Assembly (NCBI GenBank): GCA_004212735.1
Contig: SHBD01000005.1
Coordinates: 1-64,000 of the forward strand
Direction: 5' to 3'
DNA from: SAR116 cluster bacterium
GTDB taxonomy: Bacteria; Pseudomonadota; Alphaproteobacteria; Puniceispirillales; Puniceispirillaceae
Length of the DNA: 64,000 nt
Below, piece after piece: positions 1 to 64,000 of the stretch (position 1 is the stretch's first letter; each line of letters begins with the position of its first letter). The position numbers were made by a program, and so were the translations under genes. Under the pieces are notes generated by a model that worked only from the letters and a program-made list of their open reading frames with translations, was not told where the DNA came from and did no database searches.

Positions 1-249
1 AAGGCTCGCTTCAAGCACCGCGACATCACCCGGCTTTGCCGTTGCCACACTGACCAATGTCGAAAATCCGTGGCTCTCACACCCGACAAACCCATTGGCA
101 AATGCCTGTTTCCACTTACCGGTGATCTGGTCGGCCTGCATTGCGGAGAAAACAAAACTTCCCGGCAGCGCCCACTCGCCTTCCTCAGCAGCCTGTGGAA
201 AGACATTCAAATCAGACGCATCAAAGCGAATTGTCCGGGCCAGTCTCAT
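1..249 (-). CDS. DUF6505-type small protein (3' part cut by window edge)
   Basis: The reading frame opens at an ATG (complement of 247-249) and runs off the left edge after 83 codons, so the C-terminus is missing. The N-terminus reads MRLARTIRFDASDLNVF and the visible part is soluble, with no signal peptide. The sequence resembles the uncharacterised DUF6505 family of alphaproteobacteria. Its start overlaps the stop of the upstream ligase-like gene by 4 bp (ATGA), so it is the last visible member of a translationally coupled operon. No function is known; the context (Mrp ATPase, ligase-like protein, cytochrome c, ModE) suggests a role with a metal or Fe-S enzyme. The family name is from memory and was not searched. 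Confidence 0.65.
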   Translation of the reverse strand, partial: MRLARTIRFDASDLNVFPQAAEEGEWALPGSFVFSAMQADQITGKWKQAFANGFVGCESHGFSTLVSVATAKPGDVAVLEASL

Positions 250-1025
250 AGCGGCCTCATCGGACCTGTCATGTCGACAAAGCGATGCGCCGGCACACCG
301 ATCACCTGACCATCAATTTTGAGCAATGCCTGACCATCTTCATCAAGTCCCACCCAATCTGCGATGGCACCAGCTTCCAGTTCGATCACCGCATCGGTCA
401 ACGCCCGGTTCCGCCAAGCGTCAAAAAGCGGGCGAAACCCGTCCTGCTCCCATCGGTTGATCCAGGCCAGGAAATGCCGACTTGATGCTTCGATAATGCG
501 GGTGGTCGAGATGTGACCGCCGCTCTCCTCGATCAACGAGGTTTCATCATGCACACCGGAGGCCAGAGTCGCCTCGATATCAGTATCCATCCGGATGGCA
601 GCGCTGGCCACCATCCACTGCGGCTCGTCGCTCAACTCTGCGGCGGGATCAGTGGCGATCTGCACCTGCCCTGCCCGCCCCTTGTTAAGCAGAATGTAGC
701 CCGGAAAAAGGTAATTCACCTCTACCTCGGGAGGGGCAATGGCCCCGATTGCGTCACCAACGCCGATCATCAGCGCATGAAACATCTGCGCCGCCTTCAA
801 AGATGTCACATCTGGCGCCAGCGCCACCGAAAATTGGGCAAGGCCGCCGGTTGCCGAATAGAAGACCGTACCAACCTCACTCTGTTCGGCGGCCGAAACG
901 GCAAACGCATGGACATCACCGTGCTTCGCCAGCGCCTCCGCATCCACTTCTGAGGGTGTCAACAGCGGTGGCAGGCGCGGCTCGCCCTCGTAATCATCCG
1001 GATCAGGTGTGTAATAAATGCTCAT
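246..1025 (-). CDS. Lipoate/biotin-ligase-like protein (DUF4444 type)
   Basis: This 259-residue soluble protein has the layout of the BPL/LplA/LipB ligase fold in its first ~150 residues (the segment GYILLNKGRAGQVQIA, then EPQWMVASAAIRM) and a C-terminal domain of about 80 residues like DUF4444 (segment ADWVGLDEDGQALLKIDGQ). Ligases of this fold attach biotin or lipoate to a lysine. By eye, the position of the catalytic lysine of BirA (RKLAG) falls on KGRAG here, so the usual lysine seems shifted or absent; this alignment is tentative. The ATG overlaps the Mrp stop by 4 bp and its own stop overlaps the next gene by 4 bp, so it is inside one operon. The target, if any, is unknown. Confidence 0.7.
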   Translation of the reverse strand: MSIYYTPDPDDYEGEPRLPPLLTPSEVDAEALAKHGDVHAFAVSAAEQSEVGTVFYSATGGLAQFSVALAPDVTSLKAAQMFHALMIGVGDAIGAIAPPEVEVNYLFPGYILLNKGRAGQVQIATDPAAELSDEPQWMVASAAIRMDTDIEATLASGVHDETSLIEESGGHISTTRIIEASSRHFLAWINRWEQDGFRPLFDAWRNRALTDAVIELEAGAIADWVGLDEDGQALLKIDGQVIGVPAHRFVDMTGPMRPL

Positions 1026-2098
1026 TGCCCCTCCTCGGGCCGGAGCCCCGCAACATCGATCAGGCGGCGCGCAATGGCACGAAATGTTTTGGCCTGATCG
1101 GAACGCGGCTCAGCAACCACCACTGGCGTTCCCCCGTCACCGCCAGCGCGCACCGACAGCGACAACGGCACCTCACCAAGCATTTCAACACCGCGTCTTC
1201 CTGCCTCGGTGGCGACACCGCCTTCACCAAAAATATGATCCTCACGCCCACAGTCGGGGCATTTCCACATCGCCATATTCTGAATCATTCCAAGAATCGG
1301 CACCTCAGCCTTTTCAAACATCGTCAGTGCCTTAACCACATCCAGAAGCGCAATGTCCTGCGGTGTCGAGACAATCACCACACCCGTCAGGTTGACTTGC
1401 TGCGCCAGCGAAATCTGGATATCGCCAGTGCCGGGAGGCAGATCAACAATGATAACATCTAGTTCACCCCAGGCAACATTGTCCAACATTTGCGTCAGAG
1501 CGGATTGAACCATCGGTCCCCGCCAAATCATCGCGGTATCGTCAGGCACCAGCAAGCCCATCGACATCAGCTTGACGCCATAATTCTCAAGCGGTGACAC
1601 CATGTCACCGCCCGCACTTGCCGGACGACCACTCACGCCAAGCATCCGCGGCTGGGACGGGCCGTAGATATCGGCATCCAGAATCCCAACGCGCAGCCCC
1701 TCAAGCTTCAGCGCTACGGCCAGATTTGCAGCAGTCGTGGATTTGCCAACGCCGCCCTTGCCCGAGGCCACAGCGATAAAACGGCGAACGCGGCTCTCAA
1801 TCACTTTTTCAACGATGCTATCAGGTGGTGCCTCGGCGGTCGCTGCGCTGCTGTGGGCAGTGACCATGACCGTGGCACTGGTCACACCCGGGATCGCCCG
1901 CACAGCTGCTTCGGCGGCACGACGCACCGGCTCCATTGCCGGTCCGCGATGCGCCGGCACCTGCAATGCAAAGCTGACATTGCTCTGTTTAATGTGCAAC
2001 CCAGACACCATGTCAAGTGCAACAAGGTCCTTGCCCTGCGAGGGGTCTTCAACTTCACGCAAAGCCGCTAGCACCTGATCTTCAGTGATGTCCACCAT
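1022..2098 (-). CDS. Mrp/NBP35-family P-loop ATPase, Fe-S cluster carrier
   Basis: This 358-residue protein has an N-terminal DUF59/MIP18-like domain (about residues 1-80), then a deviant Walker A, GKGGVGKST, at 114-122, the segment DLPPGTGD at about 219-226, and a CPDC motif (Cys 280 and 283) that in this family binds a bridging [4Fe-4S] cluster in the dimer. Mrp/ApbC proteins carry Fe-S clusters to apo-enzymes. I chose the ATG at 2098 over an in-frame TTG at 2110, because the TTG overlaps the stop of the preceding gene. The 3' end overlaps the ligase-like gene by 4 bp. As a dedicated copy in this operon it probably serves a particular Fe-S or molybdo/tungsto enzyme rather than general housekeeping. 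Confidence 0.88.
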   Translation of the reverse strand: MVDITEDQVLAALREVEDPSQGKDLVALDMVSGLHIKQSNVSFALQVPAHRGPAMEPVRRAAEAAVRAIPGVTSATVMVTAHSSAATAEAPPDSIVEKVIESRVRRFIAVASGKGGVGKSTTAANLAVALKLEGLRVGILDADIYGPSQPRMLGVSGRPASAGGDMVSPLENYGVKLMSMGLLVPDDTAMIWRGPMVQSALTQMLDNVAWGELDVIIVDLPPGTGDIQISLAQQVNLTGVVIVSTPQDIALLDVVKALTMFEKAEVPILGMIQNMAMWKCPDCGREDHIFGEGGVATEAGRRGVEMLGEVPLSLSVRAGGDGGTPVVVAEPRSDQAKTFRAIARRLIDVAGLRPEEGQ

Positions 2099-2106
2099 CG
2101 CCGGGA

Positions 2107-2358
2107 TCAACCCTCGCCGTCAGGTGCTGTCAGCTGCGCAGAGACGCTATGGGACAAACCCAACTCAGCGATCGTCAGTTCTGCCGTGATATCAATGCTG
2201 CCGCCGGGCGACAGCTTACCTTCGGCAACGGCTTTGGCAACGGCGGCTTCCAGCTCCTGATGTGCGGTCACACCAAGCTGTTTGAGGAATTTGCGCATGC
2301 TCATCTCTGACGCTGTCATCTCTGCCTGATCTCTACGGCCATTGGTTTTATCACTCAT
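2107..2358 (-). CDS. DUF6494-type small protein
   Basis: An 83-residue protein starting MSDKTNGRRD. The ATG at 2358 is preceded by GGAGAGAGAAG, a good ribosome binding site; a longer frame reaching 2460 would run into the cytochrome c gene and has no such site. The region EMSMRKFLKQLGVTAHQE and the acidic/hydrophobic tail resemble the DUF6494 family. There is no membrane segment or cofactor motif. It sits between the cytochrome c and Mrp genes in the operon. Function unknown. Confidence 0.7.
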   Translation of the reverse strand: MSDKTNGRRDQAEMTASEMSMRKFLKQLGVTAHQELEAAVAKAVAEGKLSPGGSIDITAELTIAELGLSHSVSAQLTAPDGEG

Positions 2359-2437
2359 CTTCTCTCTCCATAACGCTGGCAGCTGCCCCGGGGTGAACAC
2401 CACGTCCGGCTCAGGCCCTGCAAGGCACGACTGACTG

Positions 2438-2860
2438 CTATTTTTCAATGGTATCCACAAAGGCGAGTATGCGGTCTAAATCATGAACACTCAACTTTAT
2501 TTCCTGCACAAAGGCAGGGCGCGATTTGTCGCGCTCCTCACTAATCCCAACGACAGTTACGAGTGCTGGATGCGGCGGTAGAGCAAAAAACACCTCAAAC
2601 CGGCGGCGCCAATCAGCGAGATGCTTCATCCCTTTGAATGATGGTGTGGACTCGATGCCACCTTTGGGGTTGATTCCGGGAACGACATGACAACGTGTGC
2701 AATGTTCAGCCACGATGGTGCGACCCTCGGCAATCATGTCGGCACCCGCGGCCTGCGGCGCACAAAGCAGCAGCAGAGCAAACATAATACGCCAGAGCGC
2801 TGCCGGACATAATTTCCAAACCCCCGCAGCCGGAAGGTCAATCCAATTTCGCTTTGGCAT
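2438..2860 (-). CDS. Secreted class I cytochrome c
   Basis: This 140-residue protein has an N-terminal hydrophobic segment (WRIMFALLLLCAPQAAGA, about residues 23-40) ending in an AxA-like cleavage site, so it is periplasmic or membrane-tethered. A single haem motif, CTRCH, follows. The start at 2860 has a strong ribosome binding site (AGGAG, 8 nt upstream). The distal methionine ligand is not obvious; the one candidate is in SFKGMKHL. It should pass electrons to or from a periplasmic partner that is not encoded in the window. It is followed by the DUF6494 gene after 79 bp and preceded by the DUF3144 gene. Confidence 0.85.
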   Translation of the reverse strand: MPKRNWIDLPAAGVWKLCPAALWRIMFALLLLCAPQAAGADMIAEGRTIVAEHCTRCHVVPGINPKGGIESTPSFKGMKHLADWRRRFEVFFALPPHPALVTVVGISEERDKSRPAFVQEIKLSVHDLDRILAFVDTIEK

Positions 2861-2919
2861 AATTTTTCTCCTGTCGTAACGCTTTCGGTTGCTGGGTCCA
2901 GAAAAGCAGGTGCCTGTGC

Positions 2920-3243
2920 TTAAACTGTTGGATCCGCCATGTGTGTGCGCAGCATGTCCTGATATTGTTTGGTCATATGATCGATGAATTTTTCCTGCTC
3001 ATCGACGACCAGCACGTTTTTGCCCACATGTGCAGCATATCTGGCAGCAGCAAACATCATGACCAACTGCAAATCGGTGGCTGCCACCTTTTTACCACGC
3101 TGATTAGCAAGTGAAATGAACTGATCGGCCAGCCGGACAAAGGAGTCACCATCAAGATAGTCACTATTTAACCCCGCCTGTTCACGCGTTTCTGGTCGGT
3201 CATGCCAATTTGGAAACATTGGCTTCTCGTCTTTTGCTGTCAT
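2920..3243 (-). CDS. DUF3144-like small protein
   Basis: This 107-residue soluble protein carries the pattern FVRLADQFISLANQ near residue 35, then AARYAAH, and ends with FIDHMTKQYQDMLRTHM. This matches my memory of the DUF3144 family (FxxLAxxxIxLAN, then AAARYNA, then FxxxYRKML). The role of the family is unknown. It is helix-rich and has no cysteines or metal motif. It sits between the ModE-type regulator and cytochrome c genes. Confidence 0.65.
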   Translation of the reverse strand: MTAKDEKPMFPNWHDRPETREQAGLNSDYLDGDSFVRLADQFISLANQRGKKVAATDLQLVMMFAAARYAAHVGKNVLVVDEQEKFIDHMTKQYQDMLRTHMADPTV

Positions 3244-3280
3244 TACTCTGGCCCTTTACCTTGTCCACGCTGGAACCGTA

Positions 3281-3778
3281 TTACCGTTTCCAGCCAATTT
3301 TTACCGCGTCGTCCGACCCGCCTTGCTGTTCAGTACCCGCTTCATCGACACCCGCCTCATTCGCGTCGGACTCACAGACTTGCGCATCAGTCACAGGTGC
3401 ACCCGAAACAGGCGCCCTTGCCTGCACAGTCTGCAACCATTCTGACAGGCTGGCAAACCCTGTCTGGATTTCAACCTCATGCGCGTTAAATCGCCGCACA
3501 AGCTCCTTGCCAAGTTCTGTGATTGCCGCACCGCCATGCGTATTTCCACCCCGCACAGTTTCGATCAGAGGGGCGTTGAATCCCTGCTGCAGCGAGGCAA
3601 TCAGGAACCACGCGCGTTTATAGCCCATCCCCATCTGGCGAGCGGCAGCGCTTATGGAGCCAAGCTCACCAACCGTTTCCAGAAGGCGTATCTTGCCAAT
3701 GCCGATGGTCTCGTCGGCAACAAACCATTTGGCACGGATTCCAGGTGGTCGCGCTTTCGTGCCCTCAAATTCAGCCAT
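3281..3778 (-). CDS. ModE-type winged-helix molybdate regulator (DNA-binding domain only)
   Basis: The start chosen, MAEFEGTKARPPG, gives 165 residues. The frame is open to 3922, but the extra N-terminus has no family features and would fill the divergent promoter region. The winged-helix core reads IGIGKIRLLETVGELGSI, then SAAARQMGMGYKRAWFLI, typical of the LysR-like N-terminal domain of ModE, including the conserved MSYxRAW-like helix (GMGYKRAW). There is no C-terminal MOP/TOBE molybdate-binding domain. The last 40 residues are acidic and low-complexity. Such proteins control genes for molybdenum or tungsten transport and enzymes. The gene is divergent from tupA and heads the DUF-rich operon. 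Confidence 0.82.
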   Translation of the reverse strand: MAEFEGTKARPPGIRAKWFVADETIGIGKIRLLETVGELGSISAAARQMGMGYKRAWFLIASLQQGFNAPLIETVRGGNTHGGAAITELGKELVRRFNAHEVEIQTGFASLSEWLQTVQARAPVSGAPVTDAQVCESDANEAGVDEAGTEQQGGSDDAVKIGWKR

Positions 3779-3925
3779 CAAAACACTCACCTCGCCGATA
3801 TGTTTTCCTGGACATAACGGCTTTACAATCTCACCAAAAAGAACAACAAGAGGGTGGATGAAGGTTCCCTCGATGACAAGGGTGCCGTGCAGCAAAATCC
3901 GATTTTGTTTGGAGTTTGACAAGAA

Positions 3926-4762
3926 ATGTACAGCGGCAGTTTCAGACGTGTCCTCATAACGTTAGCGCTTGGATCAGGGTTTTGGCTCAATGCAGTTGAC
4001 GCTGCCGCAGCAAACGCCGGATCGATCATCGTGCAATCAACAACATCGACACAGAGCGCAGGATTTTATGAGCATGTTATTCCCTTGTTTGAAAAGGCAA
4101 GCGGCATCGAAGTAAAAGTTGTCGCAGTTGGCACGGGACAGGCACTGCAAAATGCCCGAAACTGTGATGGCGATTTGTTGATTGTCCATTCGACAAAGGA
4201 CGAGGTCGCCTTCGTCACCGATGGCTTTGGTCTGGCTCGACATGACCTGATGTATAATGATTTCATCCTGCTCGGCCCGAAATCTGACCCTGCGGGGGTA
4301 AGGGGAGGCAAAGACATCGGTGTCGCTTTGTCCACAATCGCGGCAACCGGTACAAAATTTGCGTCACGCGGGGACAATAGCGGAACCCACAAGGCAGAAC
4401 GGCGGCTGTGGGCATTGACTGACACCACGCCAGACAGTGGCAGCGAAGGGTGGTATCTCGAAACCGGGCGCGGCATGGGCGCAACGCTGAATTTTACTGT
4501 TCAATCTGACAGCTATACATTGAGTGACCGGGCAACATGGCTTGCCTTTGGCAACAAGATGACGCATGAGATTTTGCTGGAGGGAGATCCGCGCCTGTTC
4601 AATCAATACGGCGTCGTCACGATCAATCCGGCGCGTTGTCCGACAGTGAAATCAGCGGCTGCCGACAAATTTGTTGACTGGCTGCTCTCTGCAGAGGGCC
4701 AGAACAGCATTGGGGCTCTCACACGCGACAGCCAACCGCTGTTTTTCCCCAATGCCAACTAG
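3926..4762 (+). CDS. tupA: TupA-type tungstate/molybdate-binding periplasmic protein
   Basis: A 278-residue protein with a signal peptide (hydrophobic residues 8-25, cleavage near AVDAAAA). The mature start, SIIVQSTTSTQSAGFYEHV, carries the TTSTQ motif that binds oxyanion in TupA proteins, and GDNSGTHKAERRLW follows in the middle. TupA captures tungstate (sometimes molybdate) for a TupBC permease/ATPase. No tupB or tupC lies beside it, so the partners must be elsewhere or it acts alone. It is divergent from a ModE-type regulator, which probably controls both directions from the ~147 bp between them. The window also encodes a tungsten-type formate dehydrogenase at 31-35.6 kb, a plausible customer. 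Confidence 0.85.
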   Translation: MYSGSFRRVLITLALGSGFWLNAVDAAAANAGSIIVQSTTSTQSAGFYEHVIPLFEKASGIEVKVVAVGTGQALQNARNCDGDLLIVHSTKDEVAFVTDGFGLARHDLMYNDFILLGPKSDPAGVRGGKDIGVALSTIAATGTKFASRGDNSGTHKAERRLWALTDTTPDSGSEGWYLETGRGMGATLNFTVQSDSYTLSDRATWLAFGNKMTHEILLEGDPRLFNQYGVVTINPARCPTVKSAAADKFVDWLLSAEGQNSIGALTRDSQPLFFPNAN

Positions 4763-4968
4763 CTGAGACCAACCAGCAGACAATTGATCGTAAACGTGAT
4801 CACAAACGGCAAATTGCCGCTGAATTATTTGCACAAATTTTAGGCATATTGCATAAAAAGCATGCGGCGGCAGATAATTCTGTACGGCTGGCGCAACTGC
4901 TCTTTGCTGGTCATTGCGCGGGGGTGATCGCACGCCGATAATAGTGTTTGCGCTCCTCCCCGCCTTAG

Positions 4969-5337
<369 letters not shown>

Positions 5338-5421
5338 CACTGAAACCCCAAATACAGCAGTTCCAATAAGTTGTTGGCATGAGCCGACACCACCTGCACA
5401 GAACAATGGAAGGATACCCAA

Positions 5422-6831
5422 ATGTCTGACGCAAAAACAATCATGGACATGATCCGTGAAAACGACATTAGCTATGTTGACCTGCGGTTCACTGATCCGC
5501 GCGGCAAGATGCAGCATGTGACACAACATATCGACACCATCGATGAAGAAACCCTTGCAGAGGGCTTCATGTTTGACGGATCGTCTATCGCTGGCTGGAA
5601 GGCCATCAATGAATCGGACATGACCCTGATGCCGGATCTTTACCGTGCTTATGTCGATCCATTCTTCGCGCAGCCGACCCTTGCGTTGTTCTGTGACGTG
5701 CTGGAGCCAAACACTGGTGAGGCCTACTCACGCGATCCGCGTGGCACGGCAAAGGCTGCGCTGGCTCACATGGAGGCCGTCGGCATCGGTGATACCGCAT
5801 TTTTCGGTCCCGAAGCCGAGTTCTTCCTGTTCGATGACGTGAAAATTGACGTGTCCATGAACCGCGCCATGTATCAGGTGGATTCGGTCGAAGGCCCGTA
5901 CAATGGCGCCCGTGAATATGAGGAAGGCAATATGGGCCACCGCCCCGGCGTAAAGGGCGGATACTTCCCGGTACCACCGCTCGATTCCGGACAGGACATC
6001 CGCTCCGAGATGGTGTCGGTGATGGCTGACATGGGAATCAATGTTGAAAAGCACCACCATGAAGTTGCCCCATCGCAGCATGAGCTTGGCGTCAAATTTG
6101 GCACATTGATCGAAACAGCCGATAACATGCAGCTTTACAAATACACCGTGCATCAGGTCGCCCATGCTTATGGCCTTTCAGCTACCTTCCTGCCCAAACC
6201 GATTGCTGGCGATAATGGTTCAGGCATGCATGTCCATCAGTCGATCTGGAATGATGGCAAGCCGTTGTTTGCCGGTAATGGTTATGCCGATCTGTCGGAG
6301 AGCGCACTGTTCTACATCGGCGGCATAATCAAGCATGCCAAGTCGTTGAATGCGTTCACCAATGCTTCAACGAACAGCTACAAGCGTCTGATCCCGGGCT
6401 ATGAGGCACCTGTGCTTCTTGCCTACTCATCGCGTAACCGTTCGGCGTCATGCCGGATCCCGCACGTGAATTCGCCAAATGGCAAGCGTGTCGAAGTCCG
6501 CTTCCCAGACGCAACGGCAAATCCATATCTGGCGTTTTCTGCGATGTTGATGGCTGGTCTTGACGGCATCCAGAACAAGATCCACCCGGGCGATGCCATG
6601 GACAAGGATCTGTATGATCTGCCAGCCGAAGAGCTGGCGCAGATCCCGACTGTTTGTGCTTCGCTCCGTGACGCACTGGAGTCACTCGATGCGGATCGTG
6701 CGTATCTGACCCAGGGCAACGTCTTTACCGACGAGCAGATCGATGCCTATATCGAGCTGAAAATGGAAGAGGTCATTAAGCTGGAGCACACACCGCACCC
6801 GGTCGAGTTCCAGATGTACTACTCCTACTAG
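5422..6831 (+). CDS. glnA: Glutamine synthetase type I
   Basis: This 469-residue cytoplasmic dodecameric enzyme makes glutamine from glutamate, ammonia and ATP. Conserved stretches include [10 protein letters not shown], the ATP-site segment [18 protein letters not shown] and the adenylylation loop DLYDLPAEE with the target tyrosine at about residue 398. The presence of that tyrosine implies control by GlnE, fed by the PII protein just upstream. Start ATG with AAGGA 9 nt upstream. A strong terminator follows about 90 bp after the stop. Confidence 0.98.
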
Positions 6832-6915
6832 GATTACGGCTACCAGGGCTACGGCTGGAGACAGCACTGGCAGGCGGCAAAGAGCGGACTAAACTCTGCG
6901 TGGCCAAAATACGCA

Positions 6916-6946
6916 AAACCCCCGATGTCAGCATCGGGGGTTTTTT
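6916..6946 (+). terminator. Rho-independent terminator of glnBA
   Basis: A stem CCCCCGATG / CATCGGGGG with a short loop is followed by TTTTTT. It lies downstream of glnA and upstream of parE. Confidence 0.9.
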
Positions 6947-7045
6947 CGATCCTAAACCCAATATTTCGCGGTTGGGCTTGGAAAAGACCCCTATATACGG
7001 TAGAACTAAGTCAAATGAACCCGAGCTTTCACGAGACCTCATCAT

Positions 7046-9028
7046 ATGGCCGATCTGTTTGGCGCTGCGGCGTCTGAAGACAATTATGACGCGTCCAACA
7101 TCGAGGTGCTGGAAGGGCTTGAACCAGTTCGCCATCGCCCGGGAATGTATATCGGCGGAACCGATGACCGCGCGCTGCATCATCTGGCCGCCGAAATTCT
7201 CGATAACTCAATGGACGAAGCCGTCGCTGGCCACGCCAATCGCATCGACATAACATTGGTATCAGCAGACACTTTGTCGATCCGTGACAATGGTCGCGGT
7301 ATGCCTGTTGGCCAGCACCCTAAATTTCCAGACAAGTCAGCCGTTGAGGTGATCATGACAACGCTGCATGCCGGCGGTAAATTTTCTGGCAAATCCTATG
7401 CCACTTCGGGCGGTCTGCATGGCGTTGGCGCATCGGTGGTGAATGCGCTGTCCTCGCTGCTGACGGTGGAAATAGCCCGTGACAAGAAACTCTACAGCCA
7501 AACATTCTCACGCGGCCTGCCGCAGGGTAATTTGACCGAAATCGGCAGCGCGCCAAACCGTCGCGGAACGAGTGTAAGCTTCACCCCCGATACCGAAATT
7601 TTTGGTGACAGGGCGCATTTCAAGCCTGCTACCCTCTTTCGCATGGCAAAATCAAAGGCATTCCTGTTCGCCGGCGTTGAAATCCGCTGGAAATGCGAGC
7701 CAGCGCTTCTTGCCAATGATGGTACCGTGCCGACCGAGGCAGTGCTGCATTACCCGGGTGGACTTGCCGATTATCTGAATGATGCCACCTCCGACAAAGC
7801 GCTGATGGTCTCCACACCCTTCGCCGAGCTTGCAGAGCATGATGGTCAGAAATATGAGTGGGCGATCACTTGGCTTGGTGGAAGTGAGGACGGGTTTTTC
7901 AACTCCTATTGCAATACTGTGCCGACGCCGCTTGGCGGCACCCATGAGACGGGATTTCGTCAAGCAATTGTGCGTGGCCTCCGGGCCTTTGGTGATCTGT
8001 CCGGCAACCGTAAAGCCGCCGACATCACCGCCGATGACGTCTTTGCCAACAGCGCTGCCATGCTGTCAGTTTTCCTTCGTGATCCGCAGTTTCAGGGGCA
8101 GACCAAGGACAAGCTGGTATCCGGTGATGCCACCCGCCTGACTGAACAGGCGGTGCGTGATCGCTTCGATCACTGGCTGTCTGCCGACGCCGCACGCGCA
8201 ACATTTTTGCTCGAAGCGGCGATTGAGCGCGCCGAGGATCGAAAACGCCGGAAGAAAGAAAAGGAAGTCGCGCGCAAATCAGCCACGCGCAAGCTGCGCC
8301 TTCCGGGCAAACTTGCTGATTGCACCGCCAGCAACACTGATTTGACTGAACTGTTTCTCGTCGAGGGTGACTCAGCCGGCGGGTCGGCAAAACAGGCGCG
8401 CAACCGCAAAACCCAGGCGGTGTTGCCATTGCGTGGAAAAATTCTGAATGTGGCAAGCGCGACCACGGAAAAGCTCAGCGCCAATCAGGAACTTTCCGAT
8501 CTGGCACTGGCATTGGGTGTGCGGTCTGGCAAGGATTTCAAGCTAGATGATTTGCGCTACGGCCGCATCATCATCATGACAGACGCCGATGTTGATGGTG
8601 CCCATATCGCAGCCCTGTTGATGACCTATTTCTACCGCGAGATGCCTCAGTTGGTTGAGGCGGGACGCCTATATTTAGCACAACCCCCGCTGTATCGGAT
8701 GACACAGGGTGGCAAAACACTATATGCGCTTGATGATGATCAACGCGAAGAAATGCTCACCAGTAGCTTCGACGGGCGGGGCAAGATCGAAACCAGCCGT
8801 TTCAAGGGACTTGGCGAGATGCCACCCGCACAGCTCAAGGAAACAACGATGAGTCCGGAAAGCCGGCGCTTGCTACGGGTGGATTTACCGCGTCGTGATA
8901 CGATCGGGGCTGATCTGCGCCGCGACACCGACCAACTGGTCAACACCCTGATGGGCAAAAAAGCCGAGCTACGCTTCGGTTACATTCGCGATCACGCTGA
9001 AGAGGTCCTCGCCGAGTTGGATGTTTAG
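7046..9028 (+). CDS. parE: DNA topoisomerase IV subunit B
   Basis: A 660-residue ATPase subunit of topoisomerase IV, which unlinks daughter chromosomes. The GHKL ATPase domain shows EILDNSMDEA, RDNGRGMPV and GGLHGVGASVVNALS. The TOPRIM domain shows EGDSAGGSAKQ at about residue 440 and the metal site DADVDGAHI at about 512. The segment KARNRKTQAVLPLRGKILNV-like and the length of 660 (not ~800) mark ParE rather than GyrB. ATG start; the ribosome binding site is weak. It is convergent with the next gene, 2 bp between stops. Confidence 0.95.
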   Translation: MADLFGAAASEDNYDASNIEVLEGLEPVRHRPGMYIGGTDDRALHHLAAEILDNSMDEAVAGHANRIDITLVSADTLSIRDNGRGMPVGQHPKFPDKSAVEVIMTTLHAGGKFSGKSYATSGGLHGVGASVVNALSSLLTVEIARDKKLYSQTFSRGLPQGNLTEIGSAPNRRGTSVSFTPDTEIFGDRAHFKPATLFRMAKSKAFLFAGVEIRWKCEPALLANDGTVPTEAVLHYPGGLADYLNDATSDKALMVSTPFAELAEHDGQKYEWAITWLGGSEDGFFNSYCNTVPTPLGGTHETGFRQAIVRGLRAFGDLSGNRKAADITADDVFANSAAMLSVFLRDPQFQGQTKDKLVSGDATRLTEQAVRDRFDHWLSADAARATFLLEAAIERAEDRKRRKKEKEVARKSATRKLRLPGKLADCTASNTDLTELFLVEGDSAGGSAKQARNRKTQAVLPLRGKILNVASATTEKLSANQELSDLALALGVRSGKDFKLDDLRYGRIIIMTDADVDGAHIAALLMTYFYREMPQLVEAGRLYLAQPPLYRMTQGGKTLYALDDDQREEMLTSSFDGRGKIETSRFKGLGEMPPAQLKETTMSPESRRLLRVDLPRRDTIGADLRRDTDQLVNTLMGKKAELRFGYIRDHAEEVLAELDV

Positions 9029-9030
9029 GA

Positions 9031-9777
9031 TCACGCGCCAACTCGCGCACACACGCGCCTCAGCAACTTTATCACCGCTTCACTGACAGCCTCTGGTGCC
9101 TCGAGGCTCGAGAGATGGCCAATTTCTGGCAAGAGGTGCAAATCAGCATGCGTTGACAATGCGGCCATCTCGCGCGACAGCGAAGGTGGCGTCAACTCGT
9201 CCAAGAGGCCGCACAGGACCATCACCTCACCCCGATAGGTGGCCAGAGTGTCGCTCTGTTCGCGGCGGTTCAGAATGGCAGTCTGCTGGCTGATGAACAC
9301 CTGCCGACCAACATCCTGCGCCATGCGCAGCACGCCTGCCACCAACAGCTCGTCTGCCAGCGCAGCAGGCGAGAGAAAGCTGCCAAGCAGATGCCGGGTT
9401 ACCCCGCGGAATTTATCGGTTTCAGCCATTTCGATTGTTGCCATGCGCTGCTGGCGTTTTTCCGTTGTGTCACTTTTGTGGCTGGTACTTAGCAATGCCA
9501 ACCCCAGAACACGGTCGGGCGCAAGGCGCGCCATCTCCAGTGCGACATGCCCTCCCATTGAAAGACCAACGGCAGCAACAGATCCGCTCGTCGCTGCCAG
9601 AGCAGCTGTGGCCATCCCCCCGATACTGTCATGCGACAATGTATCGGCGATCTTTGGCTCATCGATTACCGGGCTTCCCGCGGCCAGATCTGAAAGCGCC
9701 TGCAATTGATCGTGGAACAGCTCTTCTGTGCAGAGTAAACCGGGTATTAGAACGGGTGTGATCAGACTGTGCATCAT
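9031..9777 (-). CDS. Alpha/beta hydrolase
   Basis: Start MMHSLITPVLIPGLL gives 248 residues; the frame extends to 9963 but the extra residues do not belong to the fold and would overlap the helicase promoter. The nucleophile elbow is VGLSMGG (Ser about 73), the acid is likely in CGLLDELTPP, and the histidine is in LPEIGHLSSLEAP, giving a full Ser-Asp-His triad. It is close in shape to enol-lactonase/esterase-like hydrolases. No signal peptide, and the substrate cannot be told. It is divergent from the DEAD-box helicase gene. Confidence 0.8.
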   Translation of the reverse strand: MMHSLITPVLIPGLLCTEELFHDQLQALSDLAAGSPVIDEPKIADTLSHDSIGGMATAALAATSGSVAAVGLSMGGHVALEMARLAPDRVLGLALLSTSHKSDTTEKRQQRMATIEMAETDKFRGVTRHLLGSFLSPAALADELLVAGVLRMAQDVGRQVFISQQTAILNRREQSDTLATYRGEVMVLCGLLDELTPPSLSREMAALSTHADLHLLPEIGHLSSLEAPEAVSEAVIKLLRRVCARVGA

Positions 9778-9844
9778 ATGGGGCCCATTGCATGGTGCGA
9801 TTGAAAAAGTAGATTGGGCGGTTTTCCAACCTACCAATGAATTA

Positions 9845-9873
9845 TTGACCTTTGCAGGAATCCTCTGTATCAC
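9845..9873 (+). promoter_or_regulatory. Candidate sigma-70 type promoter for the DEAD-box helicase gene
   Basis: TTGACC (9845-9850), a 17 bp spacer and TATCAC (9868-9873) lie upstream of the helicase. This would leave a leader of roughly 105 nt, and long leaders are common for cold-induced helicases. Prediction by eye only. Confidence 0.35.
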
Positions 9874-9987
9874 CTGCATTAAGAGATTCCCAGCGCAAAG
9901 CAAATGCGATGCGTGGCTAGAGTAAGACAGCCCTTTTCGAATGACCTGTGATTGAAATCTCACCCACTTCCGACAAGGACATATTCA

Positions 9988-11382
9988 TTGAACTTTACAG
10001 ACCTTGGGCTATGCGACGAGCTGAGCAAGGCAGTAGCTGATTTAGGCTATGAAAGCCCAACTCCAATTCAGGAAAAATCAATCCCCATCGTTTTGATGGG
10101 ACGCGACATTCTCGGATCGGCGCAGACTGGCACTGGCAAAACTGCCTCCTTCACCCTGCCAATGATCGAAATTTTGGCCTCAGGCCGTGCCAAAGCGCGC
10201 CTGCCCCGCTCTCTCATTCTGGCACCAACCCGAGAACTCGCGGCACAGGTTGCCGAATCCTTTGAAAAATTCAGCACCTATCACAAGCTGACAATGGCGC
10301 TGCTGATCGGTGGAGTGAGCTTTGCCGACCAAAACGCAGCACTCGACAAGGGTGTTGATGTACTGATCGCAACTCCCGGACGCCTGCTTGATCATTTTGA
10401 GCGGGGCAAGGTGATGCTCAATGATGTGAAAATTCTGGTCATTGACGAGGCGGACAGAATGCTCGACATGGGTTTCATCCCCGATGTTGAGCGGATCGTA
10501 AGCCTGCTGCCACAAATACGGCAGACCTTGTTTTTCTCCGCGACACTGTCAGATGACATCCACAAAATCAGTGGAAAATTTGTCAGCAATCCAAAAATAA
10601 TCGAAGTCGCGCCTCCTGCAAGCACCGCCGATACGGTGGCGCAGCATCTCATCTGGAGCGACATCAAGGGCAAGCGTGATGCGTTGCGCCGCTTGCTGCG
10701 CAGCGAAGATGTGAAAAATGCGGTCATTTTCTGTAATCGCAAGCGCGACATCGGTGTGTTGATCCGTTCGCTGACGCGGCATGGTTTTGACGCCGTCGCC
10801 CTGCATGGGGACATGAGCCAATCCGCCCGCCTCGAAGCGTTGCAAAAGTTCAAGGATGGCGAAGTGCCGTTGTTGATAGCATCAGACGTAGCAGCCCGCG
10901 GGCTCGACATTGCGGGTCTCAGCCATGTGTTTAATTTTGACGTTCCCTCAAGTGCTGAGGATTATGTTCATAGAATTGGACGTACCGGACGTGCTGGCAA
11001 GTCTGGCCGGGCCTTTACCATCGCCGCTGGCAAGGATGACCAAAGATATGTCGGCGCCATTGAAAAGTTGATCGGCAAATCCATTCCGCTGATTGGCGAC
11101 ACGCCCGATAAAAACGACGGCGCTGGCAATGCAAAACCGGCAGCAAAAAAATCACGCAGCCGGAACAAAAATGCCAGAACGCAAGAGGCTGGCCCAGACA
11201 ATAGCAGCGACACACCAGCTGCCACAAGCAAGCCTGTTGCCAAGAGCAGCAAATCAAAAAAGGACGAGAAGTCGCATTCAAACGGCAATCGGAACCGGGC
11301 TGATGAATTGCCATCACCGCCAGATTGTGTTGGCAATACGCTTGAAGACACCGGCCATATTCCGGCATTTCTAACGCGATAA
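9988..11382 (+). CDS. DEAD-box ATP-dependent RNA helicase
   Basis: I place the start at TTG 9988 (protein MNFTDLGLCDEL), because AAGGA lies 8 nt upstream and the family begins with this Fxxlgl segment; an in-frame TTG at 9952 would add 12 residues. The motifs run in order: Q motif SPTPIQEKSIP, motif I AQTGTGKT, Ia PTRELA, motif II DEAD, motif III SAT, and motif VI HRIGRTGRAG. The C-terminal ~90 residues are a basic, lysine/serine/asparagine-rich tail, typical of RhlE-type helicases that act on ribosome assembly or RNA decay. The gene is convergent with pepN, 4 bp between stops. Confidence 0.92.
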   Translation: MNFTDLGLCDELSKAVADLGYESPTPIQEKSIPIVLMGRDILGSAQTGTGKTASFTLPMIEILASGRAKARLPRSLILAPTRELAAQVAESFEKFSTYHKLTMALLIGGVSFADQNAALDKGVDVLIATPGRLLDHFERGKVMLNDVKILVIDEADRMLDMGFIPDVERIVSLLPQIRQTLFFSATLSDDIHKISGKFVSNPKIIEVAPPASTADTVAQHLIWSDIKGKRDALRRLLRSEDVKNAVIFCNRKRDIGVLIRSLTRHGFDAVALHGDMSQSARLEALQKFKDGEVPLLIASDVAARGLDIAGLSHVFNFDVPSSAEDYVHRIGRTGRAGKSGRAFTIAAGKDDQRYVGAIEKLIGKSIPLIGDTPDKNDGAGNAKPAAKKSRSRNKNARTQEAGPDNSSDTPAATSKPVAKSSKSKKDEKSHSNGNRNRADELPSPPDCVGNTLEDTGHIPAFLTR

Positions 11383-11386
11383 GCGT

Positions 11387-13969
11387 TTATTCATTCGCCG
11401 CAAGAGCTTTGTCTACAACCTCACCAAGATCACTGGATGGGCTTGCCGCGGCAATGGTCTGCAGTGCCGCTGTCATCCGCAACTGACGTTCAGCATCATA
11501 GGCAGCCATTCTGGTCAGCGGCAGGACCATACGCGCGGCCACCTGTGGGTTGCGTTTGTCGATGTCAATCAAACAGGATGCAACAAACCTATAGCCTGAG
11601 CCATCAGTCGCGTAAAAGCGCATCGGATTGCCAGCCATGAAAGCGCCAAGCACCGCGCGGACCTTGTTTGGATTGTTCCCATCAAAAGCGGGATGTTTCA
11701 TCAGGGTGGCAAGCCGTTCAATGGTGCCGCCAACTGCCGACATTGCTTCCATCTGAAACCATTTTTCCATCACCAGCGCCGATTCCTGCCAGCGGTCATG
11801 GAAGGCCTGCAGCGCTGTCACCCTTGCCTGGTCCTCGCAATTGATTAGGGCCCGCAACGCGCCTTGTGAGAGCGTCATGTTCTGATCCATCACCTGCGCC
11901 GCCGCACCGGAGATCGCTGTTTCATTCTCAGCGGCAACCCCCAATATCAACAATTGGTTCAGCAATGCGCGGCCACCTGCGCTGGAGCTGAGCCGCTCTC
12001 GGCCAGATGGACACAATGCAGCGTCTATTTCCTCATGCAAAGCTCCACCAAGCGTCTTTAGCAAAGCCTGCTTGGCTTGATGCAACACAACCGGATCAGC
12101 TGGACTCATGCGGCTCTCAAGCACCGGAATCCCTGGAACAACAAGCATTCCAGCCTTGAAATCATCTCGTAGGTGGCCGTCTGCCAATATCTGACGATAT
12201 CCCGAGGCGAGCGCCTCTACATTTAGATGTCCGTCAATCGTTGCTATCAGCGCATCTGCCAGCAGCGTTTGCCCGGCGTCCCAACGATTGAACTGGTCGC
12301 TGTCATACGCCATCACATGCAGCCGTTCATCGCGCGTCAGATCATCCGACAAGATCACCGGTGCGGAAAATCCACGCAGCAGGCTTGGCGTCAATCCACC
12401 CACCATAACATCCGCCTCAAATTTCACGGTCTGGCTAGCTTGGTCGATCAGCAATACATGCTCATCCAGCACCGTCGGCTCACCATTGCATCGCGTCGCC
12501 ACAGGCCGGCCATCCGGACCGATAAAGCCAAGACGAACAGGGATCGGCAGCGGGTCCCGCGGGGTGGCGGCTGCCGTTTCTGGAATTTCCTGTGTCAGCA
12601 CCATTTCAAGGTGATGATCACCTGACTGCCTGCGCCTTATTGTCAATTGCGGCGTTCCTGCCTGCGAGTACCAGCCTGCAAAAGCAGACAGATCAGTGTC
12701 TGTCGCGTCAGAGAGTGCGGCGACAAAATCATCACATGTCACTGCCTGTCCGTCATGCCGCTGAAAATACAGATCCATCCCCCGGCGGAACCCCTCACGC
12801 CCGAGATAGCCAGCCAGCATACGAATCACCTCAGCTCCCTTTTCATAGACGGTGGCCGTATAGAAATTGTTGATCTCAAGATAGCTTTCCGGACGAATGG
12901 GATGCGCGGTTGGGCTCCTGTCCTCGGGAAACTGCGCCGCGCGCAACATGCTGACATCTCCGGCACGCTGCACCCCCTCATCATGCATGTCAGCCGAGAA
13001 AAACTGATCACGGTAAACAGTCAATCCCTCTTTAAGGGTCAGTTGGAACCAGTCGCGGCAGGTCACCCTGTTACCAGTCCAGTTATGAAAATACTCATGC
13101 GCCACGATGGATTCGACATTGTCCAGATCAGTGTCGGTGGCGGTGCGTTCATCAGCCAATACATATTTGCTGTTGAAAATATTGAGGCCCTTATTCTCCA
13201 TCGCCCCCATGTTGAAATGGCTGACGGCAACAATCTGAAACAGATCAAGATCATATTCGAGACCGAACCGCTCCTCATCCCATTTCATCGATTTTTTCAA
13301 CGACTCCATGGCATGACCGGTCAGATCGACATTGCCCTTTTCGACATAAATATGTAGGTCGACATGACGCTGTGATGCGGTGATAAAACTATCCCGCGCA
13401 CAATCCAGATCGCCAACAACGCAGGCAAACAGATAAGCGGGCTTTGGATGCGGGTCATGCCAAAGGGCAAAATGCCGATCACTGCCCACATCGCCGGTTT
13501 CGACAAGATTTCCGTTTGACAGCAATTGGGGAAAAGACTGATTCGCCTCAATCCGGACGGTGAAAATCGTCATCACGTCCGGACGGTCAGGGTAAAAGCC
13601 GATCCGCCGGAACCCCTCAGGCTCGCATTGCGTGCAGTACATGCCGCCAGACAGATAAAGACCCTCAAGTGCCGTGTTGGTCTCTGGGTGACAGATGGAA
13701 ACGGTTTCGACACTCACCTGCTCAGGCAGATCCGCCAGCAACAAACCATCCTCGCTCAGCGGCCAGTCAGCCTTATCTATGATCGCATCGCCGATACGAA
13801 GTGACCGTAATTCCAGATCCCGGCCATGCAAAAGGAAAGGCGCTGAACTGACGCGTTCCAGCGATAGGATCGTTGTCACCTCAGTATGATCGTCATGGAT
13901 GTCTATGTTCAACCGGGCATCAAGAACGCGACATGACGGCGGTGTATAATCAGATCGTAATTTCAGCAT
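11387..13969 (-). CDS. pepN: Aminopeptidase N (M1 family)
   Basis: An 860-residue zinc metallopeptidase, close to the 870 residues of the E. coli enzyme. It has the exopeptidase motif GAMENKG and the zinc motif HEYFHNWTGNR (HExxH, third ligand E in LKEGLTVYRDQ) at about residue 290. It removes N-terminal residues from peptides in the cytoplasm. The ATG is 3 bp after the gcrA stop, so the two are co-transcribed. The C-terminal half carries the DUF3458-type Ig-like and helical domains. Confidence 0.95.
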   Translation of the reverse strand: MLKLRSDYTPPSCRVLDARLNIDIHDDHTEVTTILSLERVSSAPFLLHGRDLELRSLRIGDAIIDKADWPLSEDGLLLADLPEQVSVETVSICHPETNTALEGLYLSGGMYCTQCEPEGFRRIGFYPDRPDVMTIFTVRIEANQSFPQLLSNGNLVETGDVGSDRHFALWHDPHPKPAYLFACVVGDLDCARDSFITASQRHVDLHIYVEKGNVDLTGHAMESLKKSMKWDEERFGLEYDLDLFQIVAVSHFNMGAMENKGLNIFNSKYVLADERTATDTDLDNVESIVAHEYFHNWTGNRVTCRDWFQLTLKEGLTVYRDQFFSADMHDEGVQRAGDVSMLRAAQFPEDRSPTAHPIRPESYLEINNFYTATVYEKGAEVIRMLAGYLGREGFRRGMDLYFQRHDGQAVTCDDFVAALSDATDTDLSAFAGWYSQAGTPQLTIRRRQSGDHHLEMVLTQEIPETAAATPRDPLPIPVRLGFIGPDGRPVATRCNGEPTVLDEHVLLIDQASQTVKFEADVMVGGLTPSLLRGFSAPVILSDDLTRDERLHVMAYDSDQFNRWDAGQTLLADALIATIDGHLNVEALASGYRQILADGHLRDDFKAGMLVVPGIPVLESRMSPADPVVLHQAKQALLKTLGGALHEEIDAALCPSGRERLSSSAGGRALLNQLLILGVAAENETAISGAAAQVMDQNMTLSQGALRALINCEDQARVTALQAFHDRWQESALVMEKWFQMEAMSAVGGTIERLATLMKHPAFDGNNPNKVRAVLGAFMAGNPMRFYATDGSGYRFVASCLIDIDKRNPQVAARMVLPLTRMAAYDAERQLRMTAALQTIAAASPSSDLGEVVDKALAANE

Positions 13970-13972
13970 CGG

Positions 13973-14374
13973 CTAGCGGTTTTCGCGGGAAGTTGTGTAT
14001 GCCTCCTGACAATGTGCGAGGCAATAAGGCTTGCCAGGCACGATTGCCGCACCACAAAAGGAAAATCCATTATGCTTAGGGTCACCGGACGGCCAACAGC
14101 ATTTGCTGCGCGACCATTCGAGCTGTCGCAACTCAAGACGGAGTGGCAGATCTCTTTTCGGCATTGCCGCCTTCACAGGCTCCTTTTTCTCGGCTTTGTT
14201 CTTGGCAATTGGTGATGGCCGTTTCGGCAACTCCATGCGATGTGCCTTACCCGCAATGGCATTGCGTGACACACCCAGCGCCTTGCCAATCTGTGAAATT
14301 GACAGTCCTTCATCCCACAATTTTCGTAGCTTTTCCAAGCGCTCTTCAGTCCAGGAATTTGTGGTTTCAGCCAT
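13973..14374 (-). CDS. gcrA: Cell-cycle regulator GcrA
   Basis: A 133-residue protein starting MAETTNSWTEERLEKL, with AGAGG 5 nt before the ATG; the frame extends further upstream without family features. The N-terminal helix-turn-helix reads LSISQIGKALGVSRNAIAGK followed by AHRMELPKR. The C-terminal domain keeps the cysteines and tryptophan of the sigma-70 binding region (CCWPSGDP, FCGAAIVPGKPYC, AHC). GcrA binds sigma-70 holoenzyme and methylated GANTC sites, and drives replication and cell-division genes in alphaproteobacteria. It heads a two-gene unit with pepN. Confidence 0.95.
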   Translation of the reverse strand: MAETTNSWTEERLEKLRKLWDEGLSISQIGKALGVSRNAIAGKAHRMELPKRPSPIAKNKAEKKEPVKAAMPKRDLPLRLELRQLEWSRSKCCWPSGDPKHNGFSFCGAAIVPGKPYCLAHCQEAYTTSRENR

Positions 14375-14462
14375 TTTAACCTCTTTCGCCAACATCGCCA
14401 GATGACACATCGCCGGGGCGCTGCCATGTCGGCGCATGAATGATCGTGTCAAACGTGGTTGT

Positions 14463-14491
14463 GTTATATAGCCGACGACAATCAAACTCAA
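14463..14491 (-). promoter_or_regulatory. Candidate sigma-70 promoter of gcrA-pepN
   Basis: On the minus strand TTGAGT (14486-14491) and TATAAC (14463-14468) are separated by exactly 17 bp, about 90 bp ahead of the gcrA ATG. It lies in the 173 bp between the AroE-like gene and gcrA, so gcrA need not depend on upstream transcription. Confidence 0.5.
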
Positions 14492-14547
14492 TTCACTTCT
14501 TGTCGCGCCGCGGCCACAGACGTCAAAAAGCCAGCAACTACCGGCCA

Positions 14548-15357
14548 TTAAAGCGCGCCGATGAATTTTCCAATCAGTTCAACCTGGCAATCAAGCATGT
14601 GGCGTCCATATTGCGTCGCAAGACCACGTCTCTCGGCCTCTACCAACCAGACTGTCTGCTCTGGCTTCATGATAATCTCAGCGATCACCGTGTTCGCAGC
14701 CACGCCGTCCAGCGGCAGCGGCAGATCATCACCTTCATGCAGACCCATGCTGGTGGCATTGATCACAACATCAACATTGCTGCCATCATGGCTGGTTACT
14801 GCGCGCGCCTGCTCAAACCCACCCTTATCTTCAAGCGCGGCAACCAGCGCCTCAGCATTGGCATGGGTTCTGTTGAGAATATGCAGCTCCGCAACACCAT
14901 GCGCACATAGAGCGGTGGCGATGGCTCTTGCAGCACCGCCTGCCCCCAGCAGCAATACCGTCTTGCCAGCGATTTCATGTCCCTGGCTGGTCATACCGGT
15001 AACAAAACCCTCACCATCAAAATTATCACCGTCAATCGTTCCGTCCGGATTGAACCGAACCGCGTTGACAGCTCCACTAACACGGGCCGCAGGCCCCAAC
15101 GTATCGCAAAGCGCAGCCATCGCCATCTTGTGGGGAATGGTGGCGGTGAGGCCACCAAAATTTGACTGTGACTGCAAGGCCCGGATCATCTCTGTAAAAT
15201 CAGCCGGTGAAACCGAAATTGGAATCATGACATTATCAAGTGACCGCTCAGAAAAAATCCTGTTGAACACCATTGGCGCTCGCACATGGTCGGTGGGATG
15301 TGCAATCACACCAAAGACTTTGGTTGTGCCGGTAATCCACGGCATTTTTTCAGTCAT
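14548..15357 (-). CDS. Shikimate dehydrogenase family protein, atypical substrate site
   Basis: Start ATG 15357 (GGGAG 7 nt upstream; a second ATG is 3 bp earlier) gives 269 residues. The fold signatures are clear: catalytic lysine in TIPHKMAM, NAVRF, the GDNFDGEGF segment with the catalytic Asp, the nucleotide loop GAGGAARAIA, NRT, and INATSMG. However, the N-terminal substrate loop that reads HSxSP in AroE (two serines holding the shikimate carboxylate) reads HVRAP here, so both hydroxyls are missing, and NTD is NFD. It is therefore probably an SDH-like paralogue acting on a different substrate rather than the AroE of aromatic synthesis. It lies upstream of gcrA. Confidence 0.82.
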   Translation of the reverse strand: MTEKMPWITGTTKVFGVIAHPTDHVRAPMVFNRIFSERSLDNVMIPISVSPADFTEMIRALQSQSNFGGLTATIPHKMAMAALCDTLGPAARVSGAVNAVRFNPDGTIDGDNFDGEGFVTGMTSQGHEIAGKTVLLLGAGGAARAIATALCAHGVAELHILNRTHANAEALVAALEDKGGFEQARAVTSHDGSNVDVVINATSMGLHEGDDLPLPLDGVAANTVIAEIIMKPEQTVWLVEAERRGLATQYGRHMLDCQVELIGKFIGAL

Positions 15358-15560
15358 CATCTTTCTCCCGGGCCAATCATAATAGAACTGCCCCCACCCG
15401 TTCAAAATTCCCCGAAATCACCACGCCGCCGCCCCTTTTGTGCCTCTTTTGACACTCATCTTGGTAATCGACATCGGTGACCGACGCCGCCTTCACCCAC
15501 TTTGCGACTTTGATTGCCGATGTCACCTGCATCTTCTAACCATATCGAACAGGATTTCCC

Positions 15561-15962
15561 ATGAAAAAAATCAGCAAAACAGCCATTATCACGGGTGCGC
15601 TCGTAGTTTCTGGCGGTCTGATCGCCGGTCTTGCAACAGCGGGCAGCTATCCCAGCCATAAGGGTTTTGGCAATCACGGCCATCACGGCAAGATCAACGC
15701 GCTGAAACTTGACGCCAACAAGGATGGCGTCCTCAGCCAGGAAGAAATGCTGAGCCACAATTCCAAACGGTTTATGCGTCTGGACAGCGATGAGAATGGG
15801 AGCATCAGCAAAGATGAATTCAACGCCCGTCTAATTGCCATGTTCGAAAAAATGGACAGCGATGGTGACGGTCTTTTGAATGATGATGAAATGCCCAAAC
15901 GCCATCACGGTGGGCATGGCCGGCATGATTATGGTGACAATTACGACCAGAGCCGCGGCTAA
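15561..15962 (+). CDS. Secreted EF-hand calcium-binding protein
   Basis: A 133-residue protein with a signal peptide (hydrophobic residues 8-27, ATAGS). Three EF-hand loops follow: DANKDGVLSQEE, DSDENGSISKDE and DSDGDGLLNDDE, all with the expected acidic ligands. Histidine- and glycine-rich stretches flank them (HKGFGNHGHHGK, HHGGHGRH), which could bind other metals. ATG with AGGA 7 nt upstream. It is divergent from the AroE-like gene. It is likely a periplasmic calcium buffer or sensor; the partner is unknown. Confidence 0.85.
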   Translation: MKKISKTAIITGALVVSGGLIAGLATAGSYPSHKGFGNHGHHGKINALKLDANKDGVLSQEEMLSHNSKRFMRLDSDENGSISKDEFNARLIAMFEKMDSDGDGLLNDDEMPKRHHGGHGRHDYGDNYDQSRG

Positions 15963-16156
15963 AACCACTCAATAGCGCCGGTTTTTTATCAATTCACAGC
16001 TCCCGACCAGAAATTTCCTCCACTCGGTCGGTGAAGCTGTGTCCGGTGACCCGCATATACATGCCAGCCTGAGTTTCTGGCAGCAATGGATCTGTCTCTC
16101 CCTACGGATCATGTTTGGTTGCGGGTCAACCACATTTTTCTCCAACAACCCACACC

Positions 16157-16555
16157 TCAGTCTTTATTCCTGAACGCCAGTGACGCCGAATTGATGCAGT
16201 AACGCAGACCCGTTGGCTGCGGCCCGTCCGGAAAGACATGGCCCAGATGTGCCTCGCAACGCTCACAATGCACCTCAACGCGCCGCATCATAAAGCTGGT
16301 ATCCTCAGTCTCGGCGATCGCGCCATTGCCAAGAGTGTCGTAAAAGCTCGGCCAGCCTGACCCTGAGTCATATTTGGTTGTCGAGGAAAACAACTCGGCA
16401 TCACAGCAGATGCAATGATACATCCCATCTTCATAGACCTTGTTCAGCGTGCCGGTAAAAGCGCGTTCAGTGCCATGATGGCGGGTGACCTGATATTGTT
16501 CCGGGGTCAGCTGGGCACGCCATTCGGCGTCACTTTTTTCAATCTTGTCAGACAT
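16157..16555 (-). CDS. msrB: Peptide-methionine (R)-S-oxide reductase
   Basis: A 132-residue MsrB: zinc cysteines in CICC and CERC, the active-site segment [13 protein letters not shown] with the catalytic cysteine, plus SGSGWPSF and [10 protein letters not shown]. It reduces the R epimer of methionine sulfoxide in proteins. The ATG (16555) overlaps the TGA of the upstream CoxL-like gene (TGATG), so translation is coupled. No msrA is nearby. Last gene of the five-gene operon starting at 21543. Confidence 0.95.
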
Positions 16556-18873
16556 CACACTGCCTTTCTGTGTTGTTTCGCCTGTAACGCCCGCCAGATG
16601 GCCGCGGGTGTGGCCGGCATATCTATATGGGTAACGCCAAGCGCATCGCAAAGTGCAGAGATCACCGCCTGCGTTGAACCGATCGCCCCCGCCTGACCGG
16701 ATCCTTTTACTTCGAGGTGATTATTGCCGGTTGGCGTGCCGCGAAAATGCACGTCAATTGATGGCAGGTGATCAGCACGCGGCAAAGTATAGTCCATCAA
16801 GGAGCCAGCAAGAAGCTGCGCCTGTTCGTCAAACGCGGCATGCTCGTAAAGCGCCTGACCAACACCCTGCGCAATACCGCCATGGATCTGGCCACGCAGT
16901 GTGACCGGGTTGAGGACGACACCAAAATCATCAACCACGGTATAGCGTTGGATCTGGGCAAGACAGGTGGCTGGATCAACCTCTATCTCAACAACATGGC
17001 ATCCGTGAGGATAAGTCGCACCGCTGGACTCATAGGCGTGATACATGTCAAACGGATGCGCACCCTCTGCCGGAGCGAGCTTGATCAAAAGCTCAGCCAA
17101 TCCAACCGAACGGTTGCTGTCCCGAACAAGGAATAAGCCATCAGCAAAACTTATATCGGCAGGGGAGCAGCCAAGATGCTCCGCCGCGTGGGGCATCGCC
17201 TTCTCCAGCGTCTCAGTGGCAATATGGGCAACGCCAGACCCGATAATGATGCTCATCCGGGCACCGCCTGTGGTGCCTGGGGGCGTGTGCGCTGAATCCC
17301 CCTGCCGGATGGTAATCCTGTCCGTCTCATAGCCGAACCGGTCAGACAGGATCTGCGTCAGCGTCGTACGGTGCGCCTGACCATTGTCCTGCATGCCAAC
17401 CAACAGCAGAATGGCACCATCGGGCTGAAACCGGATCTCTACGCCCTCATTGCCGCCACCATCACCGCATTGCTCAAGATACATGGTTGCCCCAATACCG
17501 CGCCACTTGCCAACGGCCTCACTCTCGGCACGACGGGCGGCAAAGCCGGCGTGATCAGCGCGTGTAAGCGCCTCTTCCATCACCCCCGGCATGTCTCCCA
17601 CGTCAATTTTGCCGCCAATGACCATCTGATACGGCATATCCTGCGGCCTGATCAAATTGCGGCGGCGCACCTCGATCCGACTAATGCCAACATGCGCTGC
17701 AACATGATCCATCAGACGTTCCATCAGGTAATTGGATTCCGGCCGACCAGCCCCGCGATAGGCATCAACCGCCGGGGTGTTTGTCATGACACCGATCACC
17801 CGCAGGCTTGCATACGGAATACGGTAATTTGTCGTCAGCGCCCGTGAACCTGACAGAGTTGGAACGCCCGGTCCAAAATTAGACAACCAAGACCCCAGAT
17901 TGACATGCGCTGTGACCTCAGCCGCATGCACCCGACCATCCCTGTCAACAAGGGCGCGCACACGGCTGCGGTTATCACGCCCCTGCAAATCTGACAGAAA
18001 GCCATCGGAGCGAGCCTGCTGCCATCTGATCCTCCGTCCGAGCCGCCGCGCCGCCCAGGCAATGGCCACCTGCTCAGGATAGAAGAAAATCTTGTACCCA
18101 AAGCCCCCGCCAACATCCGGCGTTCGCACCCGCACATCGGCGACCGGCATATTCAGCACTGCCGCCAGCTTTTGCGCTATTGGCACGGGTCCCTGAGTGG
18201 GACACCAGATATCGAGTGTTCCCAGCCGCTCTCCCGGGCCAGCGATCATTGGCCGCGTTTCGAGCGCGTTGACGATGACCCGGCTGTTCACCACATCGAT
18301 TTCGACAGTCTCCAACCCGGTCTCTGCCGCCCGGGCAAACGCCTCGCTTGTCCCGGCATGATCGGCGGCCACCCAGTTCAGGGCAATATTGTTTTCATAT
18401 TCCGCGTAAAGCTGTGGCGCGCCATCAGCCATCGCCGCATACACATCAGAAACCGCTTCCATAGCCTCATAACGCACATCGATAAGCTCCAGCGCATCAT
18501 CCGCAATCTGCTGATCATCGGCAACAACCATGGCAACAATATCACCTGCCGAGCGGTTGATTTCCCGAACCATCGCCGGTTTCGAGACCTTGACCATGTC
18601 ACTGCCATCTTCATTCTGCAGGCTCAGCGCACAGGTGATATCCCCAACCTGATCAGCATCGAGGTCAGCCTGTGAGGCAACAAGATGAACCCCCGCTAGA
18701 GCCCGTGCATCTTCAAGATCAAGCGCGGTCAGCCGGGCATGGGCGAAGGGAGCCCGCAGAAAGGCAACACGGAGCCCATCGCCCGGGTCAATGTCGTCTG
18801 TGAAGCAGCCTTCGCCTCGCAACAATCGCTCATCCTCAAGGCGGAGTGTCGGATCACCAATTTTCAGTTTCAT
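16555..18873 (-). CDS. Molybdopterin-binding large subunit, xanthine dehydrogenase/CoxL form II family
   Basis: This 772-residue protein has the aldehyde oxidase/xanthine dehydrogenase a/b hammerhead at the N-terminus ([24 protein letters not shown]), the GGGFG motif (DVGGGFGYK), and AYRGAGR at about residue 370, which marks CoxL form II rather than CO-oxidising form I (AYRCSFR). The family's catalytic glutamate normally sits in a GxGE(S/A)G motif near the C-terminus; here it reads GSGQAG, with Gln at residue 727. No FAD-binding (CoxM) or 2Fe-2S (CoxS) subunit gene adjoins it. It may use subunits from elsewhere, belong to a Gln-containing subfamily, or be inactive. The substrate is unknown. 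Confidence 0.88.
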
Positions 18874-18900
18874 CGGTTTCGTCTCCTGAGACTCAGGCGT

Positions 18901-19503
18901 TCAGCCTAGTAATTTTCGTGCTTCGAGGATACGGCTGGCTGCGGTGATCCAGCAGAGCGTGCCAAACCCAAAAGCAAAATACACAAACCATTGCGGCATC
19001 ACGGTCATCGCCAGCAAAAGGATGATTGTTTCACCACCCTCGGTCAAGCCGCCCAGATAATAGAACGACTTCACGCCGCGCTCCCGGCTTGAAATCCCCC
19101 GCCTCTCCGCCATCACAGCAAAGGCAAGAAAGCTGACAGCTGTGCCAAAAAAGCTGACGATCAGAAAACAAGCGGCAAGGGCGTTGGCATGATCACACAG
19201 GGCAAAACCAAACGGCACCATTGCATAGAAAATAAAATCAAAAACAATATCCAGAAACCCACCAAAATCAGTGGGGGCAGAGGCCCGGGCAACTGCCCCA
19301 TCCAGCCCATCACAAAACCTGTTGAGCAGGATCAGCACGAACGCCACCAGCATCATCCCCATGGCAATGGCAAGGACAGCGGCAAGGCCAAAGGCAAATC
19401 CGATGACAGTGACCATACTCGCCGAGATGCCGCGCGCCACACACCAGCGGCCAACAGGATCGGTCACCCTGTCGACATAGGGACGAAGCGCCGCGTCAAA
19501 CAT
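18901..19503 (-). CDS. CDP-alcohol phosphatidyltransferase family membrane protein
   Basis: A 200-residue integral membrane protein with about five or six hydrophobic segments. The full catalytic motif Dx2DGx2ARx7Gx3Dx3D is present with D65, D68, G69, A72, R73, G81, D85 and D89. Such enzymes exchange CMP on a CDP-activated lipid for an alcohol such as serine, glycerol phosphate or inositol. Its ATG overlaps the stop of the PSD-like gene (TGATG), an arrangement that mimics psd-pssA operons. It is shorter than usual PssA proteins, so the acceptor alcohol is uncertain. Confidence 0.85.
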   Translation of the reverse strand: MFDAALRPYVDRVTDPVGRWCVARGISASMVTVIGFAFGLAAVLAIAMGMMLVAFVLILLNRFCDGLDGAVARASAPTDFGGFLDIVFDFIFYAMVPFGFALCDHANALAACFLIVSFFGTAVSFLAFAVMAERRGISSRERGVKSFYYLGGLTEGGETIILLLAMTVMPQWFVYFAFGFGTLCWITAASRILEARKLLG

Positions 19504-20210
19504 CAGCCTGATGACCGTCTGCGCCCGCGCGACGGCAGACGTGCAATGGCTGTCTCTCCGGCAAGAACATGCTGGCCAACGGCGATCTGAGGAGTGCAGT
19601 CAGCCGGAATGAACAACTCAACAACACCGGCAAGCCGCGCCATGCCAAGTGGTGTGCCGCGCCTCAGAAACCGCCCGACATGATGCCGACAGACCAGCTG
19701 TCTTGCCGTTTTCCCCCCAAGTTGCACCACCATCACACTTAGCCCGTCATCCTGTGTCAGGGTGATCTCGCGCCGTTCATTGTCAGCCCGCGCCGCCGTC
19801 ATATCCTCATAACCCCCAAACAGCCCGGGAATAGCAAAATTATCGGTGACCCGCCCCTCAATGGGTGCCATCTGCAATTGCACATCGCTGAGCGAGGTGC
19901 GAATGGTGATGCGCAGTGCCTCCGTCACTTGCGGATCGAACTCATTTGTCCGCGCAACTTTGGTAATCTCGGTTACACGGCCATCAGCCGGTGCCACAAT
20001 TACCGCCGCAGATTGCGGTGTCGTGCGGCTGGGAACGCGCAGGATGTGTGACAGCCATACGAACATTCCAAGGGCGAATGTGCCAAGCGGCACAAACATT
20101 ATGGTCAGCAAAATTGTCAGCAATCCGGCAAGCGCTAAAACCGGCCAGCCATCATCAGCAATTTGCCAGAAAAAGGATGGTTTTTGCTGATCTAAAGTGC
20201 CATCACCCAT
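19503..20210 (-). CDS. Phosphatidylserine decarboxylase-like protein lacking the pyruvoyl cleavage site
   Basis: A 235-residue protein with one or two N-terminal membrane segments (residues 22-52) and the overall layout of the short bacterial Psd: APADGRV (D76), AMAPIEGRV-like segment, ADNER at 142-146, and a C-terminal IPADCTPQIAVGQHVLAGET block. In Psd a histidine in DVHVNRAP and a Gly-Ser in RFGSRVD form the self-cleaving pyruvoyl site. Here these read DVQLQMAP (Q111 for His) and RLAGVVE (A194-G195 for Gly-Ser). It therefore cannot form a pyruvoyl group by the known route. It may be a non-catalytic partner of the adjacent CDP-alcohol phosphatidyltransferase or a changed enzyme. The ribosome binding site AGGGAGG precedes the ATG. 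Confidence 0.85.
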   Translation of the reverse strand: MGDGTLDQQKPSFFWQIADDGWPVLALAGLLTILLTIMFVPLGTFALGMFVWLSHILRVPSRTTPQSAAVIVAPADGRVTEITKVARTNEFDPQVTEALRITIRTSLSDVQLQMAPIEGRVTDNFAIPGLFGGYEDMTAARADNERREITLTQDDGLSVMVVQLGGKTARQLVCRHHVGRFLRRGTPLGMARLAGVVELFIPADCTPQIAVGQHVLAGETAIARLPSRGRRRSSG

Positions 20211-20277
20211 GCGGGCCCTCCCTTGCCGTCTGGTTGGTCACGCGCTCCCCTGCCCGGCTGTCACCGCGGCTGGCACA

Positions 20278-21543
20278 TCACTGTTTGGGGAGCGCAAAAA
20301 TCTGATTGGGATAAATCAGATCAGGATCGACAATCGATCCCGAATTACGGCGCACAATATCGACATAGCGGACACCCTCACCATAACTGCGATAAGCAAT
20401 CCGCCATAGCGCATCACCTCTGTTGATCACCACCATCTCGCTGCCATCAAGGCCGACATCCAGATCACGCAAGGTGACAGGCAACACATAGGCGGCAACG
20501 CTGGTACCAGTCTCATCATAGAGGGCAAACCGGAATTCAAGGCGCGAAGCCGAGGGGTCAATTGTGCCAAATATCGACCAGTCCCCGTTCGCCATCACCA
20601 ATGCCTCGGCAAAATCACCGCTTTTGGTGCTGGCTGTCACCCGGACGCCGCCTGTGGCCACGCCGGAAATCGCCAGCTCGTTATTCTTGCGCCAGACAAG
20701 GGCGCGCGGCGCAATAGACGGTGTTATGATCGGCGCAGTCGTCTGGTCGGCGACCGTCCCGCTGGTATCTGCAGTGGTAACTGTGTCGGACGTTTTCTGG
20801 CTATCCGTATCGGTACCGCTCTTCTTATCCGTGGTGTCAGCAGAGGCGATGGTGGCTGTTTCCAGCGGCTTGTCGTCAGGCGATTGCAGAAGCTTTGGCA
20901 CCTCATTTACGGTCTGCGGCAGCACGGCGACAAGCGGTTGCTCATCCTTGCTGGCGGCAATTTCGATCGCCAGGGTGGCGTCTGCAAGTTCAGTCTCGCC
21001 TGTTGTTGTTTCCATGGCAACGGACACCAGATGTTGACCCGGGGCCAATGTCTTTTCCAGAATGACAACCCACTCACCATTGTCATCTGCAACTGTCTCA
21101 CCAAGCAGGATATCTCCCTCGAAAACGGTGATCATCGCGCCCGGTGCCGCCTGCCCGGCAAACACCGCCTGACCATCGGGTTTCACCTGCGCCAGATCAA
21201 TGGCCAATAACGTTTGCCGTTGATCCTGATCATCGCTGCCGACGATGGCGGGTTTGTCTGTCGCGCCGGTATCTGTCGCGCCGGTATCTGTCGCGCCGGT
21301 ATCTGATGCGCCGGTATCTGATGCGCCGATATCTGATGCGCCTGTTCGGGTGGATTGGTCTGTGCTGGCCTCCACCTCGCCATTTGTGCCGGTCTGCGGC
21401 GCTATATCGGCGACAATCCCGCTCTTTGTGTCGCCCTGCGGTGCCACGGCTGCCGGTTCCTGATCACCAAGAAACACCACGGCCAGCGCCGCAATCGCAA
21501 TCAAACCACCAACTCCAAGCAATATGTAGGTCAGATAGCGCAC
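20278..21543 (-). CDS. Membrane-anchored LysM-domain protein with pentapeptide repeats
   Basis: A 421-residue protein with a single N-terminal membrane segment (residues 5-26), then an Asp/Thr/Ser-rich periplasmic linker with six G-A-S/T-D-T repeats (about residues 66-95). Two Ig-like/bacterial adhesive-type segments follow (near VFAGQAAPGAMITVFEGD and AISGVATGGVRVTAS). A C-terminal LysM domain from about residue 370 (MVVINRGDALWRIAYRSYG, YPNQIFALP) should bind peptidoglycan. It leads the operon with the PSD-like, CDP-alcohol phosphatidyltransferase, CoxL-like and MsrB genes, pointing to an envelope-linked function. Confidence 0.85.
   Translation of the reverse strand: MRYLTYILLGVGGLIAIAALAVVFLGDQEPAAVAPQGDTKSGIVADIAPQTGTNGEVEASTDQSTRTGASDIGASDTGASDTGATDTGATDTGATDKPAIVGSDDQDQRQTLLAIDLAQVKPDGQAVFAGQAAPGAMITVFEGDILLGETVADDNGEWVVILEKTLAPGQHLVSVAMETTTGETELADATLAIEIAASKDEQPLVAVLPQTVNEVPKLLQSPDDKPLETATIASADTTDKKSGTDTDSQKTSDTVTTADTSGTVADQTTAPIITPSIAPRALVWRKNNELAISGVATGGVRVTASTKSGDFAEALVMANGDWSIFGTIDPSASRLEFRFALYDETGTSVAAYVLPVTLRDLDVGLDGSEMVVINRGDALWRIAYRSYGEGVRYVDIVRRNSGSIVDPDLIYPNQIFALPKQ
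21257..21346. repeat. 15-bp tandem repeat, six units, inside the LysM-protein gene
   Basis: Units read TCTGTCGCGCCGGTA three times and then TCTGATGCGCC-type variants three times. In frame on the minus strand they encode the G-A-S/T-D-T linker repeats. The clean separation of two unit types suggests recent expansion and probably length variation between strains. Confidence 0.9.
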
Positions 21544-21629
21544 CCAGGATTTCCTTTTTTTGTGGCGTTAGAGATTAACAAGCGTAATGCTTAACCATTA
21601 CATGTTCAACGATTGGATAGTCACTGCTG

Positions 21630-22217
21630 ATGAAAAAGATTTGTGTGTTCACTGGTGCCGCAATGGGAGAGAATCCAATTTACGCCAAGAGTGCGTATCA
21701 GTTGGGCCAAATGATTGCATCGCGGCAGCTTGGTCTTGTCTATGGTGGTGGCAAAATGGGCCTGATGGGCCGAGTCGCCGATGGTGTGATCGAGGCGGGC
21801 GGCCATGTCACCGGGATCATCCCGCGTTTTCTTGACAGTGTTGAAATCGGCCACGCTGGTGTCACCAAGCTGCATATCATGGACACAATGCACCAACGCA
21901 AGGAAATGATGTATGCCGAAAGCGACGCCTTCATTGTTTTGCCTGGCGGCCTTGGCACACTCGACGAAACCATGGAGATTGCCACCTGGCGACAGCTCGG
22001 TCTGCATCAAAAGCCAATCATTGTCTTCAATCTGAACGGCTATTGGCAGCATCTGCTTGACCAGATCCAGTACATCATCGATGCCGGCTTCATGCATCAC
22101 GGCAATGTGAAACATCTTGAACAGGCCAACACATTGGACGAAATCGCCGATCATCTTGACAATGTCGCCAATGGCAGCCTGGTCACAGCCGCAGTCAGCA
22201 CCGCGACTTCTGGCTGA
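21630..22217 (+). CDS. LOG-family (TIGR00730) nucleotide phosphoribohydrolase
   Basis: A 195-residue Rossmann-like protein with GLVYGGGKMGLMG at 36-48, the catalytic R90-K91 in HQRKEMM, and PGGLGTLDE at 105-113. This PGGxGTxxE signature belongs to lysine-decarboxylase-like/LOG proteins, which hydrolyse nucleoside 5'-monophosphates such as cytokinin ribotides or AMP to base plus ribose 5-phosphate. Cytoplasmic. It is divergent from the LysM-protein operon, 86 bp between the starts. The ribosome binding site is weak. Confidence 0.88.
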   Translation: MKKICVFTGAAMGENPIYAKSAYQLGQMIASRQLGLVYGGGKMGLMGRVADGVIEAGGHVTGIIPRFLDSVEIGHAGVTKLHIMDTMHQRKEMMYAESDAFIVLPGGLGTLDETMEIATWRQLGLHQKPIIVFNLNGYWQHLLDQIQYIIDAGFMHHGNVKHLEQANTLDEIADHLDNVANGSLVTAAVSTATSG

Positions 22218-22408
22218 TTTTGCGCCTTTGCACACTTGCACGTGACCAGTTTCCAGTCTAGAAACAGGCCTAGTATCACGGCAGATGGGCGTCATGTGCC
22301 ACCCCCAAGACCAACTGTCGATGCAGATAACCAACTGTCCACCCACACAGCCTCGCTGCGCCCGCCTGTTTGAAGGCCTGTTGAAAAAGCAATACCGAAG
22401 GATTTTCC

Positions 22409-23626
22409 ATGTCACGTATCAAGGTCAAAACCCCCATTGTCGAGATTGATGGCGATGAAATGACGCGCATCATCTGGCAGAAAATTAAAGACAAGCTGAT
22501 TCACCCCTATCTGGATGTTGATCTGAAATATTACGATCTGGGCATCGAAAAGCGTGACGAGACGGATGACCAGATCACCATCGACAGCGCCAATGCGATC
22601 AGGGAATATGGCGTTGGCGTGAAATGCGCGACAATCACCCCGGACGAAGAACGGGTTGAGGAATTTGACCTCAAGCGCATGTACAAATCTCCAAATGGCA
22701 CGATCCGCAACATCCTCGGCGGCACGGTTTTCCGGCAGCCGATCATCTGCCAGAACGTACCCCGGCTGGTCCCCGGCTGGACACGGCCGATCGTCATTGG
22801 CCGCCATGCCTTTGGTGACCAATACCGGGCCACGGATTTTGTCGTCCCGGGTGCCGGCAAGCTGACGATGACGTTTCAACCGGCCGACGGCAGCCCGGCG
22901 ATCACGCATGAGGTATTCGATTTCCCAGATGGCGGCGTGGCAATGGCCATGTACAACCTAGATGAATCAATCCGCGGCTTTGCCAGAGCCTGCATGAATT
23001 ATGGCCTTGACCTTGGCTGGCCTGTCTATCTGTCGACCAAGAACACCATCATGAAAGCCTATGACGGGCGTTTCAAAGACCTGTTTGAAGAGGTCTTTGA
23101 GGCCGAGTTCGCAGCCAAATTCAAGGACGCCGGACTGACCTATGAACACCGGCTGATTGACGACATGGTGGCCTGCGCGATGAAGTGGGACGGCGGGTTT
23201 GTCTGGGCCTGCAAGAATTATGATGGCGATGTTCAGTCCGATACCGTGGCTCAGGGTTTTGGCTCGCTTGGCCTGATGACCTCTGTCCTGATGACCCCCG
23301 ATGGCAAGACAGTCGAGGCCGAGGCAGCGCATGGCACGGTCACCCGGCATTTTCGCCAACACCAGCAAGGCAAGGACACCTCGACCAACCCGATCGCCTC
23401 GATCTTTGCCTGGACGCGCGGCCTGTCCTATCGTGCCAAGTTTGATCATACGCCTGATGTTGCAGCCTTTGCCGACACTGTCGAGAAAGTCTGCATCCAG
23501 ACAGTCGAGCGCGGCCAGATGACCAAGGACCTCGCCCTGCTGATCTCAAACGAGCAGCCGTTCCTGACGACTGACGGTTTTCTTGATGCGATTGACGTGA
23601 ATCTGCAAAAGGCAATGGGTGCATAG
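22409..23626 (+). CDS. icd: NADP-dependent isocitrate dehydrogenase (homodimeric, eukaryote-like type)
   Basis: A 405-residue TCA-cycle enzyme converting isocitrate to 2-oxoglutarate. The N-terminus [19 protein letters not shown] is typical of the mitochondrial-like IDH subfamily common in alphaproteobacteria. Substrate residues appear in [17 protein letters not shown] and [15 protein letters not shown], and the NADP region in [22 protein letters not shown] lies 7 nt before the ATG. It is convergent with alaS. Confidence 0.97.
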
Positions 23627-23651
23627 CCCCTGCTGTCTGTTGCAAACCAGA

Positions 23652-23690
23652 AAGGCCCTTCCTCGCGGTGGGGCTTTTTTGGTTTTATGT
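23652..23690. terminator. Probable bidirectional terminator between icd and alaS
   Basis: A stem AAGGCCC / GGGGCTT with one mismatch around TTCCTCGCGGT is followed by T-rich sequence on the plus strand; the minus strand ends less cleanly. Its position between convergent genes fits a shared terminator. Confidence 0.45.
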
Positions 23691-23768
23691 TATGGTTTCA
23701 GCATCTCAGAGCCGCGGGAGTTTATAATCTCAGTGCCGAAGCGACTGGAGGTTTTATCCACGAAGTGT

Positions 23769-26420
23769 CTAAAGCGCCGACGAAACCGCCGCCAACGCTG
23801 CCGCCGCATTGTCAGCATTCGGGCCACCAGCCTGGGCCATGTCCGGCCGCCCTCCACCGCCGCCGCCGCCAAGTGCCGCCGAGCCAAGACGAACCAGATC
23901 GACCGCATTGCGGCTGTCAACCAGATCAGGGGTCACTGCGACAACGATCGAGGCCTTGCCATCATCGGTTGCGACCAGACAAATCACCGCTTTTTCCAAT
24001 CCGGCCTTCAACTCGTCAGCCATTGATTTGAGCTCACGCGCGGGCGTGTCCTCCAACAGACGCCCGACAAAATTCACCCCATTGATCAGCTCGCCGGCGC
24101 CACCGCCAGCACCGCCACCAGCGGCAAGTTTGCGGCGCAGATTGCTGATATCACGATCGGCTTTTTTGGCGTCCTCAAGCAGGCGGGCAACACGTTCGGT
24201 CAGCCTTTCCGGTGAAATCTTCAAAATGTCAGCCGCCCCGGTGAGGATTCTCTCCCGCCCCTCAATCCAGTCTATAGCTCCTGCCTGCGTGACCGCCTCA
24301 ATCCGGCGAACACCGCCGGCAACAGCTGATTCCGAAATGATCTTGAGCAGGCTGATGTCACCAGACCGGGCGACATGTGTGCCGCCACACAACTCAACCG
24401 ACCACGCGCCGCGCCCTGCGGCCTCTGCCGGTCCGCCCATCTGGACAACGCGCACCTCATCACCGTATTTCTCGCCAAACAATGCCAATGCGCCCAGCTC
24501 GATCGCCGCCTCGGGCGTCATGATCCGGGTCGCGACCTCATTGTTCATCTGAATGCGCTCATTGACGATCGCCTGTACCCGCGCCTGTTCCTCACCGGAC
24601 ACAGCTTTTGGATGCGAAAAATCAAAGCGCAGCCTGTCAGGTGCCACCATCGAGCCTTTCTGCGCCACATGATCACCAAGCACATGGCGCAACGCCTCAT
24701 GCAGCAAATGTGTGGCCGAATGGTTGGCGCGCAGCCGCAGGCGGCGTTGCGTATCAATCACCAGCTTGACCGGGGTGCCGTTGGCAAGGGTGCCCTTAAC
24801 AATCCTGGCGCGGTGTACAAACATCCCCGCCGGTGTCTTGAAGGTGTCAGTGACCACAGCCTCGCCATCAGCCCATTCGATAACGCCGGTATCGCCAATC
24901 TGGCCACCGGATTCGGCATAAAACGGCGTCTGGTTGGTCACGATGTTGACGGCGGTGCCTGCCGCTACACTGTCCCGTTCAGCATCATCATCAACACCAT
25001 CAGCCACCAGAGCCAGAACGACACCCTCGGTGGTGTCGGATGTGTAGCCCAAAAACTCGGTGGCCCCATGCCGCTGGCCAAGATCCAGCCAGATGGTTTC
25101 CGTCGCGGCATCGCCGGACCCGCTCCACGCCTTGCGGGCGGCGGCCTTTTGCGCCTGCATCGCCGTGTTGAAGCCATCAAGATCGACCGACCAGTCAAAT
25201 CCGCGCATGAAATCCTGGGTCAGATCAAGGGGAAAGCCGAAGGTGTCATAGAGCTTGAAAGCGGTTGCGCCATCAAGCGTGCCGCCTGCGGCTTTGCCAG
25301 CCACCTCATCATTGAGGATGCGCAGCCCACGATCCAGCGTTTCCTTGAAGCGTGTTTCCTCAAGCTTCAGGGTCTCGGTAATCAGCGGTTGCGCCCGGCC
25401 CAGCTCGGGATAATGTGTGCCCATTTCCGCAACCAACGCCGGAACCAGCCGCCACATCACCGGATCCTGACAGCCAAGCTGATGCAGATGACGCATCGCG
25501 CGGCGCATGATCCGGCGCAGCACATAGCCCCGCCCCTCATTTGACGGCAACACACCATCGGCAATCAAAAACGAGGTGGCGCGCAAATGATCGGCAACAA
25601 CACGGTGCGAAACATTCATCGCGCCATCAGCATCGGTATTGGACACATCGGCCGACGCCTCGATCAGGGCGCGCATCAGATCGATGTCATAATTGTCATG
25701 CTTGCCCTGCAACACCGCAGCGATCCGTTCCAGCCCCATCCCGGTGTCAATCGAGGGTTTCGGCAGATTGATCCGCTCACTCGCTGTTTGCTCAAACTGC
25801 ATGAAAACCAGATTCCAGATCTCGATGAACCGATCACCATCCTCATCCGGGGAACCCGGCGGACCACCGGCAATCTGCGGGCCATGATCGAAGAAAATCT
25901 CCGAACAGGGGCCGCAGGGCCCGGTGTCACCCATCGCCCAGAAATTATCCGAGGTCGCAATGCGGATGATCCGGTCATCATCAAGCCCGGCAATCCTGCG
26001 CCAGAGACCGGCAGCCTCCTCATCCTCGTGATAAACGGTGACCAACAGTTTTTCGGCCGGCAGACCATATTCTCTGGTGATCACGTTCCACGCCATCTCA
26101 ATGGCATGATCCTTGAAATAATCACCAAAGGAAAAATTCCCCAACATCTCAAAGAAAGTGTGATGGCGCGCGGTATAGCCCACATTTTCAAGGTCATTAT
26201 GCTTGCCACCAGCGCGAACGCATTTCTGCGAGGTGACCGCACGCTTGTAATCCCGTGTCTCCAGCCCGGTGAACAGATTTTTGAACTGCACCATGCCGGC
26301 ATTGGTGAACATCAATGTCGGATCATTCTGTGGCACCAATGGACTGGAGTCGACAATCTGGTGAGTGTCCTTCTGAAAATAGTCAAGAAAGGTCGAACGG
26401 ATGTCGTTGACGCTGCTCAT
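23769..26420 (-). CDS. alaS: Alanyl-tRNA synthetase
   Basis: An 883-residue class II synthetase that charges tRNA-Ala and edits Ser/Gly mischarging. The start [15 protein letters not shown] and class II motif 1-3 segments ([30 protein letters not shown]) are standard. The editing domain carries the zinc motifs [11 protein letters not shown] and [10 protein letters not shown]. The C-terminal domain ends in a glycine-rich linker and [11 protein letters not shown]. Three copies of a 19 bp direct repeat precede it in the leader. Confidence 0.97.
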
Positions 26421-26450
26421 TGTCCTTTATATCCCCTGGTCCTTAATCCG

Positions 26451-26507
26451 GTGGCCCTGTTTTAAGCGTGTGGCCCTGTTTTAAGCGTGTGGCCCTGTTT
26501 TAAGCGT
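26451..26507. repeat. 19-bp direct repeat, three perfect copies, in the alaS leader
   Basis: The unit GTGGCCCTGTTTTAAGCGT occurs three times head to tail, followed by a partial fourth copy, 31-87 bp upstream of the alaS ATG (gene on the minus strand). No ORF uses it. The copies are identical, so it is either a recent expansion or a conserved regulatory array. Confidence 0.92.
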
Positions 26508-26612
26508 GTGGCTTGCCCTCTGTCCAGCCAAAGTGACAGTTTTTCGCTGGTTCGCGCCACTTTGTTGGGACAAGCATAGTGTCAGCTGCTGGCATGTCAT
26601 CGCCATCAGATG

Positions 26613-26650
26613 AAAAAACCCCCGCCCCGGATGACCGGTGACGGAGGCAG
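26613..26650 (-). terminator. Probable terminator of recA
   Basis: Read on the minus strand, a GC-rich hairpin (CCTCC ... GGGGG, with an inner CCGG/CCGG pairing) is followed by TTTTTT about 30 bp after the recA stop. The stem is imperfect. Confidence 0.5.
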
Positions 26651-26676
26651 AAATCTGGTCACTGACCGTTTGCAGG

Positions 26677-27783
26677 CTAGCCTGCTGATGGCACCTCATC
26701 GGGTGAGGCAGGCTCTGCAGCCTCAGCCATTTCGGCAATCGAATTATCAAGCATCTGATCACCAACAAGACCGGCATTCTGACGAATCGCCGCCTCGATC
26801 TCATTGGCAAGTTCGGTATGTTCCTTCAGGAAATTCTTTGCATTCTCACGGCCCTGCCCGATGCGCTGTCCCTTGTAGGAAATCCACGCCCCCGCCTTTT
26901 CAACGATGCCGGCAGCAACGCCAAGATCAAGCAATTCGCCCATCTTGGAAATGCCCTCACCATACATGATGTCAAACTCAACGGTGCGGAATGGGGCGGC
27001 CACCTTGTTTTTCACAACCTTGACCCGGGTCTGGTTGCCGACCACCTCATCGCGGTCCTTGATCGCGCCAATCCGGCGAATATCAAGCCTCACCGAAGCG
27101 TAGAATTTGAGCGCATTACCACCGGTTGTGGTCTCAGGATTGCCAAACATCACACCGATCTTCAGGCGAATCTGGTTGATGAAGATGACCAGACAATTCG
27201 ACCGCGCGATTGAGGATGTCAGCTTGCGTAGCGCCTGGCTCATCAGGCGGGCATGCAATCCAACGTGATGGTCACCCATCTCACCCTCAAGTTCAGCACG
27301 CGGTACCAGCGCCGCCACCGAATCAACGACCAGCACGTCAATCGCGCCTGAGCGGACCAGCGTGTCAGCGATTTCCAGCGCCTGTTCACCCGCATCCGGC
27401 TGGGAAATCAGCAGATCATCAATATTGACGCCAAGTTTCTTGGCATAGGCAGGGTCAAGCGCATGTTCAGCATCAACGAAGGCACAATTGCCGCCATCTT
27501 TCTGCGCTTCGGCCACGGCATGCAGCGCCAGTGTGGTCTTGCCTGATGATTCGGGGCCATAAATCTCAACAATCCGGCCCTTGGGAAAGCCGCCAATACC
27601 AAGCCCGATGTCAAGGCCAAGCGACCCGGTTGATATGGCCTGCACATCAACAGCTGATTCGCGCTGGCCAAGCTTCATCACCGAGCCCTTGCCAAATGCC
27701 TTTTCGATCTGCCCTATGGCAGCTTCCAGCGCCTTGTTCTTATCATCATTGTTCATTTTCAGATCCACTACGACTCCAGCCAT
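26677..27783 (-). CDS. recA: Recombinase A
   Basis: A 368-residue ATP-dependent strand-exchange protein and LexA coprotease. Walker A is GPESSGKTT at about 75-83, the Walker B/loop region is [12 protein letters not shown], loop L2 is the [19 protein letters not shown] segment, and the C-terminal tail is acidic. The ATG at 27783 has AAGGAGA 5 nt upstream, supporting the slightly longer N-terminus [12 protein letters not shown] over an internal ATG. Two near-matches to the alphaproteobacterial SOS box lie about 120-165 bp upstream. Confidence 0.97.
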
Positions 27784-27900
27784 ATCTGTCTCCTTAGTTG
27801 CATAGCCATTGATCGCTGTCCATGCTGAAAAGGGGCTGGCACATCCCCATCACAGCAGCGCCGGAGCGCGACGACATGATCGCCAATCTGGCAGCAATAT

Positions 27901-27946
27901 GTACTCTATTTGTTCCAAATGCAACATAAATTTTCATGTTTTGTTC
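27901..27946 (-). promoter_or_regulatory. Candidate LexA (SOS) boxes upstream of recA
   Basis: The alphaproteobacterial box is GTTC-N7-GTTC. Two one-mismatch versions lie in tandem: GTAC-N7-GTTC at 27901-27915 and TTTC-N7-GTTC at 27932-27946, about 120-165 bp before the recA start. Neither is perfect, so LexA control is plausible but unproven. Confidence 0.35.
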
Positions 27947-28243
27947 TCTTTTTTTACAAAACCGCAGAATACCGGGGCTTTGCCGGGAGATTGCCATGAG
28001 GGCTGAGGGGTGTTTTGGCCGCACCACGCCGCAACAGGGGCGAGGGATGCAGGCAGAATATGGACGACTCGGCTAGATCAGGCGGTCGGCAGGGCGGCAA
28101 ACCATCACGGTGGCAAAGGCCAATTCTGCTTTGGGCCGGGGCTGAAAAGAAAGGTGATGTCTTGATAGGGGCTGGTGAAGCGCCGCCACACAGGCATGCC
28201 CGCCCCGATAAACTGCGCTTCATCCAATCGCGCTTATCTGATT

Positions 28244-28288
28244 GTTGCCGGTCTAATTGTTGCCGGTCTAATTGTTGCCGGTCTAATT
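28244..28288. repeat. 15-bp tandem repeat, three copies
   Basis: GTTGCCGGTCTAATT occurs three times head to tail, followed by a decayed copy (GTTGCTGGTTTTATT). It lies downstream of dksA. Non-coding as far as can be seen. Confidence 0.9.
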
Positions 28289-28316
28289 GTTGCTGGTTTT
28301 ATTTTTGTTCGTCTGA

Positions 28317-28418
28317 TCATCGCGGTGAACCCGCGCTTATCTAATATTAGCAAGGTCAATCGTCGCGGTGAACCCGCGCTTGTCTAATATTGCAAGGTCA
28401 ATCGTCGCGGTGAACCCG
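28317..28418. repeat. 42-43 bp repeat overlapping the dksA stop codon
   Basis: The segment beginning CGCGGTGAACCCGCG recurs at 28321, 28364 and 28406. The third copy is inside the last codons of dksA (encoding VHRDD and the stop); the other two are complete copies placed downstream. Each carries a 5 bp stem (CGCGG/CCGCG) with loop TGAAC. The 3' end of dksA thus looks duplicated twice. Confidence 0.88.
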
Positions 28419-29033
28419 CTCCATGCGCTCATGCCATTCCTGAGCGTGAAGGCTGAGCGAGGCAATGGGCCGTGCCTCAAGACGGCGCAGATTGATTGGC
28501 TCATCCGTTTCAACGCAATAGCCATAGCTGCCCTCATCAATGCGGCGCAGGGCCGATTCGATCTTCTGCAACAATTTGCGCTCCCGGTCACGGGTCCGCA
28601 GATCTAGCGCGGCATTGCTCTCAATCTGGGCGCGGTCCATCTGATCGGGCTGGTGCAGATTTTCCTGGGACAGCCCGGTGATGGTGTCACTCGCCTCATC
28701 CAGCAATTCGGCCCGCCAGGCTTCCAGCTTCTTGCGGAAATACAGAAGCTGCAACGGGTTCATGAATTCTTCATCCTCGCTCGGACGATAGCCTTCAGGG
28801 AGCAGGATCGGAGAGGCTGAGCCACTCATAGCCACTTTGGCCTCAGTGTTGCTGGCAGTGTTTCTGGCAGTGTTGCTGGCAGTGTTTCTGGAAGCCTTTT
28901 TGGAAGTGGTATCAGCAACCTTGCCAGCGGACTTCTTGCTGGCGGTGGTGCCTACAGACTCTGTCTCTTTCTCTGTCTTTTTCTCTGTCTTTTTCTCTGT
29001 CTTTTTCTCTGTTTTTTTCGTTGCTTCAGTCAT
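28398..29033 (-). CDS. dksA: DksA-family RNA polymerase-binding regulator with repeat-rich N-terminal extension
   Basis: A 211-residue protein; the conserved DksA part starts near residue 69 (LPEGYRPSEDEEFMNPLQ), with a coiled coil at about 85-155 and the C-terminal segment GSYGYCVETDEPINLRRLEARP. Only one of the four zinc-finger cysteines is present, as is usual in alphaproteobacterial DksA. It binds the RNA polymerase secondary channel with ppGpp. The first ~68 residues are unusual: KKTE repeats and NTAS/NTAR repeats encoded by 12 bp tandem repeats. The start at 29033 has GGGTGAAAG upstream; an internal ATG at 28829 lacks a ribosome binding site, so I keep the long form. Confidence 0.88.
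   Translation of the reverse strand: MTEATKKTEKKTEKKTEKKTEKETESVGTTASKKSAGKVADTTSKKASRNTASNTARNTASNTEAKVAMSGSASPILLPEGYRPSEDEEFMNPLQLLYFRKKLEAWRAELLDEASDTITGLSQENLHQPDQMDRAQIESNAALDLRTRDRERKLLQKIESALRRIDEGSYGYCVETDEPINLRRLEARPIASLSLHAQEWHERMERVHRDD
28846..28893. repeat. 12-bp tandem repeat, four units, in dksA
   Basis: Alternating GTGTTGCTGGCA and GTGTTTCTGGCA units, in frame, encode the NTAS/NTAR repeats of the DksA N-terminal extension. Confidence 0.85.
28969..29016. repeat. 12-bp tandem repeat, four units, at the start of dksA
   Basis: TTCTCTGTCTTT repeated in frame encodes the KTEK repeats in the first ~22 residues of DksA. Slippage here would add or remove four residues at a time without breaking the frame. 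Confidence 0.9.
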
Positions 29034-29225
29034 CTTTCACCCAATTCTTCCCCGGATAAACCGGCCGGCTCATTCCCGAAACCACCCCGACCACCCGTGG
29101 GTGTGGTGCAGAGCATGAACAATTCGGCACCACTTACACCGAAAGAGAGCGCCAGACAAGGGGCAAAATGACCCAAAGGAACAGGTAATTCAGGTTGTAA
29201 CCATCAATAATCATTACCAAAAAGT

Positions 29226-29245
29226 AAATCACGCATATGTGATTT
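29226..29245. promoter_or_regulatory. Perfect inverted repeat, candidate operator
   Basis: AAATCAC and GTGATTT form 7 bp arms around the 6 bp spacer GCATAT. It lies about 150 bp before the CtrA-type gene and 193 bp before dksA. The binding protein is not known; the spacing suits a dimeric helix-turn-helix regulator. Confidence 0.45.
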
Positions 29246-29260
29246 GAAGGTTTTGGAAGG

Positions 29261-29275
29261 TTAATTTATCGTTAT
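29261..29275 (+). promoter_or_regulatory. Candidate CtrA-binding site
   Basis: TTAA-N7-TTAT, one mismatch from the CtrA consensus TTAA-N7-TTAA, 120 bp before the start of the CtrA-type regulator. It would allow autoregulation as in Caulobacter. A second, off-spaced TTAA-N6-TTAA sits at the ribosome binding site. Confidence 0.35.
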
Positions 29276-29395
29276 CAAATACCGATGGAACCGCCTCACC
29301 AATCATTATTTCAGGGGTTTTTGTCTCGTTTTGGCGGGGAAATCGTGACTTGCAGCAGTAAGAGCAACCAACAGTATAGTTAAGAAGGTTTAAAT

Positions 29396-30265
29396 ATGCA
29401 CATTTTGATTGTTGAGGATGACCCCGTTGTCGCTGATGTTCTGGGCATGACCCTTGAAGAAGCTGGCCATTTTCCCTCCATTGCCCACACCATTGAGGTG
29501 GCGCTGGCAGAATTGCGTCATAATGATATTGACGCTGTTTTGCTGGACATCAACCTCCCTGATGGGGATGGAACAAGGCTGGCGCGGTTGATCCGTAAAA
29601 ACCACCTTCCGGTTCCGATCCTTGTGGTTTCCGGCAATGCCGGCATTGATGACAAGATCAATGCGCTGGGTGCCGGGGCTGATGGTTATCTGACGAAGCC
29701 GTTTGACAGGTTTGAATTACTGGCCAATCTCGATGCCATTGTCCGGCGAACGCATGGGCATAGCTCGGCCACCGTCTCGGTTGGCAATATGGAGGTTGAT
29801 CTGAACCGCCATCTGGCGCTGATTGACGGTGTTCAGGTGCCGCTGACGGCCAAAGAATTCCGCATTGTCGAGTTTCTGGCCCTGCGCAAAGGCTCGGTGC
29901 TGAGCAAGACAGCCTTCCTCAGCCATCTCTATGGCGGTCTTGACGAACCAGAGCCAAAGATCATTGACGTCTTTATGTGCAAATTGCGCCGGAAACTCGA
30001 ATTGGCAGGTGCCGCTGGCGTGAATATCGACACTGTCTGGGGTCAGGGCTATATCCTGCGCGAGACCCATTCACGCGATGGCAAGGCCATTCCAACGGCA
30101 ACGCAGATCACCAGCATCGCCGAAGACGAGATTGACGCGGTTGCAAGGGCCACCCTCCCCCGTCAACGGCCTGCAGCACAAAACCAAATGTTCAGCGAGG
30201 ACAGCCTTCGTGAATTTCATGAGGAAACTCTGGCTGAACAGAATATGCGGGCTGACGCGACTTAA
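29396..30265 (+). CDS. ctrA: CtrA-type response regulator with C-terminal extension
   Basis: A 289-residue OmpR/CtrA-family regulator. The receiver domain carries VEDD, the phospho-accepting D51 in LLDINLPD, and the LTKPF switch lysine. The winged-helix output domain is strongly CtrA-like (LTAKEFRIVEFLALRKGS, HLYGGLDEPE, KIIDVFMCKLRRKL). CtrA controls cell cycle, motility and gene-transfer functions in alphaproteobacteria. The receiver is more divergent than the output domain, and about 65 residues follow the usual C-terminal end, so a CtrA paralogue is possible. AAGG lies 8 nt before the ATG. Confidence 0.78.
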   Translation: MHILIVEDDPVVADVLGMTLEEAGHFPSIAHTIEVALAELRHNDIDAVLLDINLPDGDGTRLARLIRKNHLPVPILVVSGNAGIDDKINALGAGADGYLTKPFDRFELLANLDAIVRRTHGHSSATVSVGNMEVDLNRHLALIDGVQVPLTAKEFRIVEFLALRKGSVLSKTAFLSHLYGGLDEPEPKIIDVFMCKLRRKLELAGAAGVNIDTVWGQGYILRETHSRDGKAIPTATQITSIAEDEIDAVARATLPRQRPAAQNQMFSEDSLREFHEETLAEQNMRADAT

Positions 30266-30383
30266 GGAACCCAGACGTTACGCACTGGCTCCAAGGGTTC
30301 TGGCACAGCCGGGAATTTTAGGTGAAAGACCTGAATGAGGAGCGTGAATGAAGGGCCCTGGGTCAAATAATGGGAATGAGAGA

Positions 30384-30418
30384 CGCCCCTTTTGCGCATG
30401 CGGGAGGGGCGTTTTTGT
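30384..30418 (+). terminator. Rho-independent terminator after the CtrA-type gene
   Basis: Stem ACGCCCC / GGGGCGT with a 16 nt loop, followed by TTTTTGTTT. About 120 bp downstream of the stop codon. Confidence 0.85.
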
Positions 30419-30425
30419 TTCGTCA

Positions 30426-30513
30426 CAGTTTCATTGCAGTTTCATTGCAGTGTCATCGCAGTGTCATCGCAGTTTCATTGCAGTGTCATCGCAACTTAAT
30501 CGCAATTTCATCG
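30426..30513. repeat. 11-bp tandem repeat, eight units
   Basis: Units CAGTTTCATTG and CAGTGTCATCG alternate, with two decayed units at the right end. The array starts just after a terminator and ends about 115 bp before the DUF3553 gene. Eleven bp is close to one DNA helical turn, so any bound protein would sit on one face. It is not coding in a convincing frame. Confidence 0.92.
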
Positions 30514-30627
30514 CAATGGGCCGGATGGCGAATAGGGACCAATCGCCGCAGATGACACCGGCTATTTACCGGCATACCGTGTTTGCCTAGACTGCATTAC
30601 GCACTCGAGGGGAGATAGAGACGCGGC

Positions 30628-30816
30628 ATGCTGTATTTTACGCTTGGCGATTTCGTGGTCCATCCGGACCAGCCGGACTGGGGGCCAGGACAAGTGCAGT
30701 CAATCGTTGGCATGAATGTAACAGTAAATTTTCCAAACGCGGGAAAGCAGCTGATCAATTGCACCCATGTCGAGCTGGTCAAAACCAACCCCGATGAGTG
30801 GAAAAATGATGGATAA
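30628..30816 (+). CDS. DUF3553 small protein
   Basis: A 62-residue protein. The pattern FTLGDFVVHPDQPDWGPGQV, then VNFPNAGKQLI, matches the DUF3553 family, a CarD/KOW-like beta fold found alone or at the end of UvrD-type helicases. As a stand-alone protein its function is unknown; binding nucleic acid or RNA polymerase is a guess from the fold. The GGGGAG ribosome binding site is rather far (about 14 nt). Confidence 0.75.
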   Translation: MLYFTLGDFVVHPDQPDWGPGQVQSIVGMNVTVNFPNAGKQLINCTHVELVKTNPDEWKNDG

Positions 30817-31012
30817 AGGCCTGTTTGCGCCAGTTTCTGACGCTTTTGAAAACGCCAGCAGGCCAGCGCGTAATAAAAGGATGAGAGGCTGCGGGTCGAA
30901 AGCCGATACATGGCGGATGCAAATCGTATACAGATCGTATAAAGATCCTATAGTTATCCGATACATGTCCTATAGAGGGGCTGGCTGACACGCACGCAAG
31001 GGGGATTGTTTG

Positions 31013-32749
31013 ATGAATGAAATGCACCCGATGGGAGAGCGCCAGCAGGGCCAGAAATCGAGTCGCGGCAAGGGCCATTACAAGCCCAAGGGCCGGATGC
31101 TTGATCCCGCCGCACTGACCGAGGTGCAGAGCCTGCTTGACGGGCTGCTTGTGGAGAGCCCGGGTGGCGAGATCACACCGCAGCGCGATATGCTGATCGA
31201 ATATCTGCATGTCATTCAAGATGCGCACAAGCATCTCTCGGCCCGGCACCTTGCCGCACTGGCGCATTTGATGCGGCTGCCGATGGCCGAAATATGGGAA
31301 ATTGCCAGCTTTTACGATCATTTCGATCTGGTGCGCGAGGGTGAAACTGCCCCTGCCGCCTGCACCGTGCGGGTCTGCACATCTCTGTCCTGCATGATGG
31401 CCGGGGGGGAGAGCCTGCTTGAGAAACTGCGCCCCTATGCCAGTCAGGACGTCAGATTCGTTCCGGCCCCCTGCATCGGTGCCTGCGACAAGGCGCCAGC
31501 CGCCGCAATCGGGCATCAGCTTGTTGAACATGCCAGCTTTGATGCGTTGAGGGATGTGCGCATGGCAGGCCATGCCGAAATCCCGGACGGTGCCAAAGGT
31601 TTTGACGCCTATTGCGCAGACGGTGGCTATCAGACGCTGAAAGCCGTTCTGGACGGCAGCCGCAGCCGTGAGGAGGTTCTGGGCATCATGGATGAGGCGG
31701 CGCTGCGCGGCCTTGGTGGTGCAGGATTTCCAACTGGGCGCAAATGGCGCATTGTCGGCGATCAGCCCGGGCCGCGTTTGATGGCGGTGAATGGCGATGA
31801 GGGCGAACCGGGAACGTTCAAGGACCGGCTGTATCTGTCAGGTGATCCACATCGGATGATTGAGGGCATCCTGATTGCCGCGCATGTCGTCGGTGTGGAT
31901 GCCTGTTATATCTATATGCGCGATGAATATCCGGAAATCATCGCGCTGTTGCGCCGGGAAATTGCCCTGGTTGAAGCCGCCGGCCTTGCTGATCATGTGA
32001 CGCTGCATCTGCGCCGCGGTGCCGGTGCCTATATCTGCGGCGAAGAATCAGCGATGATCGAATCCATCGAGGGCAAGCGCGGCCTGCCGCGTCACCGCCC
32101 GCCCTATGTGGCCGAGACGGGCATTTTTGACCGGCCAACATTGGTGAATAATGTTGAAACCCTGCATTGGGTGCGTGACATCATCGAAAGTGGCGCCGAT
32201 TGGTTCAATGCGCAGGGCAAGGATGATCATCCCGGACCGCGCAGCTATTCCGTGTCTGGCCGCGTGGCCACCCCCGGGGTGATTGTCGCGCCGGCTGGGT
32301 CCAGCGTCAGGGAGCTGATCGCACTTTGTGGTGGCATGGCCGATGGCCATGAGTTCAAGGGATATCTGCCCGGCGGGGCATCGGGCGGCATTCTGCCAGC
32401 CAGCAAAGGTGACATACCGCTTGATTTTGGCGGACCGCTTGCTGATGAGGGCTGTTTTGTTGGCTCGCACGCGGTGGTGGTGCTGTCCGACAAGGACAAT
32501 ATGTGGGATGCGGCGACAAATCTGATGCAGTTTTTTGCGCATGAGAGCTGTGGCCAATGCACGCCTTGCCGCAATGGCACGGCAAAAGCGGTGATGCTGA
32601 TGCAGGCGGATGCACCCGATACCGGGCTGTTGGATGAATTGTCAGTGGCGATGGCGGATGCCAGCATCTGCGGCCTTGGACAGGCAGCGTCCAATCCGCT
32701 GACCAGCGTAATGAAACATTTTCCAGAAGATATTGGCGGATCAAAATAG
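31013..32749 (+). CDS. fdh1B: NAD-linked formate dehydrogenase beta subunit (NuoE-NuoF fusion, Fdh1B type)
   Basis: A 578-residue fusion. The N-terminal thioredoxin-like NuoE domain has [2Fe-2S] cysteines in CTSLSC and CIGAC (residues ~120-165). The NuoF domain has GGAGFPTGRKW (NADH), GAYICGEESAMIESIEG (FMN) and the [4Fe-4S] site SCGQCTPC at about 510-518 plus a Cys in ICGLGQ. It passes electrons from formate to NAD+. The length and fusion match the two-subunit tungsten enzyme Fdh1 of Methylorubrum. I start at ATG 31013, with AAGGGGG 8 nt upstream; a TTG one codon earlier is also open. It is followed by the alpha subunit after 39 bp. Confidence 0.93.
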   Translation: MNEMHPMGERQQGQKSSRGKGHYKPKGRMLDPAALTEVQSLLDGLLVESPGGEITPQRDMLIEYLHVIQDAHKHLSARHLAALAHLMRLPMAEIWEIASFYDHFDLVREGETAPAACTVRVCTSLSCMMAGGESLLEKLRPYASQDVRFVPAPCIGACDKAPAAAIGHQLVEHASFDALRDVRMAGHAEIPDGAKGFDAYCADGGYQTLKAVLDGSRSREEVLGIMDEAALRGLGGAGFPTGRKWRIVGDQPGPRLMAVNGDEGEPGTFKDRLYLSGDPHRMIEGILIAAHVVGVDACYIYMRDEYPEIIALLRREIALVEAAGLADHVTLHLRRGAGAYICGEESAMIESIEGKRGLPRHRPPYVAETGIFDRPTLVNNVETLHWVRDIIESGADWFNAQGKDDHPGPRSYSVSGRVATPGVIVAPAGSSVRELIALCGGMADGHEFKGYLPGGASGGILPASKGDIPLDFGGPLADEGCFVGSHAVVVLSDKDNMWDAATNLMQFFAHESCGQCTPCRNGTAKAVMLMQADAPDTGLLDELSVAMADASICGLGQAASNPLTSVMKHFPEDIGGSK

Positions 32750-32788
32750 ATTTTCAGGAATGTCCATGCGGCGTTCATCGGGGGCGAA

Positions 32789-35557
32789 ATGACAACAGAC
32801 AAGATCAGCTTCACGCTTGATGGCAGGGAAGTCTCGGCCGAAGATGGTGAGACCATATGGCAGGCCGCGGCCCGCCTTGGCACAGACATTCCACATCTGT
32901 GTTACAAGGATGATGCCGGTTACCGGCCGGACGGCAATTGCCGTGCCTGCATGGTCGAGATCGAGGGCGAGAGGGTGCTTGCGGCATCCTGTATCCGCAC
33001 GCCAACCGAGGGCATGATCGTCAACAGCCAATCGCACCGGGCGACAACAGCCCGCAGGATGGTGATGGAACTGCTTGTCTCCGATCAGCCGGACCGTGAG
33101 GTGGCGCATGACCCCTCCTCCGAATTGTGGAAATATGCCGCCTATCAAGACATTGAGACAGGCCGCTTCCCGGCAAAATTCTCGCCCGAGCCAGACAGCA
33201 GCCATCCCGCCATTGCGGTGAATATGGATGCCTGTATCCAGTGTGGATTGTGCGTGCGCGCATGCCGCGAGGTGCAGGTGAATGACGTGATCGGCCTCGC
33301 CGGGCGCGGCGCTGATGCGCATATCGTCTTTGATTTTGGCGATGATATGGGCGCCAGCACCTGTGTGGGCTGCGGCGAATGTGTGCAGGCCTGCCCAACC
33401 GGCGCGCTGATGCCAAAAACGCTGCTTGATGATGAACAGAAACTGGCCATCACCCCGGACCGGCATGTGGATTCGGTCTGCCCCTATTGCGGGGTCGGAT
33501 GCCAGCTGACCTTTTCTGTCAAGGATGAGGCGATTGTTGCCGTATCTGGACGCGAGGGACCGGCGAACAAGGGCCGCCTTTGTGTCAAGGGCCGCTATGG
33601 GTTCGATTACATCGCCAATCCCGAACGGCTGACGCAGCCGCTGATCCGGCGCGAGGATGTGCCGAAATCAGCCTCTCTGCCGTTTGATCCGGCCAACCCG
33701 CTGACACATTTCCGCGAGGCAAGCTGGGAGGAGGCTCTTGATCTGGCCGCTGGCCGTCTGGCAGCGATCCGCGATACGCACGGACCAGCCGCCATGTCCG
33801 GCTTTGGATCGGCGAAGGGCAGCAATGAAGAGGCCTATCTTGTGCAAAAGCTGGTCCGGGTCGGCTTTGGCACCAACAATGTCGATCACTGTACGCGGCT
33901 TTGCCATGCGTCATCGGTGGCGGCACTGCTGGAGAATATCGGATCTGGCGCGGTCACGGCGTCCTTTTCCGAATGCCGCAATGCGGAGGCGATTATCGTC
34001 ATCGGGGCCAACCCGACGGTCAATCACCCGGTCGCCGCAACCTTCATCAAAAATGCCGCACAACGCGGCGCGCGGCTCTATGTTCTTGACCCGCGTGGCC
34101 AGCATCTTGACCGGTATGCAACCCATTCGCTCAATTTCACGCCAGGTAGCGATGTTGCGCTGTTGAATGCGATGATCAATGTGATCATCAGTGAAGCGCT
34201 GTATGACGCCGCCTATGTGCGCGATCACACGGAGGGTTTTAGCGAGCTGCAGGAGCGCACCGCCAGCACAACACCCGAGGTAATGGCACCCATCTGCGGC
34301 ATTGCGCCCGAGGTGATCCGCGAGGTCGCACGGGGCTATGCGAGCGCTGAGGGGGCGATGATTTTCTGGGGCATGGGTATTTCGCAGCACACGCATGGAA
34401 CCGATAATTCGCGTTGTCTGATCTCGCTGGCGCTGCTGACCGGCAATGTCGGCAAGGCCGGATCAGGTCTGCATCCGCTGCGGGGCCAGAACAATGTTCA
34501 GGGCGCATCTGATGCTGGGCTGATCCCGATGTTCTTTCCCGATTATCAGCCTGTTGGCGATGATGACATCCGCGCCAAATACGAAGAATTATGGGGAACA
34601 AGGCTCGATCCCAACAAGGGGATGACCGTCGTCGAGATCACCGATGCCGCCTATCGCGGTGATATCAAGGCGATGTACATCATGGGTGAGAATCCGGCAA
34701 TGTCCGACCCCGACCAGGCCCACGCGCGTGCGGCGCTGGCGAATCTGGAGATTCTGGTGGTGCAGGACATTTTCATGACCGAAACGGCAGCCTTTGCCGA
34801 TGTGATTCTGCCTGCCTCAGCCTTTCCCGAAAAGAATGGCACCTTTACCAACACCGACAGGCGCGTTCAAATTGGGCGTCAGGCCGTGTCCCCTCCTGGC
34901 GAGGCACGACAGGATTGGTGGATCATTCAGGAGATTGCCAACCGCATGGGCCAGAGCTGGAGCTACAGCCATGCGCGTGATGTTTTTGGCGAGATGCGGC
35001 TGGTGATGCCGTCATTGACTGGCATCTCATGGGCCAGACTTGAGGCAGAGGGTGCGGTGACCTATCCCTGCGCGGACGAGACCAGCGAAGGCCAGGATGT
35101 CATTTTCGGTGACAGTTTTCCAACACCGACAGGCCGTGGCCGGATGACACCGGCGGATGTTCTGCCACCTGACGAGACGACGGATGAGGCGTTTCCGATT
35201 GTGCTGACGACAGGGCGTCTGCTGGAGCATTGGCATACCGGATCGATGACGCGCCGGGCGAGCGTGCTGGACGCGCTGGAACCGGAGCCGGAAGTGCATA
35301 TGGCACCAGAGACATTGCAGAGCCTGCAGGTAAAAGCTGGTGATCTTGTTCGGGTGGTGACACGGCGGGGCGAGATTGAACTGGCCGCCCGGGTTGACCC
35401 AAAACTGCCAAGCGGGATGATTTTTGTGCCGTTCTGTTTCTATGAGGCACCGGCGAATTACCTGACCAATCCGGCACTTGACCCCTATGGCAAGATCCCC
35501 GAATTGAAATTTGCCGCGGCCCGCATCGAGGCTGTGCAGGAGGTCGCTGCCGAGTAG
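32789..35557 (+). CDS. fdh1A: Formate dehydrogenase alpha subunit, tungsten/molybdenum (Fdh1A type)
   Basis: A 922-residue catalytic subunit. From the N-terminus: a [2Fe-2S] ferredoxin domain (HLCYKDDAGY, NCRACMVE), two [4Fe-4S] motifs (CIQCGLCVRAC and CVGCGECVQAC), the molybdopterin-proximal cluster CPYCGVGC, then the pterin domains. The metal ligand is Cys 368 in DHCTRLCHA, followed by the conserved His. The His(Cys)3 cluster site found in many NuoG-like alpha subunits is absent (DQPDREVAHD in its place), as I recall for Fdh1A. It oxidises formate to CO2 in the cytoplasm. No FdhD sulfurase gene is in the window. The TupA protein at 3.9 kb suggests tungsten supply. Confidence 0.94.
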   Translation: MTTDKISFTLDGREVSAEDGETIWQAAARLGTDIPHLCYKDDAGYRPDGNCRACMVEIEGERVLAASCIRTPTEGMIVNSQSHRATTARRMVMELLVSDQPDREVAHDPSSELWKYAAYQDIETGRFPAKFSPEPDSSHPAIAVNMDACIQCGLCVRACREVQVNDVIGLAGRGADAHIVFDFGDDMGASTCVGCGECVQACPTGALMPKTLLDDEQKLAITPDRHVDSVCPYCGVGCQLTFSVKDEAIVAVSGREGPANKGRLCVKGRYGFDYIANPERLTQPLIRREDVPKSASLPFDPANPLTHFREASWEEALDLAAGRLAAIRDTHGPAAMSGFGSAKGSNEEAYLVQKLVRVGFGTNNVDHCTRLCHASSVAALLENIGSGAVTASFSECRNAEAIIVIGANPTVNHPVAATFIKNAAQRGARLYVLDPRGQHLDRYATHSLNFTPGSDVALLNAMINVIISEALYDAAYVRDHTEGFSELQERTASTTPEVMAPICGIAPEVIREVARGYASAEGAMIFWGMGISQHTHGTDNSRCLISLALLTGNVGKAGSGLHPLRGQNNVQGASDAGLIPMFFPDYQPVGDDDIRAKYEELWGTRLDPNKGMTVVEITDAAYRGDIKAMYIMGENPAMSDPDQAHARAALANLEILVVQDIFMTETAAFADVILPASAFPEKNGTFTNTDRRVQIGRQAVSPPGEARQDWWIIQEIANRMGQSWSYSHARDVFGEMRLVMPSLTGISWARLEAEGAVTYPCADETSEGQDVIFGDSFPTPTGRGRMTPADVLPPDETTDEAFPIVLTTGRLLEHWHTGSMTRRASVLDALEPEPEVHMAPETLQSLQVKAGDLVRVVTRRGEIELAARVDPKLPSGMIFVPFCFYEAPANYLTNPALDPYGKIPELKFAAARIEAVQEVAAE

Positions 35558-35634
35558 CAACCACGGCCAGCAGGGCAAATTCTGGGCACTGCTACGCCGT
35601 GTCGCATGGCTGTAACCTCATAATGGCGTTACCA

Positions 35635-35659
35635 CCTGTTCCACCAAAGAGTGAACAGG
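35635..35659. other. Inverted repeat between the formate dehydrogenase genes and hemA
   Basis: CCTGTTC and GAACAGG form 7 bp arms around an 11 bp spacer in the 152 bp gap. No T-run follows directly, so it may be an operator or a weak hairpin rather than a terminator. Confidence 0.4.
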
Positions 35660-35709
35660 TCTAGACTGTTCGCTGAACGGGGTTTTTTGAAAACGCGGGG
35701 GCGTTTGAG

Positions 35710-36930
35710 TTGGATTACCGCCAAAAATTCCAGAATCAGTTGAACCGGCTGAAAAGTGAGAGCCGGTATCGGCATTTTGTCGAGCTGGAACGCGTTGCCG
35801 GCCAGCATCCGCATGCCCGCTATCACGGGCCGGATGGCGAACGGGATGTCATTGTCTGGTGCTCGAATGACTATCTCGGCATGGGACAGCACCCAAAAGT
35901 TGTCTCAGCGATGGCCGATGCTGTCGCCACACATGGCACGGGCGCCGGGGGAACACGCAATATTTCAGGCACAAGCCACGCCATGGTCGCGCTGGAGAGT
36001 GAGCTTGCGGAGCTGCACAACAAGGAACGTGCGCTCGTTTTCACCAGCGGCTATGTCGCAAATGAGGCAAGCATCAGCGCGCTGGCGGCGCAATTGCCGG
36101 GGTGCATCATTTTCTCCGATGAGATGAACCATGCGTCAATCATCTCCGGTATCCGCTATGCCAGAACCGAAAAGGCCATTTTCCGTCACAATGACATCGC
36201 GCATCTCGAGGAGCTGCTGGCGGCACAGCCGATCGACCGGCCAAAGCTGATCATTTTCGAATCCGTCTATTCGATGGATGGCGACACCAGCCCGATTGCC
36301 GAGATCGCCGCGCTGGCGCGCAAATACCAGGCGCTGACCTATCTTGATGAAGTGCATGCTGTTGGCATGTATGGGGATCAGGGGGGCGGCATTGCCCAGA
36401 TGCGCGGGCTTGAGGATGAGATCGACATCATTCAGGGCACCCTTGGCAAGGCGTTTGGCACTGTTGGCGGCTATATCGCGGCTGATGATGTGATTTGCGA
36501 CATGGTGCGCAGCGCTGGCTCGGGCTTTATTTTCACCACCGCCCTGCCCCCGGCGCTCTCCGTTGGTGCCTGTGCCTCGGTGCGTCATCTCAAGGCCAGC
36601 CCCGCCGAACGCCACGCGCAGCAACGCCAGGCGAAGCGGTTGAAGGACAAGGCCGTTGCGGCCGGCCTGCCGGTGATGCCGGGTGAGACGCATATCGTGC
36701 CGGTGATGATTGGCGATGCGGCGGCAACGCAGCGGATCTGCCAATTGCTGCTGGCCGATTTCGGGCTGTATGTGCAGCCGATCAACTATCCAACCGTTCC
36801 GCGTGGCACCGAACGGCTGCGGCTGACGCCCGGCCCGCTGCACACCGATGCCATGATTGATGATCTGGTGGACGCCCTGGTCACGGTGCTTGCGCGTGTT
36901 CACGCAGAGGGCATGTCAAGCACCGGGTGA
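35710..36930 (+). CDS. hemA: 5-aminolevulinate synthase
   Basis: A 406-residue PLP enzyme of the C4 (Shemin) pathway that joins glycine and succinyl-CoA, the first step of haem synthesis in alphaproteobacteria. The start is TTG 35710 (protein [15 protein letters not shown]), the usual N-terminus of the family, with GGGGG upstream. Motifs: [22 protein letters not shown] (PLP Asp), and [12 protein letters not shown] with the Schiff-base Lys at about 247. It is followed by hemH, so two haem genes are clustered next to an Fe-S/formate system. Confidence 0.96.
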
Positions 36931-37082
36931 GTGTTCGGTATTTTTGCAAGCCCGCATCGCGGTGTGGTTGCGCCGAAAGATCAGATGTTTTTAATCCGAA
37001 TGTTTTTTGGGCCCGTCGCTGGACCTTGGCGGTTGCGGTTCCTAAATAATGGAGGCTGCATTATCGAGAGGGGCCGCATCAC

Positions 37083-38123
37083 ATGCCAATCAGCGACAAA
37101 CCTGCCGACCATCCCAGCCACCCCGGACGCGGCAAGACCGGCCTGCTGCTGGTCAATCTGGGGACGCCGGATGGCACCGACAAGACATCCATGCGGCGCT
37201 ATCTCAAACAGTTTCTGTCCGACCGGCGGGTGATCGAGGTACCGCGCCTGCTGTGGTGGATTATTCTGAACGGCATTATCCTGAATGTGCGCCCGAAAAA
37301 ATCAGGCGCTGCCTATGACCGGATCTGGCTGAAAGACGACCCCGATGGCTCACCCTTGCGCAAGATCACCCGGTTGCAGGCCGAGCATGTGGCAGCGATT
37401 TTCAAGCGGGATGATCTGATCACCGATTATGCAATGCGCTATGGCAACCCATCGATTCCGGCGCAGATGCAGTCGCTGAAAGACAGGGGATGCAGCCAGA
37501 TTGTCGTGATGCCGCTTTACCCACAATACGCCGCCTCGACCACGGCGACGGTGAATGACGAGGTGTTCAAATGGGCACTTGATCTGCGCTGGCAGCCGGC
37601 CATCCGCACGGTGCCGCCCTGGCATGACAGCCCGGCCTATATCAAGGCTCTGGCGAGAGATGTCCGCGCTGCGGTGAAGAAGAAGGGCAAGCCGGATGCG
37701 CTGGTGGTTTCATTCCATGGCGTGCCGAAAAGCTATCATATGGCGGGCGATCCCTATCATTGCCAATGTCTGAAGACGGCGCGCCTGCTGCGCGAGGAGC
37801 TTGGCTGGGATGAGGCCAGTTTTCACGCAACGTTCCAGTCGCGTTTCGGGTCCGAGCCATGGTTGCAGCCCTACACGGATGAGAGCGTTGTCGGGCTGGC
37901 CGAAAAAGGCGTCAAACATGTGATGGTGATGGCCCCCGGGTTTGTTGCCGATTGTCTGGAAACGCTTGATGAGCTGGATATCGAACTGCATGAGGAATTC
38001 ATCGAGCATGGCGGTGAGAAATTCAGCTACATTCCCTGCCTGAATGACAGCAAGGCTGGGATGAGGGTGATCGAGGAGATTGCGGTTGAGAATCTCGCCG
38101 GATGGGTTGATATGACGGCCTGA
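37083..38123 (+). CDS. hemH: Ferrochelatase
   Basis: A 346-residue enzyme inserting Fe2+ into protoporphyrin IX. It opens with a typical LLLVNLGTPDG. The metal-site region reads SFHGVPKSYHMAGDPYHCQC, and the C-terminal signature has APGFVADCLETLDEL. Membrane-associated, no transmembrane segment. It lies 152 bp after hemA and ends in a strong terminator. Confidence 0.96.
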   Translation: MPISDKPADHPSHPGRGKTGLLLVNLGTPDGTDKTSMRRYLKQFLSDRRVIEVPRLLWWIILNGIILNVRPKKSGAAYDRIWLKDDPDGSPLRKITRLQAEHVAAIFKRDDLITDYAMRYGNPSIPAQMQSLKDRGCSQIVVMPLYPQYAASTTATVNDEVFKWALDLRWQPAIRTVPPWHDSPAYIKALARDVRAAVKKKGKPDALVVSFHGVPKSYHMAGDPYHCQCLKTARLLREELGWDEASFHATFQSRFGSEPWLQPYTDESVVGLAEKGVKHVMVMAPGFVADCLETLDELDIELHEEFIEHGGEKFSYIPCLNDSKAGMRVIEEIAVENLAGWVDMTA

Positions 38124-38156
38124 ATAACAGTGCCGGTTGAGGTGTCCTGAAAGCAT

Positions 38157-38190
38157 AAAAAGACCGCCGGTAAAGGCGGTCTTTCTTTTG
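38157..38190. terminator. Strong bidirectional terminator between hemH and the symporter gene
   Basis: A perfect 10 bp stem AAAGACCGCC / GGCGGTCTTT with loop GGTAAA, followed by T-rich sequence on the plus strand and preceded by A-run on it, so it can serve both convergent genes. Confidence 0.92.
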
Positions 38191-38237
38191 GGGTTTGAGT
38201 CCCGGTTTTGTTTTCCAGACTTTATTTTGGCTGGAAG

Positions 38238-39863
38238 CTAGTTTTTGAAGCGCTTGATCTCGCCGCTTTCGATTCGGGCCAGATAGCTCTCCATCTCGCG
38301 CTTTACGATCGGGGCGAGGAAATACAGGCCCAGAATGTTTGGCACACAGATCAGGAACACAAACGCATCCGAAATATCGAGCAGCGGCCCAAGCTGGACC
38401 ATACAGCCAAGCGCGACAAAGGCACAGAAAATGACCTTGTAGGTGGTCTGGGTTTTCGCCTCCTCACCAAACAGATAGGTCCAGCCCTTCAGCCCGTAAT
38501 AGGACCATGCGATCATTGTCGAAAAGGCAAACAACACCGCAGCCAGAGCCAGCGGAATTGGGAACCAGCTGAACTTCTGCTCAAAGGCCAGCGAGGTCAT
38601 CGCCACACCCGTTGCATCACCAGCAAAGCCGGGATAGGCCACATTCGTGGTGCCAATCACCAAAGCGGTGATTGTACAGATGACGATGGTGTCGATGAAC
38701 GGCTCAAGCAGTGAGACATAACCTTCGGTGACAGGCTCGTCCGTGCGCACAGCAGAGTGGGCGATGGACGCAGAACCGATACCGGCCTCATTGGAGAATA
38801 CCGCCCGCTGGAAACCGATGATCATCGCCCCAAGCGCACCGCCCGCCACACCGTCAGCGGTAAAGGCACCAGTGAAGATGTTGCCAATGGCAGCTGGCAA
38901 TGATGCGTAGTTCATCAGGATCACGAGGACCGCAAACAGACAATAGAACACAGCCATGAAGGGAACGATTTTTTCCGTTACCTTGGCGATTGACTTGATA
39001 CCGCCAACAATGACTGAAAACACGACCACCGCCATGATCAGCCCGACAAGCCAGCCAAGACCGTCAAGCGCGCCGCCTGAAACATGGTTCAACTGGACGT
39101 AGGCCTGATTGGACTGGAACATATTGCCGATGCCAAGCGCACCGATGAAAATGCCGATGGCATAAAAGGCACCGATGAATTTGCCAAAACCTTCCATCCC
39201 GCGGTCCGAAAAGCCCCTGCGTAGATAATACATCGGGCCACCCGAAACAGAACCATCCGGGTTTTCATTGCGGTATTTGACGCCAAGCGTACATTCGACA
39301 AACTTTGTCGACATACCGAGAAAACCAGCCATGATCAGCCAGAAGGTCGCCCCAGCACCGCCAACGGTGACAGCCACCGCGACACCGCCAATGTTACCAA
39401 TACCGACGGTGCCCGACACCGCCGTTGCCAATGCCTGAAAATGCGAGACCTCACCCGCGCTGTTCGGATCAGCATAGTCACCACGGACAAGATGGATGGC
39501 GTGTTTGAACCCTCTCAAATTAACAAACTGCATATAGAAGGTGAAGAACACCGCGCCAGCGATCAGCCAGAGGACCACCAACGGAAGATCGGCACCGCCC
39601 AATGGAATCTTGAAGAACACAACCTTGCCAACCCAAGAGGCAACAGGTGCTGTCAGATTATTGATTGTGGTGTCGATATTGGCATGGGCCGGAGCCATTG
39701 TTGTGGCAAGCCATGCCGTTGCCAGCAGCAAGGCTGCCACCGGAATTTTCAAGGCACGTTGCAGGCGATTGGAGACGCCTGCTACTGGGCCAGATGATGG
39801 GCTGGATGATGGGCGCTCGCACTCTTGGTGGGCGCGGCGCGTGAAATGACATGTTGATTGCAT
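38238..39863 (-). CDS. Sodium/alanine (AGCS family) symporter
   Basis: A 541-residue inner-membrane protein with an N-terminal hydrophobic segment (possible signal, residues 40-62) and about ten further membrane segments. Family signatures: ALATAVSGTVGIGNIGGVA, the substrate region GPMYYLRRGF, and FQRAVFSNEAGIGSASIAH. It takes up alanine or glycine with sodium. GGGAGG is well placed before the ATG. It is the second gene of a unit with a universal stress protein 14 bp upstream. Confidence 0.9.
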   Translation of the reverse strand: MQSTCHFTRRAHQECERPSSSPSSGPVAGVSNRLQRALKIPVAALLLATAWLATTMAPAHANIDTTINNLTAPVASWVGKVVFFKIPLGGADLPLVVLWLIAGAVFFTFYMQFVNLRGFKHAIHLVRGDYADPNSAGEVSHFQALATAVSGTVGIGNIGGVAVAVTVGGAGATFWLIMAGFLGMSTKFVECTLGVKYRNENPDGSVSGGPMYYLRRGFSDRGMEGFGKFIGAFYAIGIFIGALGIGNMFQSNQAYVQLNHVSGGALDGLGWLVGLIMAVVVFSVIVGGIKSIAKVTEKIVPFMAVFYCLFAVLVILMNYASLPAAIGNIFTGAFTADGVAGGALGAMIIGFQRAVFSNEAGIGSASIAHSAVRTDEPVTEGYVSLLEPFIDTIVICTITALVIGTTNVAYPGFAGDATGVAMTSLAFEQKFSWFPIPLALAAVLFAFSTMIAWSYYGLKGWTYLFGEEAKTQTTYKVIFCAFVALGCMVQLGPLLDISDAFVFLICVPNILGLYFLAPIVKREMESYLARIESGEIKRFKN

Positions 39864-39877
39864 GATCGTTCCTCCCT

Positions 39878-40312
39878 TTAAGGCACCACGGTTATGGGGA
39901 TGTCTGATGTCTGGATCAGCGAGCCGGCGACACTGCCGAACAGCAGCGACTTGATACCGGACTGGCCACGCCGGCCAAAGGCAACCTCGGATACCTTGTA
40001 TTCATGGGCCAGATTGATCAGGGTTTCTGCGGGCGGACCATGCCGGACCACCGCCTGAACACTGAATCCCTTTTCCTCAAGCTGTTTTTTGGCTGGCGCC
40101 ACGACACCGGCCTTTGCCCTGGTGATCTCGCTCTCACGGCGTTGATGCCGCTCAGCATTTTCCTCCGGCGTGTTAAATGTGTAGGGTGACCACTCAATGA
40201 CATAGGCCAGAACAATGCCAACAGTGGAACTGTCGATAGTGTCGAGGACGTATTGCAACGCCTTCTTGCCGCCCGGGCTGCCATCAACAGCCAACAAAAT
40301 ACTCTTTTTCAT
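39878..40312 (-). CDS. Universal stress protein (UspA family)
   Basis: A 144-residue protein. N-terminal ILLAVDGSPGGKKAL with the ATP-site Asp, and the C-terminal nucleotide motif GRRGQSGIKSLLFGSVAGS (G-x2-G-x9-G-S), so it should bind ATP. It is encoded 14 bp upstream of the AGCS symporter. In Halomonas the Usp protein TeaD modulates the adjacent TRAP transporter, so a similar regulatory pairing is possible here (inference). Confidence 0.9.
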   Translation of the reverse strand: MKKSILLAVDGSPGGKKALQYVLDTIDSSTVGIVLAYVIEWSPYTFNTPEENAERHQRRESEITRAKAGVVAPAKKQLEEKGFSVQAVVRHGPPAETLINLAHEYKVSEVAFGRRGQSGIKSLLFGSVAGSLIQTSDIPITVVP

Positions 40313-40343
40313 GCCAGTTTCTCCTTGTTCAAAGGTCTTCGCT

Positions 40344-40388
40344 CATAGCGTCTTCGTGCATAGCGTCTTCGTGCATAGCGTCTTCGCG
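40344..40388. repeat. 15-bp tandem repeat, three copies, in the usp leader
   Basis: CATAGCGTCTTCGTG occurs three times (last copy ends CGCG), starting 31 bp upstream of the usp ATG, so it lies in or near its 5' untranslated region. Confidence 0.9.
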
Positions 40389-40524
40389 GAAACGCTGCCC
40401 ACATGGCAGCACGCCAAACAGAACCAAACCGGTAAACCAAAGAAACGGAAAAAGAATAAAGAATGCGGCACCGCGCAAGACTTCGCGCAAGCATGACGGA
40501 CAACGCGCATGAATGTCAAATTTT

Positions 40525-40542
40525 TATCAATTTTAATTGATA
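40525..40542. promoter_or_regulatory. Perfect palindrome, candidate operator
   Basis: TATCAATTTTAATTGATA has 8 bp arms around TT. It lies in the AT-rich part of the divergent region, about 210 bp from usp and 260 bp from the dehydrogenase gene. The binding protein is unknown. Confidence 0.45.
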
Positions 40543-40801
40543 TTTGTTTCATTTTATTAAACAAAATTATTATATTATTAATTTCAAAACTAAGGGGAAT
40601 GGTTGGCGGAGCAGCCATATATCACCGGCGGATGACGCTCTTATGGATCACCCATGGTGTCTCATCACCCCCGAGGCAGTGGCAACAGCGCGCAGACCGC
40701 AACCACATAACAGAAACGCAAATTTTCATGTGGTGGCTTGACCTTCACCTTCGGCAATGGCCATCTGGATGGGCATTATGTATTCACCATAACGGGCCCG
40801 A

Positions 40802-41968
40802 ATGATCATGTCTGATAAACACGCCCCTGCGACCGCCAATTGGTCCTACCCCACTGCCATTCGCTTTGGCGCTGGCCGGATTGCCGAAATCGCCGATGCC
40901 TGTGCCGCCGCCGGCATATCCCGGCCCCTGCTGGTAACCGACAAAGGGCTTGCCGGATTGCCGATAACGCAGCGAACGCGCGATTTGATGGCGGCAGGCG
41001 GGCTTGGTGACGCCCTGTTCGCCGATGTTGACCCCAACCCCAATGAGATTAATCTGGCATCGGGCGTCGATGCCTATCTGGCGGGCGGCCATGATGGCGT
41101 CATCGCCTTTGGCGGTGGGTCCGGGCTTGATCTCGGTAAGATGGTAGCCTTTATGGCGGGGCAAACCCGCCCTGTCTGGGATTTTGAGGATATTGGCGAT
41201 TGGTGGACAAGAGCCGATGCCAGCGCGATTGCGCCGATCATCGCCGTGCCAACGACAGCTGGAACCGGCTCAGAAGTGGGGCGCGCCTCGGTAATCACCA
41301 ATTCGGTCAGCCATGTGAAGAAGATCATCTTTCACCCCAAAGTGCTGCCGACAGTCGTGATCTGCGATCCTGAACTCACCGTTGGCATGCCTGATTTCAT
41401 CACGGCCGGAACCGGGCTTGATGCCTTCGCGCATTGTGTTGAAGCCTATTCCAGCCCGCATTATCACCCGATGAGCCAGGGAATAGCGCTTGAGGGAATG
41501 CGGCTGGTGATCGAAAATCTGCCGCGTGCCTATCGTGCCGGTGATGACCTGGTCGCGCGCGCCAATATGATGAGCGCGGCGATGATGGGGGCCACCGCCT
41601 TTCAAAAGGGGCTGGGGGCAATCCATGCGCTAAGCCATCCGGTTGGCGCTGTCTATAATACGCATCATGGAACGACAAACGCAGTGTGCATGCCAGCGGT
41701 GCTGGCGCTGAATGCCGCAGAAATCAGAGCCCGCTTTGACACCGCCGCCCCCTATCTCGGCATTGAGGGCGGTTTTGACGGATTTTGCGATTTTGTGCAG
41801 AGATTCAATGACAGTTTCGCCATCCCGCGCCGCCTTGGCGACATGGGGGTTGGTAATGACCGCATTGAAGAGCTTGTTGAGATGGCGCTCGCCGACCCTT
41901 CATGTGGCGGCAATCCGGTGCCGTTGAGCAGCAATAATTTGCAGGAGCTGTTCTCGGCTGTGATCTAG
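40802..41968 (+). CDS. Iron-containing alcohol dehydrogenase
   Basis: A 388-residue type III (Fe-ADH) enzyme. Nucleotide-binding GGGSGLDLGK at about residues 104-113, PTTAGTGSE, and metal ligands in DAFAHCVEAY, AIHALSHPVG and NTHHG. NAD(P)-dependent oxidation of an alcohol or reduction of an aldehyde/semialdehyde; the substrate is not predictable, though a role with malonate semialdehyde from the neighbouring pyrimidine pathway is conceivable. Two ATGs two codons apart are possible; the second (40808) gives MSDKHAP. Confidence 0.9.
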   Translation: MIMSDKHAPATANWSYPTAIRFGAGRIAEIADACAAAGISRPLLVTDKGLAGLPITQRTRDLMAAGGLGDALFADVDPNPNEINLASGVDAYLAGGHDGVIAFGGGSGLDLGKMVAFMAGQTRPVWDFEDIGDWWTRADASAIAPIIAVPTTAGTGSEVGRASVITNSVSHVKKIIFHPKVLPTVVICDPELTVGMPDFITAGTGLDAFAHCVEAYSSPHYHPMSQGIALEGMRLVIENLPRAYRAGDDLVARANMMSAAMMGATAFQKGLGAIHALSHPVGAVYNTHHGTTNAVCMPAVLALNAAEIRARFDTAAPYLGIEGGFDGFCDFVQRFNDSFAIPRRLGDMGVGNDRIEELVEMALADPSCGGNPVPLSSNNLQELFSAVI

Positions 41969-42027
41969 CCAAGATTGTGGCCGGTCAACCATAGATCTGG
42001 GCGCAGAGTGTGATGACCGGCACGTAA

Positions 42028-42091
42028 GGTCTACAGATGACGGCAGGTCTACAGATGACGGCGATGTATGAAAGTGACGCATGAAAGTGAC
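42028..42091. repeat. Short direct repeats downstream of the alcohol dehydrogenase gene
   Basis: An 18 bp unit GGTCTACAGATGACGGCA occurs twice in tandem (42028-42063), followed by ATGAAAGTGAC twice (42068-42078 and 42081-42091), just ahead of a terminator. Confidence 0.8.
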
Positions 42092-42094
42092 ATG

Positions 42095-42124
42095 AAAAAG
42101 GGGGCATGACGCCCCCTCTCTCTT
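42095..42124. terminator. Bidirectional terminator between the alcohol dehydrogenase and ABC transporter genes
   Basis: GGGGGC / GCCCCC with loop ATGAC. On the minus strand it is followed by TTTTTC; on the plus strand by a CT-rich run ending TTTTG. It lies 40 bp past the substrate-binding protein stop. Confidence 0.82.
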
Positions 42125-42163
42125 TTGTTTTGCGGCACAGGTTGTTGTGCATCAAGGCTGGTG

Positions 42164-43150
42164 TTACAGCGCTTTGTCGGTGATCGCATGCGTCCAGGCG
42201 CCTGCTGGTGCCTTGGTGATCACCGGATCAGAGCCACCCTTCATCAGCGTGGCAACGGTGCGCTCATAATCGGCGGGATCAAGGGCGCCGTTGGAGCCGG
42301 CTGTCAACTTGGCGATCTCACCCATCATCCGGCGCTGGTGCTTTTCTGTCTGCGCACCTGAGCCGTCATTCTCAAGAACGATGTCAGCAGCCTTATCCGG
42401 GTTTTCCTCAGCCCATTTCCAGCCCTTCATCGACGCGCGGACAAAGCGGACCATCTGGTCCTCGAAAGCCGGATCCTTGAGCCGGTCTTCCATCACATAG
42501 ATCCCGTCCTCAAGCGTGGCAACGCCCTGGTCCTGATATTTGAAAACAACCAGCTCATCAGCAGAAAGGCCCGCATCAATGATCTGCCAATATTCATTAT
42601 AGGTCATTGTTGAGACGCAATCGGCCTGCTTTTGCAGAATAGGGTCAACATTGAAACCCTGCTTCAGCACGGTCACGCCGCCAGCGCTGCCATCTGTTGG
42701 CAGGCCAAGCTGGCTCATCCAGGACAGGAAGGGATATTCATTGCCGTAGAACCAGACACCGAGGGTCTTGCCTTTGAAATCAGCAGGTGACTTAATTCCT
42801 GTATCCTTGCGGCAGGTCAGCATCATGCCCGATGATTTGAACGGCTGGGCGATGTTAACAAGGTTCACGCCCTTTTCGCGTGTTGCCAGCGCCGATGGCA
42901 TCCAGTCAAGGACAACATCAGCACCACCGCCGGCAATCACCTGCGCCGGTGCCACATCAGGACCGCCGGGCTTTATTGTAACGTCGAGCCCCTCAGCGTC
43001 ATAGAAACCTTGGTCCTGCGCCACATAATAGCCGGCAAACTGTGCCTGGGTGACCCATTTCAATTGCAGGGTCAGCTTGTCTGCTGCCTGCGCCACCGCG
43101 CCTGACATTGTCAGGCCAGCAGCCAGTGCCATTAAAACCAGTTTTTTCAT
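42164..43150 (-). CDS. ABC transporter substrate-binding protein, NMT1/THI5 type (probable pyrimidine uptake)
   Basis: A 328-residue secreted protein with a signal peptide (cleavage near AVAQAADK). The mature part starts LTLQLKWVTQAQFAGYYVAQ, the THI5-like fold used by ThiY for pyrimidine moieties. GGGAG precedes the ATG. It is the last gene of an aminotransferase-amidase-hydA-ABC run, so a uracil/thymine or related pyrimidine is the likely cargo; this is inference. No TPP riboswitch is seen upstream, which argues against thiamine precursors. Confidence 0.88.
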   Translation of the reverse strand: MKKLVLMALAAGLTMSGAVAQAADKLTLQLKWVTQAQFAGYYVAQDQGFYDAEGLDVTIKPGGPDVAPAQVIAGGGADVVLDWMPSALATREKGVNLVNIAQPFKSSGMMLTCRKDTGIKSPADFKGKTLGVWFYGNEYPFLSWMSQLGLPTDGSAGGVTVLKQGFNVDPILQKQADCVSTMTYNEYWQIIDAGLSADELVVFKYQDQGVATLEDGIYVMEDRLKDPAFEDQMVRFVRASMKGWKWAEENPDKAADIVLENDGSGAQTEKHQRRMMGEIAKLTAGSNGALDPADYERTVATLMKGGSDPVITKAPAGAWTHAITDKAL

Positions 43151-43211
43151 TTTCGTCTCCCTTGTTGTAAATTAGATTGTTAATTGGGTGGTGAATTGGG
43201 TTGTGGTTTCG

Positions 43212-44327
43212 TTATTTCGTTCGGTACGATGGGTGCCAGAAGGTGACCCGCCTTTCCAACAAGCTCAAAGCACCATAACTTGCAGAGCCGGCAAGCGCGG
43301 CAACCGCAATTTCGGCCCAGACCATATCCAAATTCATACGGCCAACTTCGGTCGAAATCCTGAACCCGATGCCAACAATCGGGGTGCCAAAGAATTCGGC
43401 TACGATGGCGCCAATCAGGGCCAGAGTCGAATTGATCTTCAGCGCATTGAAAATAAAGGGCATCGCGGCTGGAAGCCGCAATTTAAACAGGCTCTGCCAA
43501 TAGCCGGCAGCGTAGGTATTGAGCAGGTCACGCTCCATCACGCTCGCCGCGCTCAGGCCAGACAGCGTGTTCACCATCATCGGAAAAAAGGTCATGATGA
43601 CAATCACCGCCGCCTTTGATTGCCAGTCAAAGCCAAACCACATCACCATGATCGGCGCAACGCCAATGATCGGCAATGCCGAAATGAAATTGCCAATGGG
43701 CAACAGGCCGCGCCGCAGAAAATCATTGCGGTCGACAAGAATGGCCACCAGAACAGCACTGCCACACCCGATGGCATAGCCGGCAAGGACAGCTTTGAGA
43801 AAGGTCTGCCTGAAATCAGCCATCAGGATGGCTGTCGAGCTGACCAGACGCGCCCCAATCATCGAGGGCGGTGGCAGCAACACAGTCGGAATACCAAGGC
43901 CGATGGTCAGAGCCTCCCAGAAAAACAACAGCCAAAAGCCAAAAAACAGAGGAACACCGAGCGACACCACCCAGTTAAAGCCCTTTGAATGCGCATCATC
44001 TGCTATGGTCTTTTCGACCGCCAGCCAGCCATGCAGCCAGGCGGCAATGGCGAGCGCCCAGACAGCCCCCGCCATACCATCCTGCAACGCCGCCAAAACA
44101 GCGCCAGCGGCAACAAGGCTGATCAACAGGTCGAACTGGGAACGCATCAAAATTGACCATGCGCCCGGCCACGCGCCCGCCAACACCGGCGATAGACGCA
44201 GCCCCCCCGCAATCACCAGACCAGCGGCAAGCAGCAACGCCGGTGACAAGGCGCCAATACCAGTCACCAGCGCATAAAAACCACACAGCGCGGCGGCGGT
44301 GTTCAGCAGTTTCTGCAAGCCGGTCAT
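43212..44327 (-). CDS. ABC transporter permease (NitT/TauT type)
   Basis: A 371-residue inner-membrane protein. An N-terminal region of about 130 residues with extra hydrophobic segments precedes a standard binding-protein-dependent permease domain; the coupling-helix EAA loop is near YAAGYWQSLFKLRLPAAMPF. Its ATG overlaps the stop of the other permease by 4 bp, so the two probably form a heterodimer. Confidence 0.88.
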   Translation of the reverse strand: MTGLQKLLNTAAALCGFYALVTGIGALSPALLLAAGLVIAGGLRLSPVLAGAWPGAWSILMRSQFDLLISLVAAGAVLAALQDGMAGAVWALAIAAWLHGWLAVEKTIADDAHSKGFNWVVSLGVPLFFGFWLLFFWEALTIGLGIPTVLLPPPSMIGARLVSSTAILMADFRQTFLKAVLAGYAIGCGSAVLVAILVDRNDFLRRGLLPIGNFISALPIIGVAPIMVMWFGFDWQSKAAVIVIMTFFPMMVNTLSGLSAASVMERDLLNTYAAGYWQSLFKLRLPAAMPFIFNALKINSTLALIGAIVAEFFGTPIVGIGFRISTEVGRMNLDMVWAEIAVAALAGSASYGALSLLERRVTFWHPSYRTK

Positions 44328-45202
44328 TTTGGCACCCCCATCATCCGCTGGGTGATCTGCGCCGCAATATTGACCGCGATCACCAGCAATGCCGCCAGCG
44401 TGGCCGCCGTCAACAGGGCCGACCAGATCTGGATCGTCTGACCATAATAGGAGCCGGACAACAGGCGCGCACCAAGACCAGCAACCGCGCCCGTCGGCAA
44501 TTCACCAACAATGGCCCCGACAAGGCTGATGGCGATGGCGATCTTCATTGAGGTAAACAGATAGGGAACCGAGGATGGCAGGCGCAGGGCAAAAAACAAA
44601 TGCCAGCGTGAAGTATTATAGGTGCGCATCAGATCAATCAGCATCGGATCAGGGCTGCGCAGACCCTTGACCATGCCCACGGCAATCGGGAAGAAACTGA
44701 GATAGGTTGAAATCAATGCCTTGGGCAGTAGACCCGATAGGCCCACGGCATTCAGCACCACAATGATCATCGGCGCGATTGCCAGAATGGGAATTGTCTG
44801 GCTGGTGATGATCCAGGGCATCAGGGATTTGTCCATGGCCCTGTTCTCAACAATGAAAATGGCCAGCATCATGCCGGTGAAGGTGCCCATCACAAAGCCA
44901 AGCAGCGTTGAGGACAGCGTGATCCAGCTGTGATAGATCAGTGAACGCTTCGAGGTAATTTTCTTCTGCACCGTGGTTTTCCAGATTTCGACAACAACCT
45001 GATGCGGTGCTGGCAGCACCGGCCGGTCATGCGCCATCGTATCGCGAACAAGCTCGTTCATGCTCCATTCGGTGGCCGATTTTTCATATTGATCGATCTG
45101 CCAGGGGGCATTCAAATAGACGGTGAAACCGTACCAGATCACGCCAATCGCCGCGACAATGGTCAGAATCGGAAGCACCTTATGTTTGAGGGTTTCGGTC
45201 AC
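44324..45202 (-). CDS. ABC transporter permease (NitT/TauT type)
   Basis: A 292-residue inner-membrane permease with about six membrane segments; the EAA loop reads YNTSRWHLFFALRLPSSVPY. The start is GTG 45202 with GGGGAGGG closely upstream. It overlaps the second permease by 4 bp and follows the ATPase gene after 57 bp. Confidence 0.88.
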   Translation of the reverse strand: MTETLKHKVLPILTIVAAIGVIWYGFTVYLNAPWQIDQYEKSATEWSMNELVRDTMAHDRPVLPAPHQVVVEIWKTTVQKKITSKRSLIYHSWITLSSTLLGFVMGTFTGMMLAIFIVENRAMDKSLMPWIITSQTIPILAIAPMIIVVLNAVGLSGLLPKALISTYLSFFPIAVGMVKGLRSPDPMLIDLMRTYNTSRWHLFFALRLPSSVPYLFTSMKIAIAISLVGAIVGELPTGAVAGLGARLLSGSYYGQTIQIWSALLTAATLAALLVIAVNIAAQITQRMMGVPK

Positions 45203-45259
45203 ACCACCCTCCCCTTGCTGGACGCTTGCCTCTTGACTGGGGCTCTATTCATCTGCCCC

Positions 45260-46054
45260 CTATTCATCGGCATGACCCTCACGCAGCCCCTCACGCACAC
45301 GCTGGGCAATTTCAAGAAATTTTGGGGTTTCGCGAATATCAAGCGGGCGGTCATCAGGCAGGTCGGATGTGATCACATCGGTGATCCGCCCGGGACGCGG
45401 TGACATCACCACGATCTTGGTCGACAGATACACGGCCTCGGGAATTGAATGGGTGACAAAACAGATCGTCTTGCCGGTCTTTTTCCAGAGCTGGAGCAGC
45501 TGTTCATTGAGGTGGTCGCGGACAATCTCATCAAGTGCACCAAACGGCTCATCCATCAACAACAGGTCAGCATCAAAGGCAAGAGCCCGCGCAATCGAGG
45601 CGCGTTGCTGCATACCGCCGGAGAGCTGCCACGGAAATTTTTTGCCAAAGCCATCCAGCCCGACAAGATTGATCGTTCGTTCGACCCGTTCCTGTTGCTC
45701 CGCGCGGGACAGGCCCATGATCTCCAGCGGCAGTGAGATGTTACGGGCAATGGTGCGCCAGCTTAGAAGCGCAGGCGCCTGAAAGACATAGCCATAGGCC
45801 CGGGCCAATCGCGCCTGTTCCGGGGCCTGGCCGTTGACGGCAATGCTGCCAGCTGTCGGCGTTTCAAGATCGGCAATCACCCGCAAAAAGGTGGTCTTGC
45901 CACAGCCCGATGGACCGATAAAGGACACGAACTCGCCTGCCTCAATCTCCAGATCAAGATCCCGCAGCGCGTGAACAATGCCGTCATTGGTATCGAAGTC
46001 CAGATTCAGTTTTTCGGCTTTGATGACCGTATTCGAGGATGACGATTTCGTCAT
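45260..46054 (-). CDS. ABC transporter ATPase (NitT/TauT type)
   Basis: A 264-residue ATPase: Walker A GPSGCGKTT at about 43-51, signature LSGGMQQR, Walker B LLLMDEPFGALD. It energises the two permeases downstream. The 125 bp gap before it (46055-46179) separates it from hydA and could contain its own promoter. Confidence 0.93.
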   Translation of the reverse strand: MTKSSSSNTVIKAEKLNLDFDTNDGIVHALRDLDLEIEAGEFVSFIGPSGCGKTTFLRVIADLETPTAGSIAVNGQAPEQARLARAYGYVFQAPALLSWRTIARNISLPLEIMGLSRAEQQERVERTINLVGLDGFGKKFPWQLSGGMQQRASIARALAFDADLLLMDEPFGALDEIVRDHLNEQLLQLWKKTGKTICFVTHSIPEAVYLSTKIVVMSPRPGRITDVITSDLPDDRPLDIRETPKFLEIAQRVREGLREGHADE

Positions 46055-46179
46055 TGTCTGTCTTTCTTTATCACTTGACGTGTCACTTGGTGTGTCACGT
46101 TAGTCAATTTACCTCCGAAACAGCGCCGCCACAGGTTAGTGCTGCACCGTCTCAGGGGATGTCCGGTCTCGGCCGCAGG

Positions 46180-47634
46180 CTAAACACCGGCTGGCATATT
46201 CGCCGGATCGCGGATCACCTTGCGGGGAGCCGTCAATGCCTTCCATTGTGAGAGGGCTTTGTTGGTCGCACTGAACGGTTCACGCGGGACAAATTTGCCA
46301 TGACCCTCGCGCGTCTTGACCTCATTCTCGCTGATCGCAACATAGCCCTTGGTCATGGTAAAGCGCGGCAGCCCCTTGACGGAAAAGCCCTCAAACACAT
46401 TGTAATCAATGGCCGATTGCTGGCTGCCTGCGTTGATGGTCTTTTCGCGCTCAGGATCCCACACGACAATATCGGCATCTGCCCCCTCGAGGATCGCACC
46501 CTTGCGCGGATACATGTTGAGCGCCTTGGCAATGTTGGTTGAGGTGGCAGCGACAAATTCATTCATTGTCAGACGGCCGGTATTGACGCCATAGCTCCAA
46601 AGCAACGGCATCCGGTCCTCAAGACCGCCAGTGCCATTCGGAATCTTGGTGAAATCATCAACGCCATAGCGCTTCTGTTCGGTAGTAAACGCACAATGAT
46701 CGGTGGCAACAACCTGTAGGCTACCAGCCTGGAGACCGGCCCACAGGCTGTCCTGATGTTGTTTATTGCGGAATGGTGGTGACATCACTCGGCGCGCCGC
46801 ATGATCCCAATCATCATTGGCATATTCGCCCTCATCGAGCAGCAGATGCTGGATCAGGGGCTCACCATAGACCCGCATGCCTTTTTGCCGCGCACGGCGG
46901 ATCGCCTCATGCGACTGCTCACAGGATACATGCACAACATAGAGCGGAACCCCCGCCATATCGGCAATCATGATAGCCCGGTTGGTGGCCTCACCCTCGA
47001 CCTCAGGTGGGCGGGAATAGGAATGCGCCTCCGGGCCGTTATTCCCCTCGGCCATCAGCTTTGTCTGCAATTGCGCGACAACATCGCCATTTTCGGCATG
47101 AACCAGCGGCATCGCCCCCAATTCCGCACAGCGCTGGAACGAGGCATACATCTCGTCATCATCGACCATCAACGCGCCCTTATAGGCCATGAAATGCTTG
47201 AAGGTGTTAATGCCCTTATCGACAACAACCGGCATCTCATTGAACACTTCCTCACCCCACCAGGTGATCGCCATATGGAAGGAATAATCAGTGGTCGCCA
47301 GTGAGGATTTATTGTCCCAGGCCTGAATTGCGGTCAGCAGCGACTGCCCCGGTGCTGGCAGACAGAAATCCACCACCATGGTGGTGCCACCCGACAAAGC
47401 CGCCCTCGTGCCTGACTCAAAATTATCCGAGGAGTAAGTCCCCATGAAAGGCATTTCCAGATGTGTGTGCGGGTCAATGCCGCCGGGCATTACATAACAA
47501 CCGGTGGCATCCAGCGTCTCGTTGCCCGAAAGGCCGGTGCCGATATCGGTGATGACACCCTTTTCGATCAGCACATCAGCCACATAGGTTCTGTCAGCTG
47601 TAACGATTGTTCCGCCTTTGATTACCGTACTCAT
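46180..47634 (-). CDS. hydA: Dihydropyrimidinase (D-hydantoinase)
   Basis: A 484-residue amidohydrolase. Metal ligands in GGIDPHTHLEMPFMG, the carboxylated lysine in FKHFMAYKGALM at about 150, and further histidines in LVHAENGD and YVVHVS. It opens dihydrouracil to N-carbamoyl-beta-alanine. It lies 24 bp after the amidase gene, the next enzyme of the same pathway. GGGAG sits 9 nt before the ATG. Confidence 0.95.
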   Translation of the reverse strand: MSTVIKGGTIVTADRTYVADVLIEKGVITDIGTGLSGNETLDATGCYVMPGGIDPHTHLEMPFMGTYSSDNFESGTRAALSGGTTMVVDFCLPAPGQSLLTAIQAWDNKSSLATTDYSFHMAITWWGEEVFNEMPVVVDKGINTFKHFMAYKGALMVDDDEMYASFQRCAELGAMPLVHAENGDVVAQLQTKLMAEGNNGPEAHSYSRPPEVEGEATNRAIMIADMAGVPLYVVHVSCEQSHEAIRRARQKGMRVYGEPLIQHLLLDEGEYANDDWDHAARRVMSPPFRNKQHQDSLWAGLQAGSLQVVATDHCAFTTEQKRYGVDDFTKIPNGTGGLEDRMPLLWSYGVNTGRLTMNEFVAATSTNIAKALNMYPRKGAILEGADADIVVWDPEREKTINAGSQQSAIDYNVFEGFSVKGLPRFTMTKGYVAISENEVKTREGHGKFVPREPFSATNKALSQWKALTAPRKVIRDPANMPAGV

Positions 47635-47658
47635 GTCTCATTCTCCCTGATCATTTAT

Positions 47659-48936
47659 TTAGTCATCCACGATGCCAGCGGTTTCAACCACAGCGTGGAA
47701 CAGAACATCGGCACCCGCTGTTGCCCAGTCCTTGGAAATCTCCTCGGCCTCATTATGTGACAGGCCATCAACACAGGGACACATCACCATCGCGGTGGGC
47801 GCGGTGCGGTTGATCCAGCAGGCATCATGGCCAGCCCCGGAGACAATGTCCCGATGCGAATAGCCAAGCCGCTCTGCCGCCCGCCGGATAGCGGAGACAC
47901 AGCCATCATCGAATTTTACCGGATCAAACTGGCCAGCCTGTTCGATCTCGATCTCCAGCCCCATGTCGTCACAAATCTTTTTGGCTCCATCCCGCAGGCG
48001 CTGCTCCATGTCATCGATCACGCCCTGCGTTGGATGCCGGAAATCAATGGTGAAAACGGCCTTTCCGGGGATGATATTGCGTGAATTCGGATAGACATCG
48101 CAATGGCCAACCGCACCAACGGCAAGCGGCGCATGCGACCAGGCGATCTCGTCAACCAGCTGGGTGATCCTGGCCATGCCAAGGCCCGCATTGACGCGCT
48201 TTGGCATCGGCGTTGAGCCGGTGTGTGACTCGCGCCCAGTCAGCGTGACCTGCAGCCAGTTCAGCCCCTGGCCATGGGTGACAACACCAATGTCGATGTT
48301 CTCATCCTCAAGAATGGGGCCCTGTTCGATATGCAGCTCAAAAAAGGCCGCCATATCGCGTGCGCCAACTTCCTCATCGCCGATCCAGCCAATCCGCGCC
48401 AGCTCCTCACCAACACTCTTGCCCGCCGCATCCTGCCGTCCATAGGCCCATTCCAGCGTATGCACACCGGCAAAAACGCCAGATGCCATCATCGGCGGTG
48501 AAAAACGCGTGCCCTCCTCATTTGTCCAATTCACAACCTCGATCGGATGTTTTGTTTTGATGCCCGTCTCCTTCAGCGTCCGGATAATCTCCAGAGCCGC
48601 CAGAACGCCCAGAACGCCGTCATATTTACCGCCTGTCGGCTGGGTGTCGAGGTGGCTGCCGACCATCACCGGTGGCAGGGAGGGGTCAGTGCCTTCATGC
48701 CGGGCGAACATATTGCCCATCTTGTCGAGACCCATGGTCATGCCCTCGGCCTCGCACCAGGATTGGAACAGGCGGCGGCCCTCGGCATCCTCATCGGTCA
48801 ATGTTTGGCGGTTGTTGCCGCCAGCCACGCCAGGGCCGATCTTCGCCATTTCCATCAACGCGTCCCAAAGCCGGTCGCCATTGATCCGGAAATTCTTGCC
48901 CCGTCCATCAAGAGCAGCAACATTTGCATCAGTCAT
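47659..48936 (-). CDS. N-carbamoyl-beta-alanine amidohydrolase-type M20 family enzyme
   Basis: A 425-residue Zn/Mn-dependent hydrolase of the beta-ureidopropionase/AmaB group: GSHLDTQPTGGKYDG, the acid/base segment NWTNEEGTRFSPPM, ELHIEQGPILE, and SGAGHDACW near the C-terminus. It releases beta-alanine, CO2 and ammonia from N-carbamoyl-beta-alanine. Two adjacent ATGs (48939 and 48936) are possible; the second has the better spacing to GGGAG. It lies between the aminotransferase and hydA genes. Confidence 0.92.
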   Translation of the reverse strand: MTDANVAALDGRGKNFRINGDRLWDALMEMAKIGPGVAGGNNRQTLTDEDAEGRRLFQSWCEAEGMTMGLDKMGNMFARHEGTDPSLPPVMVGSHLDTQPTGGKYDGVLGVLAALEIIRTLKETGIKTKHPIEVVNWTNEEGTRFSPPMMASGVFAGVHTLEWAYGRQDAAGKSVGEELARIGWIGDEEVGARDMAAFFELHIEQGPILEDENIDIGVVTHGQGLNWLQVTLTGRESHTGSTPMPKRVNAGLGMARITQLVDEIAWSHAPLAVGAVGHCDVYPNSRNIIPGKAVFTIDFRHPTQGVIDDMEQRLRDGAKKICDDMGLEIEIEQAGQFDPVKFDDGCVSAIRRAAERLGYSHRDIVSGAGHDACWINRTAPTAMVMCPCVDGLSHNEAEEISKDWATAGADVLFHAVVETAGIVDD

Positions 48937-48999
48937 CATAATCTCCCAAAAATGCCCATCCGCCGGGGAATGGCCTTTTGCCCTTTCGGGCGAGGCAGG

Positions 49000-50328
49000 C
49001 TAGTCGATTTCCCGCAACACCTCACCAAGACAGTCAATCAGCTCATCGATCTGTTCGGTGGAGATGATCAGCGGTGGCGACAGCGCAATGATGTCTCCCG
49101 TGGTGCGGATCATGTAGCCCTTCTCAAAAGCCTTGAGAAACGCGCTGAACGCGCGCCGTGTCGGTGCCCCCTCAATGGGTTGCAGCTCAACCGCTCCGAT
49201 CAGGCCGATATTGCGGATGTCGATCACATGCGGGTGGTCGGCAAGGCTGTGCAACTTTTCCTGCCAGTAATCAGCAAGGCTGGCAGCCCGTGTGAGCAGC
49301 CCCTCATCGGCGTAGGTTTCCAGCGTGCCAAGGCCAGCCGCCGCCGCAACCGGATTGCCGGAATAGGTATAGCCGTGGAAAAACTCGATCAGATGTTCAG
49401 GACCGCGCATGAAGGCATCGTGAATCTCGTCAGAAACAATCACCGCCCCCATCGGGATGACGCCACTGGTCAGGCCCTTTGCCGTTGTCATCATGTCAGG
49501 CTTGACGCCGAAGAAATCCGCCGCAAAGGGACTGCCAAGACGGCCAAAGCCGGTGATCACCTCATCAAAAATCAGCAAAAATCCATATTTGTCACAGATT
49601 TCACGAACGCGTTCGAGATAGCCTTTTGGCGGGATCAGAACTCCGGTCGAGCCGGCAACTGGTTCAATGATCACCGCGGCAATGGTTGACGGGTCATGTA
49701 GTTGGGCAATCCGCTCCAGATCGTCTGCCAGATGCGCGCCATGGTCAGGCTGGCCCTTGGTAAAGGCATTCTGCTCAGGCAGATGCGTATGTGGCAGATG
49801 ATCAACCCCACTCAGCAGGGTGCCAAACATCTTGCGATTGGCAACAATGCCGCCGACGGATATGCCGCCAAAATTCACCCCGTGATACCCACGCTCACGC
49901 CCGATCAGGCGGGTGCGGCCAGCATCGCCGCGCACCTTGTGATAGGCAAGCGCCGTTTTCAGCGCTGTCTCGACCGATTCCGAGCCTGAATTGGTGTAAA
50001 AAACATGGTTCATGCCCTCAGGCGCGATGCTGGCAATCCGGTTGGCCAGCTCAAACGCTTTGGGATGCCCCATCTGGAAGGCCGGCGCATAATCAAGTTC
50101 GGCTACCTGGTCCTGCACCGCCTTGACGATCTTTGGCCGCGCATGCCCGGCATTGACACACCACAATCCAGCCGTTCCATCGAGAATCTTATGGCCCTCA
50201 ATGGTGTCGTAATGCATGTCCTTGGCACCTACAAGCATGCGTGGATTTTCCTTGAACTGGCGGTTTGCCGTAAACGGCATCCAGAAAGAGCTGAGATCAT
50301 TAGGCGCTGGATCATAGGTATCCGGCAT
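49000..50328 (-). CDS. Class III omega-aminotransferase (probable beta-alanine:pyruvate)
   Basis: A 442-residue PLP enzyme. The family's FYTNSGSESVETALK phosphate site, RERGYHG, IFDEVITGFGR (PLP Asp) and the Schiff-base Lys in TTAKGLTSG are all present. In this operon it most likely removes the amino group of beta-alanine, giving malonate semialdehyde. No semialdehyde dehydrogenase gene follows in the window. AGGAG precedes the ATG. It is divergent from rutR. Confidence 0.9.
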   Translation of the reverse strand: MPDTYDPAPNDLSSFWMPFTANRQFKENPRMLVGAKDMHYDTIEGHKILDGTAGLWCVNAGHARPKIVKAVQDQVAELDYAPAFQMGHPKAFELANRIASIAPEGMNHVFYTNSGSESVETALKTALAYHKVRGDAGRTRLIGRERGYHGVNFGGISVGGIVANRKMFGTLLSGVDHLPHTHLPEQNAFTKGQPDHGAHLADDLERIAQLHDPSTIAAVIIEPVAGSTGVLIPPKGYLERVREICDKYGFLLIFDEVITGFGRLGSPFAADFFGVKPDMMTTAKGLTSGVIPMGAVIVSDEIHDAFMRGPEHLIEFFHGYTYSGNPVAAAAGLGTLETYADEGLLTRAASLADYWQEKLHSLADHPHVIDIRNIGLIGAVELQPIEGAPTRRAFSAFLKAFEKGYMIRTTGDIIALSPPLIISTEQIDELIDCLGEVLREID

Positions 50329-50428
50329 GGCGGAACTCCTGTTTAAGATGACCTAGGTGACAGACGGAACAGGTCGCGCTGCACAAAATATAGAAATTGC
50401 TTTTCGCTTGATAAAATGAAATAACATT

Positions 50429-50444
50429 TTTACCGGCTGGTCAA
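50429..50444. promoter_or_regulatory. Candidate RutR operator
   Basis: TTTACCGGCTGGTCAA compares with the RutR consensus TTGACCANNTGGTCAA: the right half is perfect and the left half matches at 5 of 7 positions. It lies in the 184 bp divergent region between the aminotransferase gene and rutR, the expected place for control of both. Confidence 0.55.
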
Positions 50445-50512
50445 ATATTCAAACGCCCGGCGTTGAAAAATAGTTCATTTTTCTGCCACCTTTAAAAGGC
50501 AGTGCCGGACAG

Positions 50513-51232
50513 ATGAGGCATAACAGACCCGAAGCAATGTCCGATATAGTCAAAGACCCACTGCCAGCCACCCCTGACACAGCCTTTGGCGATACTGGGG
50601 CAGAGACCGGTAACGCGCACAAGCAGAAAACGCGAATCCAGATCACCAATGAGGCGAAAATCCTGGAGGCGGCGCTCGAGGTTTTTTCAAAGGATGGGTT
50701 CCGTGGCGCGACGCTGGACCGGATTGCCAGCGCGGCAGACATGTCAAAGCCAAATCTTCTGTATTATTTCTCCAGCAAGGAGGACATCCATATCACCCTG
50801 CTGACCAAATTGCTCGATCTGTGGCTGGCACCACTACGCAATCTGCGGGCCGATGGCGACCCGCGTGAGGAATTGAGTCTCTATATCCGCCACAAGCTGC
50901 AGATGTCGCGTCAATTGCCGCGTGAGTCCCGGCTTTTCGCCAATGAGGTGTTGCGCGGTGCCCAGCATATCGGCCCGCTGTTAAAAGAGGATCTGCATGA
51001 TCTGGTTGATGAAAAAGCGGCAATCATCCAGTCATGGATTGATGCCGGCAAGCTGGCACCCTGTGATCCACGGCATGTGATTTTTGCGATTTGGGCGACC
51101 ACCCAGCATTATGCCGATTTCGATGTGCAGATCAGATCTGTGCTGCGCCGCGACGATGATGACCAGTCGCATTATGCCGATGCCGAACAATTGCTGACAA
51201 CGCTGTTTCTGGGCCAGTTGATCAAGGATTGA
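50513..51232 (+). CDS. rutR: RutR-type TetR family regulator
   Basis: A 239-residue regulator. The TetR DNA-binding region is ILEAALEVFSKDGFRGATLD ... ADMSKPNLLYYF. The ligand domain resembles RutR closely (LLDLWLAPLRNLR, FANEVLRGAQHI, DEKAAIIQSWIDAGKL, IWATTQHYADF). RutR senses uracil and represses or activates pyrimidine genes. About 40 residues precede the helix-turn-helix, longer than in E. coli; a second ATG at 50537 may be the true start, neither having a strong ribosome binding site. Confidence 0.9.
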   Translation: MRHNRPEAMSDIVKDPLPATPDTAFGDTGAETGNAHKQKTRIQITNEAKILEAALEVFSKDGFRGATLDRIASAADMSKPNLLYYFSSKEDIHITLLTKLLDLWLAPLRNLRADGDPREELSLYIRHKLQMSRQLPRESRLFANEVLRGAQHIGPLLKEDLHDLVDEKAAIIQSWIDAGKLAPCDPRHVIFAIWATTQHYADFDVQIRSVLRRDDDDQSHYADAEQLLTTLFLGQLIKD

Positions 51233-51256
51233 TCAGCCCATCACCCGGCAAAAAAA

Positions 51257-51280
51257 AGAGGCACCGGTTTCCCGGTGCGT
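51257..51280. terminator. Terminator between rutR and preA
   Basis: GCACCGG / CCGGTGC with loop TTTC. On the minus strand it is followed by CTCTTTTTTTT, a strong terminator for preA; on the plus strand it sits 28 bp after the rutR stop with a weaker T-tract. Confidence 0.92.
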
Positions 51281-51323
51281 TTAGGAGGGTCGGGAGATTT
51301 TCATGCTGCTGGCGGCAGCCGAT

Positions 51324-52628
51324 CTATTCAGCCGCAGCCATCGGGTTATTCGGATGCATTGTCCAATTGCCGTAATCTGGTGACACTGTCTCGCCGGTGC
51401 GTGTGTCCGTCTCGCCGGCCGGAACCTGCTCCATGGTGATGCAATTCTCGACCGGACAAACGCTGACACACAGATTGCAGCCAACGCATTCAGCATCAAT
51501 CACCTCAAAATGCCGGGCGCCATCAACCATATTGGTGATCGCCTGGTGCGAGGTGTCCTCGCAGGCGATATGACAGCGGCCACATTTGATGCAGCTATCC
51601 TGATCAATTCTTGCCTTGGCAACGTAGTTGAGGTTGAGATATTGCCAATCCGTCACATTCGGCACGGCCCGCCCGATCACCGAGTCAAGGTCGGCATGCC
51701 CGGCCTGATCCATCCAGTTGCTCAGCCCCTCGATCATGTCCTCGACAATTTTGAAGCCATAGGTCATCGCCGCGGTGCAAACCTGAACATTGCCAGCACC
51801 AAGCGCCAGAAATTCCGCCGCATCCCGCCATGTTGTCACCCCGCCAATGCCGGAAATCGGCAGGCCGGCAGTTTCCGCATCACGGGCAATCTCGGCCACC
51901 ATATTCAGCGCAATTGGTTTGACCGCCGGGCCGCAATAGCCGCCATGGCTGCCCTTGCCGTCAATGCTTGGTTCGGGTGAGAAGCTGTCCAGATCAACGG
52001 AAATGATCGAGCTGATGGTGTTGATCAGCGAGACAGCATCCGCCCCACCTTGCCTGGCAGCGCGCGCCGGATAGCGGACATCGGTGATGTTGGGCGTCAA
52101 TTTGACAATCACCGGCATGCGGGTATGCGATTTTGCCCAGCGTGCCACCATTTCGATATATTCCGGCACCTGGCCAACAGCCGCGCCCATGCCGCGTTCC
52201 GACATGCCATGCGGACAGCCAAAATTCAGCTCAACACCGTCGCTTCCGGTGTCTTCCACCTGTTTCAGGATTTCCTGCCAGCAGGGCTCCTCGCAGGGCA
52301 CCATCAGGCTGGTGACAAGCGCGCGGTCAGGCCATTTGCGCTTGACCTCCTTGATCTCGCGCAAATTGATGTCGAGCGGTCTGTCAGTAATCAATTCAAT
52401 GTTGTTAAGCCCCAGCAGACGGCGGTCAGCCCCCCAGATCGCCCCATATCGCGGTCCGTTGACATTGACGATATGCGGGTCAAGGCCAAGCGTTTTCCAG
52501 ACAACACCACCCCAGCCGGCTTTAAACGCGCGCTCTACATTGTAGGCCTTGTCGGTTGGCGGTGCCGAGGCAAGCCAGAACGGGTTCGGGGATTTGATCC
52601 CAACGAAATTGTTGCGCAGGTCAGCCAT
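51324..52628 (-). CDS. preA: NAD-dependent dihydropyrimidine dehydrogenase subunit PreA
   Basis: A 434-residue subunit with an FMN-binding dihydroorotate-dehydrogenase-like barrel (NFGCPHGMSERGMGAAVGQ with the active-site Cys, VKLTPNITD, GIGGVTTWRDA) and a C-terminal two-[4Fe-4S] ferredoxin domain (CIKCGRCHIAC and CVGCNLCVSVC). It reduces uracil or thymine to the dihydro form. AAAGGA precedes the ATG. It lies 66 bp after preT. Confidence 0.95.
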   Translation of the reverse strand: MADLRNNFVGIKSPNPFWLASAPPTDKAYNVERAFKAGWGGVVWKTLGLDPHIVNVNGPRYGAIWGADRRLLGLNNIELITDRPLDINLREIKEVKRKWPDRALVTSLMVPCEEPCWQEILKQVEDTGSDGVELNFGCPHGMSERGMGAAVGQVPEYIEMVARWAKSHTRMPVIVKLTPNITDVRYPARAARQGGADAVSLINTISSIISVDLDSFSPEPSIDGKGSHGGYCGPAVKPIALNMVAEIARDAETAGLPISGIGGVTTWRDAAEFLALGAGNVQVCTAAMTYGFKIVEDMIEGLSNWMDQAGHADLDSVIGRAVPNVTDWQYLNLNYVAKARIDQDSCIKCGRCHIACEDTSHQAITNMVDGARHFEVIDAECVGCNLCVSVCPVENCITMEQVPAGETDTRTGETVSPDYGNWTMHPNNPMAAAE

Positions 52629-52694
52629 GTCTGTAGTTCCTTTCCCGTCAAATCCTTCTTTATGTCAGATCACTCTTCTATGCCGAATCCATCT

Positions 52695-54047
52695 TTATGC
52701 GAGCGCCGTGTGCATCGCCTCGGCAGCATCACGCCCCTCGGCAACAGCGGTTACGGTCAGATCATCGCCGCCGGTTGCACAATCACCACCAGCCCAGACG
52801 CCAGACAGCGATGTCTGGCCTGTCCCGTTGATCCTGATCCGCCCTTTTTCCATCGTCAGGCTGGCAAGCGCCTCATCATCTCCAAGATTGTCGTCAAGCT
52901 GCTGGCCGATGGCGCGGAACAGCTGATCAACCTGAAGCGTGATCTCATCACCCGTGCTGACAAGCCTGCCATCACGGTTTTCGGTGTATTCAAGTGTCAC
53001 CGCAGAGACGCCATCAGCATCGGTTTTGATGGTTTTCGGTTGCACCCAATGACGGATGACGACGCCCTTATTGGCGGCCTGTTGTTGTTCGAGGGCGGAG
53101 GCGTTCATATCCTCGCGGCCCCGGCGGTAGGCGATGGTCACCTCCTCGGCCCCCAGCAGCTTTGTCTGCGCGGCAATGTCAATCGCCGTCATGCCGCCAC
53201 CAATGACCAGAACGCGGCGGCCCACCGGAAGGCTGGCCAGATCGTCAGCCTGTCTGAGCGCGGCAATGTAGCGGGTGGCATCGGCAATACCGGGCGCATC
53301 CTCACCGGCGAGGCCAAGTCGGTTAACGCCGCCAAGGCCAATGCCGAGAAAGACCGCGTCATAATCCTCACACAGACCATCAAGTGTAACCGTTGCGCCA
53401 AGAGCCTGTTGATGGCGAATCTCGATGCCGCCAATGGCGGTGACATAATCAATTTCAGCCTGGGCAAAATCATCGGTCGTTTTATAGGCGGCAATGCCAT
53501 ATTCATTGAGACCACCTGCCTTTGGCTGAGACTCAAGCACAACGACATCATGCCCATACATCGCCAGCCGGTGCGCACAGGCAAGACCCGCCGGCCCCCC
53601 CCCGACAACGGCAATCTTTTTGCCAGTGGGCGCGGCCCGCTCATAGAATTGCCGGTTGTCGCGCATGGCACCATCGGTGGCGTGGCGTTGCAGCAGCCCG
53701 ATTTTCACCGGTTTGCCCTCGGCGGCCTCGCGGACACAGGCCTGCTCGCATAGCGTTTCCGTGGGACAGACACGGGCGCACATGCCGCCAAGGATGTTCT
53801 GGTCAAAAATGGTCTTTGCCGAGCCATTCAGATTGCCCGTCGAAATCTGCCGGATGAATTTCGGGATATCGATCGAAGTGGGACAGGCCGTGACGCACGG
53901 CGCGTCATAGCAGAAATAGCAGCGGTCAGCCTCGACCAGCGCCTCATGGCCATCAAGCGGTGGATGCGCGTCAGCAAAATTCTCGGCATATTGATCTGCC
54001 GGCAGACGCTGCGCAGCGATCCCATCAATGGTCTGTGGTTTGGCCAT
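52695..54047 (-). CDS. preT: NAD-dependent dihydropyrimidine dehydrogenase subunit PreT
   Basis: A 450-residue flavoprotein with an N-terminal Fe-S domain like that of GltD (CYFCYDAPCVTACPTSID, GGMCARVCPTETLCEQAC), an FAD site (VVGGGPAGLACAHRLA) and an NADH site (VIGGGMTAIDIA). It delivers electrons from NADH to PreA. GGGAG precedes the ATG. First gene of the two-gene unit. Confidence 0.95.
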   Translation of the reverse strand: MAKPQTIDGIAAQRLPADQYAENFADAHPPLDGHEALVEADRCYFCYDAPCVTACPTSIDIPKFIRQISTGNLNGSAKTIFDQNILGGMCARVCPTETLCEQACVREAAEGKPVKIGLLQRHATDGAMRDNRQFYERAAPTGKKIAVVGGGPAGLACAHRLAMYGHDVVVLESQPKAGGLNEYGIAAYKTTDDFAQAEIDYVTAIGGIEIRHQQALGATVTLDGLCEDYDAVFLGIGLGGVNRLGLAGEDAPGIADATRYIAALRQADDLASLPVGRRVLVIGGGMTAIDIAAQTKLLGAEEVTIAYRRGREDMNASALEQQQAANKGVVIRHWVQPKTIKTDADGVSAVTLEYTENRDGRLVSTGDEITLQVDQLFRAIGQQLDDNLGDDEALASLTMEKGRIRINGTGQTSLSGVWAGGDCATGGDDLTVTAVAEGRDAAEAMHTALA

Positions 54048-54177
54048 TCCTCTTCTCCCTTGCCGGTGTCGTGGCGATTTTGGGCCACAGCACTACATCA
54101 CGCGTTTTAATTTGCGAGAAAAAAAGAGGGGAGGCAAGATTTTTTTACCAAACGATAAAATTTTTACTGAGAGATGG

Positions 54178-54237
54178 GTTTCTGGGCAGACGGTTTCTGG
54201 GCAGCGGGTTTCTGGGCAGAGGGTTTCTGGGCAGAGG
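54178..54237. repeat. 15-bp tandem repeat, four copies, upstream of preT
   Basis: GTTTCTGGGCAGAGG and near-identical variants occur four times, starting 130 bp before the preT ATG. It lies in the 295 bp gap 54048-54342, which otherwise shows an A/T-rich stretch at 54115-54170 and no gene. Confidence 0.9.
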
Positions 54238-54342
54238 GCGGGAGTTGGCAGACGGTGGAGATCCCCCAACAATTCAGTGTTCAGCACACCCGCGCAAAGG
54301 CAACCTGACGTCTCGGCACCCCAGCTGCCTGCAGAAGCGGAA

Positions 54343-54738
54343 ATGAAATGGTGCCACCATGCCTTCCTACCTTTGGATATTGGACGCGAGAGCCGATCTC
54401 TTTCAAAAGCTGTTAATGATATCTGGCAGTCGCAGAGTCTGACGGCCAGCGGCCTGTTTACCATGCTAGATGAAGCGGGTTTCGTTGACATCACCAAGAA
54501 TAAATTCTGGATATCAGGGATTTACGGTGGGTCAGGAATCCCCAAAATACGAGACGGCGTAGCCCTTCAAATATACCGACAGGCGCTTGGTAATGGTGGC
54601 ACATCCTTTGCTCAAGACTCGCTGTTTTTCAACCTTGGATGGTGGACTATAGATAGTAAATATAACCTCTTTATCATCTATAATCCTGAGACCGACGAGA
54701 TTATCAGCATCAGCGCCGACGCGCCTGATAGCGAGTGA
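54343..54738 (+). CDS. Hypothetical protein
   Basis: An open frame of 131 codons from ATG 54343 (MKWCHHAFLPLDIGRES); the frame extends upstream through the tandem repeat, which is unlikely to be coding. Codon use is more A/T-rich than in the flanking genes. The protein looks globular, with a tryptophan-rich C-terminal half (FNLGWWTIDSKYNLFIIYN). I do not recognise a family. No strong ribosome binding site. It lies between preT and a truncated integrase, so it may be a remnant of acquired DNA. Confidence 0.45.
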   Translation: MKWCHHAFLPLDIGRESRSLSKAVNDIWQSQSLTASGLFTMLDEAGFVDITKNKFWISGIYGGSGIPKIRDGVALQIYRQALGNGGTSFAQDSLFFNLGWWTIDSKYNLFIIYNPETDEIISISADAPDSE

Positions 54739-54915
54739 TCTATATCACGAACGCCCATCGAACAGGTTGCCATTATATCAATATTTCCTAATGTATTCAT
54801 AATTTTAGGATCCCTTGACTCACTTCGAATAATATTTCTAGGGTAGCATTGTTCGGCCATCTTCAATGATTGCAAAACCGGTCTCGCAAAGGTGACACAT
54901 AATTGTGTCGAATGG

Positions 54916-55359
54916 TTAACGCCCGAATGCTAAGGCTATGAGCACAGAGGTCAGAATGATGCCTGCATTTGCACGATTAACCTGCAATGTTCGCGGTTTC
55001 CACCGTTGACCATGCCGGCGAAATACCACCTCGGCCACATGTGCAAAGATTTTGTCACGACGCATCGTCGGGGTGGCGACCCCGTCAATTTTGATCTGAA
55101 CCAGCAGATCACGCGCCGCCTCTCTGGCCGCAATCTCAGACATGGCGGGCATTTCGCCAAGCGTGCGATAATGGCGTTTGCCGTCATGCATCACCTGCAG
55201 AAACCAGATTTTGCGGCCCTGCGGCGTTACCCGCAAACCAAGGCCTTTTATTTTTTTATCAAGGGTGTTATACCGTTGTTGTCGAGCGGGAACCGCCACC
55301 ACACGGTTCCGGGTGTTGGATGTAACAGGCATATTTGAGATCCTCAAACGGGCTGTCAT
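54916..55359 (-). pseudogene. Truncated tyrosine recombinase (P4-type integrase N-terminal part)
   Basis: The 147-codon frame carries the arm-type DNA-binding domain of P4-like integrases (DKKIKGLGLRVTPQGRKIWF, YRTLGEMPAMSEIAAREAAR, then HVAEVVFRRHGQRWKPRT). It ends where the core-binding domain should begin; the catalytic R...HxxR...Y domain is absent from the following 180 bp and from all other frames seen nearby. It is thus a fragment of about a third of an integrase. Its N-terminus faces the tRNA-Gly gene 98 bp away, the usual integration target. Confidence 0.75.
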
Positions 55360-55405
55360 TTGGTGGTAAAATGGTTAGTTAAACCGTAAAAATTACCACC
55401 AAATG
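55357..55405. repeat. 13-bp perfect inverted repeat at the start of the integrase fragment
   Basis: CATTTGGTGGTAA (55357-55369) and TTACCACCAAATG (55393-55405) are separated by 23 bp. On the minus strand the second arm ends exactly in the ATG of the integrase frame, so the leader RNA could fold over the start codon, or the arms could be an operator or part of an attachment site. Confidence 0.85.
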
Positions 55406-55457
55406 GCGTTTCATTTGAGACTTTTGTTACTATTCAAATACTTGAGAACGCTCGCGT

Positions 55458-55531
55458 GCGGCGTTTGTGTAGTGGTAAGACCTTAGCCTTCCAAGCTAAA
55501 GACGCGGGTTCGATTCCCGCACGCCGCTCCA
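55458..55531 (+). tRNA. tRNA-Gly (anticodon TCC)
   Basis: A 74-nt cloverleaf: acceptor GCGGCGT / ACGCCGC, anticodon stem TTAGC / GCTAA with loop CTTCCAA (anticodon TCC, reads GGA), T-arm GCGGG-TTCGATT-CCCGC, discriminator T and encoded CCA. It is a likely integration site for the adjacent integrase remnant. Confidence 0.97.
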
Positions 55532-56209
55532 GACCTCCGAAAATCACTCCACCTTGATGGCCCGCCACCCATGATGCCTCATGGCGCTTTCACGACGGCT
55601 ATATGATCGTGCCAGCCCGCCGCTCTTTCGCTCACGTCACGGGCGCCAGCCATCATTACCCGATTGGCCCTTCCTGAACTAAATTTTATTGTCGCTGAAG
55701 ATACATGCCTCACCGTCCATGGGGGGAATGATGTTGCAGGAAAATCAATATGGTGGATGCTGATGAGGGCCATCAATTGGGGAGGTTTTCTGTGGTGCGA
55801 CAATTGGCCATTGGAAATCCGAAGATGTAACGTTTAAGCTTTCTTTGACGTAACGCCGCAATGAACAATGCGCGGCTGAGCGTAAGGAGTTTCTGGGAGG
55901 AAACGGAGGGCAGTCTCTTTGCGGCTGCCCTTTTTTTGGTCTGCTTTCTGGTGCTGCAAAATTTGCACAATATAGTTGCAAAATTAACTCTGTTTCATCT
56001 CACGGCCGTGAAATAAACAAATAACGCTGTGTGGCCCTGCCTCTGCTGACCACGCAGCAAAATGCCAATATCGTTATCCTCCCAGACAACGACAAATTGG
56101 AGGGTCTCTTCTTTTTCTACACACGAAGAAGAGGCCCTGATTGGCAAGACGTAAAAGCAAACCGCGTTAGAAACATTGGCTAATCTGTTCGATTTTAGGT
56201 GATGCATCC
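55532..56209. other. 678 bp gene-poor region after tRNA-Gly
   Basis: Short open frames here have no ribosome binding sites or family features. It contains a plus-strand terminator at 55908-55937 with no recognisable gene in front of it, and a short palindrome TCACGGCCGTGA at about 56000. The ~300 bp before the terminator could hold a small RNA or the end of a long tRNA transcript. Confidence 0.6.
55904..55938 (+). terminator. Rho-independent terminator of an unidentified transcript
   Basis: GGGCAG / CTGCCC with an 11 nt loop followed by TTTTTTT. The nearest upstream plus-strand gene is tRNA-Gly, 370 bp away, so it may end a small RNA. Confidence 0.85.
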
Positions 56210-56566
56210 ATGCCAAAACTTGCTTATGCCCTCTGTCTAATCTGCCTGACCATGGCCAATCCGGTTACTGCAAGTGCCCAAGATTGGAAAAGTGGTTTGG
56301 GTCTTGGCTTCGAAAAAATGCAAAGGGTTTGGCGGGGTTTGTCAGAAGCTCCGCAGATGACGCAGTGCCGACTCGCCTCCAGAAAAGCCTACAAAGGCAA
56401 GCAAATCTGCGTGTACAAGGGCGCAAACCGAACATTTGTGGCAGTCTATAATGATGCCAGCGGTTATTGCTCAAACGCGATGCAATGCCGCTATGATCCA
56501 AATTCGGGAAAGAGCATCAAATCGCTGGTCCGCGCCTTCACCGACGCACAGGACAAGATCGACTAG
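56210..56566 (+). CDS. Secreted hypothetical protein
   Basis: A 118-residue protein with a signal peptide (LAYALCLICLTMANPVTASAQ, cleavage after ASA). The mature part of ~95 residues has four cysteines (CRLAS, ICVYKG, GYCSNAMQC), probably two disulfides in the periplasm. AGGTG lies near the ATG. No family recognised. It is convergent with the transporter operon. Confidence 0.7.
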   Translation: MPKLAYALCLICLTMANPVTASAQDWKSGLGLGFEKMQRVWRGLSEAPQMTQCRLASRKAYKGKQICVYKGANRTFVAVYNDASGYCSNAMQCRYDPNSGKSIKSLVRAFTDAQDKID

Positions 56567-56607
56567 GGCGAAAGCGGACGTCTCGCGGCACACCCCATCT
56601 ACCCGGG

Positions 56608-57426
56608 TTATCTTGCCCCCCTGCCCCCAAGAATTTGCAGGCCAAGCATCAACCCGGTGGACAATAAAATCATCAATGTTGAAATGGCGGCGATTGTCGG
56701 GTCGATATAATCCCGCAACGCGCTGAACATCTGTTTGGTCAATGTCGAATTGCCGCCGCCTGACAGGAATATGGAAATGATAACCTCGTCAAATGAGGTC
56801 AGGAATGCCAGCAAGGCAGCGGTCACAATCGAAAATTTCAATTGCGGCAAGGTGATTTCAAAAAAGGCCCTGATCCTTGTAGATCCGAGGCTTTGGGCAA
56901 CCCTCTCCTGGTTCAGATCGTAGGTGCGCAACGCCGAGGTGACTATGATCATCACAATTGGTACTGACAGAACAGTATGGGCCATGACCAGCCCAAAGAT
57001 TGAGTTCACCAGACCGATCCTGCCAAAGACATAGAATGTGCCAATCGCAATCAGGATTACCGGCACAATCATTGGCGTCATCAGCGTGAAAAACAGCATT
57101 TTGCTCATTCTGCCGCCGGACACAAACAACCCATAGGCAGCCATGGTGCCAAATGGCGTGGCCACCAGCATGGTCAGCGTTGCCACTTTGAAAGATGTGA
57201 TTGTCGCGTTCACCCACCGTGGCGTGTTCAGATATTCCTGATACCACCGCAACGACCATTCCCGTGGTGGAAACTCCAGATATTGCGACTCCGAAAATGA
57301 CATTGGAATCACGATTACCGTCGGGATCACCAACAGGAACATGATAATGGTCGCAAGGATATACAGCCACACTCGCTGTCGGTGCGTGACTTGGGTCTCA
57401 CTTGCTGCTTTTTGCCACCAGCTCAT
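56608..57426 (-). CDS. ABC transporter permease (PotC-like)
   Basis: A 272-residue inner-membrane permease with six membrane segments; the EAA loop reads AQSLGSTRIRAFFEITLPQL. The ATG at 57426 (MSWWQKAAS) is 1 bp after the stop of the other permease (TAA-A-ATG), better than an in-frame ATG at 57453 inside that gene. It belongs to the polyamine/opine/phosphonate type transporter class. Confidence 0.9.
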   Translation of the reverse strand: MSWWQKAASETQVTHRQRVWLYILATIIMFLLVIPTVIVIPMSFSESQYLEFPPREWSLRWYQEYLNTPRWVNATITSFKVATLTMLVATPFGTMAAYGLFVSGGRMSKMLFFTLMTPMIVPVILIAIGTFYVFGRIGLVNSIFGLVMAHTVLSVPIVMIIVTSALRTYDLNQERVAQSLGSTRIRAFFEITLPQLKFSIVTAALLAFLTSFDEVIISIFLSGGGNSTLTKQMFSALRDYIDPTIAAISTLMILLSTGLMLGLQILGGRGAR

Positions 57427-57427
57427 T

Positions 57428-58330
57428 TTAGCGCTTTCCAAACATGACTTCATCCAGCTTCAGGAATCTTGAAGCCAGGAATAACGCGGCAAATGTCAGC
57501 ACCAACAAAACAACACCAAGCGCACTGGCTGCACCCCAGTTGAATTGATCCTCCAAGATAGCCGTGATCTGCATTGATACCAAAATCACCCTGCCACCAC
57601 CAAGCACGGCTGGCGTCACATAAAACCCAAGACAAAGAACAAAAACAATGAGTGAACCCGCCACCACGCCGGGCAAGGAGAGTGGCACAAAAATCTGCCA
57701 GAATGCCTGGACCGGGGTGGCTCCCAAATTCGCCGCCGCCTGCAGAGCATGCGGGTCAATACGGCGCATCGCGGCATAAAGCGGCAGGATCAGAAACGGC
57801 AACATGATATGAACCATGCCAATCAGCGTCCCATTCAAATTATGCGCCAGTTTCAATGGTGTATCCCAGAGCCCCAGATCGATCGCGAAGTTATTGATCA
57901 AGCCGTTCCGCTGTAACATCACCAACCAAGCGTAGGTCCTCACCAGCAATGATGTCCAGAAGGGCAACAGGACTGTGAGCATGAAAAAGCCAACATATCT
58001 GCGCGGAATCTGGGACAGGAAATAGGCCAGCGGATAACCGATAAGGATACATAGCAACGTCGTGAGGATGCTGACATTGAAGGTGGTTTTAAAAACCCTC
58101 GCATATGATTTGTACTCTATCATCTTCTGATAATTGACCAGCGACAATTGCCCGGAGCTATCAAGAAATGATAGTGAGAACAGCCAGCCCACAGGGATGA
58201 CGATGACCACAAAAACCGCAATCAGCGCCGGCAATGACAAGGCAAAAATTGTTAAATTCTCACGACGTTCGGCGGCCCGTAATTTGTCGGCGTTTAAATG
58301 CTCGATTTTGTTGATTTCGGGAGACGCCAT
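57428..58330 (-). CDS. ABC transporter permease (PotB-like)
   Basis: A 300-residue permease with six membrane segments and the EAA loop AANLGATPVQAFWQIFVPLS. Its ATG (58330) overlaps the stop of the ATPase gene (TGATG); an in-frame GTG one codon earlier is less likely. It pairs with the PotC-like permease. Confidence 0.9.
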   Translation of the reverse strand: MASPEINKIEHLNADKLRAAERRENLTIFALSLPALIAVFVVIVIPVGWLFSLSFLDSSGQLSLVNYQKMIEYKSYARVFKTTFNVSILTTLLCILIGYPLAYFLSQIPRRYVGFFMLTVLLPFWTSLLVRTYAWLVMLQRNGLINNFAIDLGLWDTPLKLAHNLNGTLIGMVHIMLPFLILPLYAAMRRIDPHALQAAANLGATPVQAFWQIFVPLSLPGVVAGSLIVFVLCLGFYVTPAVLGGGRVILVSMQITAILEDQFNWGAASALGVVLLVLTFAALFLASRFLKLDEVMFGKR

Positions 58331-59427
58331 CACTTTGTTTCACCGGGAATGACAATCGCATCATTTTTATCTATGGAAACCGACACTGTTTGCCCAAGTT
58401 CGAGGGAGTCAACATCATCACCGGCACGCGTGTTGGCTCTTGATGTCAAAATTTTACCATTGCCCAGCTCGATCATGACAATGGCGGTCTCACCCTGATA
58501 AACAAGTTCCGTGATCACACCATCAAAGTAAATTTTACCGTTTGTTCTTTTTGCTTTTGGTTTTTCCAGCAGCAGCCGCTCCGGCCGGATCACAAGGGAC
58601 CACTCCTTGCCTGTCTCCTCGTTTGGTACCGGAAGAACTGCCACACCCTCATGCACCAGCTGTCCAGAATCATCCCGATGAAGTGGAATAAAGGAGGACT
58701 CACCAATGAAACTCGCAACAAACTGATTGGCTGGCCTGTTGTAGATTTCACGCGGCGTTCCAATTTGTGCCAATTCACCTTCGTTAATCACGGCAATCCG
58801 ATCCGACATGGTAAGTGCCTCGCGTTGGTCATGCGTGACATAAACCGTTGTGACACCCAACTGGCGATGCAATTGCTTGAGCTCAATCTGCATTTCCTCA
58901 CGCAGCTTTTTGTCAAGCGCGGACAGAGGTTCGTCCATCAGCAGGATTTTCGGACCAAAGACAAATGCCCGTGCCAAAGCCACACGCTGGCGCTGACCAC
59001 CCGATAGCTGGTCTATGCCTCTTTCCGCATAGTCTGACAATTGAACCGTTTTCAGCGCTTCCAAAACGCGGTGATGTTTTTCTTCAGCAGAAATTTTGCG
59101 GAGCTTGAGGGGAAAGGCAACATTTTCGAAAACCGACATATGGGGAAACAGCGCATAATTCTGAAACACCATGCCGACGCCGCGTTTGTGTGGCGGAAGA
59201 ACCGTTATGTCCTCATCGGCGAAACAGATGCGTCCAGAATCAGGCCTGTTAAACCCCGCAATCGCCATCAGCAATGTTGTCTTGCCCGAACCCGAGGGGC
59301 CCAATAATGTGAGAAACTCACCGGCGCGTACATCTATGCTGACCGCATTAAGTGCAAAAACCCGTCCATATTTCTTGGTCAATTCGGTGACTGAAATTGT
59401 CAGTGAGGCAGACGCATCTGAAGTCAT
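58330..59427 (-). CDS. ABC transporter ATPase (PotA-like)
   Basis: A 365-residue ATPase: Walker A GPSGSGKTT, signature LSGGQRQR, Walker B ILLMDEPLSALD, and a C-terminal TOBE regulatory domain (VIRPERLLLEKPKAKRTNG). The start MTSDASASLTISV excludes an upstream frame that runs into an intercistronic hairpin. Cargo class: polyamines or similar small cations. Confidence 0.93.
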   Translation of the reverse strand: MTSDASASLTISVTELTKKYGRVFALNAVSIDVRAGEFLTLLGPSGSGKTTLLMAIAGFNRPDSGRICFADEDITVLPPHKRGVGMVFQNYALFPHMSVFENVAFPLKLRKISAEEKHHRVLEALKTVQLSDYAERGIDQLSGGQRQRVALARAFVFGPKILLMDEPLSALDKKLREEMQIELKQLHRQLGVTTVYVTHDQREALTMSDRIAVINEGELAQIGTPREIYNRPANQFVASFIGESSFIPLHRDDSGQLVHEGVAVLPVPNEETGKEWSLVIRPERLLLEKPKAKRTNGKIYFDGVITELVYQGETAIVMIELGNGKILTSRANTRAGDDVDSLELGQTVSVSIDKNDAIVIPGETK

Positions 59428-59507
59428 GTCTTGCTCATATTTGTTTAAAGATTGGCTTTTTGATAGAGATATGTAATCGTGACAGCTGATCGTGACACTT
59501 GAGTGAA

Positions 59508-59531
59508 ACACGAGGGCTGGCGCCCTCGTAT
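59508..59531. other. Intercistronic hairpin between substrate-binding protein and ATPase genes
   Basis: ACGAGGGC / GCCCTCGT with loop TGGC lies 26 bp after the stop of the substrate-binding protein. On the minus strand only a short T-tract follows, so it probably stabilises the upstream message or partly attenuates transcription, allowing more binding protein than ATPase/permease. Confidence 0.75.
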
Positions 59532-59554
59532 TTTGCTTTGTCTGAGAGTGGAAG

Positions 59555-60643
59555 TTACTCGCTCAACAACTCCATATACATTTCCTGAGCTTTCTCTCTG
59601 TTCTTTGCGTACCAATCGAGGCTGACAGCCAGCATTTTTGATACGTTATTTGGGTGTGACGGAAGCGCCTCCAAAAGTTCCTTCGGCGCTGTCGTCACCT
59701 CATAAGCCTCTTTGTTTGTCGGGCCATAGGTGATGTGGAATGGCAGGTTGGCCTGATATTTTGCCTTTGACACCTCACCCAGAAACTTCATTGCCGTGTC
59801 TTTGTTTGGCGCGCCTTTGGGAATGCCAAAGCCATCATAATCCCGCAACGCCTGATTGAAGGTGTAGCCAACAACAGCTCCGTCCTTCTTTGCATTGTCA
59901 AAGCGGCCGTTCCAGCCCGTAATCATGTCAACTTCCTGATCTTTCATCAACTGAGCCTGCATAGCGCCAGATTTCCAATAAACAGCGATATGTGGCTTCA
60001 GCTCACGAATCTTATCGATGGCTTTCTTAATACCATCCTCAGTCGACAAAAAGTCATAGACGTCTTCGGGCGCAACGCCCATCGCCATCACGGCAGGCTC
60101 AAGCGCACCATCGACATTATTCAGACGATAGGACCGCGTTCCCGGAAACTTTTCTACATCCCAGAAATCAGCCCAGGAATTCGGTGCTCCGGCTGTGCCA
60201 GGCGCGCCGTATTTGTCCGTGTTCCAGGCAAAGACCGTGGCAAACACATCGGAGCCGACACAATAGTCGGTATAGGTGTTTGGCAAGAAGTTTGACACAT
60301 CGACAACATTGAAATCGATTTTTTCCAAAGCGCCTTTGGCTGCGGCAGCGGCGCAGCTACCTGAGCCACTTACGACCAGATCCCATGTCACTGCGTTGGA
60401 CTCAACCTGCAGCACAACCTTCGACATGCTGGCGCCGGACTCACGATTGATCTCAATACCGGAATTCTTTGATGCGTCTGTGAATAATGCGGCATCCTGC
60501 GCTTTGCCGTAAGATCCACCCCATGAAACCACAGTGATTGGATCAGCATGGGCCTGACCGATGGCCAGAACTGAAAATGCCGCTGCACTCAATGCACCCA
60601 AGAGAGTTTTACCGGGCCCTTTTGTTGATAGATTGAAATTCAT
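59555..60643 (-). CDS. ABC transporter substrate-binding protein (PotD-like)
   Basis: A 362-residue periplasmic protein with a signal peptide (LGALSAAAFSVLAIGQAHA, cleavage before DPITVVSWGGSYGK). The mature sequence has the type II spermidine/putrescine-binding fold. ATG 60643 has GGGAGGT 5 nt upstream. It is part of a run with an FAD amine-oxidase-like gene upstream, 128 bp away. The cargo is not identified; polyamine, betaine-like or DMSP are all possible given the downstream DMSP lyase. Confidence 0.9.
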   Translation of the reverse strand: MNFNLSTKGPGKTLLGALSAAAFSVLAIGQAHADPITVVSWGGSYGKAQDAALFTDASKNSGIEINRESGASMSKVVLQVESNAVTWDLVVSGSGSCAAAAAKGALEKIDFNVVDVSNFLPNTYTDYCVGSDVFATVFAWNTDKYGAPGTAGAPNSWADFWDVEKFPGTRSYRLNNVDGALEPAVMAMGVAPEDVYDFLSTEDGIKKAIDKIRELKPHIAVYWKSGAMQAQLMKDQEVDMITGWNGRFDNAKKDGAVVGYTFNQALRDYDGFGIPKGAPNKDTAMKFLGEVSKAKYQANLPFHITYGPTNKEAYEVTTAPKELLEALPSHPNNVSKMLAVSLDWYAKNREKAQEMYMELLSE

Positions 60644-60771
60644 CTTTACCTCCCTGTTATTTTGACTGAGGCCCAATCAAGGACCTCACATTTTGCAGTT
60701 TTCCGTCGATAGTCTAATCCTAGTCAAATAGTCACAAGACAGATCTCTGCAGATTTTATTACCGGAAAAGT

Positions 60772-62154
60772 TCACCCCACAGTTTGTGAGGCATCCTCAG
60801 CAAATCTTCCGGCTTCACCATTTGCTGAATTCCTTTGAGCCTGGCGGCATTGCCACCGATCATACATTCGGTACCACCCAACGATTGCCGGCAGAAACCA
60901 TGGCTTGCCCCGGTAAAATGGCCGTGTCGGGAAATCGACATTATCCAGCGCTGTCTTACCCTCGGCAAGGCCCAGCACCTGCTGCCCCAGTCTCATGCCA
61001 AGATAGCTCGCCATACCAACGCCTGATCCACAGTAACCCATCGCATAATGCACACCGCCATGCTGGCCAATATGCATCAATTCATCAAAGCTGTAGGCTA
61101 CTTTACCACTCCATGAGTGAGACACCCCAATCCCCTTCAATTCAGGGAAAATGCGGCATAAATCATGCTGTAACTTCGGTCCACTTGTTACCGGATTCGT
61201 CTCGTTGGCCGATACACGGCCACCAAATAAAATTCTGCTGCGGTCGGGTGACGGACGGTAATAATATACGACTTTGCAGGTGTCACTTATTACCCTGTCC
61301 GAGGGAATGAGGCGGTCGATAACGGACCTCGGCAATCTCTCAGTGGCAATGATATAGCTGCCGATTGGAATCACCCGGCGCTGCACATAGGGCATCAAGT
61401 TTCCGCTATACCCGTTCGTTGCAATGACAACTTTACCGGCTTTTAATCTTCCTTTTGGAGTGGAAACGATAAAGCCAGCACCCGACCGTTCGATCGAGGT
61501 GGCTGGACAAAGGCCGGTAACGCGGACACCCGCATCCAAAGCCGTTTGCAAAATGCCGGAATAATATTTTGCCGGATGCAAAGACGCGTGATGCGTAAAC
61601 ACAACGCCCCCGAAATAGGCGTCTGACCCAATTTCCTGATATTGATCATGACGTGGCACGATTTTTATCGGGGTATTCTCCTCGGCATTCAATCTTTTGG
61701 CCTCGGTGACCAATTTATCGAAATGCCGTGGGGTGTGCGCCGCGTGAAATCTGCCATTTCTTGCAAAATCACATTTGATGTTGTTTGTTTCAACGAAATG
61801 CTCAACCCAATTCAGCGACGCCTCACCCTCTGCGCGGATGGCATGGGCCCGCTCAACGCCAAACCTTTTTGACAGTCGATGAAGCGATGGCTTGACGCTG
61901 CCGCTAATTTGGCCCCCGTTTCTCGTGCTGCATCCCCAACCGGGCGTCTGCGCATCCAGAACCTGTGTCGTTTTGCCATGACTGGCGGCAACTATAGCGG
62001 CATGCATGCCGGTGTAGCCTGACCCAATAATCACAACATCTGCCTCTGACACAACAGACGTGTGTGTCTCTGGAAGTGGCGCGATATCATCGGTCCAGTA
62101 AACGTGATGCTTTTCAGGAAGCGATACGATGTCTGCAGTAGAATTTAATGCCAT
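60772..62154 (-). CDS. FAD-dependent amine oxidase-like oxidoreductase (PuuB/DAO family)
   Basis: A 460-residue flavoprotein. Dinucleotide motif VVIIGSGYTGMHAA at about 40-53, the segment WGCSTRNGGQISG typical of gamma-glutamylputrescine oxidase-like enzymes, a mid-region VVIATNGYSG, and the C-terminal FAD motif GYCGSGVGMASYLG. It should oxidise a secondary or primary amine or N-methyl compound. ATG 62154 has AGAGGGGGG upstream; the open frame extends through a 17 bp repeat array that is better seen as leader. First gene of the transporter operon, divergent from lysR. Confidence 0.9.
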   Translation of the reverse strand: MALNSTADIVSLPEKHHVYWTDDIAPLPETHTSVVSEADVVIIGSGYTGMHAAIVAASHGKTTQVLDAQTPGWGCSTRNGGQISGSVKPSLHRLSKRFGVERAHAIRAEGEASLNWVEHFVETNNIKCDFARNGRFHAAHTPRHFDKLVTEAKRLNAEENTPIKIVPRHDQYQEIGSDAYFGGVVFTHHASLHPAKYYSGILQTALDAGVRVTGLCPATSIERSGAGFIVSTPKGRLKAGKVVIATNGYSGNLMPYVQRRVIPIGSYIIATERLPRSVIDRLIPSDRVISDTCKVVYYYRPSPDRSRILFGGRVSANETNPVTSGPKLQHDLCRIFPELKGIGVSHSWSGKVAYSFDELMHIGQHGGVHYAMGYCGSGVGMASYLGMRLGQQVLGLAEGKTALDNVDFPTRPFYRGKPWFLPAIVGWYRMYDRWQCRQAQRNSANGEAGRFAEDASQTVG

Positions 62155-62178
62155 GCTCCCCCCTCTTTTACAGCCTAC

Positions 62179-62263
62179 CCTTTTTTGCGACCCGGCCTTT
62201 TTTGCGACCCGGCCTTTTTTGCGACCCGGCCTTTTTTGCGACCCGGCCTTTTTTGCGACCTGC
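62179..62263. repeat. 17-bp tandem repeat, five units, in the FAD oxidoreductase leader
   Basis: CCTTTTTTGCGACCCGG occurs four times identically and a fifth time with two end changes. Seventeen is not a multiple of three, which argues that it is not translated. It begins 25 bp upstream of the ATG at 62154. Confidence 0.93.
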
Positions 62264-62393
62264 CCATTTATACCCTGAGAGATTTTTGAAAACGCTTCGG
62301 GTTCTTCTGGTCGCAATAACAGCAAAGTCTCGCCGTATTGACTTAACGCTAAAAAACAAATCAAATAAAAACAATTTAATTAATATTATAAAA

Positions 62394-62412
62394 ATATAAA
62401 TTTTGTTTATAT
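62394..62412. promoter_or_regulatory. LysR-type operator candidate
   Basis: ATATAAATTTTGTTTATAT has perfect 7 bp arms around a 5 bp spacer and contains the T-N11-A signature of LysR boxes. It lies 39 bp before the lysR start in the divergent region, the standard place for autoregulation and control of the opposite operon. Confidence 0.6.
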
Positions 62413-62450
62413 CCACCTAATCAGGTTGGCGATCAGCGTGGGGGCTTCAC

Positions 62451-63371
62451 TTGCAGATCAAGCAACGCCATATCGAGGTCTTTGATGCCATCATGGCTGC
62501 TGGCTCAATCTCCCGTGCCGCAACACAGCTCAATCTCAGCCAACCGGCCGTGAGCATTGCGTTGGCAAATCTGGAGAAATTCATCGGTTTTAAATTGTTT
62601 CAGCGCGATCGTGGCTTCTTTGCCCCAACCAGAGAGGCGCTACTGTTGCAGGATGAAATGGCCCAAGGATTGCTGGTGTTGGAGAGAATTACGCAACGCG
62701 TGACAGAAATCCGTGCTGGTTCAACGGGACGTGTCCGCATTGCCACCAACGGCGCAATGGCAATCAATTTTCTTCCGTCACTGATCGCGGCGTACCAACA
62801 CAAACATAGTGACGTCAACATTGACATACTTGTGCGAAGCTCCCGCCAGATTGCCGATTGGGTGAGCACGAAGCAAATTGATATTGGCCTGATTGACACG
62901 CCTGTTCCCGTCGCCGGGCTGGACGCAAAATTTTTTAATCTTGAATGTGTGTGTGTGATGCATCGGGATGACCCAATCAGCGCTCAAAAATCTATTGCGC
63001 CTCCTGATTTGGCCGGACGATCAGTGGTTGCCATTACCGGACAACATATGGTGGATCGCCAGTTGGATACCCTGCTGAGCGCTGCAGATGTCACTGTTGA
63101 GAAACACATTTCCAGCTATTATTTCGCGATTGCACGTAACATCATTGCCTCAGGTGGAGGTGTCGCAATTATCGACCCAACCAACGGAAAAGCAGATTTG
63201 AATGATGGCGTTGTATGGAGGCCGTTCTCGCCAAAAATCTATCATGAGCTGGCGCTCATCAGGGGCTCCAATCAGGAGCTTGGCAAGGCGCCAGCCGGTC
63301 TGTACAACCTGATTGATCGCTCATTGCAAAGCCTTATTGGCATTGGTAACGCCGGAGATTCCAATGAGTGA
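62451..63371 (+). CDS. LysR family transcriptional regulator
   Basis: A 306-residue regulator with the N-terminal helix-turn-helix (SISRAATQLNLSQPAVSIAL) and a periplasmic-binding-type ligand domain. The start is TTG 62451 (MQIKQRHIEVF) with GGGGG 6 nt upstream. Its last 8 bp overlap the start of the DMSP lyase gene, so the two are co-translated. It probably responds to the lyase or transporter substrate and controls the divergent operon. Confidence 0.9.
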   Translation: MQIKQRHIEVFDAIMAAGSISRAATQLNLSQPAVSIALANLEKFIGFKLFQRDRGFFAPTREALLLQDEMAQGLLVLERITQRVTEIRAGSTGRVRIATNGAMAINFLPSLIAAYQHKHSDVNIDILVRSSRQIADWVSTKQIDIGLIDTPVPVAGLDAKFFNLECVCVMHRDDPISAQKSIAPPDLAGRSVVAITGQHMVDRQLDTLLSAADVTVEKHISSYYFAIARNIIASGGGVAIIDPTNGKADLNDGVVWRPFSPKIYHELALIRGSNQELGKAPAGLYNLIDRSLQSLIGIGNAGDSNE

Positions 63372-63966
63372 TGATTTTACAGAATTGCTGCAATCAATGG
63401 CGGTCAGTTTGCGTCTGTCGGACCTTCATACCTGCAATCATATCTGCAACCATGTTGCAACAGCCTTGGATAAACCCGTCACATCGGCACGTCTCGTTAA
63501 AGACGCACCAGCATCAGGCCCTCGGATATCTCTTGAGACGGTTGATCTGGAGGGTCATGGCACGCATGCGGATCTGGTCCATAACATTCAAAAAACCAAT
63601 CCAAATTTGGCGTGGCGACAACCCGGCTTTGGAAAAATCCCGAATACCATCGCCAGCCATTTGGCTGTCTGCGAGATCATTGGCCCGGACGGACAAATTG
63701 CCCATGAAGACATCCGCGCCGGGCTTCTTTATCAGGCTGCCAACGTCACCTACCCCAGCCACTGTCATGCCGCTGAAGAGGTGTATCTGGCATTAACCGG
63801 ACCTCAAGAATGGCAAAAAGATAACAACGCCTGGTATGAAGGCTCCTCGGGGGATTTCATTCACCATTTACCGTATCAACCGCATGCCATCCGCACAGCC
63901 AGAACCCCATTATTGGCCCTTTGGGTGTGGACGGGCAACATTGATGGAAGCACTTACCGAATCTGA
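63364..63966 (+). CDS. dddQ: Cupin-type DMSP lyase (DddQ-like)
   Basis: A 200-residue protein, matching DddQ length. The C-terminal cupin holds the metal and catalytic set described for DddQ: Y130, H133, H135, E139 and Y141 in TYPSHCHAAEEVYLALTG, and H174 in LPYQPHAIRT. Such enzymes split dimethylsulfoniopropionate into dimethyl sulfide and acrylate. The ATG (MSDDFTELLQ) lies inside the end of lysR, in another frame. The family also includes close relatives acting on other substrates, so activity is inferred from the conserved site. The gene ends 34 bp before the window edge. Confidence 0.82.
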   Translation: MSDDFTELLQSMAVSLRLSDLHTCNHICNHVATALDKPVTSARLVKDAPASGPRISLETVDLEGHGTHADLVHNIQKTNPNLAWRQPGFGKIPNTIASHLAVCEIIGPDGQIAHEDIRAGLLYQAANVTYPSHCHAAEEVYLALTGPQEWQKDNNAWYEGSSGDFIHHLPYQPHAIRTARTPLLALWVWTGNIDGSTYRI

Positions 63967-64000
63967 TCCAAAAGAACTGACCCGCAAAAATCTGACCCAA

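What the first reader, a model, noticed from the sequence alone, without database searches (positions are those of the whole stretch)
19503..20210. PSD-like protein that lacks the residues needed to make the pyruvoyl group
The Gly-Ser cleavage pair is Ala-Gly and the catalytic His is Gln, yet the rest of the fold is conserved and it is translationally coupled to a CDP-alcohol phosphatidyltransferase with an intact active site. The usual Pss-Psd pair seems converted into a Pss-like enzyme plus a non-cleaving Psd-like partner, which may define a new lipid head-group pathway or a regulatory pseudoenzyme.
Basis: partly seen in the sequence, partly recalled or inferred. Interest (0 to 1): 0.72.

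Follow-up and report, generated by a model that had tools for sequence, protein, structure and literature searches.

The report
Conserved dead Psd beside ynjF
In a group of marine bacteria a copy of the enzyme that makes the membrane lipid PE has lost its catalytic parts but has been kept for a long time next to an uncharacterised lipid-making enzyme, which suggests that this protein fold has a second, non-catalytic job in the membrane.

Summary
Window 19503-20210(-) encodes a Psd-family protein (PF02666, 82 bits) with Ala-Gly in place of Gly-Ser and Gln in place of the catalytic His. It is not an error: 34 of 34 contiguous pairs in its family (SAR116/Puniceispirillaceae) lack Gly-Ser, and dN/dS is 0.10-0.21 in nine close pairs.

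The interpretation needs correcting. The partner is not a Pss but an orthologue of E. coli YnjF (49% identity), a CDP-alcohol phosphatidyltransferase with no function that I could find in print. The genome keeps a normal psd-pssA pair elsewhere. Several other Alphaproteobacteria carry LysM-psd-pssA-ynjF; here the site reads LysM-pseudoPsd-ynjF, with pssA gone.

Six genomes (five of genus g8, one of g11; 90-95% complete) have no detected canonical Psd or CAP-type PssA yet keep pseudoPsd-ynjF, so PE synthesis is unlikely to be its purpose. In four of the five g8 genomes the canonical psd site also holds a non-cleaving Psd, and a second alphaproteobacterial order has its own pseudoPsd-ynjF pair.

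Best reading: a non-catalytic, membrane-anchored Psd-fold protein serving YnjF as accessory lipid-binding subunit. Its existence is shown; its role is inferred. It is a new variant of a known kind.

The parts
19503..20210 (-). pseudo-Psd: Psd-family protein without Gly-Ser and catalytic His (235 aa)
   Evidence: PF02666 82.4 bits; motif alignment; dN/dS 0.12-0.21 in six pairs within the genus
20040..20174 (-). N-terminal hydrophobic helix region, residues 13-57, inferred membrane anchor
   Evidence: model helix H13-57; Kyte-Doolittle windows of 19 above 1.6 starting at residues 20-36 and 39
19983..19985 (-). Asp76 codon (APADG), kept
19878..19880 (-). Gln111 codon in place of the catalytic His
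   Evidence: Gln in 15 of 16 clade-1 rows of A3, the exception L007 having His
19626..19631 (-). Ala194-Gly195 codons in place of the Gly-Ser cleavage pair
   Evidence: Gly at the Ser column invariant in the 16 rows of A3
19501..19505 (-). TGATG stop/start overlap coupling the two genes
   Evidence: sequence read directly
18901..19503 (-). ynjF orthologue, CDP-alcohol phosphatidyltransferase (200 aa)
   Evidence: PF01066 32.8 bits; 49% identity to E. coli YnjF over 193 columns
19237..19311 (-). CAP active-site motif of the ynjF orthologue (D65 to D89)
   Evidence: invariant or nearly invariant in A2, 32 rows
20278..21543 (-). single-helix protein with C-terminal LysM domain, first gene of the conserved group
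   Evidence: PF01476 23.5 bits; relatives upstream of ynjF or psd in other genomes

Best explanation
The protein is a Psd-fold pseudoenzyme. It cannot form the pyruvoyl group because the Gly-Ser pair and the His are gone. It most likely descends from the psd of an ancestral LysM-psd-pssA-ynjF operon, from which pssA was lost in this lineage. Freed from decarboxylation, it is kept because the anchored, lipid-facing Psd scaffold does a second job. Next to YnjF that job is most likely to be an accessory or substrate-presenting subunit of YnjF, a CAP enzyme that would transfer a phosphatidyl group from CDP-DAG to an unknown acceptor. Shown: loss of the residues, intact frames, purifying selection, consistent pairing within the family, persistence in genomes without detected canonical Psd or CAP-type PssA. 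Inferred: membrane insertion, physical contact with YnjF, lipid binding, absence of any catalysis.
For: Family pairing: 35 of 37 f1 genomes have ynjF; in 34 of these the Psd-like gene is adjacent, in one (G018) the pair is split by contig ends, and the two genomes with neither are 58% and 65% complete. All 34 adjacent Psd-likes lack Gly-Ser. dN/dS is 0.10-0.21 in the 9 pairs over 60% identity among ten chosen genomes, against 0.02-0.07 in 2 canonical pairs. Operon origin: of the 26 best-scoring non-f1 ynjF loci (63 such genomes hit), read at about 1.5 kb flank, 12 have psd(GS)-pssA-ynjF; of six psd sites that I chose for longer flanks, 4 begin with the LysM gene. Recurrence: at the g8 canonical psd site, in 4 of 5 genomes, pssA is gone and the Psd is again non-cleaving; in another order 4 of 4 Psd-likes found are non-cleaving and adjacent to ynjF. 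The model fits solved E. coli Psd at Z 10.6, rmsd 2.6 over 134 residues.
Against: In the other families of the same order 20 of 24 genomes have ynjF and no Psd-like gene was found beside it (six loci read directly), and E. coli ynjF has no such neighbour, so YnjF does not need this partner in general. The second g8 pseudo-Psd is not beside ynjF, so a role not tied to YnjF is possible. No physical interaction is tested. Clade 2 is very divergent (23-30% identity to the window) and keeps few Psd-conserved sites, so not all members need share one role. A few members keep single catalytic-column residues (a His in L007 and 6 of 17 clade-2 rows, a Ser in 3 of 17), though never both. The tree does not settle whether the gene stayed in place or was re-inserted.
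Confidence: 0.55

Rival explanations
1. The protein is still an enzyme, with a new pyruvoyl-independent activity on the YnjF product or another lipid head group. Gln111, Gln113, Asp76, the NERRE stretch and Arg170 would form the new site.
For: In the 16 clade-1 rows of A3, Asp76, Asn144-Glu145-Arg146-Arg147-Glu148, Arg170 and Gly195 are invariant and Gln111 and Gln113 are kept in 15 of 16 each, more than a bare scaffold would need.
Against: Clade 2 as a rule lacks the clade-1 Gln pair (Gln113 column mostly Ile) and varies at the old site; no new catalytic set is shared by both clades. L007 has His for Gln111 and L013 His for Gln113.
Confidence: 0.2
2. It is a regulatory decoy of the canonical Psd: it binds PS or PE, or pairs with Psd, and tunes PE synthesis.
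For: 27 of 37 f1 genomes also hold a Psd scoring 130 bits or more, and the decoy keeps the fold.
Against: The five g8 genomes and G014 have no detected canonical Psd or CAP-type PssA and still keep the pair.
Confidence: 0.08
3. A translational relic: the frame is kept mainly because it couples translation of LysM and ynjF, and the protein itself does little.
For: The stop and start overlap in the window; the gap is 10 bases or less in 13 of 32 other pairs.
Against: dN/dS of 0.10-0.21 acts on the protein; P74, G77, P116, G129, R170, G179 and T220 are invariant over 33 divergent rows; the gap is over 10 bases in 19 of 32 pairs; the g8 copy at the canonical site is kept without ynjF beside it.
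Confidence: 0.07
4. The gene was not inherited in place but is a later copy of a psd put between LysM and ynjF in the f1 ancestor. This is a rival on origin only.
For: The other families of the order have LysM-ynjF with no psd between (six loci), so the in-place view needs losses there.
Against: The position equals that of psd in LysM-psd-pssA-ynjF of other Alphaproteobacteria; the pseudo group does not nest inside the order's canonical Psds, though long branches make this weak.
Confidence: 0.3

Closest known systems
Phosphatidylserine decarboxylase (Psd), short proteobacterial type (NCBIfam PRK05305 models, PF02666)
   Same: Whole-length homology (NF003679 140.7 bits), N-terminal hydrophobic region, APADG Asp, NER, Arg170, GQ..AGET
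   Different: Misses the curated cut-off of all 11 NCBIfam models hit (252 for NF003679); no Gly-Ser, no catalytic His
E. coli YnjF (partner)
   Same: 49% identity over 193 columns, same CAP motif and YLGGLTEG.ET signature
   Different: E. coli ynjF has no Psd-like or LysM neighbour
Archaetidylinositol phosphate / PIP synthases
   Same: Nearest curated and solved CAP relatives of the partner (NF040950 76.4 bits; 4mnd, 4o6m)
   Different: Below the cut-off of 180; inositol-1-phosphate synthase PF01658 found in 0 of 12 genomes tested
EIIA-Glc / M23-LytM duplicated-hybrid-motif fold (name of the fold recalled)
   Same: Model aligns with EIIA-Glc (3our_B Z 13.4, rmsd 2.7, 126 residues; E. coli 1f3g Z 13.3) and with the LytM domain of EnvC (Z 8.5)
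   Different: Sequence family is Psd, not EIIA or M23

Membership tests
Phosphatidylserine decarboxylase (active enzyme) | Homology over the PF02666 domain | tested here: met
   82.4 bits, cut-off 22
Phosphatidylserine decarboxylase (active enzyme) | Gly-Ser (LGST/FGS) self-cleavage pair giving the pyruvoyl group | tested here: not met
   Ala194-Gly195; 0 of 44 non-canonical rows have Gly-Ser, 51 of 51 canonical rows do; four further g2 rows also lack it
Phosphatidylserine decarboxylase (active enzyme) | Catalytic His of the Asp-His-Ser set (set recalled) | tested here: not met
   Gln111 here; L007 and 6 of 17 clade-2 rows have His in this column but none has His and Ser together
Phosphatidylserine decarboxylase (active enzyme) | NCBIfam equivalog cut-off | tested here: not met
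   Best 140.7 bits against 252
Phosphatidylserine decarboxylase (active enzyme) | Decarboxylates PS | not testable with these tools
   needs an assay
PssA (CDP-DAG serine phosphatidyltransferase), for the partner | TIGR00473 cut-off | tested here: not met
   25.4 bits against 107
YnjF family, for the partner | Full-length orthology to E. coli YnjF with intact CAP motif | tested here: met
   3e-53, 49% identity; motif
PIP / archaetidylinositol phosphate synthase, for the partner | NF040950 / NF045883 cut-offs | tested here: not met
   76.4 against 180 and 51.5 against 170
Pseudoenzyme (functional, non-catalytic homologue) | Catalytic residues lost, gene conserved under purifying selection | tested here: met
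Pseudoenzyme (functional, non-catalytic homologue) | Demonstrated absence of any catalysis | not testable with these tools
   needs an assay

The most novel reading that the evidence does not exclude
The Psd fold has a general non-catalytic membrane function, separable from PE synthesis, that selection keeps after pssA is lost. This has produced non-cleaving Psds at least twice in SAR116 bacteria (the ynjF pair, and the g8 canonical site) and probably again in another alphaproteobacterial order. With YnjF it forms a two-protein system making an undescribed phospholipid.
Probability: 0.3. Interest if true: 0.8.

Novelty: new variant of a known kind. Interest (0 to 1): 0.6.

Why it matters
It ties an uncharacterised, widespread CAP enzyme (YnjF, present in E. 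coli) to the psd-pssA-LysM gene group, and gives genomes (genus g8) in which the PF01066 search found only YnjF and at most one other CAP, PgsA where typed, so the YnjF lipid should stand out there. It also shows repeated loss of catalysis with retention of the Psd fold, which calls for a second function of Psd. Annotation by family may name these proteins phosphatidylserine decarboxylase, which would wrongly predict PE in bacteria such as genus g8.

Tried and rejected
Sequencing error and shifted Gly-Ser: rejected by conservation. Partner as Pss: rejected. Partner as PIP synthase: below cut-offs, and PF01658 found in 0 of 12 genomes. Decoy of Psd as the only role: weakened by six genomes without detected canonical Psd. 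One origin of all pseudo-Psds: the tree joins them on long branches without decisive support (94, not starred), and AU tests do not decide (p 0.115 for f1 pseudo plus g8 second, p 0.559 for g8 second plus canonical); synteny speaks only for the g8 copy. PF13444 (an ornithine-lipid type acyltransferase family, recalled) as a PE substitute: found in 0 of 10 genomes of the window's order tested and in 2 of 2 of the other order. PLD-type PssA was not searched, so absence of every PS route in g8 is not shown. The YnjF acceptor could not be deduced.

Rows dropped and limits: redundant copies of a locus; L019 and L176 (shortened) were left out of the conservation counts; L067 and L073 are contig-end fragments. 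The ORF picker used from then on hid four genus-g2 pseudo-Psds (L007, L011, L013, L061) behind longer opposite-strand ORFs, so lack them; they are. They matter: L007 has a His in the His column and L013 a His at position 113. In one search a regular expression for the His was too strict and reported False for several canonical rows; the alignment replaces it. The tree uses 76 of the 95 rows. PF02666 misses some divergent f1 pseudo-Psds (for example G013, G014 and G025), so its silence beside ynjF in the sister families is firm only for the six loci read. The class-wide Psd list is cut short, so adjacency was counted on fetched loci only. Names of neighbour genes (icd, LOG, msrB, xanthine-dehydrogenase-like, FMN-type synthase, panB, Fur, transporters) were given by eye from the translations, not by a family search.

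Literature: 'YnjF' gave 2 papers, both unrelated by title; 'b1758' gave 7, all unrelated by title; 'phosphatidylserine decarboxylase' with pseudoenzyme 0, with catalytically inactive and pyruvoyl 0, with CDP-alcohol phosphatidyltransferase and Alphaproteobacteria 1 (one passage read, ordinary psd-pssA), with LGST and paralog 1 (passages read), with crystal structure and autocleavage 1 (listing only); SAR116 with phosphatidylethanolamine 1 (passages); Puniceispirillum with phospholipid 5 (passages of one, nothing on Psd there). Only open-licence PubMed Central papers are held.

Full report
What is there. The minus-strand ORF 19503-20210 encodes a 235-residue protein that matches PF02666 with 82.4 bits. 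Against canonical Psds its Gly-Ser is Ala194-Gly195, its catalytic His is Gln111 and the following Asn is Gln113, while Asp76 of APADG, Asn144-Glu145-Arg146, Arg170 and Gly212-Gln213...Ala217-Gly218-Glu219-Thr220 are kept. It overlaps the next gene as TGATG. The window genome has a second, canonical Psd on contig C12 (137.8 bits) followed by its pssA.

Not an error, not a pseudogene. Family f1 has 37 genomes in the relatives set. 35 of 37 carry the partner gene; in 34 the Psd-like gene lies beside it and in one (G018) contig ends split the pair; the two without are 58% and 65% complete. All 34 adjacent Psd-likes lack Gly-Ser. In the 95-row set, 51 of 51 rows with FGSR have the His; of the other 44 none has Gly-Ser. 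That set lacks four genus-g2 rows (L007, L011, L013, L061), which also lack Gly-Ser. Against a simple story: a His stands in the His column in L007 and in 6 of 17 clade-2 rows, and a Ser in the Ser column in 3 of 17 (L044, L049, L050), though none has both. In the 16 clade-1 rows Gln111 and Gln113 are kept in 15 each and Gly195 in all. dN/dS is 0.10-0.21 in the nine pseudo-Psd pairs over 60% identity among ten chosen genomes, 0.08-0.33 in nine ynjF pairs and 0.02-0.07 in two canonical psd pairs, so the gene is constrained, though less than the enzyme. Of 23 named records found with the profile, 11 titles name SAR116 or Candidatus Puniceispirillum; the others are mostly broader MAG names.

The partner is YnjF, not Pss. 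The 200-aa partner misses the pssA (25.4 against 107 bits), PIP synthase and archaetidylinositol phosphate synthase cut-offs and is 49% identical to E. coli YnjF over 193 columns. Thirty-two rows share the CAP motif, and E. coli YnjF shares the signature YLGGLTEG.ET. Inositol-1-phosphate synthase was found in 0 of 12 genomes, so inositol phosphate made in the cell is an unlikely acceptor.

Where it came from. Of 289 genomes of the class, 67 have a YnjF at E <= 1e-30, four of them f1. Of the 26 best-scoring non-f1 loci, read with about 1.5 kb on each side, 12 have psd(GS)-pssA directly before ynjF, 3 more have the LysM gene with no psd, and 11 have neither in reach; of six psd sites that I chose for longer flanks, 4 read LysM-psd-pssA-ynjF. 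In f1 the order is icd - LOG - LysM - pseudoPsd - ynjF - a xanthine-dehydrogenase-like gene (absent in G014) - msrB (names by eye). In the other families of the same order it is icd - LOG - LysM - ynjF - msrB, LysM abutting ynjF in 6 of 6 loci read (L137-L142; L141 starts inside LysM; LOG was not seen in L142). Over that set 20 of 24 genomes have ynjF, and searches with the window protein and PF02666 found nothing beside it, although PF02666 can miss divergent members. So the pseudo-Psd sits where psd sits in the ancestral operon and pssA has gone. Whether it stayed there or was re-inserted in the f1 ancestor is open: the f1 pseudo group is one side of a branch (support 92) and does not nest in the order's canonical Psds, but branches are long.

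It outlives PE synthesis. All five genomes of genus g8 and G014, each 90-95% complete, lack canonical Psd by PF02666 and by the window protein. Their PF01066 hits are YnjF plus one high-scoring CAP in five of six, and YnjF alone in G019; the three that were typed (G011, G024, G014) are PgsA. They still keep pseudoPsd-ynjF. A role only in regulating Psd therefore does not fit them. PLD-type PssA was not searched.

It happened again. In 4 of 5 g8 genomes a second Psd-like protein (L053, L054, L055, L143) lacks Gly-Ser; none was found in G019. On one side it has the same neighbour as the canonical psd site of other f1 genomes (43-54% identity, 4 of 4 loci). On the other side, 3 of 4 have the FMN-type synthase-like gene that follows psd-pssA in L065/L066 (50-59%); L055 lacks that gene and matches the canonical site only further on, at a transporter (53%). 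pssA is absent. Its best matches outside its own group are f1 canonical Psds (75.5-93.6 bits) ahead of f1 pseudo-Psds (49.7-58.5 bits). In a different order of the class, 4 of 6 genomes have a Psd-like protein; all four lack Gly-Ser and lie beside ynjF, and the same search found no canonical Psd there. Of six CAP hits typed there, all fall nearest to pgsA and four pass its cut-off (two in G098, one each in G347 and G348). AU tests do not decide between one and several origins; synteny makes the g8 copy independent of the ynjF pair.

Structure. An AlphaFold2 model from 14 rows has mean pLDDT 76.6 and pTM 0.64, with one N-terminal helix 13-57 and a beta domain. Foldseek ranks EIIA-Glc first (E 4.8e-5) and the Psd-type decarboxylase PsiD sixth (E 2.6e-3). 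VIA-align gives EIIA-Glc Z 13.4 (rmsd 2.7, 126 residues) and E. coli Psd Z 10.6 (rmsd 2.6, 134 residues), with M23/LytM-type domains at 9.5 and below. The fold is shared by these families and says nothing on function.

How it most likely works. Shown: the residues needed to make pyruvoyl are gone, the protein is constrained, it is paired with YnjF across a family, and it persists without detected canonical Psd. Inferred: it sits in the membrane through its N-terminal helix, binds a phospholipid or CDP-DAG with the old substrate face, and serves YnjF as accessory subunit. Against this, YnjF has no such neighbour in E. coli and the sister families, and the g8 second copy has no ynjF beside it. 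I put 0.55 on the accessory reading and 0.2 on a new, pyruvoyl-independent enzyme.

Known or new. I found no paper on YnjF function or on a non-cleaving Psd in the searches listed, which cover open-licence PubMed Central only. The mechanism of Psd maturation is taken from passages of PMC9385802. It is a pseudoenzyme of a known family, so a new variant of a known kind; the recurrence and the link to YnjF are the interesting part.

Noticed in passing
L053:2730-3374, L054:2881-3531, L055:2953-3597, L143:4021-4665: Four of five genus-g8 genomes have a second non-cleaving Psd at the canonical psd site, with pssA (and a Fur-like gene seen after psd-pssA in L065/L066, named by eye) gone.
   Followed up: yes
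window 20278-21543: The LysM protein gene stays next to or near ynjF even where psd and pssA are gone (L122, L126, L133, L137-L142), suggesting a LysM-YnjF link of its own; its linker holds a short GASDTGATD-type repeat.
   Followed up: partly
L150, L181, L182, L183: Pseudo-Psd plus ynjF pair in another alphaproteobacterial order, with no LysM gene found in the stretch read; an aldo-keto-reductase-like gene follows in L150, L180 and L181 (by eye).
   Followed up: partly
L138, L140; G040, G043, G049, G052, G056, G058: Genus g15 has ynjF and no Psd hit in 6 of 6 genomes; G040 carries a phosphatidylcholine-synthase-like CAP (NF045884 242 bits, cut-off 350).
   Followed up: no
L178: A MAG contig titled Bordetella parapertussis encodes a 31% relative of the query; the label looks doubtful and was not examined.
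   Followed up: no
G009:C78:127-734 and G036:C209:3004-3650: ynjF in G009 and the pseudo-Psd in G036 appear in two pieces; probably assembly or sequencing faults in MAGs.
   Followed up: no
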